63,291 nt of DNA, taken from assembly GCF_000422425.1 (NCBI RefSeq), contig NZ_KE383833.1, forward strand, positions 1-63,291. Direction: 5' to 3'. The first letter of the stretch is position 1, and every line of letters begins with the position of its first letter. Made by a program: the position numbers and the translations under genes. The notes beneath the pieces were generated by a model, which ran no database searches, was not told the DNA's origin, and saw only the letters and a list, made by a program, of their open reading frames with translations. This DNA is from Oceanospirillum beijerinckii DSM 7166 (GTDB lineage: Bacteria; Pseudomonadota; Gammaproteobacteria; Pseudomonadales; Halomonadaceae). Below, in pieces: positions 1 to 63,291 of this stretch.

Positions 1-1964
1 ACACTGACGGTCGTATTGCCGTAGGTGTAATCATCCCCTGTTGTCGCGGTTCCGTCCGTAAAGCTGACATTCACGGTGCCCGTAGGTTGTTCTGCTAATG
101 GCTGACCATCTGCTCCCACCGCTTTCACTACGTAGTAGGCCGTGGTATCCCCGTTATTGCCATCCTCATGGATCTCGGATGAGTCGTTGATAATATTGCC
201 GTTAGCGTCTGCGGCAAACAGCTTCAGCGTAAAGGCGCTGTCATTATCACCCGGGGTGGCCGGATCGTTATCTGTCTCATCCAGAATGGTGGTGGTCACC
301 GTATCCGGTGCATACTCTACGGTTTCGTATCTTTCCGCATCACTGAAGCTGCCCTGATCCAGAGAAACCACAAAATTTTCGCCGTTATCGGAGAAGGCGT
401 CATCAATAGAGGTCGCACTGAAAGCACTCCCTACTTCGACCGTCGTATTACCGAAGGTATAATCGACTCCGGTGGTTGCACTATCATCAGTAAAACCAAC
501 GTTAACAGTACCTGCTGGCTGGTTGCTCAGAGGATTCCCTTCTGCATCAACAGCTTTAACGACATAATATGCTGTCGTATCACCATTATTCCCATCTTCA
601 TGGATCTCTGATGGACCACTGAGAATATTGCCGTCAGCATCCGACAAAAAGAGCTTTAGGGTAAAGGCGCTATCATTGTCCTCTGGAGTGGCTGGATCAT
701 TATCGGTCTCATCCCGAATAGTAGTAGTAACACTGGCATTACCGTAACTGACTTCATCAAAATCTGAAGGATTGCTCCAGTCATCATTCAATGTCAGAGT
801 AAAAGACTCATCATTATCAGCCAGGTGATCATCTTTAGCTGCGATATTGAAGACTTCACCTACCGTAACCGATAGCTCTGATGCAGACTCGTAATCGTCT
901 CCAATAGTCGCACTATCACCTGTCGCGCCGACACTGATTGTGACGGTTCCACCTGGCTGATCTGGCATTATGTTGCCAAGATTATCAAACGCCAAAACAA
1001 CGTAGTTTCCGGTATCCGGGAAAATGCCCTCACCATTACCTTGGAATCCCGGCTCATAAATGGTGTTAACCGCAACATATTCACCATCAACAACGGCAAA
1101 AAGTCCTAAACTTACTTCTGTTATCGGTTCCGGTACATCTGAATCGCTGTCAGCATCAGCATCAGCATCAGCATCAGCATCAGCATCGGCATCGGCATCG
1201 GCATCAGCATCAGCATCAGCATCAGCATCGGCATCGGCATCGGCATCGGCATCGGCATCGGCATCGGCATCGGCATCGGCATCGGCATCGGCATCAGCAT
1301 CCGCATCGGCATCCGCATCGGCATCCGCATCCGCATCCGCATCCGCATCGGCATCCGCATCCGCATCCGCATCCGCATCCGCATCCGCATCAGCGTCAGC
1401 ATCCGCATCCGCGTCAGCATCCGCGTCAGCATCCGCATCCGCATCCGCATCCGCATCCGCGTCCGCGTCAGCATCCGCATCTGTATCATCATCGGCAGCA
1501 TTAAGTTGCTCTATCGAAGCGCTACCCTCTTGCTCAAAAGAATTAGCATTCGCTTCGGAATCAACCGCTGTACTCTCAAGCTCCTTGCTGTTTTCCTGAA
1601 CAACACGCCCCTGGGGGAGAGGACTTGATACGGGAGGAACAGCTTCCTGACCACCATTACTGCGATCACTACCAGTGCCGACTTCAACAGAGGAAGGCTC
1701 AAGCGACTCAGTATCGCTTAATTCTTCTTCTGTACTTCTGCCGGAGGCAAATGTCTGAGCAATCAGTGAAACGTTTTCGGGAGTGTCAGTTTGAATATTC
1801 TCATTACCTGATTCATCTGCTATTCCAGCCACTTCAGAACTATCGATGACTTCCTCTTCATCACTTTCCTCTTCGGTACGGCTAAGAATTGTCGATTCAT
1901 CGAACAATAGAGCTTCATCACTTTCACCGTTTTGCTCAGGCTTATTTTCAAACTGATCAGCCAT
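1..1964 (-). CDS. Giant repeat adhesin, N-terminal 654 residues (partial)
   Basis: The reading frame opens at an ATG (complement of 1962-1964) after a GGGAG-type ribosome site and stays open to the window edge, so the C-terminus is missing. Residues 1-161 are acidic and Ser/Glu-rich with no Sec signal peptide, as expected for a type-I-secreted protein. Residues 162-272 are a pure Asp-Ala tract. After that come Calx-beta-like modules with the motif [15 protein letters not shown] and variants, repeating with an exact 144-residue period (link motif [10 protein letters not shown] at about 713 and 281). Proteins of this class are long surface adhesins used in biofilm formation; the secretion signal and RTX repeats would lie to the left. 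The adhesin class is firm; the ligand cannot be judged. Confidence 0.85.
1149..1481 (-). repeat. Hexanucleotide tract encoding (Asp-Ala)55-Asp
   Basis: A 333-nt run of GAT/GAC and GCN codons gives 111 residues of strictly alternating Asp and Ala inside the adhesin. The Ala codon is GCG, GCC or GCT in contiguous blocks rather than at random, as expected if the tract grew by local duplication or slippage. Because the unit is 6 nt, length changes keep the frame. Long open frames on the other strand and in the other minus frame (poly Ser-Ala, poly Met-Arg) are by-products. Confidence 0.95.
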
Positions 1965-2368
1965 ATCATCTACTCCCTAAGATCCATACATGCAAAATAT
2001 TTTTCCAGAATAACTACTCTAATCGTACCGCCTTTCAAGCTTATAGAGAACCTGATCAAAGGTTATATACATTACTCTTATTTAAAGAATTAGAGCCAAA
2101 GGCCTAACTCATTACTAAAGCGCAAAAACACGCGACTGGACCGCTCAAACAATATATCCCTGACTACATAACGCAACATTTTGATAACTAAAGTGACATA
2201 TATTGTCATCTGGCAACAGAAAAGCCGCTATGTAATATAAAAAAGTCTTCTTTTCTGATTTGTAACCTGCCATATACATCATAGAGCAAGAGTTCTAATA
2301 TCAACGTCATGCTCAACGCTCAAAAGGCAGGTTAGAGCACCATTTGATGGACCACTGAGGATGGAACA
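1965..2368. other. Divergent intergenic region, adhesin/CheX-like gene
   Basis: About 400 nt of AT-rich sequence separate the two divergent starts and should carry both promoters. I see no clear consensus promoter, riboswitch or terminator. Confidence 0.5.
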
Positions 2369-2860
2369 ATGCGTGCGGAATATCTCAACCCCATGCTGTT
2401 ATCGGTGATGGAAACTCTGACCCAGATCACTCACCATGAACCTTGCCCCGGCAAGCTCAAAGTAAAAAAACACGAACTGGCCCATGGTGCAGTCACTGGG
2501 TTAGTTAACCTGCAAATTAATGATCAGGTAGGCTCTCTGGCATTGAGCTTCAGTCGAGATCTTATTTTGAATATCGCATCAGAAGTCACTCATACTCCCC
2601 ATCGACATATCGACAATACTGTACTGAATCTAGCGGGGCGTCTGACTTATATGGCCTGCAGAGGGGCACAACAATATATGTCCGATAAAAATGTGGTTAT
2701 GATGCTGACTAACCCTCAGGTATTCCAAGGATTTAGAAAACGGGTACAGCATGCAGTGAACAATAATAAGTTTATGCTGCAGTTTGAAACTCCAGCCGGT
2801 ATCTGCTTCTCCGAATTCTCATTTTCCCGCCTGCGGGATGAGCTGGAGATTCGGCATTAA
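2369..2860 (+). CDS. CheX-like protein lacking the catalytic Glu/Asn pair
   Basis: The 163-residue protein fits the CheC/CheX/FliY phosphatase family across its length: an N-terminal NPMLLSVMETL helix, the strand DQVGSLALSFS, then the long helix IDNTVLNLAGRLTYMACRGA. In active CheX proteins that helix carries E-x-x-N, typically as GELTNM. Here the aligned residues are Arg91 and Tyr94 (GRLTYM), so CheY-P phosphatase activity is unlikely and a binding or regulatory role is more probable. The start follows a GAGGA site. It is a single gene divergent from the adhesin. Family assignment is fairly sure; the function is open. Confidence 0.7.
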   Translation: MRAEYLNPMLLSVMETLTQITHHEPCPGKLKVKKHELAHGAVTGLVNLQINDQVGSLALSFSRDLILNIASEVTHTPHRHIDNTVLNLAGRLTYMACRGAQQYMSDKNVVMMLTNPQVFQGFRKRVQHAVNNNKFMLQFETPAGICFSEFSFSRLRDELEIRH

Positions 2861-2957
2861 GCGCTATTTATGCTCTGATTGACTGTCAACATCAGCAGCA
2901 GTAAAAAGGCTTAATGCCAGAGGTATAAGAGTTATGTAAACAGGCGATCAGTGGACG

Positions 2958-3602
2958 TTATACGCCTGCATGATCACCGCAGAAAGGGTTGCTGCGACGC
3001 TCCTGACCAAAGGTCGACATAGGACCATGACCCGGAATAAAACGCACATCGTCACCCAGCGGGAATAACTTGTCACGAATGGAGCTAATCAGTGTTTTGT
3101 GATCTCCTTTCGGAAAATCGGTACGACCGATAGAGCCCTGGAACAACACATCCCCCACCAGCGCCAGCTGCTCACCGGAATGATAAAACACCACATGACC
3201 CGGCGTATGACCTGGGCAGTGCAGGACATCAAACACTTCCTCACCGATCTGCACCTGATCACCATCCGTTAACCAACGGCTTGGTTCAAACACTTCACAG
3301 CTTGGAAAGTTAAACATACGGCTTTGTTCTGGCAGGCCCTGAATCCAGAAATCATCTTCCTGATGCGGCCCTTCAATGGATAACCCTAACGCTTTCGCCA
3401 GTGCAGAAGTACCACCGGCATGATCAATATGAGCATGGGTCAACCAGATCTGCTTGATACTGACACCTAGCTTATCGGCACGTTGTTGAATGCGGTCAAT
3501 ATCACCACCAGGATCGACTACGGCAGCTTCTTTACTTTTGTCGCACCACACCAGGGTGCAGTTCTGTTGAAACCCGGTTACGGGAATAATCTCAAATTGC
3601 AT
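2958..3602 (-). CDS. ycbL: YcbL-type metallo-beta-lactamase-fold hydrolase (glyoxalase II-like)
   Basis: The 214-residue protein is collinear with E. coli YcbL. It has the metal motif THAHIDHAGG, the second metal His in HCPGHTPGHVVF, the Asp in LVGDVLFQGSIGRTDFP and the final His in FIPGHGP. Members hydrolyse S-lactoylglutathione-like thioesters in the cytosol. The frame is open for 47 more codons upstream, but the start chosen (MQFEIIPVTGF) has a GGGAG site 9 nt before it and matches the family N-terminus. It is monocistronic. Confidence 0.85.
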   Translation of the reverse strand: MQFEIIPVTGFQQNCTLVWCDKSKEAAVVDPGGDIDRIQQRADKLGVSIKQIWLTHAHIDHAGGTSALAKALGLSIEGPHQEDDFWIQGLPEQSRMFNFPSCEVFEPSRWLTDGDQVQIGEEVFDVLHCPGHTPGHVVFYHSGEQLALVGDVLFQGSIGRTDFPKGDHKTLISSIRDKLFPLGDDVRFIPGHGPMSTFGQERRSNPFCGDHAGV

Positions 3603-3996
3603 GTCTTCAGGCTCCCTTGTAATAGCGGCAAGCCTATAACCTGAGTTTTCCTGTGGCAAGTGGGTTTTACTGTGGCAAGTCATTTCCACAAGCCCGTGTC
3701 GACCTTGAACCATAACTTGGTGCGTCATCGTGGCTTTAGACAAAGAAGTCGCTCACAAATAAAGACTTACAACAATCATACAAATTAATGACACCTATTT
3801 TGTTTGCAACTTTTTCTACATGAGTTAGTCTGAGAAGGTAAGCCAAAGAAAAAGGGTCATTAAGACCATCAATCTGGCCTATGTTTGAGGCCTTACGGCA
3901 AAGCGCTCAGTCTGCAGCTATCTGAAAACCATCAGGTAGCCTATCTGGACAAGATGTTTATTTGCCAAGTTAAATTAGCTTTAGGAGTACTCCCCC
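3603..3996. other. Divergent intergenic region
   Basis: Nearly 400 nt between ycbL and the small membrane gene. A 9-bp hairpin with one G-U pair lies at 3917-3940 without a U-tract. No other signal was recognised. Confidence 0.4.
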
Positions 3997-4155
3997 ATGG
4001 CAGTTGAACTGATGATTTCTACAATTTTAACGCTTGTTGTTGCTGTCGGGATGTGGATTCACTTTCAACGGACGGCACAAGACCTGAAACCGATTCGTAT
4101 TAAAGCTGAGTATCGCAAAAAGGATCGTTGGGATAATCCAAATCCAAAAGACTGA
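3997..4155 (+). CDS. 52-residue single-pass membrane peptide
   Basis: ATG at 3997 is preceded by TTAGGAG, and the frame runs 52 codons to TGA. Residues 5-22 (LMISTILTLVVAVGMWIH) form one membrane helix, followed by a basic tail rich in Lys/Arg/Asp ending NPNPKD. A terminator-like hairpin lies about 65 nt after the stop, which supports a real transcript. No family is recognised; it resembles the small inner-membrane proteins often found in marine gammaproteobacteria. Confidence 0.65.
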   Translation: MAVELMISTILTLVVAVGMWIHFQRTAQDLKPIRIKAEYRKKDRWDNPNPKD

Positions 4156-4218
4156 ATTCAGATCGGACTACGATGATGTAGAGCGTATGATCTGATATTC
4201 ACCTGCATCGAAAAGCCG

Positions 4219-4240
4219 AGCCGATGTGTTCGGTTTTTTT
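4219..4240 (+). terminator. Rho-independent terminator of the small membrane gene
   Basis: A 6-bp stem (one G-U pair) with loop TGTGT is followed by a run of seven T. It lies 64 nt after the stop at 4155. Confidence 0.6.
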
Positions 4241-4291
4241 GTACCTCTTTTTCTTCTGAATAGCTTTTGCCTAAAGAGAAAAGCCTCAAAC

Positions 4292-4322
4292 AAAAAAAGG
4301 CACCCGGGCTCAATCGGGTACC
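4292..4322 (-). terminator. Rho-independent terminator after phnX
   Basis: Read on the minus strand, GGTACCCG pairs with CGGGTGCC (one G-U) around an 8-nt loop, followed by seven T. It lies about 80 nt after the phnX stop. Confidence 0.8.
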
Positions 4323-4403
4323 CCTAAAAGCATGACAAAAAGTCATGAAATCACATCACACTGTTTTTACAAACTGCCATAGAGATGACGGCTTGTTTGG
4401 ATA

Positions 4404-5249
4404 TTAAGGCGTCTCACCCGCCTGCAGGCGCAGCTGGATCTCTTCCAGACAAGGCACTACATCCGCAATAGAATCAACCACATAGTGCGCACCGGCTTGA
4501 TAGAAACGCTTGTACGCTGCCTGACGACGGATCTCCTGCTCTTCTTCAGACAGGGCATTCCACTCATCCAGAGGCAGACCGACTTCATTACCGCTCACTG
4601 CCACCCCGATGGTCCACATACCGCCGCTCAGGCCTTCATCAATACCGGTCAGCGTATCGTCGATCTTCACACAGGCTTTTACATCGCTTACACCCAGCTC
4701 AATCGCGTTGCGCAGACACATATGCGGGAATGGACGACCTTTAGGCACATCTGTTGCGCATACACTGCTCTGTGGTTTGTAGCCTTGCTCGGCAGCATTC
4801 GCCAACAGGCCGCCGATCATACGATCCGCATAACCGGTGTTGGCACCGATGGCGATATTGTTCTCTTCACACCAGGCCAGCGTATCGGTCAGGCCAGGGA
4901 TCAGTTGACCGCACTGAGCAATTGCTTCGATCTGCAGAGGCACAAACTCCTCGTACATACGATCGATATCAGCATCAGTCGGATACTCGCCATGGGCTTC
5001 TTTCCAGGCATCACGTACACGAGGCATTATGGTCAGCTGACGAATATGCTCACGTTTTTCGGTACCCATAGGTGCACGGGCTTCAGCAATAGTGATCGGA
5101 GTTTGGTTCGCAGCAAACAGATTCTGGAAAGCACGAATCGGAGCCATGGAACCAAAATCAACTGTGGTACCCGCCCAATCCATAATAATGGCTTGCAGAG
5201 GGCCTACATAATGACGGGTATAGTGATAGTCGCGGCTATACTGGTACAT
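4404..5249 (-). CDS. phnX: Phosphonoacetaldehyde hydrolase
   Basis: A 281-residue HAD-superfamily enzyme that cleaves the C-P bond of phosphonoacetaldehyde to acetaldehyde and phosphate. Visible features: nucleophile Asp24 in IIMDWAGTTVDFG, the Schiff-base Lys65 in APMGTEKREHI, and the acidic HAD motif CVKIDDTLTGIDEG. Length is normal for PhnX. An AGGA site precedes the ATG by 8 nt. It lies 99 nt downstream of phnW and is the last gene of the phosphonate regulon, followed by a terminator. A variant of the regulon palindrome sits in the phnW-phnX gap, so it may have its own promoter as well as read-through. Confidence 0.95.
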   Translation of the reverse strand: MYQYSRDYHYTRHYVGPLQAIIMDWAGTTVDFGSMAPIRAFQNLFAANQTPITIAEARAPMGTEKREHIRQLTIMPRVRDAWKEAHGEYPTDADIDRMYEEFVPLQIEAIAQCGQLIPGLTDTLAWCEENNIAIGANTGYADRMIGGLLANAAEQGYKPQSSVCATDVPKGRPFPHMCLRNAIELGVSDVKACVKIDDTLTGIDEGLSGGMWTIGVAVSGNEVGLPLDEWNALSEEEQEIRRQAAYKRFYQAGAHYVVDSIADVVPCLEEIQLRLQAGETP

Positions 5250-5274
5250 TCTTAATATCCTGTCTTAAGTCTTA

Positions 5275-5290
5275 ACTGGTATTAACCAGT
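5275..5290. promoter_or_regulatory. Variant PhnR-type operator before phnX
   Basis: ACTGGTATTAACCAGT has the same outer arms (CTGGT/ACCAG) as the three better palindromes of this cluster and differs only in the central bases. It ends 26 nt upstream of the phnX start. Assignment is by similarity only. Confidence 0.5.
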
Positions 5291-5348
5291 AAAAATATTT
5301 AAAAGCATTTAAAGCGTGTTAAATCACTGCTGGGATAGCCCGTGACGC

Positions 5349-6518
5349 TTAAGCAGTGACTTCGTTTTCTTCAGTCAGCACCGCGTGACCGCTTTCGATA
5401 CCCATCTCATCCAGTACCGCAGCAATGGCCACCAGCACCTGATCGATCTGTTCATCGTACAGTTGACCGATGCAACCCAAACGGAAGCTATCAACCACAG
5501 TCAGCTTGCCCGGATAAATCACAAAACCATGGGCCTTAATGCGGTCGTAGAATTCGGTAAAGTCAAAACGCTCATTCTGTGGCGACAGGAAGGTCACAAT
5601 AATCGGGGACAGCCACTTTTCATTCAGTAGTGTACGAAAGCCTAAATCTTTCATACCGGCAACCAGACGTTGCTGGTTACGCTGGTAGCGCGCCAGACGG
5701 CCTGCAACACCACCTTCAGCAGCATGTTCCACCATCGCCTGCAGGAAAGCCGCCACGATATGAGTCGGCGGAGTGAAACGCCATTGGCCGGTTTTCTCCA
5801 GATAAAGCCACTGATCGTACAGGTCCAGGCTCAGAGAGTGGGCATTGCCTTCACACTGTTCCAGTGCGCTACGACGAATAATGCTAAAGCCAAAACCCGG
5901 TACGCCTTCAAAGCATTTGTTGGCGGAAGAGATGATGGCATCAAACGGCAGCTGTTGCGCATCCACAGGAATGGCACCGAAAGCACTCATGGAATCGATA
6001 ATCAGACTGCGACCATGACGAGCCACAACCTCTGCTATTTCTGGCACCGGGTTCAGAATACCGGAGCTGGTTTCACAGTGGATCACGGTGACGTGGGTGA
6101 TGGTTTTGTCATTAGCCAGAATCTCATCCACCTCTTCCGGCATCGGTGGCAGATAGTCACCTTTATCCAGAGTCACATAGGCGCGCTGCAGGTAACCCAG
6201 TGTTTTAGCCAGACGCTGGCCATAGGCGCCGTTCATCAGCACCAGTACCTTGCCCTCTTTCGGGATCAGGGTGCCCAGTGTCGCTTCAACCGCAAAGGTA
6301 CCGCTACCTTGAACAGGGACACAAACGTGAGTCTCAGACGCGTTGGCAACTGCCAGTAACTGATCACACAGCTGTTTGGTCATGGCACGGAAATCACCAT
6401 CCCAGGAGCCCCAGTCACGCAACATGGCTTCTTTTACCGTGTCGGTTGTGGTGATAGGACCCGGTGTTAACAAGTAAGGCGGCTTACCTTGTGCTACTGG
6501 ATTTTTGATATCTGACAT
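5349..6518 (-). CDS. phnW: 2-aminoethylphosphonate:pyruvate transaminase
   Basis: A 389-residue class-V PLP aminotransferase that converts AEP plus pyruvate to phosphonoacetaldehyde plus alanine, feeding PhnX. The N-terminal signature [26 protein letters not shown] and the PLP-lysine context [16 protein letters not shown] are typical. It is the first gene of phnWX. A 14-bp perfect palindrome (6633-6646) lies 115 nt upstream of its start, suggesting control by the linked GntR regulator. Confidence 0.96.
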
Positions 6519-6632
6519 ATCACTTTTCTCTTAAATTAGTATCAGCTCAAATTCATATCAATTTAAGTTGCCATCAACCTAGATTGAGATATTTCGAAGT
6601 TTCTTTAACTGCATCTTCAGCGTTTTATCAGA

Positions 6633-6646
6633 CTGGTATATACCAG
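6633..6646. promoter_or_regulatory. PhnR-type operator before phnW
   Basis: A perfect palindrome CTGGTATATACCAG in the phnW upstream region. The same core recurs at 11171-11186 and 12628-12649, each time directly upstream of a phosphonate gene. Confidence 0.75.
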
Positions 6647-6724
6647 AGTTTAATTTAAAAAAATGTCGCTGACCAGATGCGTTATCTTTTTTCTTTCAAT
6701 CGCTTAACCAACACACGCTTAACC

Positions 6725-6776
6725 AAAAAAGCCTTGTTGGCTGAGCATGGCACCCATCCTGTGGCTGCCATGCTCA
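6725..6776 (-). terminator. Terminator after the AEP transporter operon
   Basis: On the minus strand a perfect 11-bp stem (6742-6752 with 6766-6776, 13-nt loop) is followed at once by a small AGCC/GGCT hairpin and six T. It begins 25 nt after the permease stop. Confidence 0.75.
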
Positions 6777-6800
6777 TTGGCATCAGTCGTCCATCCCGTT

Positions 6801-8501
6801 TTAACGGGTACGCCAGCCCTGAGTCACCGTTAACAGCTTCTGAGACAGCAACCAGTGCACACCTTTAACGGTTAAACAGGTCAGCAGAATCATCACGGCC
6901 ATCGCTGCAGCAGAGGCGGTATTGCCCGCTTCATCCATATTCATCACAGAGATAGAGGCCAGCATGGTATCGGTGGAGTAGAGGAAAACAACGGCCGATA
7001 CGGTAGTCATGGCATTAACAAACAGATAGACCGAGATCTCCAGTACTGCAGGCAGAGATACCGGCAGAGTGACCTTCCAGAAAGTGACATAGAAGGGTAC
7101 TTTCAGAGAAGAGGACACCGATTCAAACTCACCATCAATCTGTTTCAGCGCGGTCACCGAGGTCAGGTGACAGACGGTATAGAAGTGCACCACGCTGTTC
7201 AGCACCAGAATCGCCATAGTGGCATAGACCACATTCAACGGGTTACCCGGTTCGTTAAAGAAGAAGATATAAGACAGACCCAGCACCATGCCAGGTACCG
7301 CCATCGGGATCATCGCCATCAGGTGCAACAGATTACGTACCGGCTCAAAGGCACGCCCCTTCTCCACCAGATAAGCGTTAAAGAACACCACTGCCGTACC
7401 GATCACCGCAACCCAAGCCGCCATCTCCAGGGAATTGAAGTAGAAGTCCCAACTAGCACCCACTTCTTCAAAGTTGTAGTTATTGAATGTCAGTGCCGTG
7501 CTGTAAGGCCAGAAGGTGATAAAGGAAGCGTAAAACGCCATACCAATCACCAGCAGGATCGCGGTGACAATCAGGCCACAGATAACAAAGAACAGACGAT
7601 CCTTCAGTTTGTTGGGCTCAGGCACAAAAGGCACAGCACGGGCAGACAGCATCGCGACCTGTTTCTTCTGTACGATACGGTCAGCCATAAAGGAGATCAC
7701 CGCAGGCAACAGCAGTACAACGGATACCACAGCCCCCATCTGGAAGTTTTGCTGACCGACAACCTGCTTATAGATATCCGTGGCCAGGACATTAAACTCA
7801 CCGCCAATCACCTTAGGCACACCAAAGTCGGTGATTACCAGGGTAAAGGCTACAAAGCTGGCACTGATCAGACCGTATTTGGCTGATGGCAACGTGACGG
7901 TAAAGAAGGTGCGCACCGGTGAAGCCTTCATCACACGGGCCGCTTCATACAAACGAGCATCGGAGTTGGAGAGCGCCGTGACCATAATCATCAGTACATG
8001 GGGGAAGACCCAGAAACACATACCGATCACAATGCCAATAGGACCATAAACCGACTCGCCAAACAGTACGCCTTTAAAGATACCCTGATTGCCCAGCAGA
8101 TAGATCAAGCTGATCGCAGGCAGCAAAGAGGGGGCAAACAGTGGCAGCAAGGTCAGTGCACGCAGGGTCTTTTTACCCGGCATACAGGTCCGTGTCATAC
8201 CGTAGGCAAATAAGAATGCCATTACGATCACAATAAACGTGGACGTAAATGCAATTTGCAGCGAGTTTGTTATCGACTCAAACAGTACCGGATTGCTGAA
8301 ATAGTTAACAAAGTTGCTTAGGCCAACAAACTCACCGTCGGCATTCTCCAGACTTTTCACCAGCATGGAGCTTAACGGCATCAGCAGAGCGACAAATAGG
8401 AAAGCCACCGCCAATAAAATCACACCGCGCTGGATATAATCCTCACGCCCCAGGCGGACCTTATCCGCCGGGTTTACGTTACGATTAAGAACCCCAATCA
8501 T
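6801..8501 (-). CDS. AEP ABC transporter permease, fused double-domain
   Basis: A 566-residue inner-membrane protein made of two permease halves, about 12 membrane helices. Each half carries an ABC-permease coupling loop: [15 protein letters not shown] in the first and [15 protein letters not shown], weaker, in the second. This layout is that of the putative 2-aminoethylphosphonate transporter permeases (PhnV-type, Fe3+/polyamine superfamily). Its ATG overlaps the ATPase stop as ATGA, so the two are translationally coupled. A strong hairpin follows. The AEP substrate is inferred from phnWX, the binding protein and the shared operators. Confidence 0.88.
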
Positions 8502-9739
8502 GATGCAGCTCCAGCGGTTTGTTTGCCTGTGCTACTGGTATTATTTGCACTAGTATTAGTACCTGTATTAGCAGGGCTATTGCCTTCGTAACGCTTATAG
8601 ACTTGCAGGTTATTAACCGCAACACAGACTTCAACATCCTGACCAGGGCAGCAGTGCTTCAGGTTGGCATCCTGAGTGCTGACATCAATCTTCACAACCT
8701 GATCGGCCTTCATCAATGCTACTTCAACCCGCAGGAAGTTGCCCAGGAATTCCGTATTCATTACGGTACCGGCAAAACATTCGAGGTCCGCTTCGTTACC
8801 CCGCAAAGACGCTTTGCTATCACCAGTAGCAACCAGTTGCGCTACTTCAGGACGGAAGGCTAACCAGGTCGCATCCATACTCTCAGCCTTGTAGTGCATA
8901 CAGCGAATAATGCGATCCGCCATACGCACTTGCTGATTGCTGGATGCCTTGGTTGGCAGCAGATTCATGGTGCCGACAAAGTTAGCGACAAACGCATTGG
9001 CCGGACGACGATACACCTCTTCTGGTGTACCCACCTGCTCAATCACACCGTGGTTCATTACCACAATACGATCAGCCATCGACAGGGCTTCTTCCTGATC
9101 GTGGGTCACCATAATGGTGGTAATGCCCAGTTGACGTTGCAGGTTACGGATCTCCTGGCGCAGGTGCAGACGAACGCGGGCATCCAGCGCAGACAGCGGC
9201 TCATCCAGCAGTAACAGGCTTGGTTCTGTCGCCAGCGCTCGGGCCAGTGCGATACGCTGCTGCTGACCACCGGACAGTTGAGCCGGGTACTTTTTCGCCA
9301 CATCCGGCAGACCAATGGTATCCAGCAGATCACGTACTTTAAGATCGACTTTCTGACGGCTCATATTCTGGCTATGCAGACCGTAAGCGATATTGTCAGC
9401 GACACTCAGATTCGGGAACAAAGCATAAGACTGGAAAACAATGCCGAAGTCACGCTGCTCCGGTGGCAGACGAGAGATATTGCTACCGCCCTGGAAGATC
9501 TCACCTTTGCTTTGCGGGTCCAGACCCGCAATGGCGCGCAGCAATGTGGTTTTACCGCAACCGGAAGGGCCTAAGAAACAAACAAATTCACCCTCATTGA
9601 TCTCCAGAGAGATCTCTTTTAACGCAGCAAAGTTGCCGTAGTGCTTCCAAAGTTTATTCACCTGAAGATAAGGTACACCCAGCTTACGGGAACCTTGCGG
9701 CCCGGTATGTGGAAGCGGTTGCTGAACTAACGCCGTCAT
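8498..9739 (-). CDS. AEP ABC transporter ATP-binding protein
   Basis: A 413-residue ABC ATPase with Walker [10 protein letters not shown], signature [15 protein letters not shown], Walker [13 protein letters not shown] and a TOBE-like C-terminal region. It powers the fused permease. The frame opens 8 codons earlier at a GTG, but the ATG chosen follows GGAG at a good distance. It overlaps the permease by ATGA and is separated from the binding-protein gene by a 377-nt gap containing a palindromic repeat. The last 20 residues are Thr/Asn/Ser-rich and look dispensable. Confidence 0.9.
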
Positions 9740-10116
9740 AGGAGTCTCCAAAATGTCGTCCACAGGTTAAACCTGTCTGCTGTAATTTTTAGTGCTGCAT
9801 GGGATAAAGCCCGCCTCGATAAGAAACTGACTTTATGCCGCAGTGCTGATCAGCACGATTTTTCTATCAATACGGTGAAAACCGAACACGCCATATGGAT
9901 AGAAAAAGAGCCTGATCTATTCATTGAGCTAAGTAATGTCGTAGATCGGAAAAGCCGGGGGCACCTTCCGACACTAACCTAAGATCAGTGTCGGATGGCG
10001 CTTCGCTTATCCAACCTACGGCCTAACTTTTGGTTCACACCAGATCTAAAGCGATTGAATGATCGGTCCAGAACCGAGTTAGTCGTTCTTGGATTCACGC
10101 AATAAGTGCAATCCAA
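9740..10116. other. Gap between AEP binding-protein and ATPase genes
   Basis: 377 nt without a gene. The only feature recognised is the palindromic repeat at 9938-10023. Such an element can stabilise the upstream part of a polycistronic message, as REP elements do in E. coli malE-malF; that is an analogy only. Confidence 0.5.
9938..10023 (-). repeat. Interspersed palindromic repeat, copy 1 (core only)
   Basis: An imperfect hairpin with the arms GTCGGAtGGCGCTTCGCTTA and GGAAAAGCCG...CCTTCCGAC. The same element occurs at 24585-24730 and 31271-31406 in the opposite orientation. This copy lacks the outer ATACCATTCCCGATAAG-type arms seen in the other two. Confidence 0.8.
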
Positions 10117-11148
10117 TTACTTTGGATCGCTCTTACCGTCGTAACGTGTCTGCCAGGTCGCCAGGATCTCTTTACGCTTGCCTGCAGCCCATTCGAAGTT
10201 GTTGTTGATCATCAGCTCTTCAGCATTGCTTGGGTAGTGAGGGATTGGCTTAGCCACACCTGGGTAACCGACAACAGCGAAACTCTTGTTGTACATCTGG
10301 TTCGCTTGTTTAGTGATCGCGAAGTCCATCAGCTTCTGAGCGGCTTCCAGCTTATCCGTACCTTTTACGATAGCGGCCGCTTCCATATCCCAACCCAGGC
10401 CTTCCTGAGGGAATACCAGATCCAGCGGTGCACCTTTCTTCTTCAGGTTCGCACCTTTATATGCGAAGGAGATACCAATTGCCGTTTCACCTGCCGCAGC
10501 CAGCTTACATGGCTTGGAACCGGAGTGAGTGTAACGAGCGATGTTGTTGTGCAGACGGTCCATGTAGTCCCAACCCTTGTCTTCACCGAACATCTGCAAC
10601 CAGGACGATACGTCCAGGAAGCCAGTGCCGGAAGACGCTGGATTAGGCATGATCACATGACCTTTGTAGATTGGCTTAGTCAGATCTTCCCAGCTGGTTG
10701 GTTTTGGCAGACCATGCCTTTTCGCTTCAATCGTGTTGAAACACAGTGCGCCCATCCAAGCGTCCATTCCCACCCAAGATGGTGTTGCATCGTTATCACG
10801 GAACTTAGGAGACAGCTTTTCAACCCCTTGCGGTGCGTATGGCTGCAGCATGTTTTGCTCTTTCAGTACCAACAGGCTGGTCGCTGCCAGGCCCCATACC
10901 ACATCAGCCTGAGGATTATTCTTTTCAGCCAGCAGCTTGGCAGTTACGATACCGGTGGAGTCGCGAACCCACTTAATTTTGATATCCGGGTATTGCTTGT
11001 TGAACCCTTTTGCATAGGGTTTTAACTGCTCTGTTTCCAGCGCGGTGTAAACTTTCAGCTCGGTTTGAGCTTGTGCAACAGAAGCTGCTAATAGCAGCGA
11101 GCCCGTCAGGCCCAGAGAGATCTTCTTAATCAGGTTTACCGCTTTCAT
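10117..11148 (-). CDS. AEP ABC transporter periplasmic binding protein
   Basis: A 343-residue precursor with signal peptide LIKKISLGLTGSLLLAASVA and an AQA-type cleavage site before QTELKVYTALETEQL. The mature part is an Fe3+-type class-II binding fold (ALETEQLKPYAKGFNKQYP, then SGTGFLDVSSWLQMFGEDKG). The start at 11148 has GAGGA 8 nt before it; the longer frame (37 extra codons) runs through the operator and is rejected. It is first in the transporter operon, directly downstream of a palindromic operator at 11171-11186. Confidence 0.92.
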   Translation of the reverse strand: MKAVNLIKKISLGLTGSLLLAASVAQAQTELKVYTALETEQLKPYAKGFNKQYPDIKIKWVRDSTGIVTAKLLAEKNNPQADVVWGLAATSLLVLKEQNMLQPYAPQGVEKLSPKFRDNDATPSWVGMDAWMGALCFNTIEAKRHGLPKPTSWEDLTKPIYKGHVIMPNPASSGTGFLDVSSWLQMFGEDKGWDYMDRLHNNIARYTHSGSKPCKLAAAGETAIGISFAYKGANLKKKGAPLDLVFPQEGLGWDMEAAAIVKGTDKLEAAQKLMDFAITKQANQMYNKSFAVVGYPGVAKPIPHYPSNAEELMINNNFEWAAGKRKEILATWQTRYDGKSDPK

Positions 11149-11170
11149 CTGTAACGTCCTCAACATTGTA

Positions 11171-11186
11171 TTTGGTATATACCAAA
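11171..11186. promoter_or_regulatory. PhnR-type operator before the AEP transporter operon
   Basis: A perfect 16-bp palindrome TTTGGTATATACCAAA, 22 nt upstream of the binding-protein start. It shares the GGTATATACC core with the sites at 6633 and 12628. Confidence 0.78.
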
Positions 11187-11345
11187 AACTAACAAGCAAA
11201 TATTTCAATTCGATTAACAAAACATGAATGGAGAATGAAAACTTTATGGCGGCTACCATCCTCCGAGTCAGAATGGCTACAGCACTTCTCCCTTTACGTG
11301 CTTTAACTTATTGCCAATACTGTTTTTTTTTAGATGACCTCAGGA

Positions 11346-12614
11346 CTAACCACTGCGTTTACCACAACGAGCCAGTGCACATTGCCGTTGAAAATTTTCA
11401 TCCAGAGGATCAATAGCACCGAAACGCTCTATCGCTAAGGGCGTGAGATCGGTATAGGCCTGCTGACCCAAAGCCAACTCCGACACTAAACGTCCCATAC
11501 CACCGGACATGCCGATCCCTCCGCCGGAGCAACCTGTCATAGCAATAAAGCCCTCTAACAGCATCTTGCCTTGGCTATCTTTCAGGAAACCAATTAATGG
11601 TGCGCCATCCGGGGTATAGCTGGAGATGCTGGAGATATAATGCTCAATGCCGGTTTGGTTCAGACCAGGAAAAAAACGACTAAGAGCCTCATAACCGTCT
11701 TCTAACGCTTCCCAACCCTGTTCATCCTGACCAAAGCTAAAACCCGCCAGATCTTGCGGCAGCTTGTCCGGGCTGGCGTATATTGGGTGATAATCCCGTA
11801 GACCAAACAGCAGATGACCCACCTCTGGGCGGGCATAAGCTCTGGCATCGGGCAGAGTCACCATCGGGGAATCTTTAGGTACGCTATCAAGCGCTTCGGT
11901 GATCCAGTAATGACTGCGTACCGGAGCCATTGCCAGGTTAATACCCACCTGACGGGCCAGCATGGTAGACCAAGGGCCTGCGGCATCAATCACAACATCA
12001 GCAAAGACTTGCTCACCGTTTGCCAGCTCAATACCCATCACTTTGTCGCCTTGCTGCAGGATTTTCTCAACCCGACAATTCTGGTGAATTTCCAGACTGG
12101 AGCTACTCTCTGGCTGACGGGTTAACGTCTTAGCACCCTGAGCATAAGCAATGGCTAACTGGTAGGGATCGATAAAACCATCATCAGGCAGCAAAGCAGC
12201 CAGGGTATCTTCCGGCAGATCCAACCAGGGACATAGCTCCATTACCTGATGGGACGATAACCAATCCACACGCAGATTTTGCTGAGCGGCAATCTGAGCC
12301 ATCTGCTCAACCTGCTGGCGGGATTCAGGCTCGGAGCCCAAATGCAAACTACCCACTGGGTTATAAGGCAGTTTCTGACCTAATAGCTGATCCAGTTCTT
12401 CAATCGCGGTAAAGGTTTCCCGCACCAGATCGGCAATCACGGTTTTCTGACGGGCACGGGTCAGCAGAGCTGCGGCATAACTGGTCGTTGCTGCTGCCAG
12501 AGTATTGCTCTCAAACAGGGTAATCTGACAATTCGGCTGCTTGCTTAGCGCATAAGCTGCGGAGCAACCTAAAATACCGCCACCGATAATAATAATCTTG
12601 CGTTGATCAGACAT
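11346..12614 (-). CDS. FAD-dependent amine oxidoreductase of the phosphonate cluster
   Basis: A 422-residue DAO-family flavoprotein. The N-terminal FAD motif is IIIIGGGILGCSAAYAL, followed by the glycine-oxidase-like TTSYAAALLTRARQKT, and the C-terminal FAD-contact loop is GFIAMTGCSGGGIGMSGGMG. Its start carries a GAGAG site and lies just below a perfect 22-bp operator shared with the phn genes. FAD oxidoreductases beside phnW/phnX have been reported to oxidise N-methyl-AEP, some also AEP, to phosphonoacetaldehyde (Zangelmi and colleagues, 2023). That substrate is inferred here from context. Sarcosine or glycine oxidase activity is the alternative. Confidence 0.82.
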   Translation of the reverse strand: MSDQRKIIIIGGGILGCSAAYALSKQPNCQITLFESNTLAAATTSYAAALLTRARQKTVIADLVRETFTAIEELDQLLGQKLPYNPVGSLHLGSEPESRQQVEQMAQIAAQQNLRVDWLSSHQVMELCPWLDLPEDTLAALLPDDGFIDPYQLAIAYAQGAKTLTRQPESSSSLEIHQNCRVEKILQQGDKVMGIELANGEQVFADVVIDAAGPWSTMLARQVGINLAMAPVRSHYWITEALDSVPKDSPMVTLPDARAYARPEVGHLLFGLRDYHPIYASPDKLPQDLAGFSFGQDEQGWEALEDGYEALSRFFPGLNQTGIEHYISSISSYTPDGAPLIGFLKDSQGKMLLEGFIAMTGCSGGGIGMSGGMGRLVSELALGQQAYTDLTPLAIERFGAIDPLDENFQRQCALARCGKRSG

Positions 12615-12627
12615 AATTCACTCTCGC

Positions 12628-12649
12628 CAATCTGGTATATACCAGATTG
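12628..12649. promoter_or_regulatory. PhnR-type operator before the FAD oxidoreductase gene
   Basis: A perfect 22-bp palindrome centred on CTGGTATATACCAG, 14 nt upstream of the oxidoreductase ATG and in the phnR-oxidoreductase gap. It is the longest of the four sites. Confidence 0.8.
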
Positions 12650-12801
12650 TAAAAAGATTTTATGTCATTTTCTTGACAGTTTTGCGACTAAGAGAAAGTT
12701 TTTGATAAAAACCAGAGTAGATTTAAATGGGCACAGGAGATTAAAAAGGGATAAGAACAACACAAAATGGATGAACACCATCTTGTGCTGTTCTACATAA
12801 A

Positions 12802-13533
12802 CTACAGACTTTTTGAACTTACTTGCACCACAACCTTCATAGCGTTGTGCAGCCAAAATTCTTCGTCGATCTCCAGAAACTCACCGTTTTGGTCGCGACA
12901 GACACGACGAATATAAAGCCCCGTTGAGCCGGTATTCACACCCAAAGCTTCAGCAACAGGTGCATCCAGTGTTTGCGGATAGATCTCCAGGTCTCGCTCT
13001 GCCGGGTCCAGTTGATATTCCGTACGCAATAGATGCCATAATGACTGATTCAGCGAATGTTGCAAAAGCCCCGGACAGTTTTTAGGATTCAGGTAGATCT
13101 TCTCGATCAGGCAAGGACGCTCATTAATGTAACGGCGACGTAAGATCTCATAAACAGGCGTACCGCGGGCAATACCACCAGCATCGGCCACCCAGTCTGG
13201 TACCTCAACCAGTGTTTTACTCAGTGTTTCGGTACGGGCACTAAACCCTTGCTCTTCCACATAACTGACAAAACCGATATCCCGACTTGGGTCGTAATTG
13301 ATACGCTGAGGAGTAACAAACCAGCCACGTCGATTAGAACGAAAAATCAGCCCTTCAGCCTCCAGCTGAACCAAAGCCTGGCGCGCCGTTACCCGGGTAA
13401 TACTAAATTGCTCAGACAGCTGTCGTTCCGCTGGTAACTTCTCATTAGCCTGCCAGATACCCGAGACAATTTTATCTGCTAACTCATCTCTTACCCGCAG
13501 ATAAACCGGACGCTTTTCCATGGTGTTCATCAT
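12802..13533 (-). CDS. phnR: GntR/UTRA-family regulator of AEP use
   Basis: A 243-residue regulator with an N-terminal GntR winged helix (PVYLRVRDELADKIVSG, then ITRVTARQALVQLEAEGLIF) and a C-terminal UTRA ligand-binding domain (VYEILRRRYINERPCLIEKI). PhnR proteins of this type control AEP genes. Its neighbours and the repeated palindromes make it the likely reader of the four operators. The start is uncertain: Met codons at 13533, 13530 and 13521 are all plausible, none with a strong ribosome site; the frame extends to 13614 but that part is not domain-like. Confidence 0.85.
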   Translation of the reverse strand: MMNTMEKRPVYLRVRDELADKIVSGIWQANEKLPAERQLSEQFSITRVTARQALVQLEAEGLIFRSNRRGWFVTPQRINYDPSRDIGFVSYVEEQGFSARTETLSKTLVEVPDWVADAGGIARGTPVYEILRRRYINERPCLIEKIYLNPKNCPGLLQHSLNQSLWHLLRTEYQLDPAERDLEIYPQTLDAPVAEALGVNTGSTGLYIRRVCRDQNGEFLEIDEEFWLHNAMKVVVQVSSKSL

Positions 13534-13833
13534 TACTGATCCGAAAAACCCTTTAAGATTGGTGTATATGGTATGACTTTGCTGTGACATTGCCATGACA
13601 CTATAGCAGTACAAAGCGCTAACTGATTGATATCATGGAAAAACCAAGAGAATTAATCAAATGAGCGCGGATAGATTATAGATAAATCAAGTACTCTGTA
13701 TACAGCTGCCTTTTGGCCCTGAAGCATAAGGTGAAATGAAAGAAGATAGAGCATCTGAATGCAACAAGCCCCACTATCAGGGATAGCAGGGCTTGAAACA
13801 GCTTTAAGCAAATGAAAAGAGTGCCTCAATGGG
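13534..13833. other. Intergenic region between phnR and the MCP gene
   Basis: 300 nt containing the presumed phnR promoter and the hairpin at 13765-13795. A weak operator-like string TGGTGTATATGG occurs near 13560. Confidence 0.45.
13765..13795 (-). terminator. Hairpin downstream of the MCP gene
   Basis: Outer arms CAAGCCC/GGGCTTG and inner arms CTATC/GATAG form a strong stem 39 nt after the MCP stop. There is no proper U-tract, so termination is only probable. Confidence 0.5.
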
Positions 13834-15390
13834 TTATCGGGCAATACTCTGCATAATTAGTTTCACGTTATTAATCAGGTTATTAGACGCTTCTTTGGTG
13901 CGAATCGAAGACTCAGTTGCTTCTGCCGCTGCAGCATTTACAGAATCCAGATTGTTACGAATCTCTTCTGATGCCGCACTTTGCTCTGTGGCTGCGGCTG
14001 CAATCATCTGACTCATGTCTGTGATGGACTGCATGGTGCTGCTGATGGCATCCAGAGTTTCACCGGCCACTTGTGCCTGCTCGACACAGCCTTTCGCACT
14101 TTGCTGACTGGACCTCATCACCTTAACGACCTCTTCAGTCTCTTTCTTCAGACGTTCCAATGTGCCATAGATTTCACCGGTCGAATCCTGTGTGCGTTGT
14201 GCCAGTGTACGCACTTCATCCGCGCCCACTGCAAAACCACGGCCTTGTTCGCCAGCACGGGCAGCCTCAATCGCAGCATTCAGCGCAAGTAAATTGGTTT
14301 GATCTGCAATCTCAGTAATCACACTGATGGCAGAGGAGATATCGTCCGTTGCCTGATGCAGGCTGGTTACCTGAGTGGAAGCACTTTCAATCGCAGAAGC
14401 CAACTCATTGATCGCATTAGCAGTATCGCTTACCACTGCTTTACCCTGATGAGCCAGCTCATTAGCCTGATGAGTGGCATCGGATGCACTATTGGCATTT
14501 TGTGCCACATCATCAATGGCACCGGACAATTCACTGATGACTGTAGCGATCTGCTCAACCTCAGCAGCCTGGCGGTTAATGGCTTCAGATGCATGATCGG
14601 CAATACGAGTGGTTTCATCGCCTAAGGCATAAAGCTCAGTCGCCGAGTGACTGATACGTGTAGTCATAGCTCGGACATTAGCTTCACGCATCACGGCTGC
14701 AAGATACAACTGACCGGCTTCAGCAGTACAGTTACCGTACATCTCTTTTAGCAACTCACTGTCTACATAATCTTTGGCTCGACGAGTTGCCATTTTCAAA
14801 GGGCGCAGGAAGAAATTCACCAACAGAATAGCAAAGACGGATATCATGGCTGATATGCCGAAAACGACTTCGTGTGATAGTTTGAAGATCCAATCGATAG
14901 CAGCTGGCAACAAAGCTGCTAACAGGGCAATAATCGGCATACTGACTGATAAGTTAACGTCATAAATACTAAAACGTTTTTTACCAGAGTTAACACGCTG
15001 GTAGATCTCTTCAGCACGACGAACCTGGTTTGCTTTTGGCTTGGAGCGTACGGATTGGTAGCCAATAACTTGACCACTTTCCAGAATGGGAGTCACAAAT
15101 GCATTGACCCAGTAATGATCACCATTACTACAACGGTTTTTTACGATACCCATCCAAGGTTTGCCTTTTTGCAGTGTCTTCCACATGTCAGCAAACACAG
15201 GCGGTGGTACATCCGGATGGCGAACCATATTGTGGGGTTGTCCCATCAACTCTTCACGAGTGAAGCCGGAAACATCCACAAAAGCATCGTTTACGAAGGT
15301 AATTTGCCCTTTCAGATTGGTGGTCGACACCAGAGGCACATTATCAGGGTATGATCTTTCAACCTGGGTGACTGGCAGGTTTTTTTTCAT
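13834..15390 (-). CDS. Aer-like methyl-accepting chemotaxis protein (PAS sensor)
   Basis: A 518-residue chemoreceptor without a periplasmic domain. Residues 20-115 are a PAS domain ([21 protein letters not shown], later [18 protein letters not shown]) of the type that binds FAD in Aer. Two membrane helices lie around 150-195. The rest is the coiled-coil signalling domain with its hairpin tip [20 protein letters not shown]. The likely role is redox or energy taxis. The usual tip sequence FAVVADEVR reads [15 protein letters not shown] site precedes the ATG. Confidence 0.9.
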
Positions 15391-15920
15391 AATTGAGACT
15401 TCCTGTTACTCAAAAAATACCTGATCCGCATAACATAGCAGATAAGGTTGATTGCGACGTTTTCTATTGCTCCCGGAAAGGGCTATCGACAGCCGACAAC
15501 GTGCAAATCACGGGACAAAACCACATTGTCCGTAATTCATCAACAACCTATGGAAGCAACTTACTTATCATTTTTATAGTGAAAGCATAACAAAATGTTA
15601 CATTTTGTAAATATTCTACTTTTTTTATCTGGGTTAGTCATCAGAAAAAGATGTAACTAAATGAGAAGTTTTACAAGAAATAACTCGTCCTAAGTCTGCG
15701 CACAAAAAGTGCTATCGGCAAGTTTTTTTGAGCTGGTAAATAAGAGTAAAAGATCGAGACTTTGATGGTTTTAGCTGGATATAACAGCCAAATCGACGAG
15801 AAAACCTGCTATTTTTTAGCCTTGCTTGACACTTAACCTGCTTTTCATTTAATTAAAGTTCACATGTGTTATGCTGGGCCTCTAAGCTAATTAAAACTTC
15901 ATAGCTAAGAGATGTTATTC
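15391..15920. other. Divergent intergenic region, MCP/slyD
   Basis: About 530 nt, AT-rich. It holds the slyD promoter (15826-15855) and a 7-bp dyad CAAAATG-TTA-CATTTTG at 15591-15607 that could be an operator. No gene is supported. Confidence 0.5.
15826..15855 (+). promoter_or_regulatory. Sigma-70 promoter of slyD
   Basis: TTGACA at 15826-15831 is followed after 18 nt by TAATTA at 15850-15855, about 65 nt upstream of the chosen slyD start. Confidence 0.6.
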
Positions 15921-16406
15921 ATGCAAATTCAAGACAATGCCGTTGCATCTATTCATTACACCTTGACCAATGAAGCGGGTGACACCATTGACAGCTCCGA
16001 AGGTGCCGAGCCATTAGCATATCTGCACGGCGCTGCGAACATTATTCCTGGACTGGAAAATGCTCTGCTGGGCAAAACCGTTGGTGACAAGCTGAATGTA
16101 CAAGTCTCTCCTGAAGACGGGTACGGCGAACACGTCGCTGAGCTGGTTCAACAAGTGCCTCAGGAGATGTTCCAAGGTGTTGATCAGGTTGAGATTGGTA
16201 TGGAATTCCATGCTGAATCCAATACAGGTCAACCCATCGCAGTTACCGTAACAGAAGTAAAAGAGGGTATGGTGACGATTGATGCCAACCACCCTCTGGC
16301 TGGTGTTACCCTAAACTTTGACGTTGAAATCGTTGAAGTGCGCGAAGCAACTGCCGAGGAGCAGGAGCACGGTCATGCCCACGGTGCGGGTGGCCATCAC
16401 CACTAA
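15921..16406 (+). CDS. slyD: FKBP-type peptidyl-prolyl isomerase SlyD
   Basis: A 161-residue cytosolic prolyl isomerase/chaperone. The FKBP half (VASIHYTLTNEAGDTIDSS, YLHGAANIIPGLENALLGK) is interrupted by the insert-in-flap chaperone domain, then returns as NHPLAGVTLNFDVEIVEV. The His-rich tail GHAHGAGGHHH is the Ni/metal-binding end typical of SlyD. The ATG at 15921 is favoured over the one at 15912 because AAGAG is correctly spaced only for the former. Confidence 0.93.
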   Translation: MQIQDNAVASIHYTLTNEAGDTIDSSEGAEPLAYLHGAANIIPGLENALLGKTVGDKLNVQVSPEDGYGEHVAELVQQVPQEMFQGVDQVEIGMEFHAESNTGQPIAVTVTEVKEGMVTIDANHPLAGVTLNFDVEIVEVREATAEEQEHGHAHGAGGHHH

Positions 16407-16751
16407 TCGCTGGCAGCATGCACCTGCGATGGCATCGTTCAAGATAGGAATATGATGCGACCGTGTTAGTAGGCAATAGCGATAAGATAATGCTTTAAAC
16501 GGATAGAAAGCTTTCCTGCTCATTTCAGAATGAGTGGTGCGACTCAGGGAAGAAGAAAAAACGGCATTATCAAAATACCGGTGCCCAGTGACTCTCACGA
16601 GAACTGTGTTCAGGTGGAAAAATCCCGCGTATCTCAGATAATTAAGAAACGCGGGATTTTTTTATGTCACCGGATCAACTTTATCGGGTGACATTGTTTC
16701 TGGATACAACCTTTAAGCCTTATTGGATTCAAGTAATCAGTGCAATCCACT
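16407..16751. other. Intergenic region between slyD and pepN
   Basis: About 345 nt between convergent genes. The only feature is the terminator at 16619-16663. Confidence 0.5.
16619..16663. terminator. Bidirectional terminator between slyD and pepN
   Basis: A perfect 10-bp stem AATCCCGCGT/ACGCGGGATT with seven T on the plus side and five on the minus side, between convergent genes. Confidence 0.85.
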
Positions 16752-19403
16752 TTAAGGCAACGCCTTAGAAACCACTTCAAACAGATCTTTCGACAGGTCG
16801 GCTTCTGCAATGCGCTTAAGCTCAGCCTGCATCAATTGCTGACGTTGCTCGTCAAACTTCTGCCAGCGTGTCAGCGGCGTAATCAAACGAGATGCGATCT
16901 GCGGATTCATCCGGTCCAGCTCCAGCACTACATCTGCCAGGAAACGATAGCTGTGACCGTCCAGACTATGGAAATTAACCCGGTTCTGGTTGCAGTACAC
17001 ACCAATCAATGAACGCACTTTGTTCGGGTTCTTCAGGCTGAAAGCATTATGCTCCATCAGAGCCTTAACCCGTGCCAGCGCATCAGGGTGCGGTCGACTG
17101 GCCTGAACCTGGAACCACTGATCCATCACCAGAGCATCCTGTTGCCATTCCTGCTCAAACTTATCCAGCGCCGCTTTGGCCTTATCATCCTGATTGGAGT
17201 GCACCAGTTGTACCAGAGCTGCCTGCACATCTGTCATATTATCTGAGCGTTCAAATTGCTGCCAGCAGGACGCCACGATATCGGAATGTTCCAGCACCAT
17301 AAGGTAGGACAAGCAGGTATTTTTCAGGCAACGTTTACCGATATCTTTCGCAGTAGGACGATAGTCGCCAGGCAGCTGATTTTCTGTCAGACACTGCCTT
17401 AATTCAGCCTCCAAAGCTTTAGCCAGTGTTTTACGTGCCAACTTGCGACAAGCGTGAATGGCATCTACCGGCACCACTGCATATTGCTCACCGATATAAG
17501 CTTCACTGGGCAGTGCCAGCATCGCGGCCAGAATGGCAGGAGACAGTTGAGCATTAAACAGACTGCGATAAGCCTCTACCAGAGTTGAGCCTAGTTCCGG
17601 CACGTGACCGGCTTCAAATTGACAAATCATCGCTTTCAAAGCATCTAACGCTAAACGTTGACCTGCATCCCAACGGTTAAAGCCATCGCTGTCGTGACGC
17701 ATCAGGTGCAGCAGTTGCTCCTGACTATAGGCAAAGTCCAGTTTTACCGGCGCAGAGAAACCTCTTAGCAATGACGGCACAGGTGCGTTGGTGATCTGAT
17801 CAAAAACAAAAGTCTGTTCTGCTGCTCTCAGGTGCAATACCCGGCTGTTATCACCCTGCTCACCAGAGGCCTCCCCTTCTGACAGAATCAGTGGCAGGTC
17901 ACTGCCCTGGGCATCTAAGAGACCGACTTTCACCGGGATATGCAATGGCAGCTTCTCTTCCTGGCCTTTAGTCGCTGGTGTGCTCTGTTTGATGGTCAGA
18001 CGATACTGTTGTGAGTCTGAATCATAAGCATCGCTCACGCTAAGCTCCGGCGTACCGGCCTGACTGTACCAGCGCATAAACTGAGAGAAATCGATACCAG
18101 ACACATCAGCCATAGCTGCGACAAAATCCTCTACCGTTACCGCCTGACCATCATGACGCTCAAAGTAGAGATCACTGCCCTTACGGAACAGATCTGGGCC
18201 CAGCAGATTGGCGATCATACGCACAATTTCCGCCCCCTTCTCATAAATGGTCAGAGTGTAAAAATTAGAGATTTCAATAAAGTGATCGGGACGCACCGGG
18301 TGTGCCGTAGGCCCCGCATCTTCGGCAAACTGAGCCGTACGCAACATGGCAACATCTTCAATACGTTTCACTGCCGCATCATTCAGATCTGCGGAAAAAC
18401 TCTGGTCACGAAAAACCGTAAAACCTTCTTTCAGAGACAGTTGGAACCAATCTCGACAGGTGACCCGGTTACCGGACCAGTTATGGAAGTATTCGTGTGC
18501 CACTACCGCTTCAATGCGCTGGAAAGCGCCATCGGTTGCCGTATCAGGGCGGGCCAGTACGCAGGAGGAATTAAAGATATTTAAGCCCTTGTTCTCCATC
18601 GCACCCATATTAAAGTCATTCACCGCCACGATCATATAGATATCCAGATCGTATTCACGACCATAGACTTCTTCGTCCCATTTCATCGCCGCTTTTAGCG
18701 AGCCCATGGCATGATCACACTTAGTGATATTCTCCGGCTCTACCCATATCTCCAGTGCGACCTCACGCCCCGTCATCGTAGTGAAACTGTCTTTCACTAC
18801 CTGCAGATCACCTGCGACCAATGCAAATAGGTAAGCGGGCTTGCGGAACGGGTCCAGCCAGGTAACAAAATGTCGGTTGTTATCCAGTTCACCGCGTTCG
18901 ATAGGATTACCGTTAGATAATAGAACCGGATACTCATCCTTATCCGCAATCACCTTGGTGGTAAACGCTGCCATCACATCCGGACGGTCCGGGTAATAAG
19001 TGATCTTACGAAAGCCTTCAGCCTCACACTGGGTGCAAAACATGGTATTGGAGCGATATAGCCCCTCCAGTGAAGTATTATTGGCCGGATCAATCTCTAC
19101 TTCTGCTTCCAGGACAAATTCATCAGGAACCTTGGGGATCACCAGCAGCTCGTCACTGATCAGATACTCATTGTCGTTCAAAGTACCGCCATCAATATTC
19201 AGACTGATCAGTTTCAAATCACTTCCGTGCAACTCAAGCGGCAAATCGACTTCACGCTCTGGATTGCGCTTAAAGCTTATTTTAGAGTGCACCCGGGTTT
19301 GATTCGCAGACAGATCGAAACAGAGTTCCACTTGCTCAACCCAGAACGCAGGGGCCAGATAATCTTTCAGGTAGATCACACTATTGGATGGTTGCATCGT
19401 CAT
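16752..19403 (-). CDS. pepN: Aminopeptidase N
   Basis: An 883-residue M1 zinc aminopeptidase that removes N-terminal residues from cytosolic peptides. The substrate motif GAMEN is at 267-271, the zinc motif HEYFH at 303-307 and the third ligand Glu326 in SLKEGFTVF. Length and the C-terminal alpha-helical region match the E. coli-type PepN. It is monocistronic and convergent with slyD. Confidence 0.96.
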   Translation of the reverse strand: MTMQPSNSVIYLKDYLAPAFWVEQVELCFDLSANQTRVHSKISFKRNPEREVDLPLELHGSDLKLISLNIDGGTLNDNEYLISDELLVIPKVPDEFVLEAEVEIDPANNTSLEGLYRSNTMFCTQCEAEGFRKITYYPDRPDVMAAFTTKVIADKDEYPVLLSNGNPIERGELDNNRHFVTWLDPFRKPAYLFALVAGDLQVVKDSFTTMTGREVALEIWVEPENITKCDHAMGSLKAAMKWDEEVYGREYDLDIYMIVAVNDFNMGAMENKGLNIFNSSCVLARPDTATDGAFQRIEAVVAHEYFHNWSGNRVTCRDWFQLSLKEGFTVFRDQSFSADLNDAAVKRIEDVAMLRTAQFAEDAGPTAHPVRPDHFIEISNFYTLTIYEKGAEIVRMIANLLGPDLFRKGSDLYFERHDGQAVTVEDFVAAMADVSGIDFSQFMRWYSQAGTPELSVSDAYDSDSQQYRLTIKQSTPATKGQEEKLPLHIPVKVGLLDAQGSDLPLILSEGEASGEQGDNSRVLHLRAAEQTFVFDQITNAPVPSLLRGFSAPVKLDFAYSQEQLLHLMRHDSDGFNRWDAGQRLALDALKAMICQFEAGHVPELGSTLVEAYRSLFNAQLSPAILAAMLALPSEAYIGEQYAVVPVDAIHACRKLARKTLAKALEAELRQCLTENQLPGDYRPTAKDIGKRCLKNTCLSYLMVLEHSDIVASCWQQFERSDNMTDVQAALVQLVHSNQDDKAKAALDKFEQEWQQDALVMDQWFQVQASRPHPDALARVKALMEHNAFSLKNPNKVRSLIGVYCNQNRVNFHSLDGHSYRFLADVVLELDRMNPQIASRLITPLTRWQKFDEQRQQLMQAELKRIAEADLSKDLFEVVSKALP

Positions 19404-19787
19404 AACATACTCAAACTTAAATAATTCACTTTGACTAAACCCTTTTTAGCCGTGCAACTTTGGCACCCTGCACTCAAGCAAAATAATTGCAGTGTTATAT
19501 CAGGGTAGCCTATAACAATTTCCGCTTCCTAATCTCTTGTGATGCCACTGAGCACTCTCACCCCGGAAACCGGCCAAAAAAACTGGACTTATATGTTGGA
19601 ATACTTAACCTATTCTATATTAATAAAGACCGTGACTGTCTTATGATGACTACAGCCAGATTGGTATATGTGTTTTTTAAAGCCAGACACTACAGGAAAC
19701 CCTATCATTATAAAGCATCATATGTTATCCATGTTATATCTGAATAAAACGACAATACTCGCAGTTTAAAGAGATCTTATTACCTAT
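19404..19787. other. Divergent intergenic region, pepN/diguanylate cyclase-phosphodiesterase
   Basis: 384 nt that should hold both promoters. No conserved signal was identified. Confidence 0.4.
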
Positions 19788-22079
19788 ATGTCAGATCAGC
19801 CAGTCCGGCCCCAGCCAAGTATCAACTTCATGTCCATTAGGGTAGCCGCCATTTATATGGCGTTCTCACTGCTGTGGATCTACTTTTCTGACCGCCTTCT
19901 GAATAAGCTGGTTCAGGATCCGGAGTTGATTCTGCAGTTGCAAACATACAAAGGCTGGGCATTTGTATGCATTTCCGGCTTGCTGATCTATAGCCTGACC
20001 CATTTGGGAATGCGGCATAAGCATAATATTGAACATCAGCTGAATCAGAAGTCAAAACACCTACAACAGGTTTTGAGTAATATCTCGCACAGTATTGTCC
20101 AATACTCTCTTGATGGCCGGATCGGCTATGTCAACCCTGCAGCCTGTCGTCTTTACTGTATTGATTCTAACAACACTTTACCCCATTTAGATCAGCTTTG
20201 TATTCAGCCTGAAGATGTCCATCGCCTAACATCTTCCTTGCTTAATCTCTCCAAAGAGGGGCAGAACAGTGGTCAGCTACGGCTAGGACAACAGGATCTA
20301 AATGGCCAGCGCTTTACTGCTTCGTTTGACTGGACCGTACAGAAAGATGCTCAGGGGCTGATTATAGGCTTTATCGCTGCGATTACAGATATCAGTGAGC
20401 AACAACGCTACCAGCAACAATTAGACCAGGCTGCCTTGGTATTTGATATCGCCGACGAAGGCTACATGATCACCGATGCGAAGGGGTGTATTCTAAGTGT
20501 AAATCCTTCGTTCTGCCGTATCACTGGCTTTTCCACGGAACAGATGCTTGGTCAGACTCCCGCTATGCTCAGTTCGGGTCAGCATGATAAAGCGTTCTAT
20601 CAAGCATTATGGGATCAACTGTTGCGTACCGGCCACTGGCAGGGAGAGTTTGTGAACAAAAATGCAGCAGGTGAAGAGCAACATATCTGGCAAAAAATAT
20701 ACGCGCTGAAAGATACCCAGGGGATTGTACAGAAGTATGTCTCGATACTTTATGAGATTAACAACCTGAAACAGACCGGCTTAGATGATCTGACCCAATT
20801 ACCTAACCTGCCCCAATTGAGAGATCGCTTGAGTGCTCTTATACCTGAGGCAGAGAAACGGCGGGAACATTTCTGTATCGCTTATGTTGATCTGGATAAC
20901 TTCCAGGGAATTAACGACAGTTTTGGTCACCAAACTGGCGATCAACTGGTACAGGAGGTTGCCTGCCGCCTGGCCGAACTGATAGGCCCGGAGGATATTC
21001 TGGCTCGTCAGGGGGGAGATGAGTTTATTGTATTGGGCCGAAATATGACGCCAATACAAGGCAATCTGGATTTTGCCGACAAGCTACTGGCCAGTTTTAA
21101 TGAACCTTTTGAGCTGCAAGGACAAAAGCTGTTTATTACTGCCAGTATCGGCTTATGCTGCTATCCAGAAGATGGCGAGAACACAAGTACTCTGTTAAGA
21201 AATGCGGATACAGCCCTGTTCCGCGCCAAAGACACCGGCAAGAACAATTACCAGTTTTATACTGCCCAGCTGACCAATAATGCCGTACAAAAGATGGAAG
21301 TTGAGATTGATCTGCGTCGTGCAATCACAGAGTCACCTCAAGAGTTTGTCGTCTTTTATCAACCCCAGATCAACCTTGAAACCGGCATGATTGCCAGTGC
21401 TGAAGCTCTGGTACGCTGGCAGCACCCGGATGGTAAACGAATAGGCCCAGATCAGTTTATCCCTGCTGCCGAATCGACCGGTTTGATTATTCCATTGGGC
21501 AAACAGATTCTGGAACAAGCTTGTTTAGATTTCCTCGCTTGGCAAGCAGCAGGACTGCCGCTGGAACGAGTCTGTGTTAACGTTTCCATGGTTCAGCTGT
21601 TAAGAAGCAATTTCCGTGATGATGTGCTGGAGGTGTTGCAAACCACAGGACTGGCGGCGCAATACCTGGAACTGGAAGTCACGGAAACGGCTCTGATGAA
21701 GGAAAATGAACAGGTCGCCGAAATTCTTTCACAACTGCAATCTCTGGGAGTCGCTATTGCAATTGATGACTTTGGTACCGGTTACTCTTCACTGGGCCGC
21801 CTGCAAAGTCTACCTGTAGATCGCTTAAAGATTGACCGCAGTTTCATGCCGGAAAGCGCCAATGATCACCATGATCACGCCTTGATCACATCAGTACTTT
21901 CCCTGGCTAAGAACCTGGATCTGGAAGTAATCGCGGAAGGGGTTGAGACGGAGTATCAGGCTGAACTGCTTATCAAAAACCGCTGTCAGCTGGCACAGGG
22001 TTATCTCTATAGCCCTCCGGTCAGCCAGGTGGAGTTTATTCGCTGGGCCAGTATGTACTCTCAGGTTATGAGTGCCTGA
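19788..22079 (+). CDS. Membrane PAS-PAS-GGDEF-EAL c-di-GMP protein
   Basis: A 763-residue inner-membrane protein: two helices around 15-35 and 55-75, two PAS domains (about 85-205 and 210-325), GGDEF and EAL. The cyclase motif is intact (GGDEF at 409-413). The phosphodiesterase domain keeps EALVRW at 539, TETALMKE, IDDFGTGYSSL and EGVET. Both activities could therefore exist; which dominates cannot be told from sequence. No clear ribosome site stands before the ATG. No partner gene adjoins it. Confidence 0.92.
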   Translation: MSDQPVRPQPSINFMSIRVAAIYMAFSLLWIYFSDRLLNKLVQDPELILQLQTYKGWAFVCISGLLIYSLTHLGMRHKHNIEHQLNQKSKHLQQVLSNISHSIVQYSLDGRIGYVNPAACRLYCIDSNNTLPHLDQLCIQPEDVHRLTSSLLNLSKEGQNSGQLRLGQQDLNGQRFTASFDWTVQKDAQGLIIGFIAAITDISEQQRYQQQLDQAALVFDIADEGYMITDAKGCILSVNPSFCRITGFSTEQMLGQTPAMLSSGQHDKAFYQALWDQLLRTGHWQGEFVNKNAAGEEQHIWQKIYALKDTQGIVQKYVSILYEINNLKQTGLDDLTQLPNLPQLRDRLSALIPEAEKRREHFCIAYVDLDNFQGINDSFGHQTGDQLVQEVACRLAELIGPEDILARQGGDEFIVLGRNMTPIQGNLDFADKLLASFNEPFELQGQKLFITASIGLCCYPEDGENTSTLLRNADTALFRAKDTGKNNYQFYTAQLTNNAVQKMEVEIDLRRAITESPQEFVVFYQPQINLETGMIASAEALVRWQHPDGKRIGPDQFIPAAESTGLIIPLGKQILEQACLDFLAWQAAGLPLERVCVNVSMVQLLRSNFRDDVLEVLQTTGLAAQYLELEVTETALMKENEQVAEILSQLQSLGVAIAIDDFGTGYSSLGRLQSLPVDRLKIDRSFMPESANDHHDHALITSVLSLAKNLDLEVIAEGVETEYQAELLIKNRCQLAQGYLYSPPVSQVEFIRWASMYSQVMSA

Positions 22080-22182
22080 TAGCCTCACAGATCCTGTATA
22101 GCTATCAGGCGACAATTCCCACCTAAACTAACCTCTTATCTGACAAGGAAAAAGCCAGCAGAGCAAAAGCAGTCAACAAAAA

Positions 22183-23013
22183 CTACTCTGACGCTTCCAG
22201 CTCAACCAGATAGGAACCGTATTTACGGATATTGATCACTCCGGTATCCAGGATCAGATACTGCCCCTTAATCCCCTTCAACACCCCTTCAACCTCAGGC
22301 GTTTTATCCAGATTATGAGTACTCACCTTGGTTGGGTGCTCCAATACCGGATAACTGAAGACAAAAGGCTGAGCATCCGGCAAGGTGTAAATCGCATCAA
22401 CACCGTGTTCTTCCTGCAGCTTTTGCAGATCATCGGCACACAGCGCTAACAGGCGATCGCGCTCTGCCAGCAGGTCGATCTCCTCGTATACACCTTTCAG
22501 CATATTGCGCCAGTTGGTTCGATCTGAGGTGTGTTTACGAATAGCATCTTCCACCAGACCGGATTGCAGACGGGTTTTCACTCGCAGAATCGGTAATGCG
22601 GTCATCGCGCCCTGATCCATCCAACGGGTAGGGATCTGTGTCTCACGGGTGATCCCCACTTTCAAACCGGAAGAGTTGGCCAGATAGACGATGTGATCCT
22701 GAAAACAGAACTGCTCCCCCCACTCTGGCTCACGACAAGTGCCGGCATGGAAGTGACACTTTTCCGGACTCATAATGCAGGTATCGCAGCGGGCCAGCTT
22801 GGTGAAACAGGGATAACAGTAACCCTGAGAGTAACTCTTTTTCGTTTTGCGGCCACAATGGCTGCAATTGATCGTACCGCTAAAGTTCAGACGAATCTTT
22901 TTGCCCAACAGATCGTTCATCGTGATCATCTGATCACCCAGTTCCAGTTGGTAGCGCACAGGTTGATCGTCCTGAGTGTGCATCTTATACAGATGCCCGG
23001 AATACACGGTCAT
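22183..23013 (-). CDS. DUF2797 family protein
   Basis: About 276 residues with an N-terminal cysteine cluster of zinc-ribbon type (NCSHCGRKTKKSYSQGYCYPC, then CDTCIMSPEKCHFHAGTC) and the family motif YLANSSGLKVGITRETQIPTRWMDQGA. The family has no established function. The Met two codons into the open frame is preferred because AAGG is correctly spaced for it. Monocistronic. Confidence 0.85.
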   Translation of the reverse strand: MTVYSGHLYKMHTQDDQPVRYQLELGDQMITMNDLLGKKIRLNFSGTINCSHCGRKTKKSYSQGYCYPCFTKLARCDTCIMSPEKCHFHAGTCREPEWGEQFCFQDHIVYLANSSGLKVGITRETQIPTRWMDQGAMTALPILRVKTRLQSGLVEDAIRKHTSDRTNWRNMLKGVYEEIDLLAERDRLLALCADDLQKLQEEHGVDAIYTLPDAQPFVFSYPVLEHPTKVSTHNLDKTPEVEGVLKGIKGQYLILDTGVINIRKYGSYLVELEASE

Positions 23014-23237
23014 GGTCATACCTTAGAAAATAGCTCAGAGAGGCAGTGGGCATCCATACACAGTGGAAGCCCTTATTATAGACAAGCCTTAAATCACGTT
23101 TTAGGTGTTAGCAGTACAAGCTGCACACCACTAATCGTTGTTAAGCACTTACACAAAAGTTTCTCTTTAGCGAATGGCTTCATGCTTCAGCCATTGACCA
23201 AAAAATATAGCAACACTGTTGTGTAAGTGTGTATTGA

Positions 23238-23483
23238 TCAGTGCATAATCTTGATGATATCCGCGTGATCTTTATCGCTTTCACACTGATCTTCCATAAA
23301 GCCCACGCGATCCTGGGCTGGCAGGTCATGCTGGAACTCGTAACGAATCACCGCTTCCATGCAGATCTCAACCTGTTCTTCGGTCAGCTTTACACCGTTT
23401 GGCCATTTTCTCAGCTCTACAGCCTGGCGTAGGTTAGCGTAAATGTCCGGTGTCATATTCTGAATTAGATCTTGCAGGGTCAT
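23238..23483 (-). CDS. YeaC-like DUF1315 protein
   Basis: An 81-residue protein, MTLQDLIQNMTPDIYANLRQ onward, including GVKLTEEQVEICMEAVIRYE, matching the small DUF1315/YeaC family of unknown function. A strong GGAGG site fixes the start at 23483 although the frame is open to 23570. Confidence 0.85.
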   Translation of the reverse strand: MTLQDLIQNMTPDIYANLRQAVELRKWPNGVKLTEEQVEICMEAVIRYEFQHDLPAQDRVGFMEDQCESDKDHADIIKIMH

Positions 23484-23625
23484 GGAACCTCCAGTCATAG
23501 AAATAGGCCGTACGACCTGAATACCTGATAGCAGGCGTAGGATTATAATGATTTCAAACCATTTACCCAACGCCTACTTTTAGACCATCCCTGAGGGATG
23601 TTAACGCAGTGAATCGATTTTTTGT

Positions 23626-24498
23626 TCAGACAATCCGCCCAGGCGGAGCCCCTTCACCCACCAGTTGGATACGCAACCAGGCCAGTAAAGTACCGGCGAT
23701 CAAACCACCAATATGAGCGGCATTGGCAATATTGCCTAACCCCAGTACACCAGCACCGCCGACCAGACAGAATACCAACCAGATCATCAAAGCGATAAAG
23801 ACCGCTTTACGTACATGAAAACGGGGCACACGGGCAAACTTGTCCCAGAACCAGCAGTACCCTAACAAGGCATAGACCACACCGGACAAACCGCCAAACA
23901 GTACATCACCGACCATATACTGGGCGAAGTTAGCAGCCAAACCACTGATGACCACCACCAGCAGTAATCCTCTGCTTTTCTGATGTTCTTCAATCATTCG
24001 CCCCAGCTCCCACACCCAGAGACTGTTAAAGGCCAGATGCAGAATGCCAAAGTGCAAAAACATGGGACTGATAAAACGCCATAGCTCCCCAGACTCCAGT
24101 ACCTGTTGTAAAGAACCGTGTATCAACTGCTGATTTTGCATACCGACGGGGACAAAGGTCATAGTGCTGAAAATAGCACCACTGGTTTCCAAAAATATTC
24201 CTGCGGTAACCAGAGCGCTGACCAACAATAAGACAATGGTCAGCGGCCAAGCTCTTAAACCATAACCGACACGATCCAACATACTTCGACGATTAACCAC
24301 CACCTGAGTATTGGCCAGATTACCCTGCTGCCAATCACGAATCATCTGCAACAGTTCCGGGAAGTAAGCAGGATCTGCCAGCCAGATCTCCTGATAATCG
24401 CCTTTATGTCGAATCTGGTGACCAATACTTCTGGCCCAAAGCTCTCGACTGAGCTCAGAAAGATCCTGCTCTACGGGTACATCTAACACTTTAATCAT
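23626..24498 (-). CDS. glpG: Rhomboid intramembrane serine protease GlpG
   Basis: A 290-residue rhomboid with a cytosolic N-terminal domain (1-75) and six membrane helices. The catalytic Ser205 is in FGGLSGVVYALLGY and His262 in NAAHIGGLIAG; the oxyanion-side HFGILHLAFNSLW supplies His149, His154 and Asn158. It cleaves membrane-protein substrates within the bilayer. No SD-like sequence is obvious before the ATG. Confidence 0.94.
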   Translation of the reverse strand: MIKVLDVPVEQDLSELSRELWARSIGHQIRHKGDYQEIWLADPAYFPELLQMIRDWQQGNLANTQVVVNRRSMLDRVGYGLRAWPLTIVLLLVSALVTAGIFLETSGAIFSTMTFVPVGMQNQQLIHGSLQQVLESGELWRFISPMFLHFGILHLAFNSLWVWELGRMIEEHQKSRGLLLVVVISGLAANFAQYMVGDVLFGGLSGVVYALLGYCWFWDKFARVPRFHVRKAVFIALMIWLVFCLVGGAGVLGLGNIANAAHIGGLIAGTLLAWLRIQLVGEGAPPGRIV

Positions 24499-24584
24499 GA
24501 GGTTAAGTGTCCTTAACGGGTACTAAAAATCTGAACAGCCCTAAACCTGTTTTGCCTCAACCTGAGAATCGACGGACAGTACGC

Positions 24585-24730
24585 TTATACCATTCCCGAT
24601 AAGTTTCTTGATATCAGAGTAGGTTGGATAAGCGAAGCGCCATCCGACTCTGACTCCGATACGGGATAATTGTCGAAAGGCGCCTTGCGGCTTTTCCGAC
24701 CTACAGCAACTTATCTAGTTTGGTATTATA
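24585..24730 (+). repeat. Interspersed palindromic repeat, copy 2 (full)
   Basis: Outer arms ATACCATTCCCGATAAGTTT and AACTTATCTAGTTTGGTAT flank the core hairpin GTAGGTTGGATAAGCGAAGC ... GCGGCTTTTCCGACCTAC. About 146 nt, no coding capacity; MITE- or REP-like. Confidence 0.85.
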
Positions 24731-24835
24731 CGAGGAAATTCAATGTTTAGCTTAGTGGCTGATAAAGGATATCACCGCAAAAGTTAACCAGCGGCCATCA
24801 GGTCAGTTGAGATTTTCATCTCCCAGAAACTAAAA

Positions 24836-24865
24836 ATCCGGCAGCCTTGGGAGGTGCTGCCGGAT
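24836..24865 (-). terminator. Terminator downstream of the nadK-phosphoesterase operon
   Basis: A perfect 10-bp stem ATCCGGCAGC/GCTGCCGGAT, followed on the minus strand by five T. It lies about 240 nt after the phosphoesterase stop, so the message would have a long 3' end. Confidence 0.6.
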
Positions 24866-25102
24866 CAACTCGCTGGAGGAACATCCTGTTACTCGGTGTT
24901 CTGGTTTTGGGATAACCATATACTTAGTATGCGGTCATTTAGCAAAGTTCCAAGCCCTTTTGACAAAACTTCACAAAAAAATGTCCAAATCACTTAAAAC
25001 CAAGTGTTTCAGGTCATTTTTTCAGTGTTATTTATCCACTCACAACATGCTTCCCCTTGAGACAATTCCTTGCCCATTACCAGAAGGACTCCAATCACAG
25101 AA

Positions 25103-26095
25103 TTAACTTTCATCCCGCTCCACAGAAACCCAAACAAAGTTATTGGCATCCAACTGCGACTCACCACTAAAGCGATAACTCACCAACTTGCCATACTTCA
25201 CCGCACTATAATCCAGACAAGCAATATTTGGCGTCACCAGGGCAGGCACGCCCTCACACCAGTAGTGGCCAATGAACAACGGCCGCTCATCTCTGCCGTA
25301 GTAATGCAGCTGAGATTTTTCCAGCTCGGTCAACGCACGGTCCTCCAGAGACCCAGGCAGATTATCTGGTTGGAATACCACATCGCCATAGGTTTCCGGA
25401 TCTTTGGCCCAGAAGTGTGTTCTGAAAGTACGGCGGGTAAAACCATCACCACTATGGATCTCGATACCCTCTGGCAGATTCATATGGGTGCCCCGGGTCA
25501 GCTTCTCCATCAAAGAGAAACCAAAGGTTTCACGCTGTACTGATTCGATCAACAGAGATTCGTCCAGCAGAGCCGTACCTGTACGCTGAGTCAGCCCTTC
25601 AATCAGGTCGTGTTGCCAACAGGCATGGACCACCCGAAACTGTTCATGCTCCAGATAAAGAGGCAGAGACTTGAACCACTCCAAATACATCTCCCACTCT
25701 TGCGGGTAGTCTTCAAACTGCTCCAGAGTTTCTTTAATCAGGCGATTATGGCGCTCGGTGTGAGTACGTAGATGCTCACTACCAAACCCTTCCGGTGCTT
25801 TGGTGCAATAGGTCAGGTTATTATGCTCATGGTTGCCCATAATCATCGCTGCCTGATTACTTTGCACCATGTTGTATACAATCTGTAAGGCTTCACGAAT
25901 CCTGGGGCCACGATCCACGATATCCCCCAGAAAGATCACCTTGCGTTCCAGGTGCTGCCAGACACCATCAATACAACGGTAATCCATCAAGGTTAACAGA
26001 CGTTCAAGGGTATGAGCACAACCGTGCACATCTCCAATCAGGTCATAACCAGTAGCCTCCGGTATGACCTGAGATCTATCAGCATCAGTCGACAA
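25103..26095 (-). CDS. Calcineurin-like metallophosphoesterase
   Basis: A 330-residue phosphatase with the full metal-site series GDVHG (21-25), GDIVDRG (57-63), GNHEHNN (87-93) and later VVHACWQ and FIGHYW. It resembles bacterial PrpA/ApaH-type enzymes; substrate unknown. It starts at a TTG inside the end of nadK (11-nt overlap) with GGAG 8 nt upstream; no ATG or GTG is available before the catalytic motif. The overlap implies translational coupling to NAD kinase. Confidence 0.85.
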   Translation of the reverse strand: MSTDADRSQVIPEATGYDLIGDVHGCAHTLERLLTLMDYRCIDGVWQHLERKVIFLGDIVDRGPRIREALQIVYNMVQSNQAAMIMGNHEHNNLTYCTKAPEGFGSEHLRTHTERHNRLIKETLEQFEDYPQEWEMYLEWFKSLPLYLEHEQFRVVHACWQHDLIEGLTQRTGTALLDESLLIESVQRETFGFSLMEKLTRGTHMNLPEGIEIHSGDGFTRRTFRTHFWAKDPETYGDVVFQPDNLPGSLEDRALTELEKSQLHYYGRDERPLFIGHYWCEGVPALVTPNIACLDYSAVKYGKLVSYRFSGESQLDANNFVWVSVERDES

Positions 26096-26966
26096 AACTA
26101 CTACTCCAACCTAACTTAGTACGGCAGATCTCGTAGAAATTGTGATCTACCGGATGAATTAAACGCAATTTGTAAGGGCGTTTTTTGACATATAGGACAT
26201 CACCGGGCTTTGTCACCAGGTGTGTTTGACCATCACAGCTGACATGGGGATAAGCATCATTATCTTCGGAAATGATGATCTTCACCTCACTGTTGCCATC
26301 CACCACAATCGGACGACTACTTAAAGTGTGCGGAAACATCGGCACCAGAACGATAGCATCCAGTTTAGGATGCATAATAGGGCCACCACCTGACAGAGAA
26401 TAAGCGGTAGAACCCGTTGGAGTAGAAACAATCAGACCATCGGAACGCTGGTTGTAGACGTACTGACCTTCGATGTAAAGATCAAACTCGATCATACGCG
26501 CGGACTTACCTGGGTGCAGTACGACATCGTTCAGGCCGACCGCATTCCCCACAGGCTCACCATTACGGTAAACCTCAGCGTCCAGCATAAAGCGCTCTTC
26601 GCTGATGTACTTACCATCCAGTACTTCGCCCACTTTGGTTTCCAACTCATCCGGCGAAATATCGGTCAGAAAGCCTAAACGGCCACGGTTGACACCCAGT
26701 ACCGGAGTTTTGTATTTAGCAATGGCGCGTGCCGCTCCCAACAGGCTGCCATCACCACCCACAACTATCACCAGATCACTGATCTCACCAATCAGCTTAC
26801 GGTTCGCTTCCTGCAAGCCATGCCCCGGCATTACTTCACCGATCTGGTCCTCAAGGATAATATGCAGGTTTCGCTCTTGCAGATAGCGAATCAAGCGCTT
26901 CATGGTGTCCACTACTTTGGTACTGCCCAGGCGCCCGATCAGGCCAATATTCTTAAATTGTTCCAT
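26085..26966 (-). CDS. nadK: NAD kinase
   Basis: A 293-residue ATP-NAD kinase making NADP. The catalytic GGDG motif is at 70-73 in VVVGGDGSLLGAA, the NAD-site motif is GLIVSTPTGSTAYSLSGGGP, and LVPMFPHTLSSRPIV follows. Usual length for the proteobacterial enzyme. It is the first gene of a two-gene unit with the phosphoesterase. Confidence 0.97.
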   Translation of the reverse strand: MEQFKNIGLIGRLGSTKVVDTMKRLIRYLQERNLHIILEDQIGEVMPGHGLQEANRKLIGEISDLVIVVGGDGSLLGAARAIAKYKTPVLGVNRGRLGFLTDISPDELETKVGEVLDGKYISEERFMLDAEVYRNGEPVGNAVGLNDVVLHPGKSARMIEFDLYIEGQYVYNQRSDGLIVSTPTGSTAYSLSGGGPIMHPKLDAIVLVPMFPHTLSSRPIVVDGNSEVKIIISEDNDAYPHVSCDGQTHLVTKPGDVLYVKKRPYKLRLIHPVDHNFYEICRTKLGWSSSFVD

Positions 26967-27330
26967 CTGTCGTCTTTATATTCGTTGTGAGTCAGATAGC
27001 GACAGCTACTGCAGATTAAATCGTATCCAGAAAGATCCAATTAGATCCTGTCAGTGGCTCTACGCTTACCGGTTTATCAAACACTGAAACAAACATTTCT
27101 CTGGAAAATCCCCAAATGCCTCAGCCTCAGGCTGGTGCATACTGAGTATACACAGCAATGATTGGAGTAATCGTTTATCTCAGTATGTATGGTATCCACT
27201 CAGAGGTTGATGAACTATACACCTGACCATTCAGCGCCTCTCAGTCTCTACTCTTGGTTTTAATCTAGGTTTTAATCGCCAAATACAGGAGAATAGGGAC
27301 AAATTAGTTTTGTTGCCTAGGCACCTGTCT

Positions 27331-27412
27331 AACCACGGACCTATCTAACCTAACCACGGACCTATCTAACCTAACCACGGGCCTATCTAACCTAACCACG
27401 GACCTATCTAAT
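27331..27412 (+). repeat. Four tandem 21-bp repeats
   Basis: Unit AACCACGGACCTATCTAACCT, repeated at 27331, 27352, 27373 and 27394 with one base change in copy 3 and a truncated copy 4. The spacing equals two helical turns. Confidence 0.9.
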
Positions 27413-27439
27413 CAAAGATCCAAAGGCCCAGCATACGAT

Positions 27440-27476
27440 AAATAAGCCAAAAGGCAGAAAATAAGCCAAAAGGCAG
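27440..27476 (+). repeat. Duplicated AAATAAGCCAAAAGGCAG
   Basis: Two identical 18-mers with a 19-nt period, about 70 nt upstream of the DUF1853 gene. Confidence 0.85.
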
Positions 27477-27544
27477 CTTTGTAAGCGCTTGTCTGGTCAA
27501 AACAAGTTACGCCTCAAAATCTATCATCTAAATAAAGCCTAACT

Positions 27545-28603
27545 ATGTTAAATACCCATGAATTTCAAAATCAGACCGTTAGAGATCTTATTTGGTTATT
27601 AACCAGTCCAGCGTTATGCCATTGTACTGTAGAACAGTGGCAAATACCCAATCTTCACAGGGATACCTTGGTACAACTGGAGCAAGACTCTGGTCTATTA
27701 GAGCACTTTGTTGGTGTAGATAAGCCTCAACGTCTGGGGCATTACGTAGAGAAACTCTGGCAATTTTACCTCTGTCACCATTCAGATCTTCAGGTACTCA
27801 GCCATAACCAGATAGTCTATGACAAAAAAAGAACAGTAGGCGAGTTTGATCTGCTCCTGCTTGATCACAGAGATCAGCAAATCTGGCACCTGGAGCTGGC
27901 TATTAAATACTACCTGGGCCTGGAACAAGCCTGGGGAGCACCTGAATGTTGGACACACTGGCTAGGTCCGGGTTGCCGCGACAGCCTGGATCATAAATGG
28001 CATAAGTTGAGATATCAGCAATTGATACTTAGCCAACGTCCAGAATCTCAAGCCCTGCTGACTCAGCTACGTCAGCAATATGATCTGGACGATACGATTC
28101 CCCTGAACAGCGCCAGTCTGACCCGTGGTGTCTTGTTCTATCCTTTGGCAAACAATCAAAATCTGAGTTTACCAGCCCCAAGTCAAACCGAAGCCGCTCA
28201 TGCCCGTGGCCACTGGTGTACCGTATCACACTGGTTAGAGCATGCCGAGAATAGCAGTGGCTGGCTCATTCTGAAAAAACCCCATTGGCTTGCACTACCC
28301 TACGCACCCAAATGGCAGGATAAACGCAGTATGACAAGCATAATCCAACAGGAGCTCACACGCGGCCCTGTCTATATAGTGGAAATATCAGATAAAAAGC
28401 AGGCAGAGGTGATTTGTGGGAGCAAGGCAGCAGAAACTGGTACTTGGTCAGATAGAGCGGCTTGTGACTGGTCGAACGAATATCAAGCAGAGCATATCAA
28501 GCGCTATTTTATCGTGCCAGATCAGTGGCCACACTATATGCCACTGCCTTGGCACCAGCTACACCCAGGGATGCCGCGCCTGGATGTAGCAGGACTGGAT
28601 TGA
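27545..28603 (+). CDS. DUF1853 family protein
   Basis: A 352-residue soluble protein with the family pattern RLGHYVEKLWQFYLCHH and YDKKRTVGEFDLLLLD followed by WHLELAIKYYL. The spacing of E-x-D and E-x-x-x-K in that stretch resembles a PD-(D/E)XK nuclease core, which is my reading rather than an established function. Monocistronic, downstream of the tandem-repeat region. Confidence 0.8.
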   Translation: MLNTHEFQNQTVRDLIWLLTSPALCHCTVEQWQIPNLHRDTLVQLEQDSGLLEHFVGVDKPQRLGHYVEKLWQFYLCHHSDLQVLSHNQIVYDKKRTVGEFDLLLLDHRDQQIWHLELAIKYYLGLEQAWGAPECWTHWLGPGCRDSLDHKWHKLRYQQLILSQRPESQALLTQLRQQYDLDDTIPLNSASLTRGVLFYPLANNQNLSLPAPSQTEAAHARGHWCTVSHWLEHAENSSGWLILKKPHWLALPYAPKWQDKRSMTSIIQQELTRGPVYIVEISDKKQAEVICGSKAAETGTWSDRAACDWSNEYQAEHIKRYFIVPDQWPHYMPLPWHQLHPGMPRLDVAGLD

Positions 28604-28641
28604 GCGTCTAGCGAATGAGCTAACAGTGAGAGTGCTAAAAA

Positions 28642-29208
28642 TTAGAAACGAAAACCCACACCGACATTGACCGAGTCCATGTCAAAGTTTGAAGTGGAGA
28701 CATACTTGATATAGTCGGCATTGGCATAGACATCACGCCATACGTTTAATTCGGCCCCCAAACCAAAAGACACACTGGAGTAACTTTCACCCACTGCAGC
28801 GATATCAAACTGAGAAGCGGTATACCCCACCAGACCTTTCAGTTGCAGGCGATTCATTGGCAACATCCCCCTGATAAAGAGACCCAGGGTATGCTTCATC
28901 TTGACAGGTCCACCTGTAGCAGCCTTATCATTGCCACCAAGCCCAAACTGAACCTCAGCGGATACAAACTCATCAAAACGCTGACCAAAGGTAAAACGCG
29001 TGCCGCGATCAGAACCTTTAATCGTATTATCAGAGTTATTAAAGTTCCAGTTCATCATATCGATACCTGCGTAAGAGTAGGAATCCTGATAGATGTTAAT
29101 GCGTGGAGCGGTATCACGACCCATGCTATACGCACCAGCGGCTTGAGCAGGCATATGGGTCAGAGTCGCCGAAACGGCCAGCACACTTGCTAATAAACGA
29201 AGTTTCAT
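28642..29208 (-). CDS. Small outer-membrane beta-barrel protein
   Basis: A 188-residue precursor with signal peptide LRLLASVLAVSATLTHMPAQA, then alternating amphipathic strands (SYAGIDMMNWNF, TRFTFGQRFDEFVSAEVQFG) and a C-terminal VNVGVGFRF ending in Phe, as needed for BAM recognition. It matches the OmpA-beta-barrel-like family. The ATG at 29208 has an AGGTGA site; the frame begins one codon earlier at TTG. It is divergent from the metal regulator, but the operator there faces the other way. Confidence 0.85.
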   Translation of the reverse strand: MKLRLLASVLAVSATLTHMPAQAAGAYSMGRDTAPRINIYQDSYSYAGIDMMNWNFNNSDNTIKGSDRGTRFTFGQRFDEFVSAEVQFGLGGNDKAATGGPVKMKHTLGLFIRGMLPMNRLQLKGLVGYTASQFDIAAVGESYSSVSFGLGAELNVWRDVYANADYIKYVSTSNFDMDSVNVGVGFRF

Positions 29209-29375
29209 CAATCACCTCTGTTTCTGTCTTACATCCCAGGCAGGCTTAAAGTGCCTATCTGTCCCTTAGGTTGCCCTTATTTCAGCTTAGGTTAACATAA
29301 AACATCTTCAGATCCCCCACTGCACCATGACATCGCTGTTATGGCAAAACGGAATAACTTTTCTTTATTTCACCC

Positions 29376-29407
29376 TTGACCCTAAACTTAACTTCAGGGT
29401 TTAACAT
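29376..29407 (+). promoter_or_regulatory. MerR-type promoter/operator of the metal exporter operon
   Basis: TTGACC (-35) and TAACAT (-10) are separated by an over-long 20-nt spacer. It is spanned by a 22-bp imperfect dyad with outer arms ACCCT/AGGGT (29379-29400). The geometry matches the MerR/ZntR-activated zntA promoter, and it reads toward the merR-family gene. Confidence 0.78.
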
Positions 29408-29493
29408 AACCTTAAGCAACAAAACCAAAGCATCTTGCAACAACGCTTTGCTTGAGCTGAGCATCATTGCTGAACATATCCTGGAGAAGAGAA

Positions 29494-29925
29494 ATGGCCG
29501 CTTATCTACGTATTGGTGAGTTAGCGAAAAAAACCGGTGTATCCGTTGAAACCCTGCGTTTTTATGAGAAACAGCGCTTGCTGCAAACACCGCACCGCAG
29601 TGAGTCTGGCTACCGCTTATATGATCAGCAAACCCTAAAGCAGGTGTCGTTTATTCTACGAGCTAAAGCGGTGGGCTTTTCCCTGAAAGATATTGCAGAC
29701 CTATTGGCTTTGGAAGTGAATCGGGAGCAGGAAACCTGTGAATCGGTAAAAAGCTTTGCCGAAGCCAAACTGCAAGAGATCGAAAACAAGCTGCTGGAGC
29801 TGCAACATATGCGCAATGCACTGCAGCAGATCACTGATGCCTGTTGCGGTGGAGAAAAACCCGCAACCCATTGCACTATTTTGACCGCACTGGCAGAAGG
29901 TGAAAAACGACAAGAGCACCACTAA
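29494..29925 (+). CDS. ZntR-like MerR-family metal sensor
   Basis: A 143-residue activator. The HTH is YLRIGELAKKTGVSVETLRF; the dimerisation coiled coil covers 80-115. Metal ligands typical of ZntR are present: Cys82 at the helix start, Cys117-Cys118 and Cys127 in the terminal loop ACCGGEKPATHCTILTA. The ZntR loop His is not at its usual place, but His126 adjoins Cys127. It should activate its own promoter and the exporter gene downstream in response to Zn or a similar metal. Confidence 0.88.
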   Translation: MAAYLRIGELAKKTGVSVETLRFYEKQRLLQTPHRSESGYRLYDQQTLKQVSFILRAKAVGFSLKDIADLLALEVNREQETCESVKSFAEAKLQEIENKLLELQHMRNALQQITDACCGGEKPATHCTILTALAEGEKRQEHH

Positions 29926-30054
29926 ACGGATAGCAATGATTTAGAAACCTCCAATTATTTAAAAACGTACGGATTAAAGCCAGTCACCATTTAAAATCAG
30001 GGCTCCACACCTTGCCGGAAATACTGGAATCACAGCAAGCACCGAGTATTAAAC

Positions 30055-31239
30055 ATGAACTTTTTAGCACACTTTTTTGATATTTTTTTGGATGCCGCCC
30101 CCTGGCTGATCGGTGGTTTAGTAGTTGCAGGACTGATCCATAGTTTTGTCCCCACACAGGCGCTGGCCAGACACCTGGGCCAGGATAACCTGACATCCAA
30201 TATCAAGGCTGCCGTTTTTGGCGCACCTTTACCATTGTGTTCCTGTAGCGTGATCCCTGCTGCAATTAGCTTAAGACGCAGTGGCGCATCACGCAGCTCA
30301 ACCGTATCATTTCTGGTTTCAACACCTGAAACTGGTGTCGACTCCATTGCAGTCTCTTATGCCTTATTAGGGCCTTTTATGGCCATTGTTCGCCCCGTTG
30401 CAGCGGTTATGAGTGCGATCAGTGCCGGCCTGCTGACCATTGCCTTACCTGAACAAAACAAATCAGAACAATCAGTCACTGAAAAAGAATCGTCATCTAT
30501 AGAAACGGAAAATACGCTAACAGATAGCTGTTGTAGCAACACGAAATCAGAAGCGTCTCACTCACAAAATAAAACTAAGAGCAGCTGTTGTTCCAGTCAA
30601 AATAAAACAGAGTCCAAAGCAATTGATAACTGCTGTTCAAGCAAACAGGAAAACTCAGACAGCAATAATAGTCTTGTAGAAAAGTTTATTTCGGGCCAGA
30701 AATACGCCTTTGTTGATATTTTTAACGATATGGCAGGTTGGTTACTGGTCGGCTTAGTATTGGCTGCGGCAACCCTGACCTGGCTACCTGAAGACTTTCT
30801 CACCCGTTGGGGCGGCGGTTTTATTGCCATGCTAGTAATGGCGTTGGTCGGTATTCCTATGTATATCTGTGCCACGGCTTCAACACCCATTGCAGCTAGC
30901 TTGCTTATGGCAGGTATATCCCCCGGTGCGGTACTGGTTTTCCTGCTGGCAGGACCGGCCACCAATATGGCGACAATCGGAGTAGTTAACCGAGAGCTAG
31001 GCAGAAACGCAGTCATCTCCTATCTGGCGGGGGTATTAGGTGTTGCCTTTATTGCAGGTTTTATTACCAACGGGTTGGTGGGAGCACTGGAGATTGATAT
31101 TCAGGCACAGCTGGCGGCAAGTCAGCACCTGTTGCCAGAATGGTTGATGTACCTGAGTGCAGCGCTGTTAGCCCTGATGATTATCCGTTATGCCAAACAG
31201 CAATTAGCGCCTAAAGCTGAGGCGGGCTGTTGTAACTAA
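30055..31239 (+). CDS. SO_0444-family Cu/Zn efflux permease
   Basis: A 394-residue inner-membrane permease of the DUF318/ArsP-related fold, about 8-10 helices in two halves (DAAPWLIGGLVVAGLIHSF and DMAGWLLVGLVLAAATL). Transport motifs include GAPLPLCSCSVIPAAI and IPMYICATASTPIAASL. The central cytosolic loop (about 140-220) carries three Cys pairs (DSCCSN, SSCCSS, DNCCSS), with one more at the C-terminus (GCCN). These suggest metal capture before export. It is 129 nt downstream of the ZntR-like gene, in the same direction. Confidence 0.9.
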   Translation: MNFLAHFFDIFLDAAPWLIGGLVVAGLIHSFVPTQALARHLGQDNLTSNIKAAVFGAPLPLCSCSVIPAAISLRRSGASRSSTVSFLVSTPETGVDSIAVSYALLGPFMAIVRPVAAVMSAISAGLLTIALPEQNKSEQSVTEKESSSIETENTLTDSCCSNTKSEASHSQNKTKSSCCSSQNKTESKAIDNCCSSKQENSDSNNSLVEKFISGQKYAFVDIFNDMAGWLLVGLVLAAATLTWLPEDFLTRWGGGFIAMLVMALVGIPMYICATASTPIAASLLMAGISPGAVLVFLLAGPATNMATIGVVNRELGRNAVISYLAGVLGVAFIAGFITNGLVGALEIDIQAQLAASQHLLPEWLMYLSAALLALMIIRYAKQQLAPKAEAGCCN

Positions 31240-31270
31240 ACGGTCCTTACCACAACACAGGATAACGCTC

Positions 31271-31406
31271 TTATACCATTCCCGATAAGTTTCTTGATAT
31301 CGAGCAGGTTGGATAAGCAAAGCGCCATCCGACACTGATACTCAGCTATTGTCGGAAGGCGCCTACGGCTTTTCCAACCGACAACAGCTTACCTGGATCT
31401 GTATTA
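31271..31406 (+). repeat. Interspersed palindromic repeat, copy 3 (full)
   Basis: Begins TTATACCATTCCCGATAAGT, identical to copy 2 for over 30 nt, then the same core hairpin (GGTTGGATAAGC ... GGCTTTTCCAACC). It lies between convergent genes. Confidence 0.85.
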
Positions 31407-31407
31407 G

Positions 31408-31434
31408 ACCACTGACTCCGATCGAGTCAGTGGT
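31408..31434. terminator. Hairpin between convergent genes
   Basis: A perfect 11-bp stem ACCACTGACTC/GAGTCAGTGGT with a 5-nt loop between the exporter and DMT genes. U-tracts are short on both sides. Confidence 0.6.
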
Positions 31435-31445
31435 TTACTCTCTGT

Positions 31446-32384
31446 CTAATGCCCTGCCAGCAGCAGTAATAGAACACCAGCAATGATCACCAACATGCCT
31501 AGAATCTCTCTTGCCGTTAAACGTTCACGGAAGAAGAGTACGGCGATAGCCAGGGTAAAGATAAACTCAATCTGGCCCACCGCTTTTACATAAGCCACTG
31601 GCTGTAAAGTCATTGCGGTAAACCAACCGACAGAACCTAAAACACTGGTCAGACCAACAAAAAAACAGGTGCGATGCTGAAGTGCCATAGCACGCCAATC
31701 CTGATCAGAACGCAATGCCAGATATACGACACCAGTCAAAGTTTGCATCAGCACCATAACCGCCAGGGTAAAAGCGGCACTGAGCTGAAAGTCAGATTCC
31801 AGGGTTAGACTGGCCTGGCGTAGAAACAGCGAAGTCAGCGCAAATAAACCACCAGCCAACAAACCAACACCGGCAGCAGGGTTAAACAGCAGCTGACTCA
31901 GTTTTTGCCCTATCGATTGAGTATGGCTATCTGCAGCAACCAAGCCTGCCCGACTACTGATCAATACAATTCCCAAGGCACCCAATAAAATACTGAACCA
32001 GCCGATTATAGACAGGGTTTCAGAAAACAATACGACACCCAATAATGCCGCCATCAGCGCTTCGGTTTTAACGTACATGCTGCCGATAGCAAAGTTACGA
32101 AAACGAAACAGCCATACCATTAAAGCCGTGGCGATCAACTGAGCAATACTCGCCAACAATGCAAACAGATAAAAACGCGTATTGCCTTCAGGTAACACAC
32201 CTGGTGCACCGGATTGCCAATACACCAACCAGAATAGATACAGGGCAACAAATGGTAAACCATACAGATAGCGCACTACCGCAGCGCCAGCAGAGGACAA
32301 ACCATGAGCCAATTGCTTCTGCCCTGCAGTTCTGATCGATTGCATCAAGGCTGCCATTACGGTCAGACCGATCCATAGCTCCAC
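31446..32384 (-). CDS. EamA/DMT-family transporter
   Basis: A 312-residue inner-membrane protein of ten helices in two EamA repeats, likely exporting a small metabolite. The second repeat ends YVKAVGQIEFIFTLAIAVLF and EILGMLVIIAGVLLLLL, typical of the family. A GTG with GAGGGG 6 nt upstream is the best start; the frame runs 50 codons further and overlaps the aldolase gene, but that part is Cys/Arg-rich and not membrane-like. It follows the aldolase gene by about 70 nt. Confidence 0.85.
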   Translation of the reverse strand: MELWIGLTVMAALMQSIRTAGQKQLAHGLSSAGAAVVRYLYGLPFVALYLFWLVYWQSGAPGVLPEGNTRFYLFALLASIAQLIATALMVWLFRFRNFAIGSMYVKTEALMAALLGVVLFSETLSIIGWFSILLGALGIVLISSRAGLVAADSHTQSIGQKLSQLLFNPAAGVGLLAGGLFALTSLFLRQASLTLESDFQLSAAFTLAVMVLMQTLTGVVYLALRSDQDWRAMALQHRTCFFVGLTSVLGSVGWFTAMTLQPVAYVKAVGQIEFIFTLAIAVLFFRERLTAREILGMLVIIAGVLLLLLAGH

Positions 32385-32454
32385 TAGTTTCCCCTCACAA
32401 CCATTCATTCCCCGACAACTATTTTTCCCCTCACAGAAGGTTATACCGAAACCA

Positions 32455-33228
32455 TTAAAAACCGTGGGACAGCTCGACCTTACCTGCTTCAGCATCATCT
32501 GCCAGTTGCAGCGCTCTGGCCCACTGAAAGACATTCAGCATCGCCATACCCGCTTCAGCCATATTGCGACCAAAGCTGATAATGCCATCTTCATGCCCCC
32601 CCATTGCCAGTACAGGAGCTGATTTCAGTTGACCACTCTGCCATAGCTGCTGCACCGCCTGAGCCATCCCGGGTGTGCCATACGGAATATCCATCGGCGT
32701 TACAGGCATTAATAATCTGTCCCGTAACGACCAAATTTCCGGGCTATGAACATGAATTACCGCTTGAATTTCTGGCGATAGAGCATAGATGGCACCATGG
32801 GTCAGCGCCTCGGAGGAAGGTTTGATCGGTCCCTGAGCAATAATATGATTTTCGATAGGGTCACACAGTTTAACCAGCGCATAGTGTTCCGGTGTTAACT
32901 CCGACAACTCACCCGTCTGAGTTCCACTGATAATAAAGCCTCGTGCAGTCTGAACGGCATCGGCAGAAATGCTATCCACCTCAGACCAAGACCGCTCTGG
33001 CAGGTCATCTATCGATTGACGGGTTGAAGTTGAGGACACAGCCTGACTGATATTACCATAACCCAAACCACCGTAACGTTCTGGGTCCTGGCCTATCAGG
33101 CCCAACTGATACAGTGTTAACCGCCACTGCTGCAAGGCCGTTAAAGCGCTCTCGTCCACAGCTCCAGCTGAAGTAAAATCCAGCCGATACTTAATGACAC
33201 CTTCTTTCTCATGCACGATAGTATTCAC
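32455..33228 (-). CDS. Class II aldolase/adducin-family protein
   Basis: A 257-residue protein with the zinc-ligand pair in AVIHVHSPEIW and a third His in AMGGHEDGII. The glycine-rich start GLGYGNIS matches the phosphate-binding part of fuculose-phosphate aldolase-like enzymes. The usual acid/base residue region SGTQTGELSELTPEHY is present. Substrate unknown; pairing with a DMT transporter suggests a small catabolic or salvage unit. It starts at GTG with no strong ribosome site. Confidence 0.82.
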   Translation of the reverse strand: MNTIVHEKEGVIKYRLDFTSAGAVDESALTALQQWRLTLYQLGLIGQDPERYGGLGYGNISQAVSSTSTRQSIDDLPERSWSEVDSISADAVQTARGFIISGTQTGELSELTPEHYALVKLCDPIENHIIAQGPIKPSSEALTHGAIYALSPEIQAVIHVHSPEIWSLRDRLLMPVTPMDIPYGTPGMAQAVQQLWQSGQLKSAPVLAMGGHEDGIISFGRNMAEAGMAMLNVFQWARALQLADDAEAGKVELSHGF

Positions 33229-33329
33229 TTTGATACTGACTGTTAGCCCGTCAATATATCAGGCTTAACGGTCAATATCAGTGCTCTGGCAACAGAGAAA
33301 CCTGTAAAGCTTATGATAAGCCCTCTTCG

Positions 33330-36158
33330 CTAGCGTGATTTATTGCGGGAAAGCTGATCCAGCTCATGACAATACTCCTCAATAGAATGCACAAGGCTAT
33401 GATGAGAGTGAATACAGGCATTCAACCCTGCAACCAGCTCTTGGATGTTGGTACCTTTAGCCAGCAGCTCAATCACTTTGGCACAATAAGCCTTCAGATG
33501 AATCGCGCCTACCATATCGGATGCGGTGTGCAGTTTCTGCATACGTGCCGACAAGCCTTCGCTCTGGCTACTATCCTGAGTATGCTGATAAAGGTGTTCA
33601 ATAATAGATCGGCTACTGGCGATAAACTCACGATAAAATTGACTTAGCACGGAAGGATCATCTGAACCTATCATAGAGATCAAAACCCGTTTATCCCAGC
33701 CGACCACAACATCAGTTTCCAGCGCTAGCCCGTCTTGGTCCGTATGCGCCTCCCATTCAAGTAAAAAGGGTTCCAGGCACTGACTGAGCTCTTTCAGTGA
33801 GAAAGGCTTGGCCAGATAAGCATCCATACCCGCTGCATGGCATTTTTCTTTGGTGCCTTTTAGTGCATCTGCTGTAATCGCAATAATGGCAACTCTTCTC
33901 TGCCCTTGCTCAAGCTCTTCCTTGCGAATACAGCGGGAAAGTTCATAGCCATCCATTTCAGGCATATGGCAGTCGGTCAATATCAAGTTGTACTGATTAC
34001 GCCGCCACATATCCAGTCCCTGTTTGCCATCCTGGGCCAAATCGGTCAGAAAACCCAGTCTCAATAGTTGTTGACTGATCACCTTCTGATTCGTTGAGTT
34101 ATCATCAACCAATAAAGCCATCCGACGGTGAGCAACTGCCTGCTCAATCGTCACAGACAGCTCCGGCCTGTCGGCCATAGAAAAAGTAACGGGCTCTTTT
34201 AGCGTTTTGCAGGCCAGGTCATTTAAGGTCGTCATTAAACGATGATACGAAAGAGTGGACGGATGCATAATGACCCGGCCATCACGCTGAATCTCAAGAT
34301 AATGTTCATCCTGGGCAGAAAATTCTGCTGAAAAGGTTACAAAATGAATATTACTGCCTGTCAATGTGGTCGGCAGACAACATTCGAGCCTTTCAGGTGT
34401 CACGGAAAAGTCGGCATAACAGTTCAGAATAATCAAACGAGAGCTGTGACGCTGACCTGCGGCTTGTAATGCCAGCGTAGCATCAGCAGAGTGGAGAACA
34501 AAAAAAGGCACATTGCCATATTTTAAGTAACGTACAAGAGATTCAGTCAGCAACCCCTCTCCAGCGCAGATAATGACAAAAACATCAGACAGATCGGCCT
34601 CCTTCTGACTCTCGCCCTGAGCCCCATATTCAAGGGGTAATGACACCGAAAATGAAGAACCTTCACCAGGAAAACTTAATACATCCAGCTCTCCGGACAT
34701 CATATCTACCAAGCATTTAGTCAGTAGCAAACCTAACCCTGTACCACCAAATCGCTGTGAGATCTGATCATCTCCTTGTTCAAACGGCTGAAATAAGCGG
34801 GCTTTAAGCTTGTCAGAAATACCAATTCCATTGTCTCTAACCACAAACGTTAATACGCCACCGCTTTCATCCCGGGCCTTCATCTCTATATCCAGTACAA
34901 CGGCCCCTTGCCGGTCAGGCAGATTCTGGGAGAACTTAATCGCATTCCCCATCAGGTTGTACAAAATCTGCTTAATGCGTACGCCATCAGCAGATACTAC
35001 AGGCAGGGCAGGCGGGCAATTGACTCTTAAACGCACCCGCATTTTATCCGCCTGTCCAGACAGATTATCCACGACCTGAAAAATCGTTTCTTCCAGAGAG
35101 ATATCCGTCTTATCCAGCTCCAATTTACCGGACTCAATCTTCGAAAAGTCCAGTACATCATCGATAATGACCTGTAGCATCCTGGCCGAGCTGTCTGCAG
35201 TCTCCAGTAAATCTCGATGCTCACTTTGCTGAAGGTCCCGCCGCAGCAAGTCTATTGTTGCGACAATACCATTCAGTGGCGTACGAATTTCATGACTCAT
35301 TGCAGCCAGGAAACCAGACTTAGCCTGAGTCGCGGCGGTCGTTTTATCCAAGCTACGTTCCAATCTTTGCCTAAGGCGCCTTTCACTGACAAACAAGCGG
35401 TAAATACTTAGAAATAGCCCTACACTCATCAGCATATAAGCAAAAGCTTTTAGCATATGAGCCATATTGAAAGGGTTATCAAATAACTGAGTAGAGAAAG
35501 GCATAAACATTAATTGGCAGGTTAAGCTGACAATAATGGTCAGTAGCAACCAATATTCAAAATCATCCTCTTTCCATCCCCCCCGCATGTAAAACATACC
35601 GCCGGCAATCGCCATCATAAGCGCAGGAATAAGTTCCTCAGGGCGACTGATAATAAGCTCTGGATAATAGGCTCGGGGCAGGGGGTAAAAGGCAAAAAAC
35701 AGGAAAGATAAAATAGCAAACGAGCTGCTGAACAGAATAATTTTATTATTGCTGATTCTATGTTCATAACGGGGCAATATCGCAAATGCCGCAACCAGAA
35801 AAGAAACCCCTAAGAAAAATCGTGATGCCACCCAGCTCCAGGGAATTAGAGAGGGCGGTGGACTGGGGAACAACAGATCAAAGAACTCAGAGGTAACCAA
35901 CGCATGGTAAAAGTCCAATGCGGCGGTTCCCATAAAACCTATACCAATAATAAAAAACAGCTTATTGGATTCATGGGCAAAGTAATGCAAAAAACAGAGT
36001 ATACCCACAAATGCCGCAACCAGGGTGGCTATCACTTCCATTAGGGTATGGAGTGTTTTATTGCCCTGCCACTCAAGTGCAGAGGTAAAAAATGCCAAGC
36101 CTGATAGGATAAAAATCATCAGCAGAAAAGATAACTGTCTCTGGTAGGCCGTAAACAT
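33330..36158 (-). CDS. MASE3 hybrid histidine kinase with receiver and Hpt
   Basis: A 942-residue sensor. Residues 1-260 are a multi-helix MASE3-type membrane sensor (LYFFIIGIG-like helices, FYHALVTSEFF, AFAYMLMSVGLFLSIY). Then come HisKA with His289 (AAMSHEIRTPLNG), HATPase (DNGIGIS, GGTGLGLLL), a degenerate receiver-like segment, a true receiver with Asp729 (LILTDCHMPEMDGYEL) and a C-terminal Hpt with His877 (KLHTASDMVGAIHL). It can run an internal His-Asp-His relay. It is the last gene of a four-gene signalling operon. Confidence 0.92.
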   Translation of the reverse strand: MFTAYQRQLSFLLMIFILSGLAFFTSALEWQGNKTLHTLMEVIATLVAAFVGILCFLHYFAHESNKLFFIIGIGFMGTAALDFYHALVTSEFFDLLFPSPPPSLIPWSWVASRFFLGVSFLVAAFAILPRYEHRISNNKIILFSSSFAILSFLFFAFYPLPRAYYPELIISRPEELIPALMMAIAGGMFYMRGGWKEDDFEYWLLLTIIVSLTCQLMFMPFSTQLFDNPFNMAHMLKAFAYMLMSVGLFLSIYRLFVSERRLRQRLERSLDKTTAATQAKSGFLAAMSHEIRTPLNGIVATIDLLRRDLQQSEHRDLLETADSSARMLQVIIDDVLDFSKIESGKLELDKTDISLEETIFQVVDNLSGQADKMRVRLRVNCPPALPVVSADGVRIKQILYNLMGNAIKFSQNLPDRQGAVVLDIEMKARDESGGVLTFVVRDNGIGISDKLKARLFQPFEQGDDQISQRFGGTGLGLLLTKCLVDMMSGELDVLSFPGEGSSFSVSLPLEYGAQGESQKEADLSDVFVIICAGEGLLTESLVRYLKYGNVPFFVLHSADATLALQAAGQRHSSRLIILNCYADFSVTPERLECCLPTTLTGSNIHFVTFSAEFSAQDEHYLEIQRDGRVIMHPSTLSYHRLMTTLNDLACKTLKEPVTFSMADRPELSVTIEQAVAHRRMALLVDDNSTNQKVISQQLLRLGFLTDLAQDGKQGLDMWRRNQYNLILTDCHMPEMDGYELSRCIRKEELEQGQRRVAIIAITADALKGTKEKCHAAGMDAYLAKPFSLKELSQCLEPFLLEWEAHTDQDGLALETDVVVGWDKRVLISMIGSDDPSVLSQFYREFIASSRSIIEHLYQHTQDSSQSEGLSARMQKLHTASDMVGAIHLKAYCAKVIELLAKGTNIQELVAGLNACIHSHHSLVHSIEEYCHELDQLSRNKSR

Positions 36159-36176
36159 AGTACGTACCCTCGCTCT

Positions 36177-37907
36177 TTAATGTTTAGTATGACCAGAAAG
36201 AACTTGTAGTCTTAGCTCCATCTCCCGCACAACCAAAGCAGCGAGATCACCAATGAGTTGTTTATCCTGTTCCGCAAAAGCTCTGGGCTTGAAGTCGATA
36301 CAACACAGAGTGCCTACATTCACCCCTCGCACCGACAACGGGTAGCCTGCATAAAAGCGTATCCCCGGCTCTCCTGTTACGAGGGGGTTTGAGCAGAACC
36401 GCGAATCAGCCCGGGTATCCTCCACCAGAAAAATTTCATGAGTCATAATGGCATGACCACAAAATGAGATATCACGACTCGTTTGCCTGGCATCCAAACC
36501 TACCCGGGATTTAAACCACTGCCGACCGGCATCAACCAGACTGATCAACACCACAGGCACATCAAACGCTTTTTTTGCAATCCGGGTAATACGATCAAAG
36601 ACTTCTTCCCTCTCTGTATCGAGAATGTTCAGACTTCTGAGTACCTCAAGGCGACCAGCTTCCCCTTCCGGAATACCTGGCAATTGATAAGATAGTCTCC
36701 CAAAAAGCTGATGGCGCAGCTCTGACCACTCCTCCAACCATACAGGTAAGCGAGCCATTGGCATGGGGCGGGCAAAATAATAACCTTGTACATAGTCCAC
36801 CCCCATATCGCTGACCAACTCCATCTCCTGGCGTGTCTCAATCCCTTCAGCCACCACCGTCATATTGAGCTGTTTCGCCAAACTGATGCTGTTATTCAGA
36901 ATGATCTGGGACTTGGAGTTATCCCATACAGAGCTTACAAAACTTTTATCCAGCTTTAATTCATCAAAAGGCAGATCTTTCAACTGCGTCAGATTGGAGT
37001 AGCCTGTTCCGAAATCATCAATGGACAGGGAGATACGCTTCAGCCTTAAACTGCTGAGAATATCCAGTACTTCAGCCATATCCCTGTTCAGGCAACTTTC
37101 AGTCACCTCAAACGTAAAGCGGCTATAGCTTTCGTTATGCTGTTTAAGAACATTTTCCAAAGCGATAAAAAAGCTACTCTTCTGCAGACTTTTCATCGAT
37201 AGATTGATTGCGATATGAACATTGTCAAGCTGATGCCGATACCGCTGAAAAAAAGTAATAACCTGTTGCGTCAGTGACAACGTCATCTCATCAATCAAAT
37301 CATGATGCTCAAGTAGGGGAATAAACTCATCAGGAAATACATTGCCCAGATCCGGAGCACTCCAGCGAGCCAATATTTCAACGCCAAAAGCCTCCTGACT
37401 CTTCAGATGAATTTTTGGCTGTACCCAAGGCTCCAGCTCTCCCTTTTGGATAGCCTGCTGCAAACGCTGTCTGGAGATATTCCGAGTGGCCGCTGGCTCA
37501 TCGGCTTTTACCTCCACTGGAGGTCGTACATTCATTAAGACCTGTTTAAGCTGCTGACTATTCACTGGCTTACTGATCCGGGCCGCGACCGCCAGCCCTC
37601 GTGCCTGAGCCAGCTTTTCTACCGCTTCCAGGGTATACAGGTCCTCACCGCTAAACAGAATAATATGCCCTGGAAACTGCTGATCTGCCAGATATCGGAT
37701 CATATCGACCCCCGTGATATCCGGCATATTCAGATCCAGAATCACCGCATCAATACCGTGCCCCGGTTGAGCTAGCAGTTGCAATGCATCATGGGCATTA
37801 TCAAATGTCTGAACGTTATGACAGCCGATGCTCTTCACCTGGAAAGAGGTTGCTCTTAGTACAAAGTGATCATCATCTACGATGACAACATTTTTCATCA
37901 CTGTCAT
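36177..37907 (-). CDS. REC-EAL-GAF response regulator
   Basis: A 576-residue cytosolic protein: receiver with Asp58 (AVILDLNMPDITG), an EAL c-di-GMP phosphodiesterase domain (VEILARWSAPDLG, FEVTESCLN, IDDFGTGYSNL, VAEGIET), and a C-terminal GAF domain (RITRIAKKAFDVPVVLISL). The first EAL motif reads EIL, keeping the metal-binding Glu. The ATG at 37907 has AGGTGA upstream and starts 10 nt after the kinase stop. It is a plausible output of the flanking kinases. Confidence 0.92.
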   Translation of the reverse strand: MTVMKNVVIVDDDHFVLRATSFQVKSIGCHNVQTFDNAHDALQLLAQPGHGIDAVILDLNMPDITGVDMIRYLADQQFPGHIILFSGEDLYTLEAVEKLAQARGLAVAARISKPVNSQQLKQVLMNVRPPVEVKADEPAATRNISRQRLQQAIQKGELEPWVQPKIHLKSQEAFGVEILARWSAPDLGNVFPDEFIPLLEHHDLIDEMTLSLTQQVITFFQRYRHQLDNVHIAINLSMKSLQKSSFFIALENVLKQHNESYSRFTFEVTESCLNRDMAEVLDILSSLRLKRISLSIDDFGTGYSNLTQLKDLPFDELKLDKSFVSSVWDNSKSQIILNNSISLAKQLNMTVVAEGIETRQEMELVSDMGVDYVQGYYFARPMPMARLPVWLEEWSELRHQLFGRLSYQLPGIPEGEAGRLEVLRSLNILDTEREEVFDRITRIAKKAFDVPVVLISLVDAGRQWFKSRVGLDARQTSRDISFCGHAIMTHEIFLVEDTRADSRFCSNPLVTGEPGIRFYAGYPLSVRGVNVGTLCCIDFKPRAFAEQDKQLIGDLAALVVREMELRLQVLSGHTKH

Positions 37908-37916
37908 AGCTTTCAC

Positions 37917-40900
37917 CTAGTCAGAGGTTTGTAAAATATAATCCCTGATTAATGCAGCGGATCGTTCATAGACCTGAATCAGCTCTGAAGAGTCCCTCAC
38001 CACGTTATCGGATATATTCTGCTTAACAGCCGTATTAATAGCTGTCGCTTTATCACTTAACTCCAAGGCACCGACCATACCTGCAGACGACTTTAACTGG
38101 TGAGTAGCACTGCCAATCAACGAGATATCACCATTATCCATACCCTGTTTTAGCCGGAGCACAACCTCCTCAGAGCTGTCCAGAAATTCCTGATAGAACT
38201 CCTGTAATACGGCTACATCATCACTTGAGATCAACTTCGGCAAGACAGAAAAATCAAGCAGTGCCGGAGAAGCACGCTTTTCTTCCTCGCATAGGGTTTC
38301 CTGTCCACTGATTTCCTGCACACCGTCTGTTGAATCGTTTTCACCAACCGTATATTCATTCACAGACATCGGGCCTTCTGGTGCAATAGTTTCAGCCACA
38401 GAGGCTATCAACGCCTGAGACAGGTCATCCTTTAAGAATAGAGCATCAGCTCTATCTGAACAGGCCACTTTAGATAATTCAGGTAGATTTCTCTGAATAG
38501 TTACCGCCAGCGTTTCCAGTTCCAGCGGCTTGGACAGACAGTCATTCATACCTGCTGCAAGGCACTGATCACGGACACCTTTCATCGCATCAGCTGTCAA
38601 AGCAATAATAGGAATGTGCTGGTATTGCGGGTACTGCCGTATCTTTTTGGCCAGAGTATAGCCATCCATGACTGGCATATGGCAATCGGTCAGTAACAGG
38701 CCAAAATCATACTGTAGCCAGCGATCAAGCGCCTGCTGCCCATCTTCAGCAACCTCATAGCTCAATCCCAACATAGCCAGCTGCTGGCCTATCACTTTTC
38801 GATTCATCCCATTATCATCCACCAGAAGCACCAGACCGACCCGATCACTCTCCAGATTCAAATGCTCTATGCATCCAGAGCCCGTAGAGATAGCATCATT
38901 AAATTGTTCAGGGAAACAACAATACTGAATCTCTCTGGATAGACTCTCACCATTAAGATAATAAAGATTCAAGTGAACATGTCGCAGTGGCAAAAATAGC
39001 TCCTCGGTGTCTGAGAAAAAGCCTGACTTGATAACACTGATATTTTGTCGGGAAGTCAGATCAGCCACACGGGAGTAATAAACTTCATCGGTAAGCACGA
39101 TACAGTTACACTTATCGCACTGCTGAAGAGCCTGGCTAAGCGCTTCTTCACTTGGTATGTCTTGCCAGCGACCATGGGGATAACTGGTTTGAAAATACAG
39201 CTGTAAAGCCTCGCGGGAAAAGTCATCATTCAGGTAACAGAGCAGAGTTACTGTACTTAGAGAATCAATCTCGTTCTGAAAACTATGGATTAACCCTGCA
39301 CTGCCAGGTGCTTCTGAAGGTTCTGTTTGACATAAAGGAATACGGACCGAAAAAGTACTGCCCACACCTTCTTCGCTGTCAACCGTAATGCTTCCCTGCA
39401 TCATCTGAATAAGGCGTTGTGTGATCGCCAACCCCAAGCCAGAACCACCAAAACGACGGGTAATATCGCCATCTGCCTGAGAAAAAGGGCGGAATAAGCG
39501 GGATATCACCTCATCTGACATCCCAATACCATTATCAGTCACACTAAAATTCAACATCTGGCGTGTTGTATCATAATTCAGGCGTACGCATACCTGTCCT
39601 TTCCTGCCCTGCTGCTCCGAACTAAACTTCACCGCATTACTGACCAGATTGATAATGACCTGTTTGATTCTGACACTATCACCCTGCAGATAGGAGGCTT
39701 CAATCTCATCCAGAAACAGTAGGTGACAGCTTCTTTTTTGCGCTATAGGCCCGGTTACCATCTGAACTTCACGCACCAGCTGATGCATTGATAACGTGTG
39801 CTCGTTCAACTCAAGACTGTCCGCCTCAATGCGTGAGAAATCCAGTACATCATTGATAATCTGCATCAAACTAATCGCTGATGCATACGCCTGCTCGGTC
39901 AGCTCCAGTTGTTCTTTGGTAATCCCTTTAAAGCGCAACATATCGACCGAAGCAACAATGCCGTTGAGCGGTGTTCGTATCTCATGACTCATGGTTGCCA
40001 GGAAGGCAGACTTAGCCCGGTTTGCCGCTTCTGCTTCAGTGGTCGCTTTTTTCAAGCGGTTTTCTGCCGCCTTGCGCTCGGTAATATCCAGTACAAAAGC
40101 GACCAATAGCTCTTGCCCCGATAGCACCTGATACATCATGATGAGTTCAACCGGGATCAAGTGACCATTTTTTGATTGATGCACACTTTCGGTACGTAAA
40201 AAACCATTTTCACGCACCTGAGCCACTTGATCTTTAAAACTCTCTTCAGTGTGATAAAAATCTATACTGAGTAATGTTAAGCTTTTCAGCGTCTGCTCAT
40301 CATACTCCAGGCGATTCAGCGCCACATTATTACTGTGTAAGATCCGTCCTGAACGACATTCAATCCATAGCTCTGCAATATCGGAGTTTTCCAAAGCGTC
40401 CCGGGTCACTTTTAAAGTTTCTGCGGCTTGCTCGGCTTTATCTTTTTCTAACTGAAGGCGAAACGAAAACGATTTCAGATCTTCATTCATCCGCTTGTAA
40501 GCCGAAATATCACGGATATACACCACGTAATATTCAGAATTTGCCCCCTCAACATCCCTGACCATCACCTGCACACCCAGCTTTTGCTGATTGGTCGATA
40601 GTAATTGAGTCTCCTGAGCTTGCTTGAGCTTACTTTTAACTCTGAGCCAATCGGTATAATCCATATCATCCCATTCAGGGAAAAAGGGTAAAAAAGCCTG
40701 ACCATATAAAGACTTTAGAGGCGTATTTAACATAGATGACACTGCTTGATTGGCTCGAACTACCACCCCCTTACGATCAACCACGATAATACCTTCAGAA
40801 GAGACTTCGGATATGGTATGACTCAGAAATGCCTCAGCATCAGCCAACCGCCGGCTACGAAAGAATATGACACTGGTGAGTAACATCAGAAAGGCAGAGA

Positions 40901-41882
40901 AACATGCCGCCAGGAAGATAAGGCGGTTTGTATGATATAAGAGGCCAAAAGCTTCTTCCCGGGGCTGCTCTGTCGTAATGGCTACATCCATATCCGGCAA
41001 CCAACGCCATGCACCAACAGCAAGTTCATTATGCACACCGATATAGCCCAACAGGTTAGAGGTTACACCAGACTGTAACTGATTTAGCTGTGTTGAAATA
41101 TTTTTATTCAGCCGTCCCTGATCCATGAACTCGCTTGTATGCCCACGGGTCAGCCACTCTTTATCAATAGGTGATAGTAAATTGCCTTGATTATCAAAGG
41201 CGTAAGTGACACCTGATTCTCCGGAGCGTTCACGCTGTAATAATGGGAAGAAGGTCTTGTAGGGGTTCAGTCGTAGCATCAATGCTGCAGACACCTGCCC
41301 CTCGGTAAAAATAGGCACGACAACAAACATGGTGTACTTTTTGTCTAATCCAGAAGCTTTATCGACCCCCAGATCAACATCCGACAGCTGCACTCTGGAG
41401 ATCATAGGAACCCCCTGCCATACCGGTTGCAAATGTTCAGACTGCTGCGATAACAGATTAAGCGTGCCCGTGTTGATGTCCCGGGAGGAAGCCAGTGACA
41501 GATAGTCCTGGTTGATAATAAAGAAGCCTTCAAAGATCTCTTTATTCAGTAAGGTTTGAAAATACCCCCTTACACCAATGTAGCGATTATCGATCAGCAG
41601 CTGCTCACGGCCCTTGTCTACATCCTGTAGCAAAATTTTGGTATAGCTTTGCAACTCCTCATCTTCTGCCAAGGTGCTCGCATGAGTAATATGGTTCTCG
41701 GCCCATATACGCAACGCTTGCTCTGTACTGTCTAAAATCGTAGTGAAGCGCTGCAGAAGTTGTTGCTCATACTGAACACGGGTATCTGCCAGGATCAAAT
41801 AGGTCACAGCAAACAGAGCCAGTATCGCCATTAATACGCCAAGGATACTGGACCGAACACTCTTTCTCACATGGCGCAACAT
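37917..41882 (-). CDS. Periplasmic-sensing PAS hybrid histidine kinase with Hpt
   Basis: A 1321-residue membrane kinase. Helices at about 12-32 and 330-350 enclose a Cache-like periplasmic domain. Two PAS regions follow (about 370-480 and 500-600). HisKA has His633 (LATMSHEIRTPLNG), then HATPase (DNGIGMS, GGSGLGLAI), a degenerate receiver-like segment, a receiver with Asp1066 (LLLTDCHMPVMDGYTL) and Hpt with His1261 (ATHQLKSSAGMVG). The order resembles the other kinase of the operon, suggesting duplication of the output half. It starts 3 nt after the upstream stop. Confidence 0.93.
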   Translation of the reverse strand: MLRHVRKSVRSSILGVLMAILALFAVTYLILADTRVQYEQQLLQRFTTILDSTEQALRIWAENHITHASTLAEDEELQSYTKILLQDVDKGREQLLIDNRYIGVRGYFQTLLNKEIFEGFFIINQDYLSLASSRDINTGTLNLLSQQSEHLQPVWQGVPMISRVQLSDVDLGVDKASGLDKKYTMFVVVPIFTEGQVSAALMLRLNPYKTFFPLLQRERSGESGVTYAFDNQGNLLSPIDKEWLTRGHTSEFMDQGRLNKNISTQLNQLQSGVTSNLLGYIGVHNELAVGAWRWLPDMDVAITTEQPREEAFGLLYHTNRLIFLAACFSAFLMLLTSVIFFRSRRLADAEAFLSHTISEVSSEGIIVVDRKGVVVRANQAVSSMLNTPLKSLYGQAFLPFFPEWDDMDYTDWLRVKSKLKQAQETQLLSTNQQKLGVQVMVRDVEGANSEYYVVYIRDISAYKRMNEDLKSFSFRLQLEKDKAEQAAETLKVTRDALENSDIAELWIECRSGRILHSNNVALNRLEYDEQTLKSLTLLSIDFYHTEESFKDQVAQVRENGFLRTESVHQSKNGHLIPVELIMMYQVLSGQELLVAFVLDITERKAAENRLKKATTEAEAANRAKSAFLATMSHEIRTPLNGIVASVDMLRFKGITKEQLELTEQAYASAISLMQIINDVLDFSRIEADSLELNEHTLSMHQLVREVQMVTGPIAQKRSCHLLFLDEIEASYLQGDSVRIKQVIINLVSNAVKFSSEQQGRKGQVCVRLNYDTTRQMLNFSVTDNGIGMSDEVISRLFRPFSQADGDITRRFGGSGLGLAITQRLIQMMQGSITVDSEEGVGSTFSVRIPLCQTEPSEAPGSAGLIHSFQNEIDSLSTVTLLCYLNDDFSREALQLYFQTSYPHGRWQDIPSEEALSQALQQCDKCNCIVLTDEVYYSRVADLTSRQNISVIKSGFFSDTEELFLPLRHVHLNLYYLNGESLSREIQYCCFPEQFNDAISTGSGCIEHLNLESDRVGLVLLVDDNGMNRKVIGQQLAMLGLSYEVAEDGQQALDRWLQYDFGLLLTDCHMPVMDGYTLAKKIRQYPQYQHIPIIALTADAMKGVRDQCLAAGMNDCLSKPLELETLAVTIQRNLPELSKVACSDRADALFLKDDLSQALIASVAETIAPEGPMSVNEYTVGENDSTDGVQEISGQETLCEEEKRASPALLDFSVLPKLISSDDVAVLQEFYQEFLDSSEEVVLRLKQGMDNGDISLIGSATHQLKSSAGMVGALELSDKATAINTAVKQNISDNVVRDSSELIQVYERSAALIRDYILQTSD

Positions 41883-41885
41883 GGC

Positions 41886-42779
41886 TCAGTCCTGCACCTT
41901 TAGTACAACTGTTTCAACGATATTGCCTTTACCTCTGTACTCCAGAGTATCAAAGCTGCTCATGCGGGCCATCGCAATCCCCCTGCCATTAGGATCAAAT
42001 GCCCTCTCTGCCTGCAGCTCCAGGTAAGGCTCCCAGTCAAAGCCACTTCCCTGATCTTCCAGCTTAAATGTAATCCGGTCCGCCTGCCGGGATACCAAAA
42101 TTCTGGCTTCCCGCCCGCCCCATTCTGAAGAGGTCTGCCGCTTCTCAATCTCTTCGGCCAAAGTACCTTCCAGTAAATAGGCTTTTTTCTCATCATAACT
42201 GATGCCTAGATTGCCATGCTCAATGGCGTTGATCATCAGTTCATGCAGACCTAAAGCGACCCGATTAGGGTCGGGATATAAGCGGGATAATGCTTTTGCC
42301 AGCTTAATGGCCTGATCATGAGTCTGAAAACGTATACTCAATTGCTCGACAGCGGAGAAGATCAATGCCAAGTCGTCAGAATCCGCCTTGACTGTGCTCA
42401 GTTGCTGATACTGCTGCACAGCTGCCTCAACCACCGTCAGCAGCAGCGTCTTGTCCAGAGGTTTTGTCAGATAATAGTGCGCTCCGGCACTCAAACCTTC
42501 TTTGATATCATCACGATCGGTCAGGCCCGTTTCCATAATCACCGGGATGGTGCTGTACTTCGGGTCAGACTTGAGCATTTTCAGTAACATCATGCCATCC
42601 ATACCGGGAAGCTGACGATCCAGAACCACGAGATCATAAGTCCCTTCACTCTGGATCAACGCGGCCCAACCCTGCTCACCATCTGCAGTGTGATCAACCT
42701 GATACCCTACATCTGTGAGGACATGTGAGATCATCTTCGCAATAAATGTATCATCTTCGATCAGTAACACCCGGGGCAT
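41886..42779 (-). CDS. Receiver-HATPase regulator (RsbW-like output)
   Basis: A 297-residue protein: receiver with Asp54 (YDLVVLDRQLPGMDG), then a serine-kinase/anti-sigma type HATPase with the N-box ALGLHELMINAIEHGNLG and ...DPNGRGIAMARMS. There is no HisKA. Such fusions act in partner-switching or as phosphorylation-controlled regulators. First gene of the operon. Confidence 0.88.
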   Translation of the reverse strand: MPRVLLIEDDTFIAKMISHVLTDVGYQVDHTADGEQGWAALIQSEGTYDLVVLDRQLPGMDGMMLLKMLKSDPKYSTIPVIMETGLTDRDDIKEGLSAGAHYYLTKPLDKTLLLTVVEAAVQQYQQLSTVKADSDDLALIFSAVEQLSIRFQTHDQAIKLAKALSRLYPDPNRVALGLHELMINAIEHGNLGISYDEKKAYLLEGTLAEEIEKRQTSSEWGGREARILVSRQADRITFKLEDQGSGFDWEPYLELQAERAFDPNGRGIAMARMSSFDTLEYRGKGNIVETVVLKVQD

Positions 42780-43031
42780 ATACGCTCCTTAAATCCGGTA
42801 CACCATAACGTAAATCTAGCAGCTGAACGCCTTTCTGCTACCCAGTTTGCGCTATCTCCACCAAAAAAATCAATAAAAATACATCTTTAAAGGGGAAAAT
42901 AAGCCCAAAATAATATCTATGAAGGAGAGAAACATCAAAAGAGAAAAGACAGTTAAACTATAAGATAGCACTCGACATCCTGTCCGCTGTGAGAATATGA
43001 CCTTTTCACTCCTTAAAAGGCAAGATACCCG

Positions 43032-43703
43032 CTATTTAAAAAATGGGATCGCCATTTCAATAGGCCAGTTTAAGCCCTTAACCTGCCACACTTCGCTCTG
43101 AGGCAATGGCTTACAGTGCGATGAACAACCACCTTTGTCACATTGACACTGCCAGGTGCGTCTCAGCCAGATCAGATGCTGGTAGTCCAGCTGCAAGCGC
43201 AGTTGTGATGATAAGGGCATCTCTAACACCTGCCCCATAAGCATACGGATAACCCCCAGATGGCTGATCAGAATGCCACCCTGACGCTGTTGTAGCCAAG
43301 CCTGCCAGGCTTTCAATACCCGCTGCTGAAGCTGTAAAGCCGACTCGCCACCATGAGCATCAAAACCAGATAGATTCTGCTGCCAGGCATCTATATCCGT
43401 TTTTGGAATACTGGACCACTTCAGACCTTCCCAGCGACCAAAATCGATCTCCTGCCAGGCGGCATCAAAGGTCGGATCGGTTAAGACCGCACCCGCCATC
43501 ACCTGGGCCAGCTGTGCTGCCCGCTGTAATGGGCTGGAGAACAGTAGCGCCTGGGGATTGGTTGCAAAAAAATCAGCGGCTAAAACGGCACAGGCCGAAT
43601 CAGGAACCTCTGCAGCAGGAAGGTCTAGCCTTCCGTAACAGATCCCTGATTCGGCCTGCGGTTTGAGATGACGTATCAACAGATAGTCTGCAGAACAGAT
43701 CAC
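43032..43703 (-). CDS. cobC: Alpha-ribazole phosphatase-type histidine phosphatase
   Basis: A 223-residue histidine-phosphatase-fold protein. The catalytic motif reads LLIRHLKP, the CobC-like variant of RHG, with the acid region FGRWEG and the second His in ILISHLGVIRML. It would dephosphorylate alpha-ribazole phosphate in cobalamin assembly. A Cys-rich insertion CQCDKGGCSSHC near residues 187-198 is not a usual part of the family. It starts at GTG with AGGAG 6 nt upstream and follows cobS. Confidence 0.85.
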   Translation of the reverse strand: MICSADYLLIRHLKPQAESGICYGRLDLPAAEVPDSACAVLAADFFATNPQALLFSSPLQRAAQLAQVMAGAVLTDPTFDAAWQEIDFGRWEGLKWSSIPKTDIDAWQQNLSGFDAHGGESALQLQQRVLKAWQAWLQQRQGGILISHLGVIRMLMGQVLEMPLSSQLRLQLDYQHLIWLRRTWQCQCDKGGCSSHCKPLPQSEVWQVKGLNWPIEMAIPFFK

Positions 43704-43756
43704 GCGCTGCTCCTGTGATCAGACATTAAAACGCTCATCGCTCAAGCGGTCATCTC

Positions 43757-44716
43757 TTAAACATTCAGACTATAGGCAGACAGCGCCAGATAAGTCATCG
43801 CCTCAGCCAGCTGCTGAGCACCACCCAGACAATCACCGGTATAACCGCCAATGCGCTTATTCCAGTACCAGGTCAGCCAGGTTTTCAGCGCCCACAGCGG
43901 CAACAGCATCATCAGAATCGGCGGCATAACACGCTCGGCATAACCAAAGCCCAGAATGATCGCTAATACGGACAAGCCACCCATCAGCCAGACAAATACC
44001 AGCTCTGAGTTGTACATACCGGAAGACTGACCCTCAAATTTGCTGTCTTCATCATTACGCACATAGTCCATGGAATGGATAAAGCTGGCAGAGAAGCTGC
44101 GACTCAGCACGTAACCCAGAATCAGCACCATAGGGATCTGCTCTGGCGTAAACAGGAACAGTGCGCTCAGTTTCACAGTCAGCAGCAGTGCCAGACCGAT
44201 CACGCCGTAAGAACCCAGACGGGAATCCTTCATCACACTCAGGATACGCTCTTTAGAGCAGCTGGCACCAAAGCCATCACAGGTATCCGCAAAACCGTCT
44301 TCGTGGAAAGCACCGGTCAGGAATACGCCCACAATGGTCGTCAGCACAATAGCCATCCAGCTACCATCCCAGATCGCATAGAACAGACAGAAGCTCAGTG
44401 CGGCAATCACACCCAGAATCAGACCGACAACCGGTAGGAAGCGCGCGGCACGATTTGGCTGCAGTGCCCACTGAGGCACATTTACACCGACTGGAATACG
44501 GGAAAAGATCACCAAAGCTCCCAGCAGATACCAGAACTGCTGATGCCAGAAGCTCAGATTATCAGGGTCCTGGATACGCTCGGCATCAAAAGTATGATCC
44601 CACTTGGCCTTATAAGCGCACGCCTTAGCCATTAAAGGGCGCTTAATGCTGAGTTCGTACTGGCCACGCACAATGCGCCCCACCGTACACAGCTGTTGTT
44701 TTAACGTTTGTATCAT
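43757..44716 (-). CDS. cobS: Adenosylcobinamide-GDP ribazoletransferase
   Basis: A 319-residue membrane enzyme joining alpha-ribazole to adenosylcobinamide-GDP. The signature GAFHEDGFADTCDGFGASCS plus ERILSVMKDSRLGSYG is unmistakable. The first 60 residues, rich in Lys/Arg, precede the first helix (YLLGALVIFSRIPVGV) and make it longer than the usual about 250 residues. The ATG at 44716 is preferred to the GTG two codons earlier. The middle gene of cobT-cobS-cobC. Confidence 0.95.
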   Translation of the reverse strand: MIQTLKQQLCTVGRIVRGQYELSIKRPLMAKACAYKAKWDHTFDAERIQDPDNLSFWHQQFWYLLGALVIFSRIPVGVNVPQWALQPNRAARFLPVVGLILGVIAALSFCLFYAIWDGSWMAIVLTTIVGVFLTGAFHEDGFADTCDGFGASCSKERILSVMKDSRLGSYGVIGLALLLTVKLSALFLFTPEQIPMVLILGYVLSRSFSASFIHSMDYVRNDEDSKFEGQSSGMYNSELVFVWLMGGLSVLAIILGFGYAERVMPPILMMLLPLWALKTWLTWYWNKRIGGYTGDCLGGAQQLAEAMTYLALSAYSLNV

Positions 44717-44895
44717 GTTCACGCTCTATAGGGTCTCCAGTTATCAGCCCCGCAAGGGACCATTTATCTGTCAAATAATGACTATTTTTTAAAACCAAAG
44801 TGTTTTCAATAAAGCCTTAAATTTGATAACACCCAGGTTTTATAAAGACTCTGTTAACCAATAACGGCCATCTTCAGTTAGCCAATTATCAACGA

Positions 44896-45930
44896 TCACT
44901 CACTACGCTGGCTGACCGCAGCCTCTTCAAAGGAAGCCATCTCATTCAAAAAAGCCAGCGCAGAGCAAAGCAAAGGATAGGCCACAGCGACACCACTGCC
45001 CTCGCCCAAGCGCATATTCAGCTTCAGCAGAGGCTCCAATCCTAAATAATCCAGCAATTTGCGGTGGCCCTGCTCATCGGATTGATGGCAGGCCACACAA
45101 TAATCCAGTATTTCCGGGTAAAGACTATGCGCAATTAGCAGGGCACTGCTGGCGATAAACCCGTCCACCAGTACTATCATGTTCAATTCTGCCGCCTTTA
45201 ACACGGCACCGCAGATCATCGCGACCTCAAAACCACCAAAGGTAGCCAGCGTCTGCAACGGATTATGACTCTGCTCATGCTGATTTGCAGCCTTTTGCAG
45301 TATCGCAAGTTTACGCAACAAACCCTGTTCATCAAGTCCTGTTCCGCGCCCCACACACTCTGCAAGAGCAATTCCCGTCATTTTGTGCATTAGCAGCGCC
45401 GCTGATGAGGTATTGCCAATGCCCATTTCACCGAAACCGATCACATTACAACCGGACTCAGCAGCATATTTTACCTGCTCAGCCCCCCTTTGCATCGCCT
45501 CTTCAGCCTGATGTAAGGTCATCGCAGGCTGCTGCAGAAAGCTCTTTGTCCCTGCTCCCATAGAGGCATCAATCAGCAATGGGTGTTCGGGCAGTCCACC
45601 GGCTACACCGGCGTTTACGACTTTCAGCTCGATCTTATGCTGCTGACAAAACACATTGATAGCAGCCCCTCCGTGCAGAAAGTTCAGCACCATCTGCTGC
45701 GTCACTTCCTGAGGATAAGGGCTCACCCCCTCTTTAGCGATACCGTGATCACCAGCAAACACCAGTATATGAGGTTTATTCAGGCTTGGAGTCAGACTCT
45801 GCTGAATCAACCCGGCCTGTTTTGCGATACGCTCCAGCTGCCCCAAAGCCCCAACGGGTTTGGTCTTCAGATCGATCTTTTCCTGCAGCGCATCGGCCAG
45901 GCGCTTGTCTGTAGAGTTAATGGTAAACAT
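44896..45930 (-). CDS. cobT: Nicotinate-nucleotide-dimethylbenzimidazole phosphoribosyltransferase
   Basis: A 344-residue enzyme making alpha-ribazole phosphate. Key motifs: TKPVGALGQLE, FAGDHGIAKEGVSPYPQEVT, NVIGFGEMGIGNTSSAALL and GRGTGLDEQGL. The ATG at 45930 fits the family N-terminus better than the GTG at 45945. It starts about 40 nt after the DyP gene stop and leads cobTSC. Confidence 0.95.
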   Translation of the reverse strand: MFTINSTDKRLADALQEKIDLKTKPVGALGQLERIAKQAGLIQQSLTPSLNKPHILVFAGDHGIAKEGVSPYPQEVTQQMVLNFLHGGAAINVFCQQHKIELKVVNAGVAGGLPEHPLLIDASMGAGTKSFLQQPAMTLHQAEEAMQRGAEQVKYAAESGCNVIGFGEMGIGNTSSAALLMHKMTGIALAECVGRGTGLDEQGLLRKLAILQKAANQHEQSHNPLQTLATFGGFEVAMICGAVLKAAELNMIVLVDGFIASSALLIAHSLYPEILDYCVACHQSDEQGHRKLLDYLGLEPLLKLNMRLGEGSGVAVAYPLLCSALAFLNEMASFEEAAVSQRSE

Positions 45931-45972
45931 ATCTTTTATCGGCACAGTGTTTCTAAGAGTGTGTGTTTGGAA

Positions 45973-47703
45973 TCAATCATCATCCTGATCTCTATTTTTC
46001 TTCGCCGCATCATTCAGTGACCACGGCAGGCCTTTCAGGCTCTTCAGGCTTTCTTTTACCTGCTCTTCACTGGCCTGCTTCTCTTGCTCATCATCTTCGA
46101 TCATCGCCTGATAGAAGCTGGCAGAATAGCGTTTATTACTGCTGGTAGCCGGTGGCTGATCATCCATGCGTACCTGCTCCGGGGTTGTATCCACTGGTGT
46201 ATCCGGCTTAGGTTCATCAATCTCAGGATTAACCTCAATCATCTCATCACTCAGCGGCGTATATTTCAGCTCGGAACGGGTTGAATTACGTTCCTCTTCT
46301 TCCGCTGCCAGGCGAGCCGCTTCTTCTTCGATACGCTGGGCACGCAGACGCTCAGCTTCTGCTGCTGCCCCTACATACTGCGTCAAAAATTCCCGTGAAG
46401 GGGCAAATAACGCAGCCCCCGTTACCGCCTGGGTATACTTCATCAGGTGATCGAAACTACCCTCGGCATCACTGTAAATCATACTCGCCAGCATACGGGT
46501 GAAGTTATCGGCAAAGCGGCAATAGGAAACAAAATACAATCCCTGCTCCTTCAGGTCACCATAAGGCATACTCTGGCGCAGAATTTCCACCGCATCCCCG
46601 CCTTCATCTTTAATACCGGAACGTTTGATATGGGAACACATCGGCTTGTTGACGCCGGTAAACTCCACATTATCGGTTTTACTGCGGCCGATCACCTGTT
46701 CCTGTTCAGTGACTTCCAGATTGTTCCAAACCGCCAGATTATGCACATAACGCTGGATATGCACATAGCTACCACCGACAAAGTTTCTGTCTTCCTGACC
46801 CACAATCGCCACTTTTTCCCGATGTTCACCCTCTGGGTTTTCCGTACCATCGACAAAGCCGGTCAGATCGCGGTTATCCAGATAACGGAAGGTAGGGATC
46901 GACTCCTGCAAAATCGCCAACTCCCCCAGCAGGGCATCCACACGACGAGCCACAACAAAGTTAATATCCTGACGCTCACAACGAATCTGGAAAAAGAGAT
47001 CACAAGGCGTTTCCGGCGCACTGCGGGTATCCTGCTTCATCGCCGGGAACGGCTTTAATGCAATCGGCTTGGCTTCGGGATACAAGCGGTTCCACGCCTC
47101 GGCACCAATAGCGACCACCCCGGACAATGACGGCACATCAAACACTCGCTTACACTCATCGATCATTGCCGGGAACCGGCCCAACACATCTTTGATCAAC
47201 GGCAGGTAATCATCCTCGGAGTTCAGGGTATAGGTGATGTAATAACCGTGAGCAGTACTCTCTGCCAGAATACCATCTTGATAGGTGCCCACCGCAGGCT
47301 CCAGCGGAATTTCCGGTTCTTCGGCTTGCGCCATCTCCTGAGCAGATTCAGCTGAATCCTCAGTCTCTTGCTCATTTTCACCCGTAGAGTTGGCACCTGG
47401 AGAGAGAGCAACCACAGAGTCAGTCGCTGCAGCCGGGTCGGTTTCAACCTGAAGTGGCTCTGTAGCTCCTGACGCCGAACCACTTAAACCACCTTCGCTG
47501 ACATCCACTTCATCTAAGCCCTGTTCATTTAAAGTAGAACGACTTAAAGCGGAGCCGCTTAAATCAGAATCACCGGTTCCTACATTCATCAGAGTGCCCG
47601 CCACATCCTGAATACCTTGCTGGCCGATCTGCTCAGATTGCAGCTCTGATACGTCCAGTTCAATCTTTGGTTGTGCCCCTTCTTCACCACTCTGATCCTG
47701 CAT
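45973..47703 (-). CDS. DyP-type peroxidase with long acidic extensions
   Basis: A 576-residue protein. The central 300 residues are a dye-decolorising haem peroxidase with GFVDGTENPEGE (catalytic Asp), the distal-side FVGGSYVHIQRYVHNL, and the proximal His probably in NKPMCSHIKRSG. Residues 1-135 are an acidic, Ser/Glu/Gln-rich, disordered-looking region with no signal peptide. The C-terminal 120 include a charged helix (AAEAERLRAQRIEEEAARLA) and an acidic tail. Ordinary DyPs are about 300 residues. It is directly upstream of cobT. The role in this context is unknown. Confidence 0.87.
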   Translation of the reverse strand: MQDQSGEEGAQPKIELDVSELQSEQIGQQGIQDVAGTLMNVGTGDSDLSGSALSRSTLNEQGLDEVDVSEGGLSGSASGATEPLQVETDPAAATDSVVALSPGANSTGENEQETEDSAESAQEMAQAEEPEIPLEPAVGTYQDGILAESTAHGYYITYTLNSEDDYLPLIKDVLGRFPAMIDECKRVFDVPSLSGVVAIGAEAWNRLYPEAKPIALKPFPAMKQDTRSAPETPCDLFFQIRCERQDINFVVARRVDALLGELAILQESIPTFRYLDNRDLTGFVDGTENPEGEHREKVAIVGQEDRNFVGGSYVHIQRYVHNLAVWNNLEVTEQEQVIGRSKTDNVEFTGVNKPMCSHIKRSGIKDEGGDAVEILRQSMPYGDLKEQGLYFVSYCRFADNFTRMLASMIYSDAEGSFDHLMKYTQAVTGAALFAPSREFLTQYVGAAAEAERLRAQRIEEEAARLAAEEEERNSTRSELKYTPLSDEMIEVNPEIDEPKPDTPVDTTPEQVRMDDQPPATSSNKRYSASFYQAMIEDDEQEKQASEEQVKESLKSLKGLPWSLNDAAKKNRDQDDD

Positions 47704-47912
47704 ATCTCTATCCTGTCTAATCAGTTAGATCGCCGGTTCGCCGCCGGTTAGTCCACTAAACGTGTCACAAAAGCCAAAAGTTTCACTAAAAGCCGATAAC
47801 GATATTACGCGCTGCCCATGATACCCCAGCACACCATGAGGATAAATCGTAAGCCTATGTGATATATCAAGTTTTATAACACCTGGCGAATGAAAGCAGC
47901 TTTGCCGCCCAA

Positions 47913-48977
47913 TCAACCTGCAAACCAGGGCAGACCAAAGCCCCGTCGCCCCTGTAAACCGCCAGAGTGTAACAACACAACACGACTTCCCGCAGCGACT
48001 GCCCCTATCTCACCTTCAGGCAGTTCAAGCCCCTGAAAAAAGCGATACAGCAACTTGCCGGTATATATCGGATCTAACGGCACACCGGTATCCTGATAAA
48101 ACTGATTGATCCACCGCACCAGCTCAGGGCTGACTTTACCATAACCACCAAGATGCCCATCAGTGATCAGGGTAAAATCACGGTGATCCAGAACACGGCT
48201 ATCTGAACCCGCTGAACCTGAAGAGCTCGCCTGGGCGCTACCAGAAGGGTAAACAGACTGAGCCAACTTCTGTTCCACCTCCTGGCGCAGAAAATCACCG
48301 CCCTTCAATACCGGCATGCCCAGCATCTGGTAATTTTGAGTACGCGCCGCTAACAGCCCGGCAAAGGTTCCGCCCGTGCCCATGGCACACCACAGCTGAT
48401 CAATGGCAACCGGCTCAGCCTGCAACTGCTGTTCAAGCTCCTGCCCCGGCTCCACCAAACCCAATTCAGCCAGCGCACTGCTGCCGCCCTCCGGCACCAG
48501 CAAATACCCCGGATAAGACTGCATCAACTGTTGCAACCAGTCCTCATTTTCACGCTGACGATACTCAGCACGGGTGACAAAATGGAGCTGCATGCCCCAC
48601 TGGGCCGCATCCTGCAACATCTGGCTTTTGTCGATCAGCTCCGGCTCACCACGGATCACCGCTGTCACCGGCAGTTGCAGCTCACAACAGGCTGCCGCCA
48701 AAGCATGCAGATGATTGGACCAAGCCCCACCAAAGGAGACAATACCCTTCGCTCCCTGTCGCAACGCGGCTACCAGATTGTATTTCAGCTTGTACCACTT
48801 ATTGCCCGAAATCACCGGGTGTAACAGATCCGTACGCTTTATCCATAATTGCACATCCTTCTGTGTTAACAACGGATGCTCAACAAGCTGTAAAGGTGGG
48901 GTTTGAAAGCCCTGCTCCAGCCGCTGAATCGGCTCAGGCACAGGGCTATTCAGCAAATGCTCTATAAATGGTGTCAT
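47913..48977 (-). CDS. PLP-dependent ACC deaminase/D-cysteine desulfhydrase family enzyme
   Basis: A 354-residue fold-type II PLP enzyme. The PLP lysine lies in VISGNKWYKLKYN, followed by GIVSFGGAWSNHLHALAAAC and the phosphate-cup WCAMGTGGTFAGLLA. D-cysteine desulfhydrase or a related amino-acid lyase is likely; true ACC deaminase activity cannot be decided by eye. A 20-residue Ser/Ala/Gly-rich insertion follows KLAQSVYPSG. It starts in a weak ribosome context. Confidence 0.85.
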   Translation of the reverse strand: MTPFIEHLLNSPVPEPIQRLEQGFQTPPLQLVEHPLLTQKDVQLWIKRTDLLHPVISGNKWYKLKYNLVAALRQGAKGIVSFGGAWSNHLHALAAACCELQLPVTAVIRGEPELIDKSQMLQDAAQWGMQLHFVTRAEYRQRENEDWLQQLMQSYPGYLLVPEGGSSALAELGLVEPGQELEQQLQAEPVAIDQLWCAMGTGGTFAGLLAARTQNYQMLGMPVLKGGDFLRQEVEQKLAQSVYPSGSAQASSSGSAGSDSRVLDHRDFTLITDGHLGGYGKVSPELVRWINQFYQDTGVPLDPIYTGKLLYRFFQGLELPEGEIGAVAAGSRVVLLHSGGLQGRRGFGLPWFAG

Positions 48978-49001
48978 TTAGTCTGCTTAAGGTATTTACG
49001 A

Positions 49002-49451
49002 CTATTTAAGGTGCTTGGCAAGAAAACGATCCAGGGCATTACCAAACTCCTGACGATCCCGCTGACTTAACGCCGCAGGCCCACCGGTCTGAATGCCGCT
49101 GCTGCGCAGATCTGACATAAAATCACGCATCATCAGACGCTCACGGATATTGTTTACCGTATACAGCTCGCCTCTTGGATTCAGAGCATGGCCGCCCTCT
49201 TCCAATACCTCTGCCGCCAGAGGAATATCCGCTGTAATCACCAGGTCACCCGGCTTTACCTGCTGCACGATATAGTTATCCGCCACATCAAAACCCTGCT
49301 GCACCTGAATAGCATTAATCAGGGAAGATGGCGGTACAGCCACCGACTGATTCGCCACCAGTGTTAACGGCAACGACAGACGCTGCGAGGCACGAAACAA
49401 AATCTCTTTAATCACTTTGGGGCAGGCATCGGCATCAACCCAGATATGCAT
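49002..49451 (-). CDS. yaiI: YaiI/YqxD family protein (DUF188)
   Basis: A 149-residue NYN/PIN-like protein with [40 protein letters not shown] and [17 protein letters not shown], all conserved in YaiI. The function is not established. The ATG at 49451 matches the family start; the frame opens four codons earlier at GTG. Confidence 0.9.
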
Positions 49452-49724
49452 ATCAACATCCACTTAACAGAGGGCAGGAAACACAAGCTTATAGTCTTGT
49501 TATCTAAGACCTTCTATTATCAATGAAAAGGGTTGCTGATTTAAGAGGCTAAACCTTCAAAGACAGTAATTTAAAGGCTGATCTGCAAGAAGAGTTTTCA
49601 AAGAGTCTGCGTTAAAAAATCGTAGTTCAATGGCTAATATTTTACTTGCCAAAAATCTGATATACCCCGACACAACAATGACGAACAAGATAAAGCCTGG
49701 ACTCAGGCTGTACGGATCAAGCTA

Positions 49725-51203
49725 ATGACGCACGCCCATCGAAAAAGCCTGCTACTTTCTCTGCTATTTGCACTTTTTGCCCTGTGCTTATCTGTCTATT
49801 ACATCTACAGCTCCTATCAGGATGCTCATCAGCAGATTAAAACCCGGCTGGAAAACGACAGCTTTCTGATTGCCGAATGGATCAAGGGCGGCTTTACCAG
49901 CTCTGACTACTTACTGCGTGATGTCATCAGCCAGGTGGATCTGAGCGAACTACATTACCCACCCAAAGACCCGGAACAACACGCCAAACGAAAAGCCTTT
50001 CTGCGGGATAAGCTCAGCACTCTGCCCAATGGCATGTTAATGGGACTGTTTAACAGCCAATGCCTGGTGACCCATACCAACGCCAAAGATGGCTTTGATG
50101 CCAGTGACAGAGATTACTGCAAAGCCATGATGACCGAACCCGAGCGCAAGACCGTCGTCAGTCAGGCTTATACCGCCAATAATGGCCAGCTGAATATCAC
50201 CCAAGGGCGCAAGTTTGATTTTGACCAGCCCGGCTTTAAAGGCATGGCTGCCCTCGCCATCAACCCCAGCTTTTTTGCCGACCTGATGACACCGCTGAAT
50301 TACGGTAAGCAAAGCAATATCACCATCTTTGATAGCAACCTAACCTTGCTAGCGCGTAAACCTGCCGTCCCAGAAAAAATCGGCAGCAGAATTCACCAAC
50401 CCCATGCCGAAGCCTTTCTCAAAACCCGACAGAGCCATATGTTTTTGGATATAGACTCCCCAGTAGATGGCCTGAAACGCCTGTTTATCCTTCGCAACGT
50501 TGATGACCTACCCTTTCTGATTATCATCGGCGCAGCCCACCAAGAGTGGCAGGCCAACTGGCGACAACGCACAGGTATTATCCTTGTAGCCCTGTTCCTG
50601 ATCCTGTTACTGGCTGCTTTTGGTCTATACAGCTACTGGTCGGTATTGCGCCACCTGAAAGAACTGGAACGGATGAAAAGCGAAGCAGAGCAACTGGCCC
50701 GTGTCGATATGCTCACCGGCGTCTCTAACCGCCGCGACTTTACCGAAAAAGCCGAGATCTGCTTTGCCCACTTTAAACGCCATAATAATCCGCTGTCAGT
50801 GATTATGCTGGACGCCGATCACTTTAAACACATCAACGACCACTACGGCCACCATGTCGGCGATCAGGTATTACAACAACTGGGCAGCACACTAAAAAAC
50901 ACCCTACGCACCAGTGATATCAACGGCCGTTTAGGCGGCGAAGAGTTTGCTGCCGTCTTACCCGATACCAGCCTGGAACAAGCTCAATTACTGGCTGAAC
51001 GCCTAAGAAGTAAAATCGAGGAAATCAGCATCGACACAGATCAAGGCCCGGTACACTGCACCGCCAGCTTTGGTGTTGCTCAGGCGAATAACGATGATAG
51101 TTTCCATACCCTATTTAAACGCGCTGATGATGCGATGTATCGCGCAAAAGCCAAGGGAAGGAATCGGGTTGAGGTTGAGGTAGTGGATAGAGTTGTAGGG
51201 TAG
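49725..51203 (+). CDS. Membrane diguanylate cyclase with Cache sensor
   Basis: A 492-residue inner-membrane protein: helix at 10-30, a periplasmic double-Cache-like domain, a second helix near 285-305, then GGDEF. The cyclase domain has DMLTGVSNRRDF, VIMLDADHFKHINDHYGH and the active site GRLGGEEFAAVLPD. It should make c-di-GMP. An inhibitory-site RxxD is not at its usual place. Single gene upstream of hicAB. Confidence 0.93.
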   Translation: MTHAHRKSLLLSLLFALFALCLSVYYIYSSYQDAHQQIKTRLENDSFLIAEWIKGGFTSSDYLLRDVISQVDLSELHYPPKDPEQHAKRKAFLRDKLSTLPNGMLMGLFNSQCLVTHTNAKDGFDASDRDYCKAMMTEPERKTVVSQAYTANNGQLNITQGRKFDFDQPGFKGMAALAINPSFFADLMTPLNYGKQSNITIFDSNLTLLARKPAVPEKIGSRIHQPHAEAFLKTRQSHMFLDIDSPVDGLKRLFILRNVDDLPFLIIIGAAHQEWQANWRQRTGIILVALFLILLLAAFGLYSYWSVLRHLKELERMKSEAEQLARVDMLTGVSNRRDFTEKAEICFAHFKRHNNPLSVIMLDADHFKHINDHYGHHVGDQVLQQLGSTLKNTLRTSDINGRLGGEEFAAVLPDTSLEQAQLLAERLRSKIEEISIDTDQGPVHCTASFGVAQANNDDSFHTLFKRADDAMYRAKAKGRNRVEVEVVDRVVG

Positions 51204-51233
51204 ATAATCCACAAGGCATTTAAGCATGGAGGC

Positions 51234-51256
51234 AGTATCGATATTGATACTATAAT
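51234..51256 (+). promoter_or_regulatory. Operator and -10 box of hicAB
   Basis: The inverted repeat AGTATC-GATATT-GATACT (51234-51251) abuts a perfect TATAAT (51251-51256), 34 nt upstream of the hicA start. Its position suits HicB autorepression. Confidence 0.65.
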
Positions 51257-51289
51257 AGCAATGTAAAACCTAAGGATATTCTTAAGCAG

Positions 51290-51514
51290 ATGAGAAACAG
51301 CCCTCAAGATGTGCGTTTCTCAGATCTATGCAAAATATGTGATCTCTACTTTGGCCCAGCCAGACAATCAGGCTCTAGTCATAGAGTGTATAAAACGCCT
51401 TGGCCCGGAGATCCCAGAGTAAATATCCAAAACACCAAAGGCAAAGCAAAGCCTTATCAGGTCAAACAGGTGCTACTGGCTATTAAACGTCTGGAGGAAA
51501 CAAAACATGGCTAA
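51290..51514 (+). CDS. hicA: HicA-family toxin
   Basis: A 74-residue protein with the dsRBD-like HicA core: SGSSHRVYKTPWPGDPRVNI (catalytic His in GSSHRV) and GKAKPYQVKQVLLAIKRLE. HicA toxins are mRNA interferases. Its end overlaps hicB by 8 nt, toxin first. The operator is directly upstream. Confidence 0.88.
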   Translation: MRNSPQDVRFSDLCKICDLYFGPARQSGSSHRVYKTPWPGDPRVNIQNTKGKAKPYQVKQVLLAIKRLEETKHG

Positions 51515-51833
51515 CTTTGTTGACCACTATGCCTATCGCGTGATCTGGTCGGAAGAAGATCAGGAACATGTCGGGCTATGTACAGAGTTCCCCAGCTTAA
51601 GCTGGCTGGCTGATAGCCCAGAAGCCGCTTTGTCAGGCATACGTCAATTAGTGAGTGACTGCGTTGAAGATATGCAGGCCAATAATGAAACCATTCCCGA
51701 AGTGATTTCAACAAAGCAATACAGCGGCAAGTTTATGGTACGCATTCCACCGGAAACCCACCGCCTATTGGCAATGCAAGCCGCTGAATCTGGTATTAGC
51801 TTAAATAGATTGGTTGCCAGTAAGTTACAGTAA
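51507..51833 (+). CDS. hicB: HicB-family antitoxin with ribbon-helix-helix tail
   Basis: A 108-residue antitoxin. The N-terminal partial RNase H-like domain reads YRVIWSEEDQEHVGLCTEFP and LSWLADSPEAALSGI. The C-terminal RHH DNA-binding part is GKFMVRIPPETHRLLAMQAA. It neutralises HicA and probably represses the operon. It is convergent with the FGE gene, 93 nt away. Confidence 0.9.
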   Translation: MANFVDHYAYRVIWSEEDQEHVGLCTEFPSLSWLADSPEAALSGIRQLVSDCVEDMQANNETIPEVISTKQYSGKFMVRIPPETHRLLAMQAAESGISLNRLVASKLQ

Positions 51834-51926
51834 AAATTTCCGCCGCGGCACCCGGTATCAGGCCTATTCGCTGCTCCGCTACGCTCACCGGCCCGAACCT
51901 GGGCTTGCGGCCTTTTCGGCTACGCC

Positions 51927-52841
51927 TCACTGTAGCTCAGGACCCAGGGACAAACGAAAGCCGATGCTGTCGCTACGGTGACCAGCCGGGTCGCGGTTGC
52001 GGTAGGCCGAACGGCAGCGACGGCCGTCATAAGACCAGGAGCCGCCACGGCCAACAAAGCTCTGCTGTTTTTTCTGCTCTTGTTCTTCTTCCTCACTACT
52101 CTGGTGAGCCTGCGCTACCAATTGCAGCGACTGATTTTGCAGTTCTGGTTGATCCTGACCGACCGTTACACGAATAGGCTCTATACCTAAATTTTCCTGC
52201 CAAGGATCTAAGCACCACTCCCAGACATTACCGTGCATATCGTATAACCCCCAGGGGTTTACCGGATAATCCCCCTTGGCATTGGTTTGCTTGCGCGCCT
52301 GCTCAGGATTATCCCATTCTGTTTTCTCTCCCCAATTCCACTCTCCATCATAGTTCACCCATGACAAATCCAACGAATCACCAAACCAGAAAGCGCTGTC
52401 TGTACCCGCCCGGCAAGCATACTCCCACTGGCTTTCCATGGGCAGATAAGCATTAAGCGCAGGGTGAGCTTGATTCAGTGTTGCAATAAATTTTTGAGCA
52501 TCTAGCCAACTGACCGTTTCAACCGGTAGAAGAGTGCTATTTTCTGCTTGTTGAAACTTACTGGGGTTCTCGCCCATCACGGCCTGATATAACGCTTGAG
52601 TAACCGGGAAATCCCCCAGCCAAAAGCCTTCGGTAAAAGTGACTTGATGTAGATCTTCCCAGTTAAATCGGCCTTTCTCATCTTCAGGTGAACCCATCAT
52701 AAAACGGCCCGGTGGAATCCAGCGGAAGATGTAATCAATGCCTTTGTAACACAGGCTCATCCATAACCCGTATTGATCCTGCCCCCATTCCTTAGCCCAA
52801 GGTGCGGGAAATATGGGTGGAGCTTTGGGGTGTCTAGACAT
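51927..52841 (-). CDS. FGE/C-type-lectin-like hypervariable protein (putative DGR target)
   Basis: A 304-residue FGE-fold protein: IFRWIPPGRFMMGSPEDE, VTQALYQAVMGENPSKF, ESQWEYACRAGT and NPWGLYDMHGNVWEWC. A Gln/Glu-rich linker (about 230-262) precedes the terminal GGSWSYDGRRCRSAYR ... IGFRL. The two cysteines of active FGEs in this loop are not in place, so a binding rather than oxidising role is likely. The last 32 codons before SLGPELQ form a putative DGR variable region (separate entry). An AAGGA site precedes the ATG. It follows the vWA-FGE gene by 123 nt. Confidence 0.88.
   Translation of the reverse strand: MSRHPKAPPIFPAPWAKEWGQDQYGLWMSLCYKGIDYIFRWIPPGRFMMGSPEDEKGRFNWEDLHQVTFTEGFWLGDFPVTQALYQAVMGENPSKFQQAENSTLLPVETVSWLDAQKFIATLNQAHPALNAYLPMESQWEYACRAGTDSAFWFGDSLDLSWVNYDGEWNWGEKTEWDNPEQARKQTNAKGDYPVNPWGLYDMHGNVWEWCLDPWQENLGIEPIRVTVGQDQPELQNQSLQLVAQAHQSSEEEEQEQKKQQSFVGRGGSWSYDGRRCRSAYRNRDPAGHRSDSIGFRLSLGPELQ
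51951..52046 (-). repeat. Putative DGR variable region VR1
   Basis: 96 nt from GGCGGCTCCTGG to the codon TTG, ending seven codons before the stop. It aligns without gaps to 52992-53087; the 20 differing bases fall in 14 codons, 18 at positions 1-2. A small hairpin GCTAC-8 nt-GTAGC (51919-51936) lies just downstream across the stop; DGR targets often have one, but here it is weak. Confidence 0.72.
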
Positions 52842-52964
52842 AGTAAAAGTCCTTATTCATGAAGTTTCTTAGCTCTGCTTCCCCAATTCTTCCGCTCATC
52901 TAGAAGCTATTTATACCAAGACCCCTTTGGCTCATTCTTTTCTTCAATTAGTCCTTACTGGCTT

Positions 52965-55928
52965 TCAGCTCGGCAACTCAAGACCTAGGGTCAAACGAAA
53001 GCCGATGACGCCGTGACAGAGATCTGCCGGGTCATCGAAGCGGCAGGCCGAACGGCAGTGACGGCCGTTAACAGCCCAGGAGCCGCCGCGGCTAGGATGC
53101 CATACTGCTTCATCTTTATTTAACCAGCCGAACTCCTGTTGGCCTGGATCACTTACAGCACTGCCAGCTTGATACTTTCGCAGACCATTATCCTGACACC
53201 ATTCCCAGAGATTACCGTGCATCTCATACAACCCCCAAGGATTCTCCGGTAAGCTTTTCACGGGTACTGTTTTCCCACGGTCTTGGCTTTTTTCGCCTTG
53301 GTTATAAGGACTGGAACCATCAAAGTTCACCTGTTCCGAGTGGATCTGCTCACCAAAACTAAAAGGTGTTGTGGTCCCCGCCCGACAAGCATATTCCCAT
53401 TGCGCTTCTGTCGGTAAGCTGATGTTAAGCGCGGGATATTGGGCTTTGACCTTCTGGATAAACTGCCAGCAATTGAGCCAACTGACTGAATCCACCGGGT
53501 TCTGTTCACCTTCAAAATGGCTGGGGTTATCGCCCATAACCGCTTGCCACAATGCTTGTGTGGTACAGGTATCTGCCAGCCAGTAGCCCTGAGTTAAAGT
53601 GACCTGGTGTTGGGTTTCATTATCTTCTCGTTCTGCTTCTTCAGCGGGAGAACCCATCATAAAAGTACCGGGCTCGATATAACGGAAGCGTTGGGTAATG
53701 CCAAAGAGATTAAGGTCCGCATAAAGGCCGTATTGGTCGCTGTTAAGACTAACGGTATCATTTAACAGCTGATCTGAAACCAGATCTTGTCGCCACATAG
53801 AAAAGGATTCACGTGTCAATTTTCCACTAACCTTACCGGTTACACCGAGGCCATGGGTTATGTGAGCTTCATCCTCTCGAACTGTAGAAAATGATTCTGA
53901 AGGGATTTCTTTAGAGGGTTGAAGCGGCATATCTACTTTAGAAATCTCCCCCCCATACACCATTGTAAAGTCAGCCCCATTAAGGGTTAACCCTGCTTTT
54001 AAGCTGTGATTGAGAAAACCAATTTGATTAGCCCAAGTTGGCTTTTCGATTGGCTTATAGGCCCTTTTTTCTACACCAGTGTCTAGCAAAAAGCTTTGAA
54101 GACCATAATGCCCCTCAGTAACCGGTAACTTGTAGTCCGCGAGAGAAGCAAACTCAATAAAAAGCCTTTTCTCATCGTCACTATAAAATAAACGGGATCT
54201 GTAACAGTCAAACTCATCAATCCTGACGCCCCGAGTAAGATCACTCTCAACCTCATTAACGTAATCTTTCTTCCTTAACCACACATCAGAGCCCAATAGC
54301 CAAACTTCAAGGTGGTAAGTGCCTGACTGTTCTGCCGTTAACGACTGGATAATATCAGTGTTATATTCCGGTGGAATTGACTGACCTTGCTTAATGCGCT
54401 CCTGTTCTGCTGCAACGTAGAGCACTGTAGCGTAGTCATTCTCTTTTTTGCTACTGGTAGATAACCGGGAAAGGTGGCGGTGGGCATAGCTTGTAAGATT
54501 ACTGCTTTGACCTGAGTAAGAGGTATGAGCAAGGCGCTGCATAAACCCCTTTGCCCAATCAATTTCAGCTTGCCAATCCTTGCTAGCCAAACCTGTTATA
54601 GCATCCAAGTTAATCAGCTCTTCCGCCCATACACCTTTAAATTGATTACGGTGATGTTTTGCGATGCAGTTTAGTACTGCATTGCGAAGGTTATGTTTTT
54701 CTTGGGCAAAAAGCTGCTGATAGTATTCTTTTCGATCTGCCTTGATGGCTAATGCCGTGTAGCCAAATTGAATCTCTGGATGGTTTGCGATCAGGGCTTC
54801 TATACCTGATTCAAGATCCAATAACTGGATCACTTCACGCAATAACTCAGGTTCTATATGAGTGGTAATAGACAGTGCAGACAAGACACGCTGTACATCA
54901 GACAATGTCTTGTCTTTAGCAACAAGGCTGGGATTAGCCACAAGCGGGCCACGATTACACCAGATGACCTGTTTAACGTATTGTCTAATACGCGAGCATT
55001 GGTAACTCTGGGGAATTGGGCTTAATGCAACTGGTACGATACCCTGTTGATTAAGGTGCTGTAAAAAGCTTAACCAGCTACGACGAGTACGGCTATCGGC
55101 GTCTGTTAATTGCCCCATATCACTTAGGATCAGCACTTCGGCATCACTATCCAGCCTTTGCCAACTATCCCGGTAGCTGTCGTCTTCGTGATCGTTTTTA
55201 CCTAACGGCCAAAGGTTATAACTCTCGCCTGGTAGATCTTTAAACTCCCTGATCTCCAACCCCATTGCGCCCATTACCTTGATAATACCCTGACATAACA
55301 GGGCCATATCATAGTGATAGTTGATCAAGCGGTTACTGGTATCGGCTAAAACATATAAACGACTGGCTGGTACTTGATGACGTTGATAGGGCAGAGAATA
55401 CAGTGGTTGGCATTGAGAAACCTGGCGGATAAGGCGTTTAATATCTAAGCGCTTACCCAGGTTATGAGTTAAAAAGCGGCGGATAAAATCCCGTTGACGG
55501 CTTTTATTGAATATGGGCTGAAAGGGTATCGTTTCTGCACTGCTATCAATGGCAAGATCATCATCGGTAAGGCCTTGCTCACCAATGATATGGTTGATTT
55601 TCTGCTCAGGACTTTGTTTCAGATCGCCATACACTTCTACAGAATTCAGCGCCAGAAAAGACCAGTTAAAATCTGTCTCTTCATTCTCGGTTTCTATCTG
55701 ATCAATCAGCTCTTGATCTGTGACCTCTGTATCTGGCGAGTTATCCTCGAAAGGCATTTCAGGCAATAGGGATAGTAAATCATCCAAAGTGGGGACAGCA
55801 TCTATACGCTCAAATCCCAGTGTCTTAAGCACATTATCTGGCAGATCATTCTGCCCTGAACGCGCTAAAGCACGTACCAGTTCTCCGCGATAACACTGAG
55901 CACCCTTCGCCTGATATTTGGTCGCCAT
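52965..55928 (-). CDS. vWA-like protein with C-terminal FGE hypervariable domain
   Basis: A 987-residue cytosolic protein. Residues 1-180 are acidic and mostly helical. Residues 190-325 look like a vWA domain (RLYVLADTSNRLINYHYD with a MIDAS-like D-T-S, and EVLILSDMGQLTDADSRTRR). The middle (330-735) is unassigned. Residues 740-987 are an FGE/CLec domain (FRYIEPGTFMMGSP, TEAQWEYACRAGT, NPWGLYEMHGNLWEWC) ending in the variable GGSWAVNGRHCRSACR ... GVIGFRL. It starts 1 nt into the MoxR stop (TAATG), so it is coupled to its ATPase. Confidence 0.82.
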   Translation of the reverse strand: MATKYQAKGAQCYRGELVRALARSGQNDLPDNVLKTLGFERIDAVPTLDDLLSLLPEMPFEDNSPDTEVTDQELIDQIETENEETDFNWSFLALNSVEVYGDLKQSPEQKINHIIGEQGLTDDDLAIDSSAETIPFQPIFNKSRQRDFIRRFLTHNLGKRLDIKRLIRQVSQCQPLYSLPYQRHQVPASRLYVLADTSNRLINYHYDMALLCQGIIKVMGAMGLEIREFKDLPGESYNLWPLGKNDHEDDSYRDSWQRLDSDAEVLILSDMGQLTDADSRTRRSWLSFLQHLNQQGIVPVALSPIPQSYQCSRIRQYVKQVIWCNRGPLVANPSLVAKDKTLSDVQRVLSALSITTHIEPELLREVIQLLDLESGIEALIANHPEIQFGYTALAIKADRKEYYQQLFAQEKHNLRNAVLNCIAKHHRNQFKGVWAEELINLDAITGLASKDWQAEIDWAKGFMQRLAHTSYSGQSSNLTSYAHRHLSRLSTSSKKENDYATVLYVAAEQERIKQGQSIPPEYNTDIIQSLTAEQSGTYHLEVWLLGSDVWLRKKDYVNEVESDLTRGVRIDEFDCYRSRLFYSDDEKRLFIEFASLADYKLPVTEGHYGLQSFLLDTGVEKRAYKPIEKPTWANQIGFLNHSLKAGLTLNGADFTMVYGGEISKVDMPLQPSKEIPSESFSTVREDEAHITHGLGVTGKVSGKLTRESFSMWRQDLVSDQLLNDTVSLNSDQYGLYADLNLFGITQRFRYIEPGTFMMGSPAEEAEREDNETQHQVTLTQGYWLADTCTTQALWQAVMGDNPSHFEGEQNPVDSVSWLNCWQFIQKVKAQYPALNISLPTEAQWEYACRAGTTTPFSFGEQIHSEQVNFDGSSPYNQGEKSQDRGKTVPVKSLPENPWGLYEMHGNLWEWCQDNGLRKYQAGSAVSDPGQQEFGWLNKDEAVWHPSRGGSWAVNGRHCRSACRFDDPADLCHGVIGFRLTLGLELPS
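52992..53087 (-). repeat. Putative DGR variable region VR2
   Basis: 96 nt collinear with VR1, nine codons before the stop. Codon 7 is AAC here and GAC in VR1; codon 17 is AAC in VR1 and TTC here: the unmutated AAC form survives in one copy each time. Invariant codons are identical even at silent positions. Confidence 0.72.
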
Positions 55929-56971
55929 TAGTTTGCCTTATTGAGCACAAATTTCTGGATATTTTGTAGCAGACTCAACTGCTCATTGGAGCGTTCGGGC
56001 TCACCTTTTATATCAACCATTTCATCCAATGCGGATAACAGATCAAGATACTCGGCCAAACCCGGCTTCACAGCCAAAGCCTTTTGTCGGTCTTCAATCA
56101 GCTGCTGGGCGGCTTTGCTTAATACCTCATCGCTACAAGCATCTTGATCAAAGTGAACACGAGCCCGCTGGGCTAACCACTCTTCGGTGTTGTCTTTATC
56201 AATTTTCAGATGCAGAACCAAACAGCGGCGCAGGAAGGCTGGAGGCAATTCACGCTCATCATTGGTGGTGATAATGACTAAAGGCTGCTTTGCCTTATCT
56301 TCGGTATGAATGGTGTCACCGGTTTGAGGTACGGTAAAACCGCCATTACCCAATACTTCCAGCAAGCTATTCGGTAGAGAGGGGTCAGCTTTATCAATCT
56401 CGTCGATCAGTAGTACCACGCCTTGATCGGCTTTCTCTTCATCTGCCATTTTGGGCTTAAAGACCTTGTGGCGGCATTTTTCGTATTGCACTGAAGCGTG
56501 TTGCCAGTTAAACGCCCACCACAATACACCGGGGTTGAGATAGTTATTGGGGTTTAGGGCATCGCCTCTTTTTACGATAGTCTTATCAGCTTTCGGGTTT
56601 GTACTTTCCTTTTGTAGATCTGAGCTTTCAGACTGAGTTTCGTCTTCGTTAACTGCACAGAAATCACTGCCAAGCTGGGCGTCATTTAAACGAGAAACCA
56701 GATCCATACGCCACAATAGATCCTGCCCTTCGGTATTTACGTTAATCACTTCGGCAATAAAAGCTCTACCCAACTCGGCAGCAGCTGCACGGGCTAGATA
56801 ACTTTTCCCCAAACCCGGTTCGCCTTTTACTAACAATGGGCGGCCTGTAGCTAAAGCCATTTCTAAGGCATAGGCGGAGTCTTTGCATAACAGGTATGAG
56901 CTGTTAGGCCAGGAGCCGCAGGTGGGGATTTCTATCTCTTGACCGGGTTTAAACTCTTTGAGAATTTTCAC
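55928..56971 (-). CDS. MoxR-family AAA+ ATPase
   Basis: A 347-residue AAA+ chaperone. Walker A is VKGEPGLGKSYLARA (Lys56), Walker B VVLLIDEIDKADPSLPNSL (186-191 core), sensor 1 IITTNDERELPPAF, and an Arg-finger region FLRRC. MoxR ATPases work with vWA proteins, here the next gene. A charged insert (ETQSESSDLQKES) sits between Walker A and B. ATGA overlap with the protease gene upstream and TAATG with the vWA gene downstream make a tight translational unit. Confidence 0.93.
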   Translation of the reverse strand: MKILKEFKPGQEIEIPTCGSWPNSSYLLCKDSAYALEMALATGRPLLVKGEPGLGKSYLARAAAAELGRAFIAEVINVNTEGQDLLWRMDLVSRLNDAQLGSDFCAVNEDETQSESSDLQKESTNPKADKTIVKRGDALNPNNYLNPGVLWWAFNWQHASVQYEKCRHKVFKPKMADEEKADQGVVLLIDEIDKADPSLPNSLLEVLGNGGFTVPQTGDTIHTEDKAKQPLVIITTNDERELPPAFLRRCLVLHLKIDKDNTEEWLAQRARVHFDQDACSDEVLSKAAQQLIEDRQKALAVKPGLAEYLDLLSALDEMVDIKGEPERSNEQLSLLQNIQKFVLNKAN

Positions 56972-58440
56972 TGTTCAGCTCCATTTAACAATTCATGAAA
57001 GTCCATAATGATATTGATCAACTCCATTTCATCCTCTGTCGGACTTAAGTCATACTCACCAATAGGTACATCAGGAAGCTTCTCTTCCAGCTTTAGCTTC
57101 ACACTATCATCGATGAGGGATTTTCTATCACTAAGATTTCGAGCTAGGTAATAAAAGCCGGTCTTTCTCTTATGCTTACGTTTAATCTGCTTATTAAGCA
57201 TATCAGCAATTTTTTTGTTACTACTATCAGCTAAACTTAATCTACTGCCATTTACCTTTTCATGTAACAGGCTGGTTGCCTTATCAATTGTTGCAACGAT
57301 TTCATTAGCAATATCATCATCTATAAACCCGGCCTCTACATTAATTTCTCTGCAGGTTATCGCTCTAACACCTTTCACTTTTTCCAGGTTATTTTCATTT
57401 TCTCTCACCTGTAACTCAGGCAAGAGATCATAAAGATGAGATAATTTAATTTCCAATATAGCCAAGGTAGAGCAAGCTTCACTTTCATGTTTGCACTCTA
57501 CTAACCCAGCGTGATACAGGTATGCAACTGAGCACTTTAATATTTCGCTAACAAAGCTTATGACACCCGAATAGCGACTCTTTATCAGCTTACTAGAAAA
57601 ATCCAAAAACTGATCCAATGCACTAGCCCAGTTATGATTTATCTCATTACAATAATGTTCTCCTGAGGCTCCATTTCGACCAACAAAAAACTGATCAAAC
57701 ACCTCCAAAAACACCGTATCATTATGCTTATCAAAGACTTCTATTATTTGATTGTAGTAACGTTTGCCATCTTCACAACTATCAGATGATATCAGCAGTT
57801 CAAACTCAGGTATTTTTTCTATTAGATAGGGAATGGAAACAGAATAAAGCGTGCTATCACTAACCGCTAGCTCTTTTCCATTTTCATCTTTATAGGTAGA
57901 AGGCGTTGAAATAATAATAGCAGCCAGCTTTTGTGTCTCTCTATCAATTATTGGAGCACCTGACATTCCCCGCCAGAATTCACACCTAGATTTTCCAACT
58001 ACTTCAAGCTTTTGTATATAGTCATGTTCGTCATGATCAAAAAATTTACCTTTTTCTGTTTCCCCCAGCCTTTGTCCTGCATCACTTTTTCTAGATGACC
58101 GGGGAAAGCCATAACTATCCCATGGTTTATCAGCAATTGGGTATCGCCTTAAAACTTTTGCATAGCCCGGCGTATAATCAGGAAACTTACTACATAAAAT
58201 GATAGCTATATCTTTAGCAACATCAGAAAATATTTTTTCTAATATTTCACCTTTACATATAGCTACACTTTCATCATTATTTTTCCAAATAACCTTGGAG
58301 CCTAATAAAATAGCATTATCTTCTGGTAATACATGGTTTGCGGTAATAAGTAACCTATCCCCAATAGGGTATGCCGTACCCACCCTATATTTTCCATTCT
58401 CTTTTTTTATTTTTAGCTTTGCGACCCAGCGATTATCCAT
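56968..58440 (-). CDS. Cytosolic trypsin-like serine protease with helical C-terminal region
   Basis: A 490-residue protein with no signal peptide. The chymotrypsin-fold domain (1-205) has the triad His36 (LLITANHVLPE), Asp78 (VAKDIAIIL) and Ser160 (FWRGMSGAPIID). Residues 230-490 are helical, Lys/Glu-rich and unassigned. The gene is visibly more AT-rich than its neighbours, suggesting transfer. In published MoxR-vWA conflict systems a trypsin with such an extension is thought to trigger effectors by cleavage. Starts after AGGT. Confidence 0.87.
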   Translation of the reverse strand: MDNRWVAKLKIKKENGKYRVGTAYPIGDRLLITANHVLPEDNAILLGSKVIWKNNDESVAICKGEILEKIFSDVAKDIAIILCSKFPDYTPGYAKVLRRYPIADKPWDSYGFPRSSRKSDAGQRLGETEKGKFFDHDEHDYIQKLEVVGKSRCEFWRGMSGAPIIDRETQKLAAIIISTPSTYKDENGKELAVSDSTLYSVSIPYLIEKIPEFELLISSDSCEDGKRYYNQIIEVFDKHNDTVFLEVFDQFFVGRNGASGEHYCNEINHNWASALDQFLDFSSKLIKSRYSGVISFVSEILKCSVAYLYHAGLVECKHESEACSTLAILEIKLSHLYDLLPELQVRENENNLEKVKGVRAITCREINVEAGFIDDDIANEIVATIDKATSLLHEKVNGSRLSLADSSNKKIADMLNKQIKRKHKRKTGFYYLARNLSDRKSLIDDSVKLKLEEKLPDVPIGEYDLSPTEDEMELINIIMDFHELLNGAEQ

Positions 58441-58452
58441 ATTTATACCTGA

Positions 58453-58803
58453 TTAGTCTTCTTCATCCCCTGCTTCATCATCGTTCAGGTCCATAGGTTT
58501 ACTTACCCCTGTTTCGGGATCTTTCTGCATTGCTTTTAAAGTCATTTTTATTTTCTGGGTACAAATAGCATTATGTTTGCCATTTGCTTCTATACCTGTA
58601 TCCCAAAAAGGTACTTTCAAAGAGAACTTACCACCTTTTTCTCTAGTTACGGCTGAAGTCAGCTCTATTTCAATATCACCAACTTGCAGATCTAGATTAG
58701 GGTCTTTCCCATCCTGGGCCTTTAGTAACTCTTTACGAATACCAGCAACAACATCTGCTAATGGTACAAAAAGGTCCTGATCTTTTTCCTGATTGCCTGT
58801 CAT
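58453..58803 (-). CDS. Trypsin-co-occurring domain (Trypco2) protein
   Basis: A 116-residue protein: PLADVVAGIRKELLKAQDGK, then LQVGDIEIELTSAVTREKGG and KFSLKVPFWDTGIEA, followed by a strand and an acidic tail. This is the pattern of the Trypco2 family, found beside trypsin-like proteases in conflict systems. It is the promoter-proximal gene, 12 nt before the protease. Confidence 0.83.
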   Translation of the reverse strand: MTGNQEKDQDLFVPLADVVAGIRKELLKAQDGKDPNLDLQVGDIEIELTSAVTREKGGKFSLKVPFWDTGIEANGKHNAICTQKIKMTLKAMQKDPETGVSKPMDLNDDEAGDEED

Positions 58804-58929
58804 TTCAACCGCCTATCTAAAGCACTGATAACTAGCAAGATACTAAATACAAAAACGTTCAACATCAATTAGTTAATAGTATATCAGCACACCCAAGCCA
58901 AAGTAACAAGACATATAAGTTCGCAATAT

Positions 58930-59550
58930 TTGTTTTTTTATATAAAAAACAATGAAAAACAACATCAGAAAACGCATGATATTGCACAGCAGACAACACT
59001 ACCAACCCGCCTCCCTATAAGCTCACGTCCACTGGATTTTGATCTGTTTCAGCAGCCAGAACAGCAAAATCTGGCACTCTGGTGTTTTGAAATGCGCGAT
59101 AGTGTCTTACCTGAGGTAAAATTAGGTGATGAGCTGCAGCTCAATATTATCGAACTGCGTAAAGCCGACAGACTTCAGGTATGCTCTGAGTCTTTACAGG
59201 CGCTGATCACTTTCTTTGAACACTGGCAGGAGGAGCACATAATGGCAAACATTGACTATGAACCGGTTCAACAAGCCATGGAAAAGCTTAAGCAACTCAG
59301 TGCCGATGAAGAAACCCGCCATATGGCGTTTGTGCGTGAGAAAGCACTTAGAGATGAGGCGAGTTTGATTAATGATGCAGTTAAACGTGGCGAAGCTAAT
59401 ATCCTAACTCTGCTACTTAATCAACGCTTTGGTGAACTTCCAAGCTGGGTTAGTCAAAAGCTCTCAAATGCCACTTCTCAACAAATCGAAAGATGGTCTG
59501 GCAATGTACTTAATGCAGACTCGCTGGAACAGGTTTTCGAAAGCCACTAA
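58930..59550 (+). pseudogene. 5'-truncated Rpn/PD-(D/E)XK transposase-type protein (DUF4351 end)
   Basis: About 206 codons without an ATG or GTG near the open frame's beginning (only TTG at 58930). From about residue 33 it reads like the later part of an Rpn-family protein (MRDSVLPEVKLGDELQLNII, FVREKALRDEASLINDAVK), and it ends with a DUF4351-like domain (NILTLLLNQRFGELPSWVSQ, LNADSLEQVF). The N-terminal catalytic nuclease motifs are missing. A GGAGGAG site before an internal ATG at 59242 could still express the last 102 residues. Confidence 0.7.
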
Positions 59551-59587
59551 ACGGCTTTTTCTACAAACTAAGAACTATTCCAATCTC

Positions 59588-59615
59588 AAAAGAAAAGGGA
59601 GCCCCCAAGGCTCCC
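59588..59615 (-). terminator. Rho-independent terminator of fadH
   Basis: On the minus strand a 7-bp stem GGGAGCC/GGCTCCC with a 5-nt loop is followed by TTTTCTTTT. It lies about 80 nt after the fadH stop. Confidence 0.85.
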
Positions 59616-59696
59616 CGAATCAAATTGATTCCAATGGATTTTATCGCAACCAAAAATTCTCTAGCCTGCGGTACTCGTCAAGATAGTCGGTATCTA

Positions 59697-61760
<2,064 letters not shown>

Positions 61761-61846
61761 TCAAGCAGTTTCAAACGGTTGTTTATTATCTATCTTTACT
61801 TTAGCCTAGCTGGCGATAAACACTATATCTTTAAATAACAGATTAA

Positions 61847-61858
61847 TATCTATAGATA
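61847..61858. promoter_or_regulatory. Palindrome in the fadH/AraC intergenic region
   Basis: A perfect 12-bp palindrome TATCTATAGATA between the divergent fadH and AraC-family genes. Operator role is a guess. Confidence 0.35.
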
Positions 61859-61970
61859 ACAAAATACTCAACAATAGATCGAAGAAAGCGCTAAACAGGA
61901 TGGCCTACCACCTCTTAGGAGACGTTCAGATATCAAGGAGTACCAGAAACCATGAAAACCAGGACAATAT

Positions 61971-62990
61971 ATGAAACTAGGTGATATTCAGGTTAATTTT
62001 CTGCAAAGCCTGCTGGCCGCTATTAAAAGCTGTCAGCTTGATCCCTGGCCACTATTTGCTGAGTTTGGGCTTGGAGATCTGTTAGGCAGTCATCCTGATC
62101 GTCATATTAGTATTCCCCGTTATATGCGCCTGGGTCATGGTGCAATTCAACTCACCGGAAGGGAAGATATCGGCTTATTGATGGGTCGTTATAATCAATG
62201 CCATCACTTTGGCTTATTGGGTTATTGTGCTCAAAGCGCTGAAACCTTGGGCCAAGTACTTTCGATATTGATTCAGTTCGAAAAACTATCCAGCAGAAAT
62301 AGCCGTGGACATAGTCAGATTATTCATAAAGAAGGGATGACGGGCTTTCAGTTTTACTCCATCTCACCCTATAACCACTACAACCGCTTTGTGGTTGATG
62401 CAGTTTTAAGCGGTTGGCTTCAGATTATGTTGGATCTTGCCGGTGAAAAAGCAGTAAAAGCTTCCGGTGGAACGATTGAAATTGAATTTGAGCAACCCCC
62501 TTATAGTGATCGCTATCGCACATTGCCTATTCCTGTGTATTTCTCTCAGGCCAGTAATACGCTCTGGCTACCTAATGCCTTCTGTCAGCTGAAAAACCCG
62601 TTGGCCAATCCCATCAGTCATAAGCAACTGTTACAACTATGCCAACAACAACTGGATCAACTACAACAAGGATTAAACACCCGCCAACAAGTGGCTGAGT
62701 TAATTGCTATGGATCTGGCGGGTAAAACGCCAACTCTGAACGATATTGCCCAACAAATGCAGCTGGAACCCTGGACACTAAGGCGTCGCCTGCAACAGGA
62801 AGGCATTACCTTTAAGCAGTTGTTAGATGAAACACGTAATGGACTGGCGACACGTTATGTACGCGATACCCCGCTGGCATTAGGTGAAATCAGTTATTTA
62901 ATGGGCTTTTCCACACCAGAAGCATTTCAACGGGCTTTTAAACGCTGGCATGGTATCGCACCGGGTCAATATAGATCAGGCCGATCTTAA
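61971..62990 (+). CDS. AraC-family regulator, probably of fadH
   Basis: A 339-residue regulator with an Arabinose_bd-type N-terminal domain (HFGLLGYCAQSAETLGQVLS) and a C-terminal double HTH (TLNDIAQQMQLEPWTLRRRL and GEISYLMGFSTPEAFQRAFKRW). OruR/ArgR-like AraC proteins of this shape often control a divergent catabolic gene, here fadH; that link is by position only. An AGGA site precedes the ATG. Confidence 0.88.
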   Translation: MKLGDIQVNFLQSLLAAIKSCQLDPWPLFAEFGLGDLLGSHPDRHISIPRYMRLGHGAIQLTGREDIGLLMGRYNQCHHFGLLGYCAQSAETLGQVLSILIQFEKLSSRNSRGHSQIIHKEGMTGFQFYSISPYNHYNRFVVDAVLSGWLQIMLDLAGEKAVKASGGTIEIEFEQPPYSDRYRTLPIPVYFSQASNTLWLPNAFCQLKNPLANPISHKQLLQLCQQQLDQLQQGLNTRQQVAELIAMDLAGKTPTLNDIAQQMQLEPWTLRRRLQQEGITFKQLLDETRNGLATRYVRDTPLALGEISYLMGFSTPEAFQRAFKRWHGIAPGQYRSGRS

Positions 62991-63210
62991 ATAGAGACAA
63001 ATATGAAAAGAAAACGACAAACAACATAAGAGAAAGCAGAAGAACCCACAAATCAAAAGATAAAGCAGCTAAAGATATCCTGTGGATAAATCAGGTATAA
63101 GGTGTGTTTATACTGTGATTTGGCTGTGGTGAGCAAAAATATAACAAGAGAGATCGAGATTATAACTGACTGTACATTTTGAAAGGAGATATAAAAGCAT
63201 CTGAGTAAAA

Positions 63211-63287
63211 TGGCGGACCGGACGGGACTCGAACCCGCGACCCCCGGCGTGACAGGCCGGTATTCTAACCAACTGAACTACCGGTCC
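63211..63287 (-). tRNA. tRNA-Asp (GTC)
   Basis: On the minus strand a 77-nt cloverleaf: acceptor GGACCGG/CCGGTCC, D-arm GTTCAGTTGGTTAGAAT, anticodon arm CCGGC-CTGTCAC-GCCGG with anticodon GTC, T-arm GCGGGTTCGAGTCCCGT, and encoded CCA. It is nearly identical to E. coli tRNA-Asp outside the stems. Confidence 0.97.
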
Positions 63288-63291
63288 GCAT

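Follow-up and report, generated by a model that had tools for sequence, protein, structure and literature searches.

The variable repeat (VR) of the BPP-1 diversity-generating retroelement (DGR) is located C-terminally in a CLec-fold protein. It is followed by a recipient-specific 3′ signal that includes a proven hairpin (Guo et al. 2011, PMC3240598). DGR loci of clade 5A that accompany MoxR-like 'ternary' conflict systems, with targets whose extension is given as having no predicted domains, have been described by Dore et al. (2024, PMC10907252). The VMAP ternary conflict systems (Kaur et al. 2020, PMC7159879) contain a MoxR-type ATPase, a trypsin-like peptidase with Trypco2 and an FGE-fold domain, and about 80% of those from cyanobacteria and gammaproteobacteria are stated there to be DGR-associated. 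Degenerate or remote DGR targets, with the reverse transcriptase (RT) and/or template missing at the locus, are reported for Thiohalocapsa PB-PSB1, where some of the missing parts turn up at other genomic sites or in sister variants (PMC10907252).

The operon described here is located in a 63,291 nt stretch of the Oceanospirillum beijerinckii DSM 7166 genome (NZ_KE383833.1, hereafter the window). It is of the same type as the clade 5A loci, but differs from those described in that neither an RT nor a template was found in the window genome. With the VMAP-ternary systems it shares the MoxR-type ATPase, the trypsin-like peptidase with Trypco2 and the FGE-fold domain. It would fall among the members that lack a linked DGR, although the DGR signature is present in its VRs. 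As in Thiohalocapsa PB-PSB1, parts are missing at the locus, but in the window genome none was found elsewhere. The locus is best read as a new instance of an already known kind of protein-diversifying system. The genes, in order of transcription, are:

58453..58803, minus strand: Trypsin-co-occurring domain 2 (Trypco2) protein (Pfam Trypco2, 1.6e-15)
56968..58440, minus strand: trypsin-like peptidase protein, probable ternary-system effector (Pfam Trypsin_2, 1.3e-5, 26.4 bits)
55928..56971, minus strand: MoxR-like AAA ATPase (Pfam AAA_5, 7e-14)
52965..55928, minus strand: long target, 987 aa, with an N-terminal extension and a C-terminal FGE/CLec domain (ORF; Pfam FGE-sulfatase, 107.8 bits, residues 751-979)
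51927..52841, minus strand: CLec-only (FGE-sulfatase fold) target, 304 aa (ORF; Pfam FGE-sulfatase, 137.6 bits)

With its Trypco2, trypsin-like protein, MoxR, long target and CLec-only target, the operon matches published DGR-linked MoxR ternary systems. All three members of the ternary set (MoxR-type ATPase, trypsin-like effector and Trypco2) are present by Pfam, with the Trypsin_2 match slightly below the curated cut-off of 27.6 bits and the name MoxR taken from the operon type, not from Pfam. PADLOC returned no match for either target and only weak matches for the ATPase and trypsin proteins. This is a probable bacterial defence operon. The N-terminal extension of the long target appears vWA-like by eye, Pfam gives no vWA match, and relatives of this N-terminus occur in 2 of 275 family genomes (the window genome and G005). 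TvpA of Treponema denticola is not known to belong to a MoxR ternary operon. It is the best solved-structure match of the target by sequence (PDB 2y3c, E 2e-39), and its C-terminal RGGSW...GFRLA aligns over the VR. Together with the Pfam assignment, this indicates a C-type-lectin/FGE fold with a C-terminal VR.

Two segments at the C-termini of the targets are very probably VRs:

51951..52046, minus strand: VR1, the C-terminal variable repeat of the CLec-only target (from the ungapped VR2 alignment, differences at codon positions 1 and 2, and homologous template-A positions)
52992..53087, minus strand: VR2, the C-terminal variable repeat of the long target (from comparison with VR1 and homologous templates)

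Both are in frame and align without gaps. Over the 32 codons from GGC to TTG, 14 codons differ at 20 bases, of which 8 are first, 10 second and 2 third positions, and five codons carry two changes each. The upstream block from NPWGLY to WEWC shows the reverse, with 1 first-position and 7 third-position differences, and the two distributions (18:2 versus 1:7) are significantly different (Fisher, 2e-4), as is the VR ratio from the 161:135 in the upstream FGE domain (binomial, 8e-4). These coordinates and counts, including two codons where one copy still reads AAC, reproduce those given in an earlier sequence-only reading. Across the 34 codons of the VR, 2 of 20 identical residues show silent differences, compared with 50 of 106 upstream (Fisher, 0.002). 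Adenine occupies only 3 of the 75 positions common to VR1 and VR2, compared with 104 of 372 upstream (6e-7); thymine is not depleted (16/75; 89/372 upstream). The pattern exceeds chance.

Ordinary paralogues that owe their pattern to gene conversion and to diversifying selection at a binding surface, without a retroelement, were considered, as FGE/CLec paralogues are common and binding surfaces can evolve fast. However, conversion would wipe out the variable codons, and selection would neither spare silent sites nor hit a single codon twice on five occasions, deplete A alone or target the template-A positions of other species. In addition, the pairs of six RT-less relatives (L032, L035, L036, L037, L053 and L071) have 12-22 third-position differences per 32 codons. 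This origin is extremely unlikely; it was rejected because A alone is depleted and on the basis of the control comparisons.

The A-specificity of the VR1/VR2 differences was assessed on homologous templates. Of nine templates from RT-bearing DGR loci with homologous FGE/C-lectin targets, eight were used, from eight loci, and L056 was left out because its motif is shifted. At 26 of 96 aligned positions the templates have mostly A, and 17 of 21 VR1/VR2 differences fall on these positions (Fisher, 4e-9), leaving 4 differences elsewhere and 9 of the 26 template-A positions without a difference. VR1 and VR2 are thus very probably true variable repeats of a DGR. Both had previously been proposed to be DGR variable regions located C-terminally in FGE/CLec folds, and the proposal is now strongly supported by the homologous templates, the adenine depletion, the recipient-type bases 3′ of the VRs (see below) and the match to TvpA. 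Codon 18 (CGC/GAT) had been named as the sole poor fit; its third-position difference does lie outside the reach of the homologous templates, but it is not alone, as the GCT/GCA pair is a second third-position difference that they leave unexplained.

Further features were located in the regions flanking the VRs:

51941..51945, minus strand: IMH-like core GGGTC after VR1, with the recipient-type G where the VRs and templates of relatives differ
52982..52986, minus strand: IMH-like core AGGTC after VR2, recipient type
51873..51879, minus strand: GCGGAGC element downstream of VR1, a sequence motif common to the VR flanks of relatives
52842..52964, no strand: 123 bp gap between both targets, the place corresponding to that of the RT in most RT-bearing relatives

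The core in relatives reads AGGTC or AGTTC. GCGGAGC follows 15 of 19 VRs and none of 9 templates in RT-bearing relatives, and its chance of occurring in a shuffled VR1 flank is 0.027; it was not found after VR2. A triloop hairpin around GCGGAGC was rejected, and the element is retained as a sequence motif only, because the surrounding stems are mostly within the shuffle range. VR1 would be followed, as in BPP-1 (PMC3240598), by a putative recipient-specific 3′ signal, which consists here of a shared sequence element where a hairpin is proven in BPP-1. The 117 bp downstream of VR1 were also examined as a possible repeat and are single copy at E<=0.01.

The sequence-only reading had suggested looking for a template repeat with A at the variable bases and for a DGR-type RT. 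Two degenerate patterns, allowing <=3 mismatches over the whole window-genome assembly, matched only VR1 and VR2, and further blastn matches (E<=10) were only 14-20 bases long. Within the window, no template was seen with a pattern (whole window) or an A-specific repeat scan (25001-63291). None of the 7 PF00078 matches in the genome is of DGR type: they comprise a group II intron RT, an RT-Cas1, two retron-like RTs, Drt3a, Drt3b, and a fragment that shares 94% identity with the intron RT. With the DGR-RT profile, the highest score in the genome (113.8 bits) belongs to the group II intron RT. Other RTs of the family reach as much as 311.7, and the threshold for calling a DGR RT was set by us at approximately 290 bits. 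Hence, the variable-region signature previously described stands, but the DGR that it implies was not found. At 99% completeness and with 99 contigs, the assembly could lack a small element. Searches with the window VR gave one 30-base plasmid match, inside an unrelated reading frame, and two 21-base phage matches (E 0.6), and exact patterns derived from it found nothing in viral contigs.

A second VR pair, apparently written from a different template, was found in one congeneric species. Its constant codons have 2 silent differences in 15, and its identical positions are depleted of adenine only. Its assembly, also ~99% complete, yielded no template and no DGR RT. Its only RT match is on the same contig as the VR pair, and this, with the several RTs in the window genome, might suggest that another host RT (retron-like, Drt3, RT-Cas1, group II intron, or UG4 in the sister species) rewrites the VRs. 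This is very unlikely: the sister RT is ~31 kb away and of UG4 type (340.8 bits), so it was rejected as a DGR RT; no window-genome RT was classed as UG4, and neither genome yielded a template, including C17:50000-100000 of the sister contig. A viral template matching the sister VR pattern was likewise rejected, as the 55 viral stretches recovered are attributable to chance, 0 of 55 having the RGG or GGxW context.

Because the constant codons of VR1 and VR2 are still almost identical at silent sites, rewriting would have been fairly recent, though 'recent' is a judgement since RT-less relatives span a continuous range of third-position differences, with further pairs intermediate. As RT and template were not found in the window genome, the pair is likely to represent orphaned DGR targets, whose machinery either has been lost or acts from somewhere beyond the assembly. 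The RT of one DGR would have copied a common template RNA, introducing errors at its adenines, and the erroneous copies would have replaced the C-termini of two C-lectin-fold proteins. These C-termini most likely form the interchangeable surfaces with which a MoxR-type ternary conflict (anti-invader) system recognises its targets. Of 10 RT-bearing relatives, 9 have the RT placed between two targets, where relatives also carry the template, and the RT and template module may have been deleted from this place. No remnant of either was identified in the 123 bp gap, which is too short to hold an accessory gene (Avd or similar), and the deletion is consequently something we infer. Both receptors would now probably be frozen at their last-drawn specificities, and the 3′ sequences retained by VR1 may allow renewed rewriting by a DGR.

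Alternatively, rewriting of the pair in trans could still be going on, from an RT and template outside the assembly that are carried by a plasmid or prophage, fall into a gap of the assembly or reside in other members of the population. The near absence of silent differences in both species, though neither genome shows a DGR RT, would fit this, as would the RT-less locus L045 of a relative, both VRs of which have 0 non-A mismatches to a template that adjoins an RT on a different contig of that genome. Dore et al. (PMC10907252) also report action in trans, as well as sister variants that have or lack an RT. Against it are the failure to find a template or DGR RT in two nearly complete genomes or a template in the plasmid, phage and viral-contig searches, and the absence of GCGGAGC after VR2, and continued rewriting in trans is considered unlikely. 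Since two species of the genus each have a pair that diverges little at silent sites, the two pairs being written from different templates and DGR machinery being found in neither species, a more specific form can be envisaged, in which a mobile or population-shared, non-chromosomal RT and template rewrites RT-less recipient loci and the host keeps only the recipients and their 3′ acceptor marks; this is quite doubtful.

With orphaned targets as the preferred explanation, DGR-diversified and probably defensive receptors appear to be recognisable from sequence alone without their retroelement, and surveys that start from the RT would therefore miss such loci. The relatives grade from RT-bearing loci, through recently orphaned-looking pairs such as that in the window, to pairs with many silent differences, and the speed of mutator loss and restart by outside elements are therefore testable. 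Of eight family stretches inspected for their high DGR-profile matches, 7 show a template/VR pair. The A-specific scan also detected unsorted candidate pairs, real or chance, in L054, L073, L088, L096, L099 and L107, and only the last of these was used.

VR1 and VR2, the candidate variable repeats of a diversity-generating retroelement (DGR), lie in neighbouring genes for a CLec-only protein and a long protein, both with the FGE/CLec fold.

VR1, 51951-52046, minus strand: in frame at the C-terminus of the 304-aa ORF (CLec-only target)
VR2, 52992-53087, minus strand: in frame at the C-terminus of the 987-aa ORF (long target)

Over 32 codons, 20 bases distinguish VR1 from VR2; they are spread over 14 codons, with 8, 10 and 2 at codon positions 1, 2 and 3, respectively, and the NPWGLY-to-WEWC block differs at 1, 0 and 7. 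The sequence-only reading had described the pair correctly, including the 18 differences at positions 1 and 2 and the one first-position and 7 third-position differences in the block. Counted from the R of RGG, 32 codons include 3 third-position differences. In the two target genes, the part of the FGE domain that precedes the VR aligns over 221 codons, with 83, 78 and 135 differing sites at positions 1, 2 and 3. Silent differences among identical residues number 2/20 in the VR (34 codons) versus 50/106 upstream (Fisher, 0.002).

The same reading proposed searching the full genome for a template repeat with A at the variable bases and for a DGR-type reverse transcriptase (RT), and neither was detected in the assembly, which is 99.05% complete in 99 contigs. 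The RT family search returned seven matches from many RT classes (L001-L007), namely a group II intron RT, Drt3a, an RT-Cas1 fusion, two retron-like RTs, Drt3b, and an intron-RT fragment that is 94% identical to the group II intron RT over 81 residues. A DGR-RT profile revealed no DGR RT in this genome, the best match being the group II intron RT at 113.8 bits; scores elsewhere in the family reach 311.7 bits, and a template/VR pair lies beside 7 of 8 high-scoring family RTs whose stretches were examined. Degenerate template patterns with 3 mismatches allowed matched VR1 and VR2 alone, and blastn found, apart from the VRs, matches of only 14-20 bases. For the window VR, the plasmid search yielded a single 30-base match, which lies in an unrelated reading frame; phages contained two 21-base matches (E 0.6), and viral contigs no exact pattern match. 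The locus behaves as a DGR's target half, and is not classed as a complete DGR because these two defining parts were sought and not found.

Templates of RT-bearing relatives with homologous targets were used as a proxy for the missing one. A scan across genomes checked 587 stretches, and among the best 80 of at least 580 confirmed, a BPP-1 RT query found an RT in 10 relatives, 9 of which have template/VR pairs in an A-specific repeat scan. AAC is frequent among the variable codons of these 9 templates. Eight are in the same register, and at 26 of 96 positions at least half of them have A (template-A positions). With the 32 codons counted from the R of RGG, VR1 and VR2 differ at 21 bases, 17 of which fall on template-A positions (Fisher, 3.8e-9), leaving 9 such positions without a difference. 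The other 4 are at codon 1 base 3 (the boundary), codons 19 and 22 base 3, and codon 25 base 1. Adenine occupies 3/75 identical VR1/VR2 positions versus 104/372 identical upstream positions (Fisher, 6e-7), and the same comparison showed no depletion of T.

An RT lies between two FGE targets in 9 of the 10 RT-bearing relatives among the best 80 of at least 580; in the tenth, L048, one target precedes the RT, and the examined stretch shows no second FGE match beyond it. The gap at the corresponding place is 123 bp in the window and 43 bp in the sister species (G005), and no remnant of an RT-template module was identified between the window targets. The simplest reading is that the module may have been lost from between them. 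In the same RT-bearing relatives (best 80 of at least 580), GCGGAGC occurs within 170 nt after 15/19 VRs, one miss being truncated by a contig end, versus 0/9 templates (Fisher, 1e-4). It is present 3′ of VR1 and both G005 VRs and was not found within 170 nt 3′ of VR2, which fits loss of the module. In shuffled flanks of single VRs, its chance of occurrence is about 0.006 to 0.1, and hairpins around it were mostly not significant against shuffled flanks. On the 3′ side, AGGTC or AGTTC follows 16/19 VRs and AGCTC follows 8/9 templates of these relatives. Both window VRs (GGGTC for VR1) and both G005 VRs carry the recipient-type G. This signal is no proof of recency because RT-less relatives rich in silent differences, e.g. 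L032, can keep it.

A homologous pair is present in one of five other genomes of the genus examined, G005, where 1085-aa and 291-aa ORFs adjoin a MoxR-type gene, preceded by a TIR-like protein (by eye) in place of the trypsin-like one. Differences between the two G005 VRs number 12, 14 and 7 at codon positions 1, 2 and 3; 20/33 fall on the same template-A positions (Fisher, 2e-7), and A occupies 1/63 identical VR positions versus 100/368 upstream. With 13 of 33 differences off template-A positions and 7 at position 3, this pair fits less cleanly than that of the window, and its recency is less clear. In comparisons between the genomes, VR differences are spread over codon positions 1, 2 and 3 (e.g. 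14/10/14), which illustrates the look of ordinary divergence and indicates that the two pairs probably had separate templates. Template patterns matched only the two VRs in G005, and its single RVT_1 match, L018 (G005:C17:91330-91842), is a 372-aa UG4-type RT (PADLOC, 340.8 bits). Genes on the same contig resemble, by eye, components of an extracellular contractile injection system. The G005 long target extends about 80 residues beyond GPEL, placing GCGGAGC within coding sequence (L017:9423-9692).

Genomes of 16 relatives without an RT in the stretch were surveyed with 2 controls, both represented in the profile by their own RTs. A DGR-like RT lies elsewhere in the genome in 8/16, at a threshold of about 290 bits set in this analysis; many genomes are metagenome bins, so absence is weak evidence. 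The third-position count is at most one for VR pairs of L031, L033, L045, L107, L050 and L051 (for one of three pairs in each of the last two), whereas every compared pair in L032, L035, L036, L037, L053 and L071 has at least 12. Intermediate values are found in L042 (8), L058 (6-8), L039 (5-9), L069 (3-7) and L098 (3). The window pair, with 3 in 32 codons, sits near the recently written end of this range, yet without an RT. The best template found leaves 14-15 non-A mismatches for L031 and L033 and 4-11 for L042 and L058, and L107 has a template-like repeat adjoining its targets. In a proteobacterial MAG (L045:5473, L045:6553, L151), VRs of an RT-less locus match a template adjoining an RT on another contig. 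The L045 VRs show 15 and 11 mismatches to it, all at A, reflecting either trans action or a split locus.

DGR biology is established in BPP-1 (Guo et al. 2011, PMC3240598), and by analogy a shared template would be copied with errors at A and the copies pasted into each VR. By sequence, the window targets are similar to TvpA, a C-lectin-fold protein (PDB 2y3c, E 2e-39). The operon, in the order Trypco2, trypsin-like, MoxR, long target and CLec-only target, belongs among the ternary systems described by Kaur et al. 2020 (PMC7159879) and corresponds, from Trypco2 through the CLec-only target, to the clade 5A description of Dore et al. 2024 (PMC10907252). Those authors proposed invader sensing by such targets and left it for testing; the window targets would be putative sensors of this type. 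The kind is already known, since published work on Thiohalocapsa (Dore et al. 2024, PMC10907252) includes degenerate and remote DGR targets; literature searches made without the organism name found no title on the VR1/VR2 pair. Directly downstream of the CLec-only target is a HicB-family gene (Pfam HicB) preceded by a HicA-like frame, by eye (51290-51833). The gene flanking the other side of the operon (58930-59550) matches the PD-(D/E)XK transposase family weakly, at 28.1 bits against a cut-off of 27.4.
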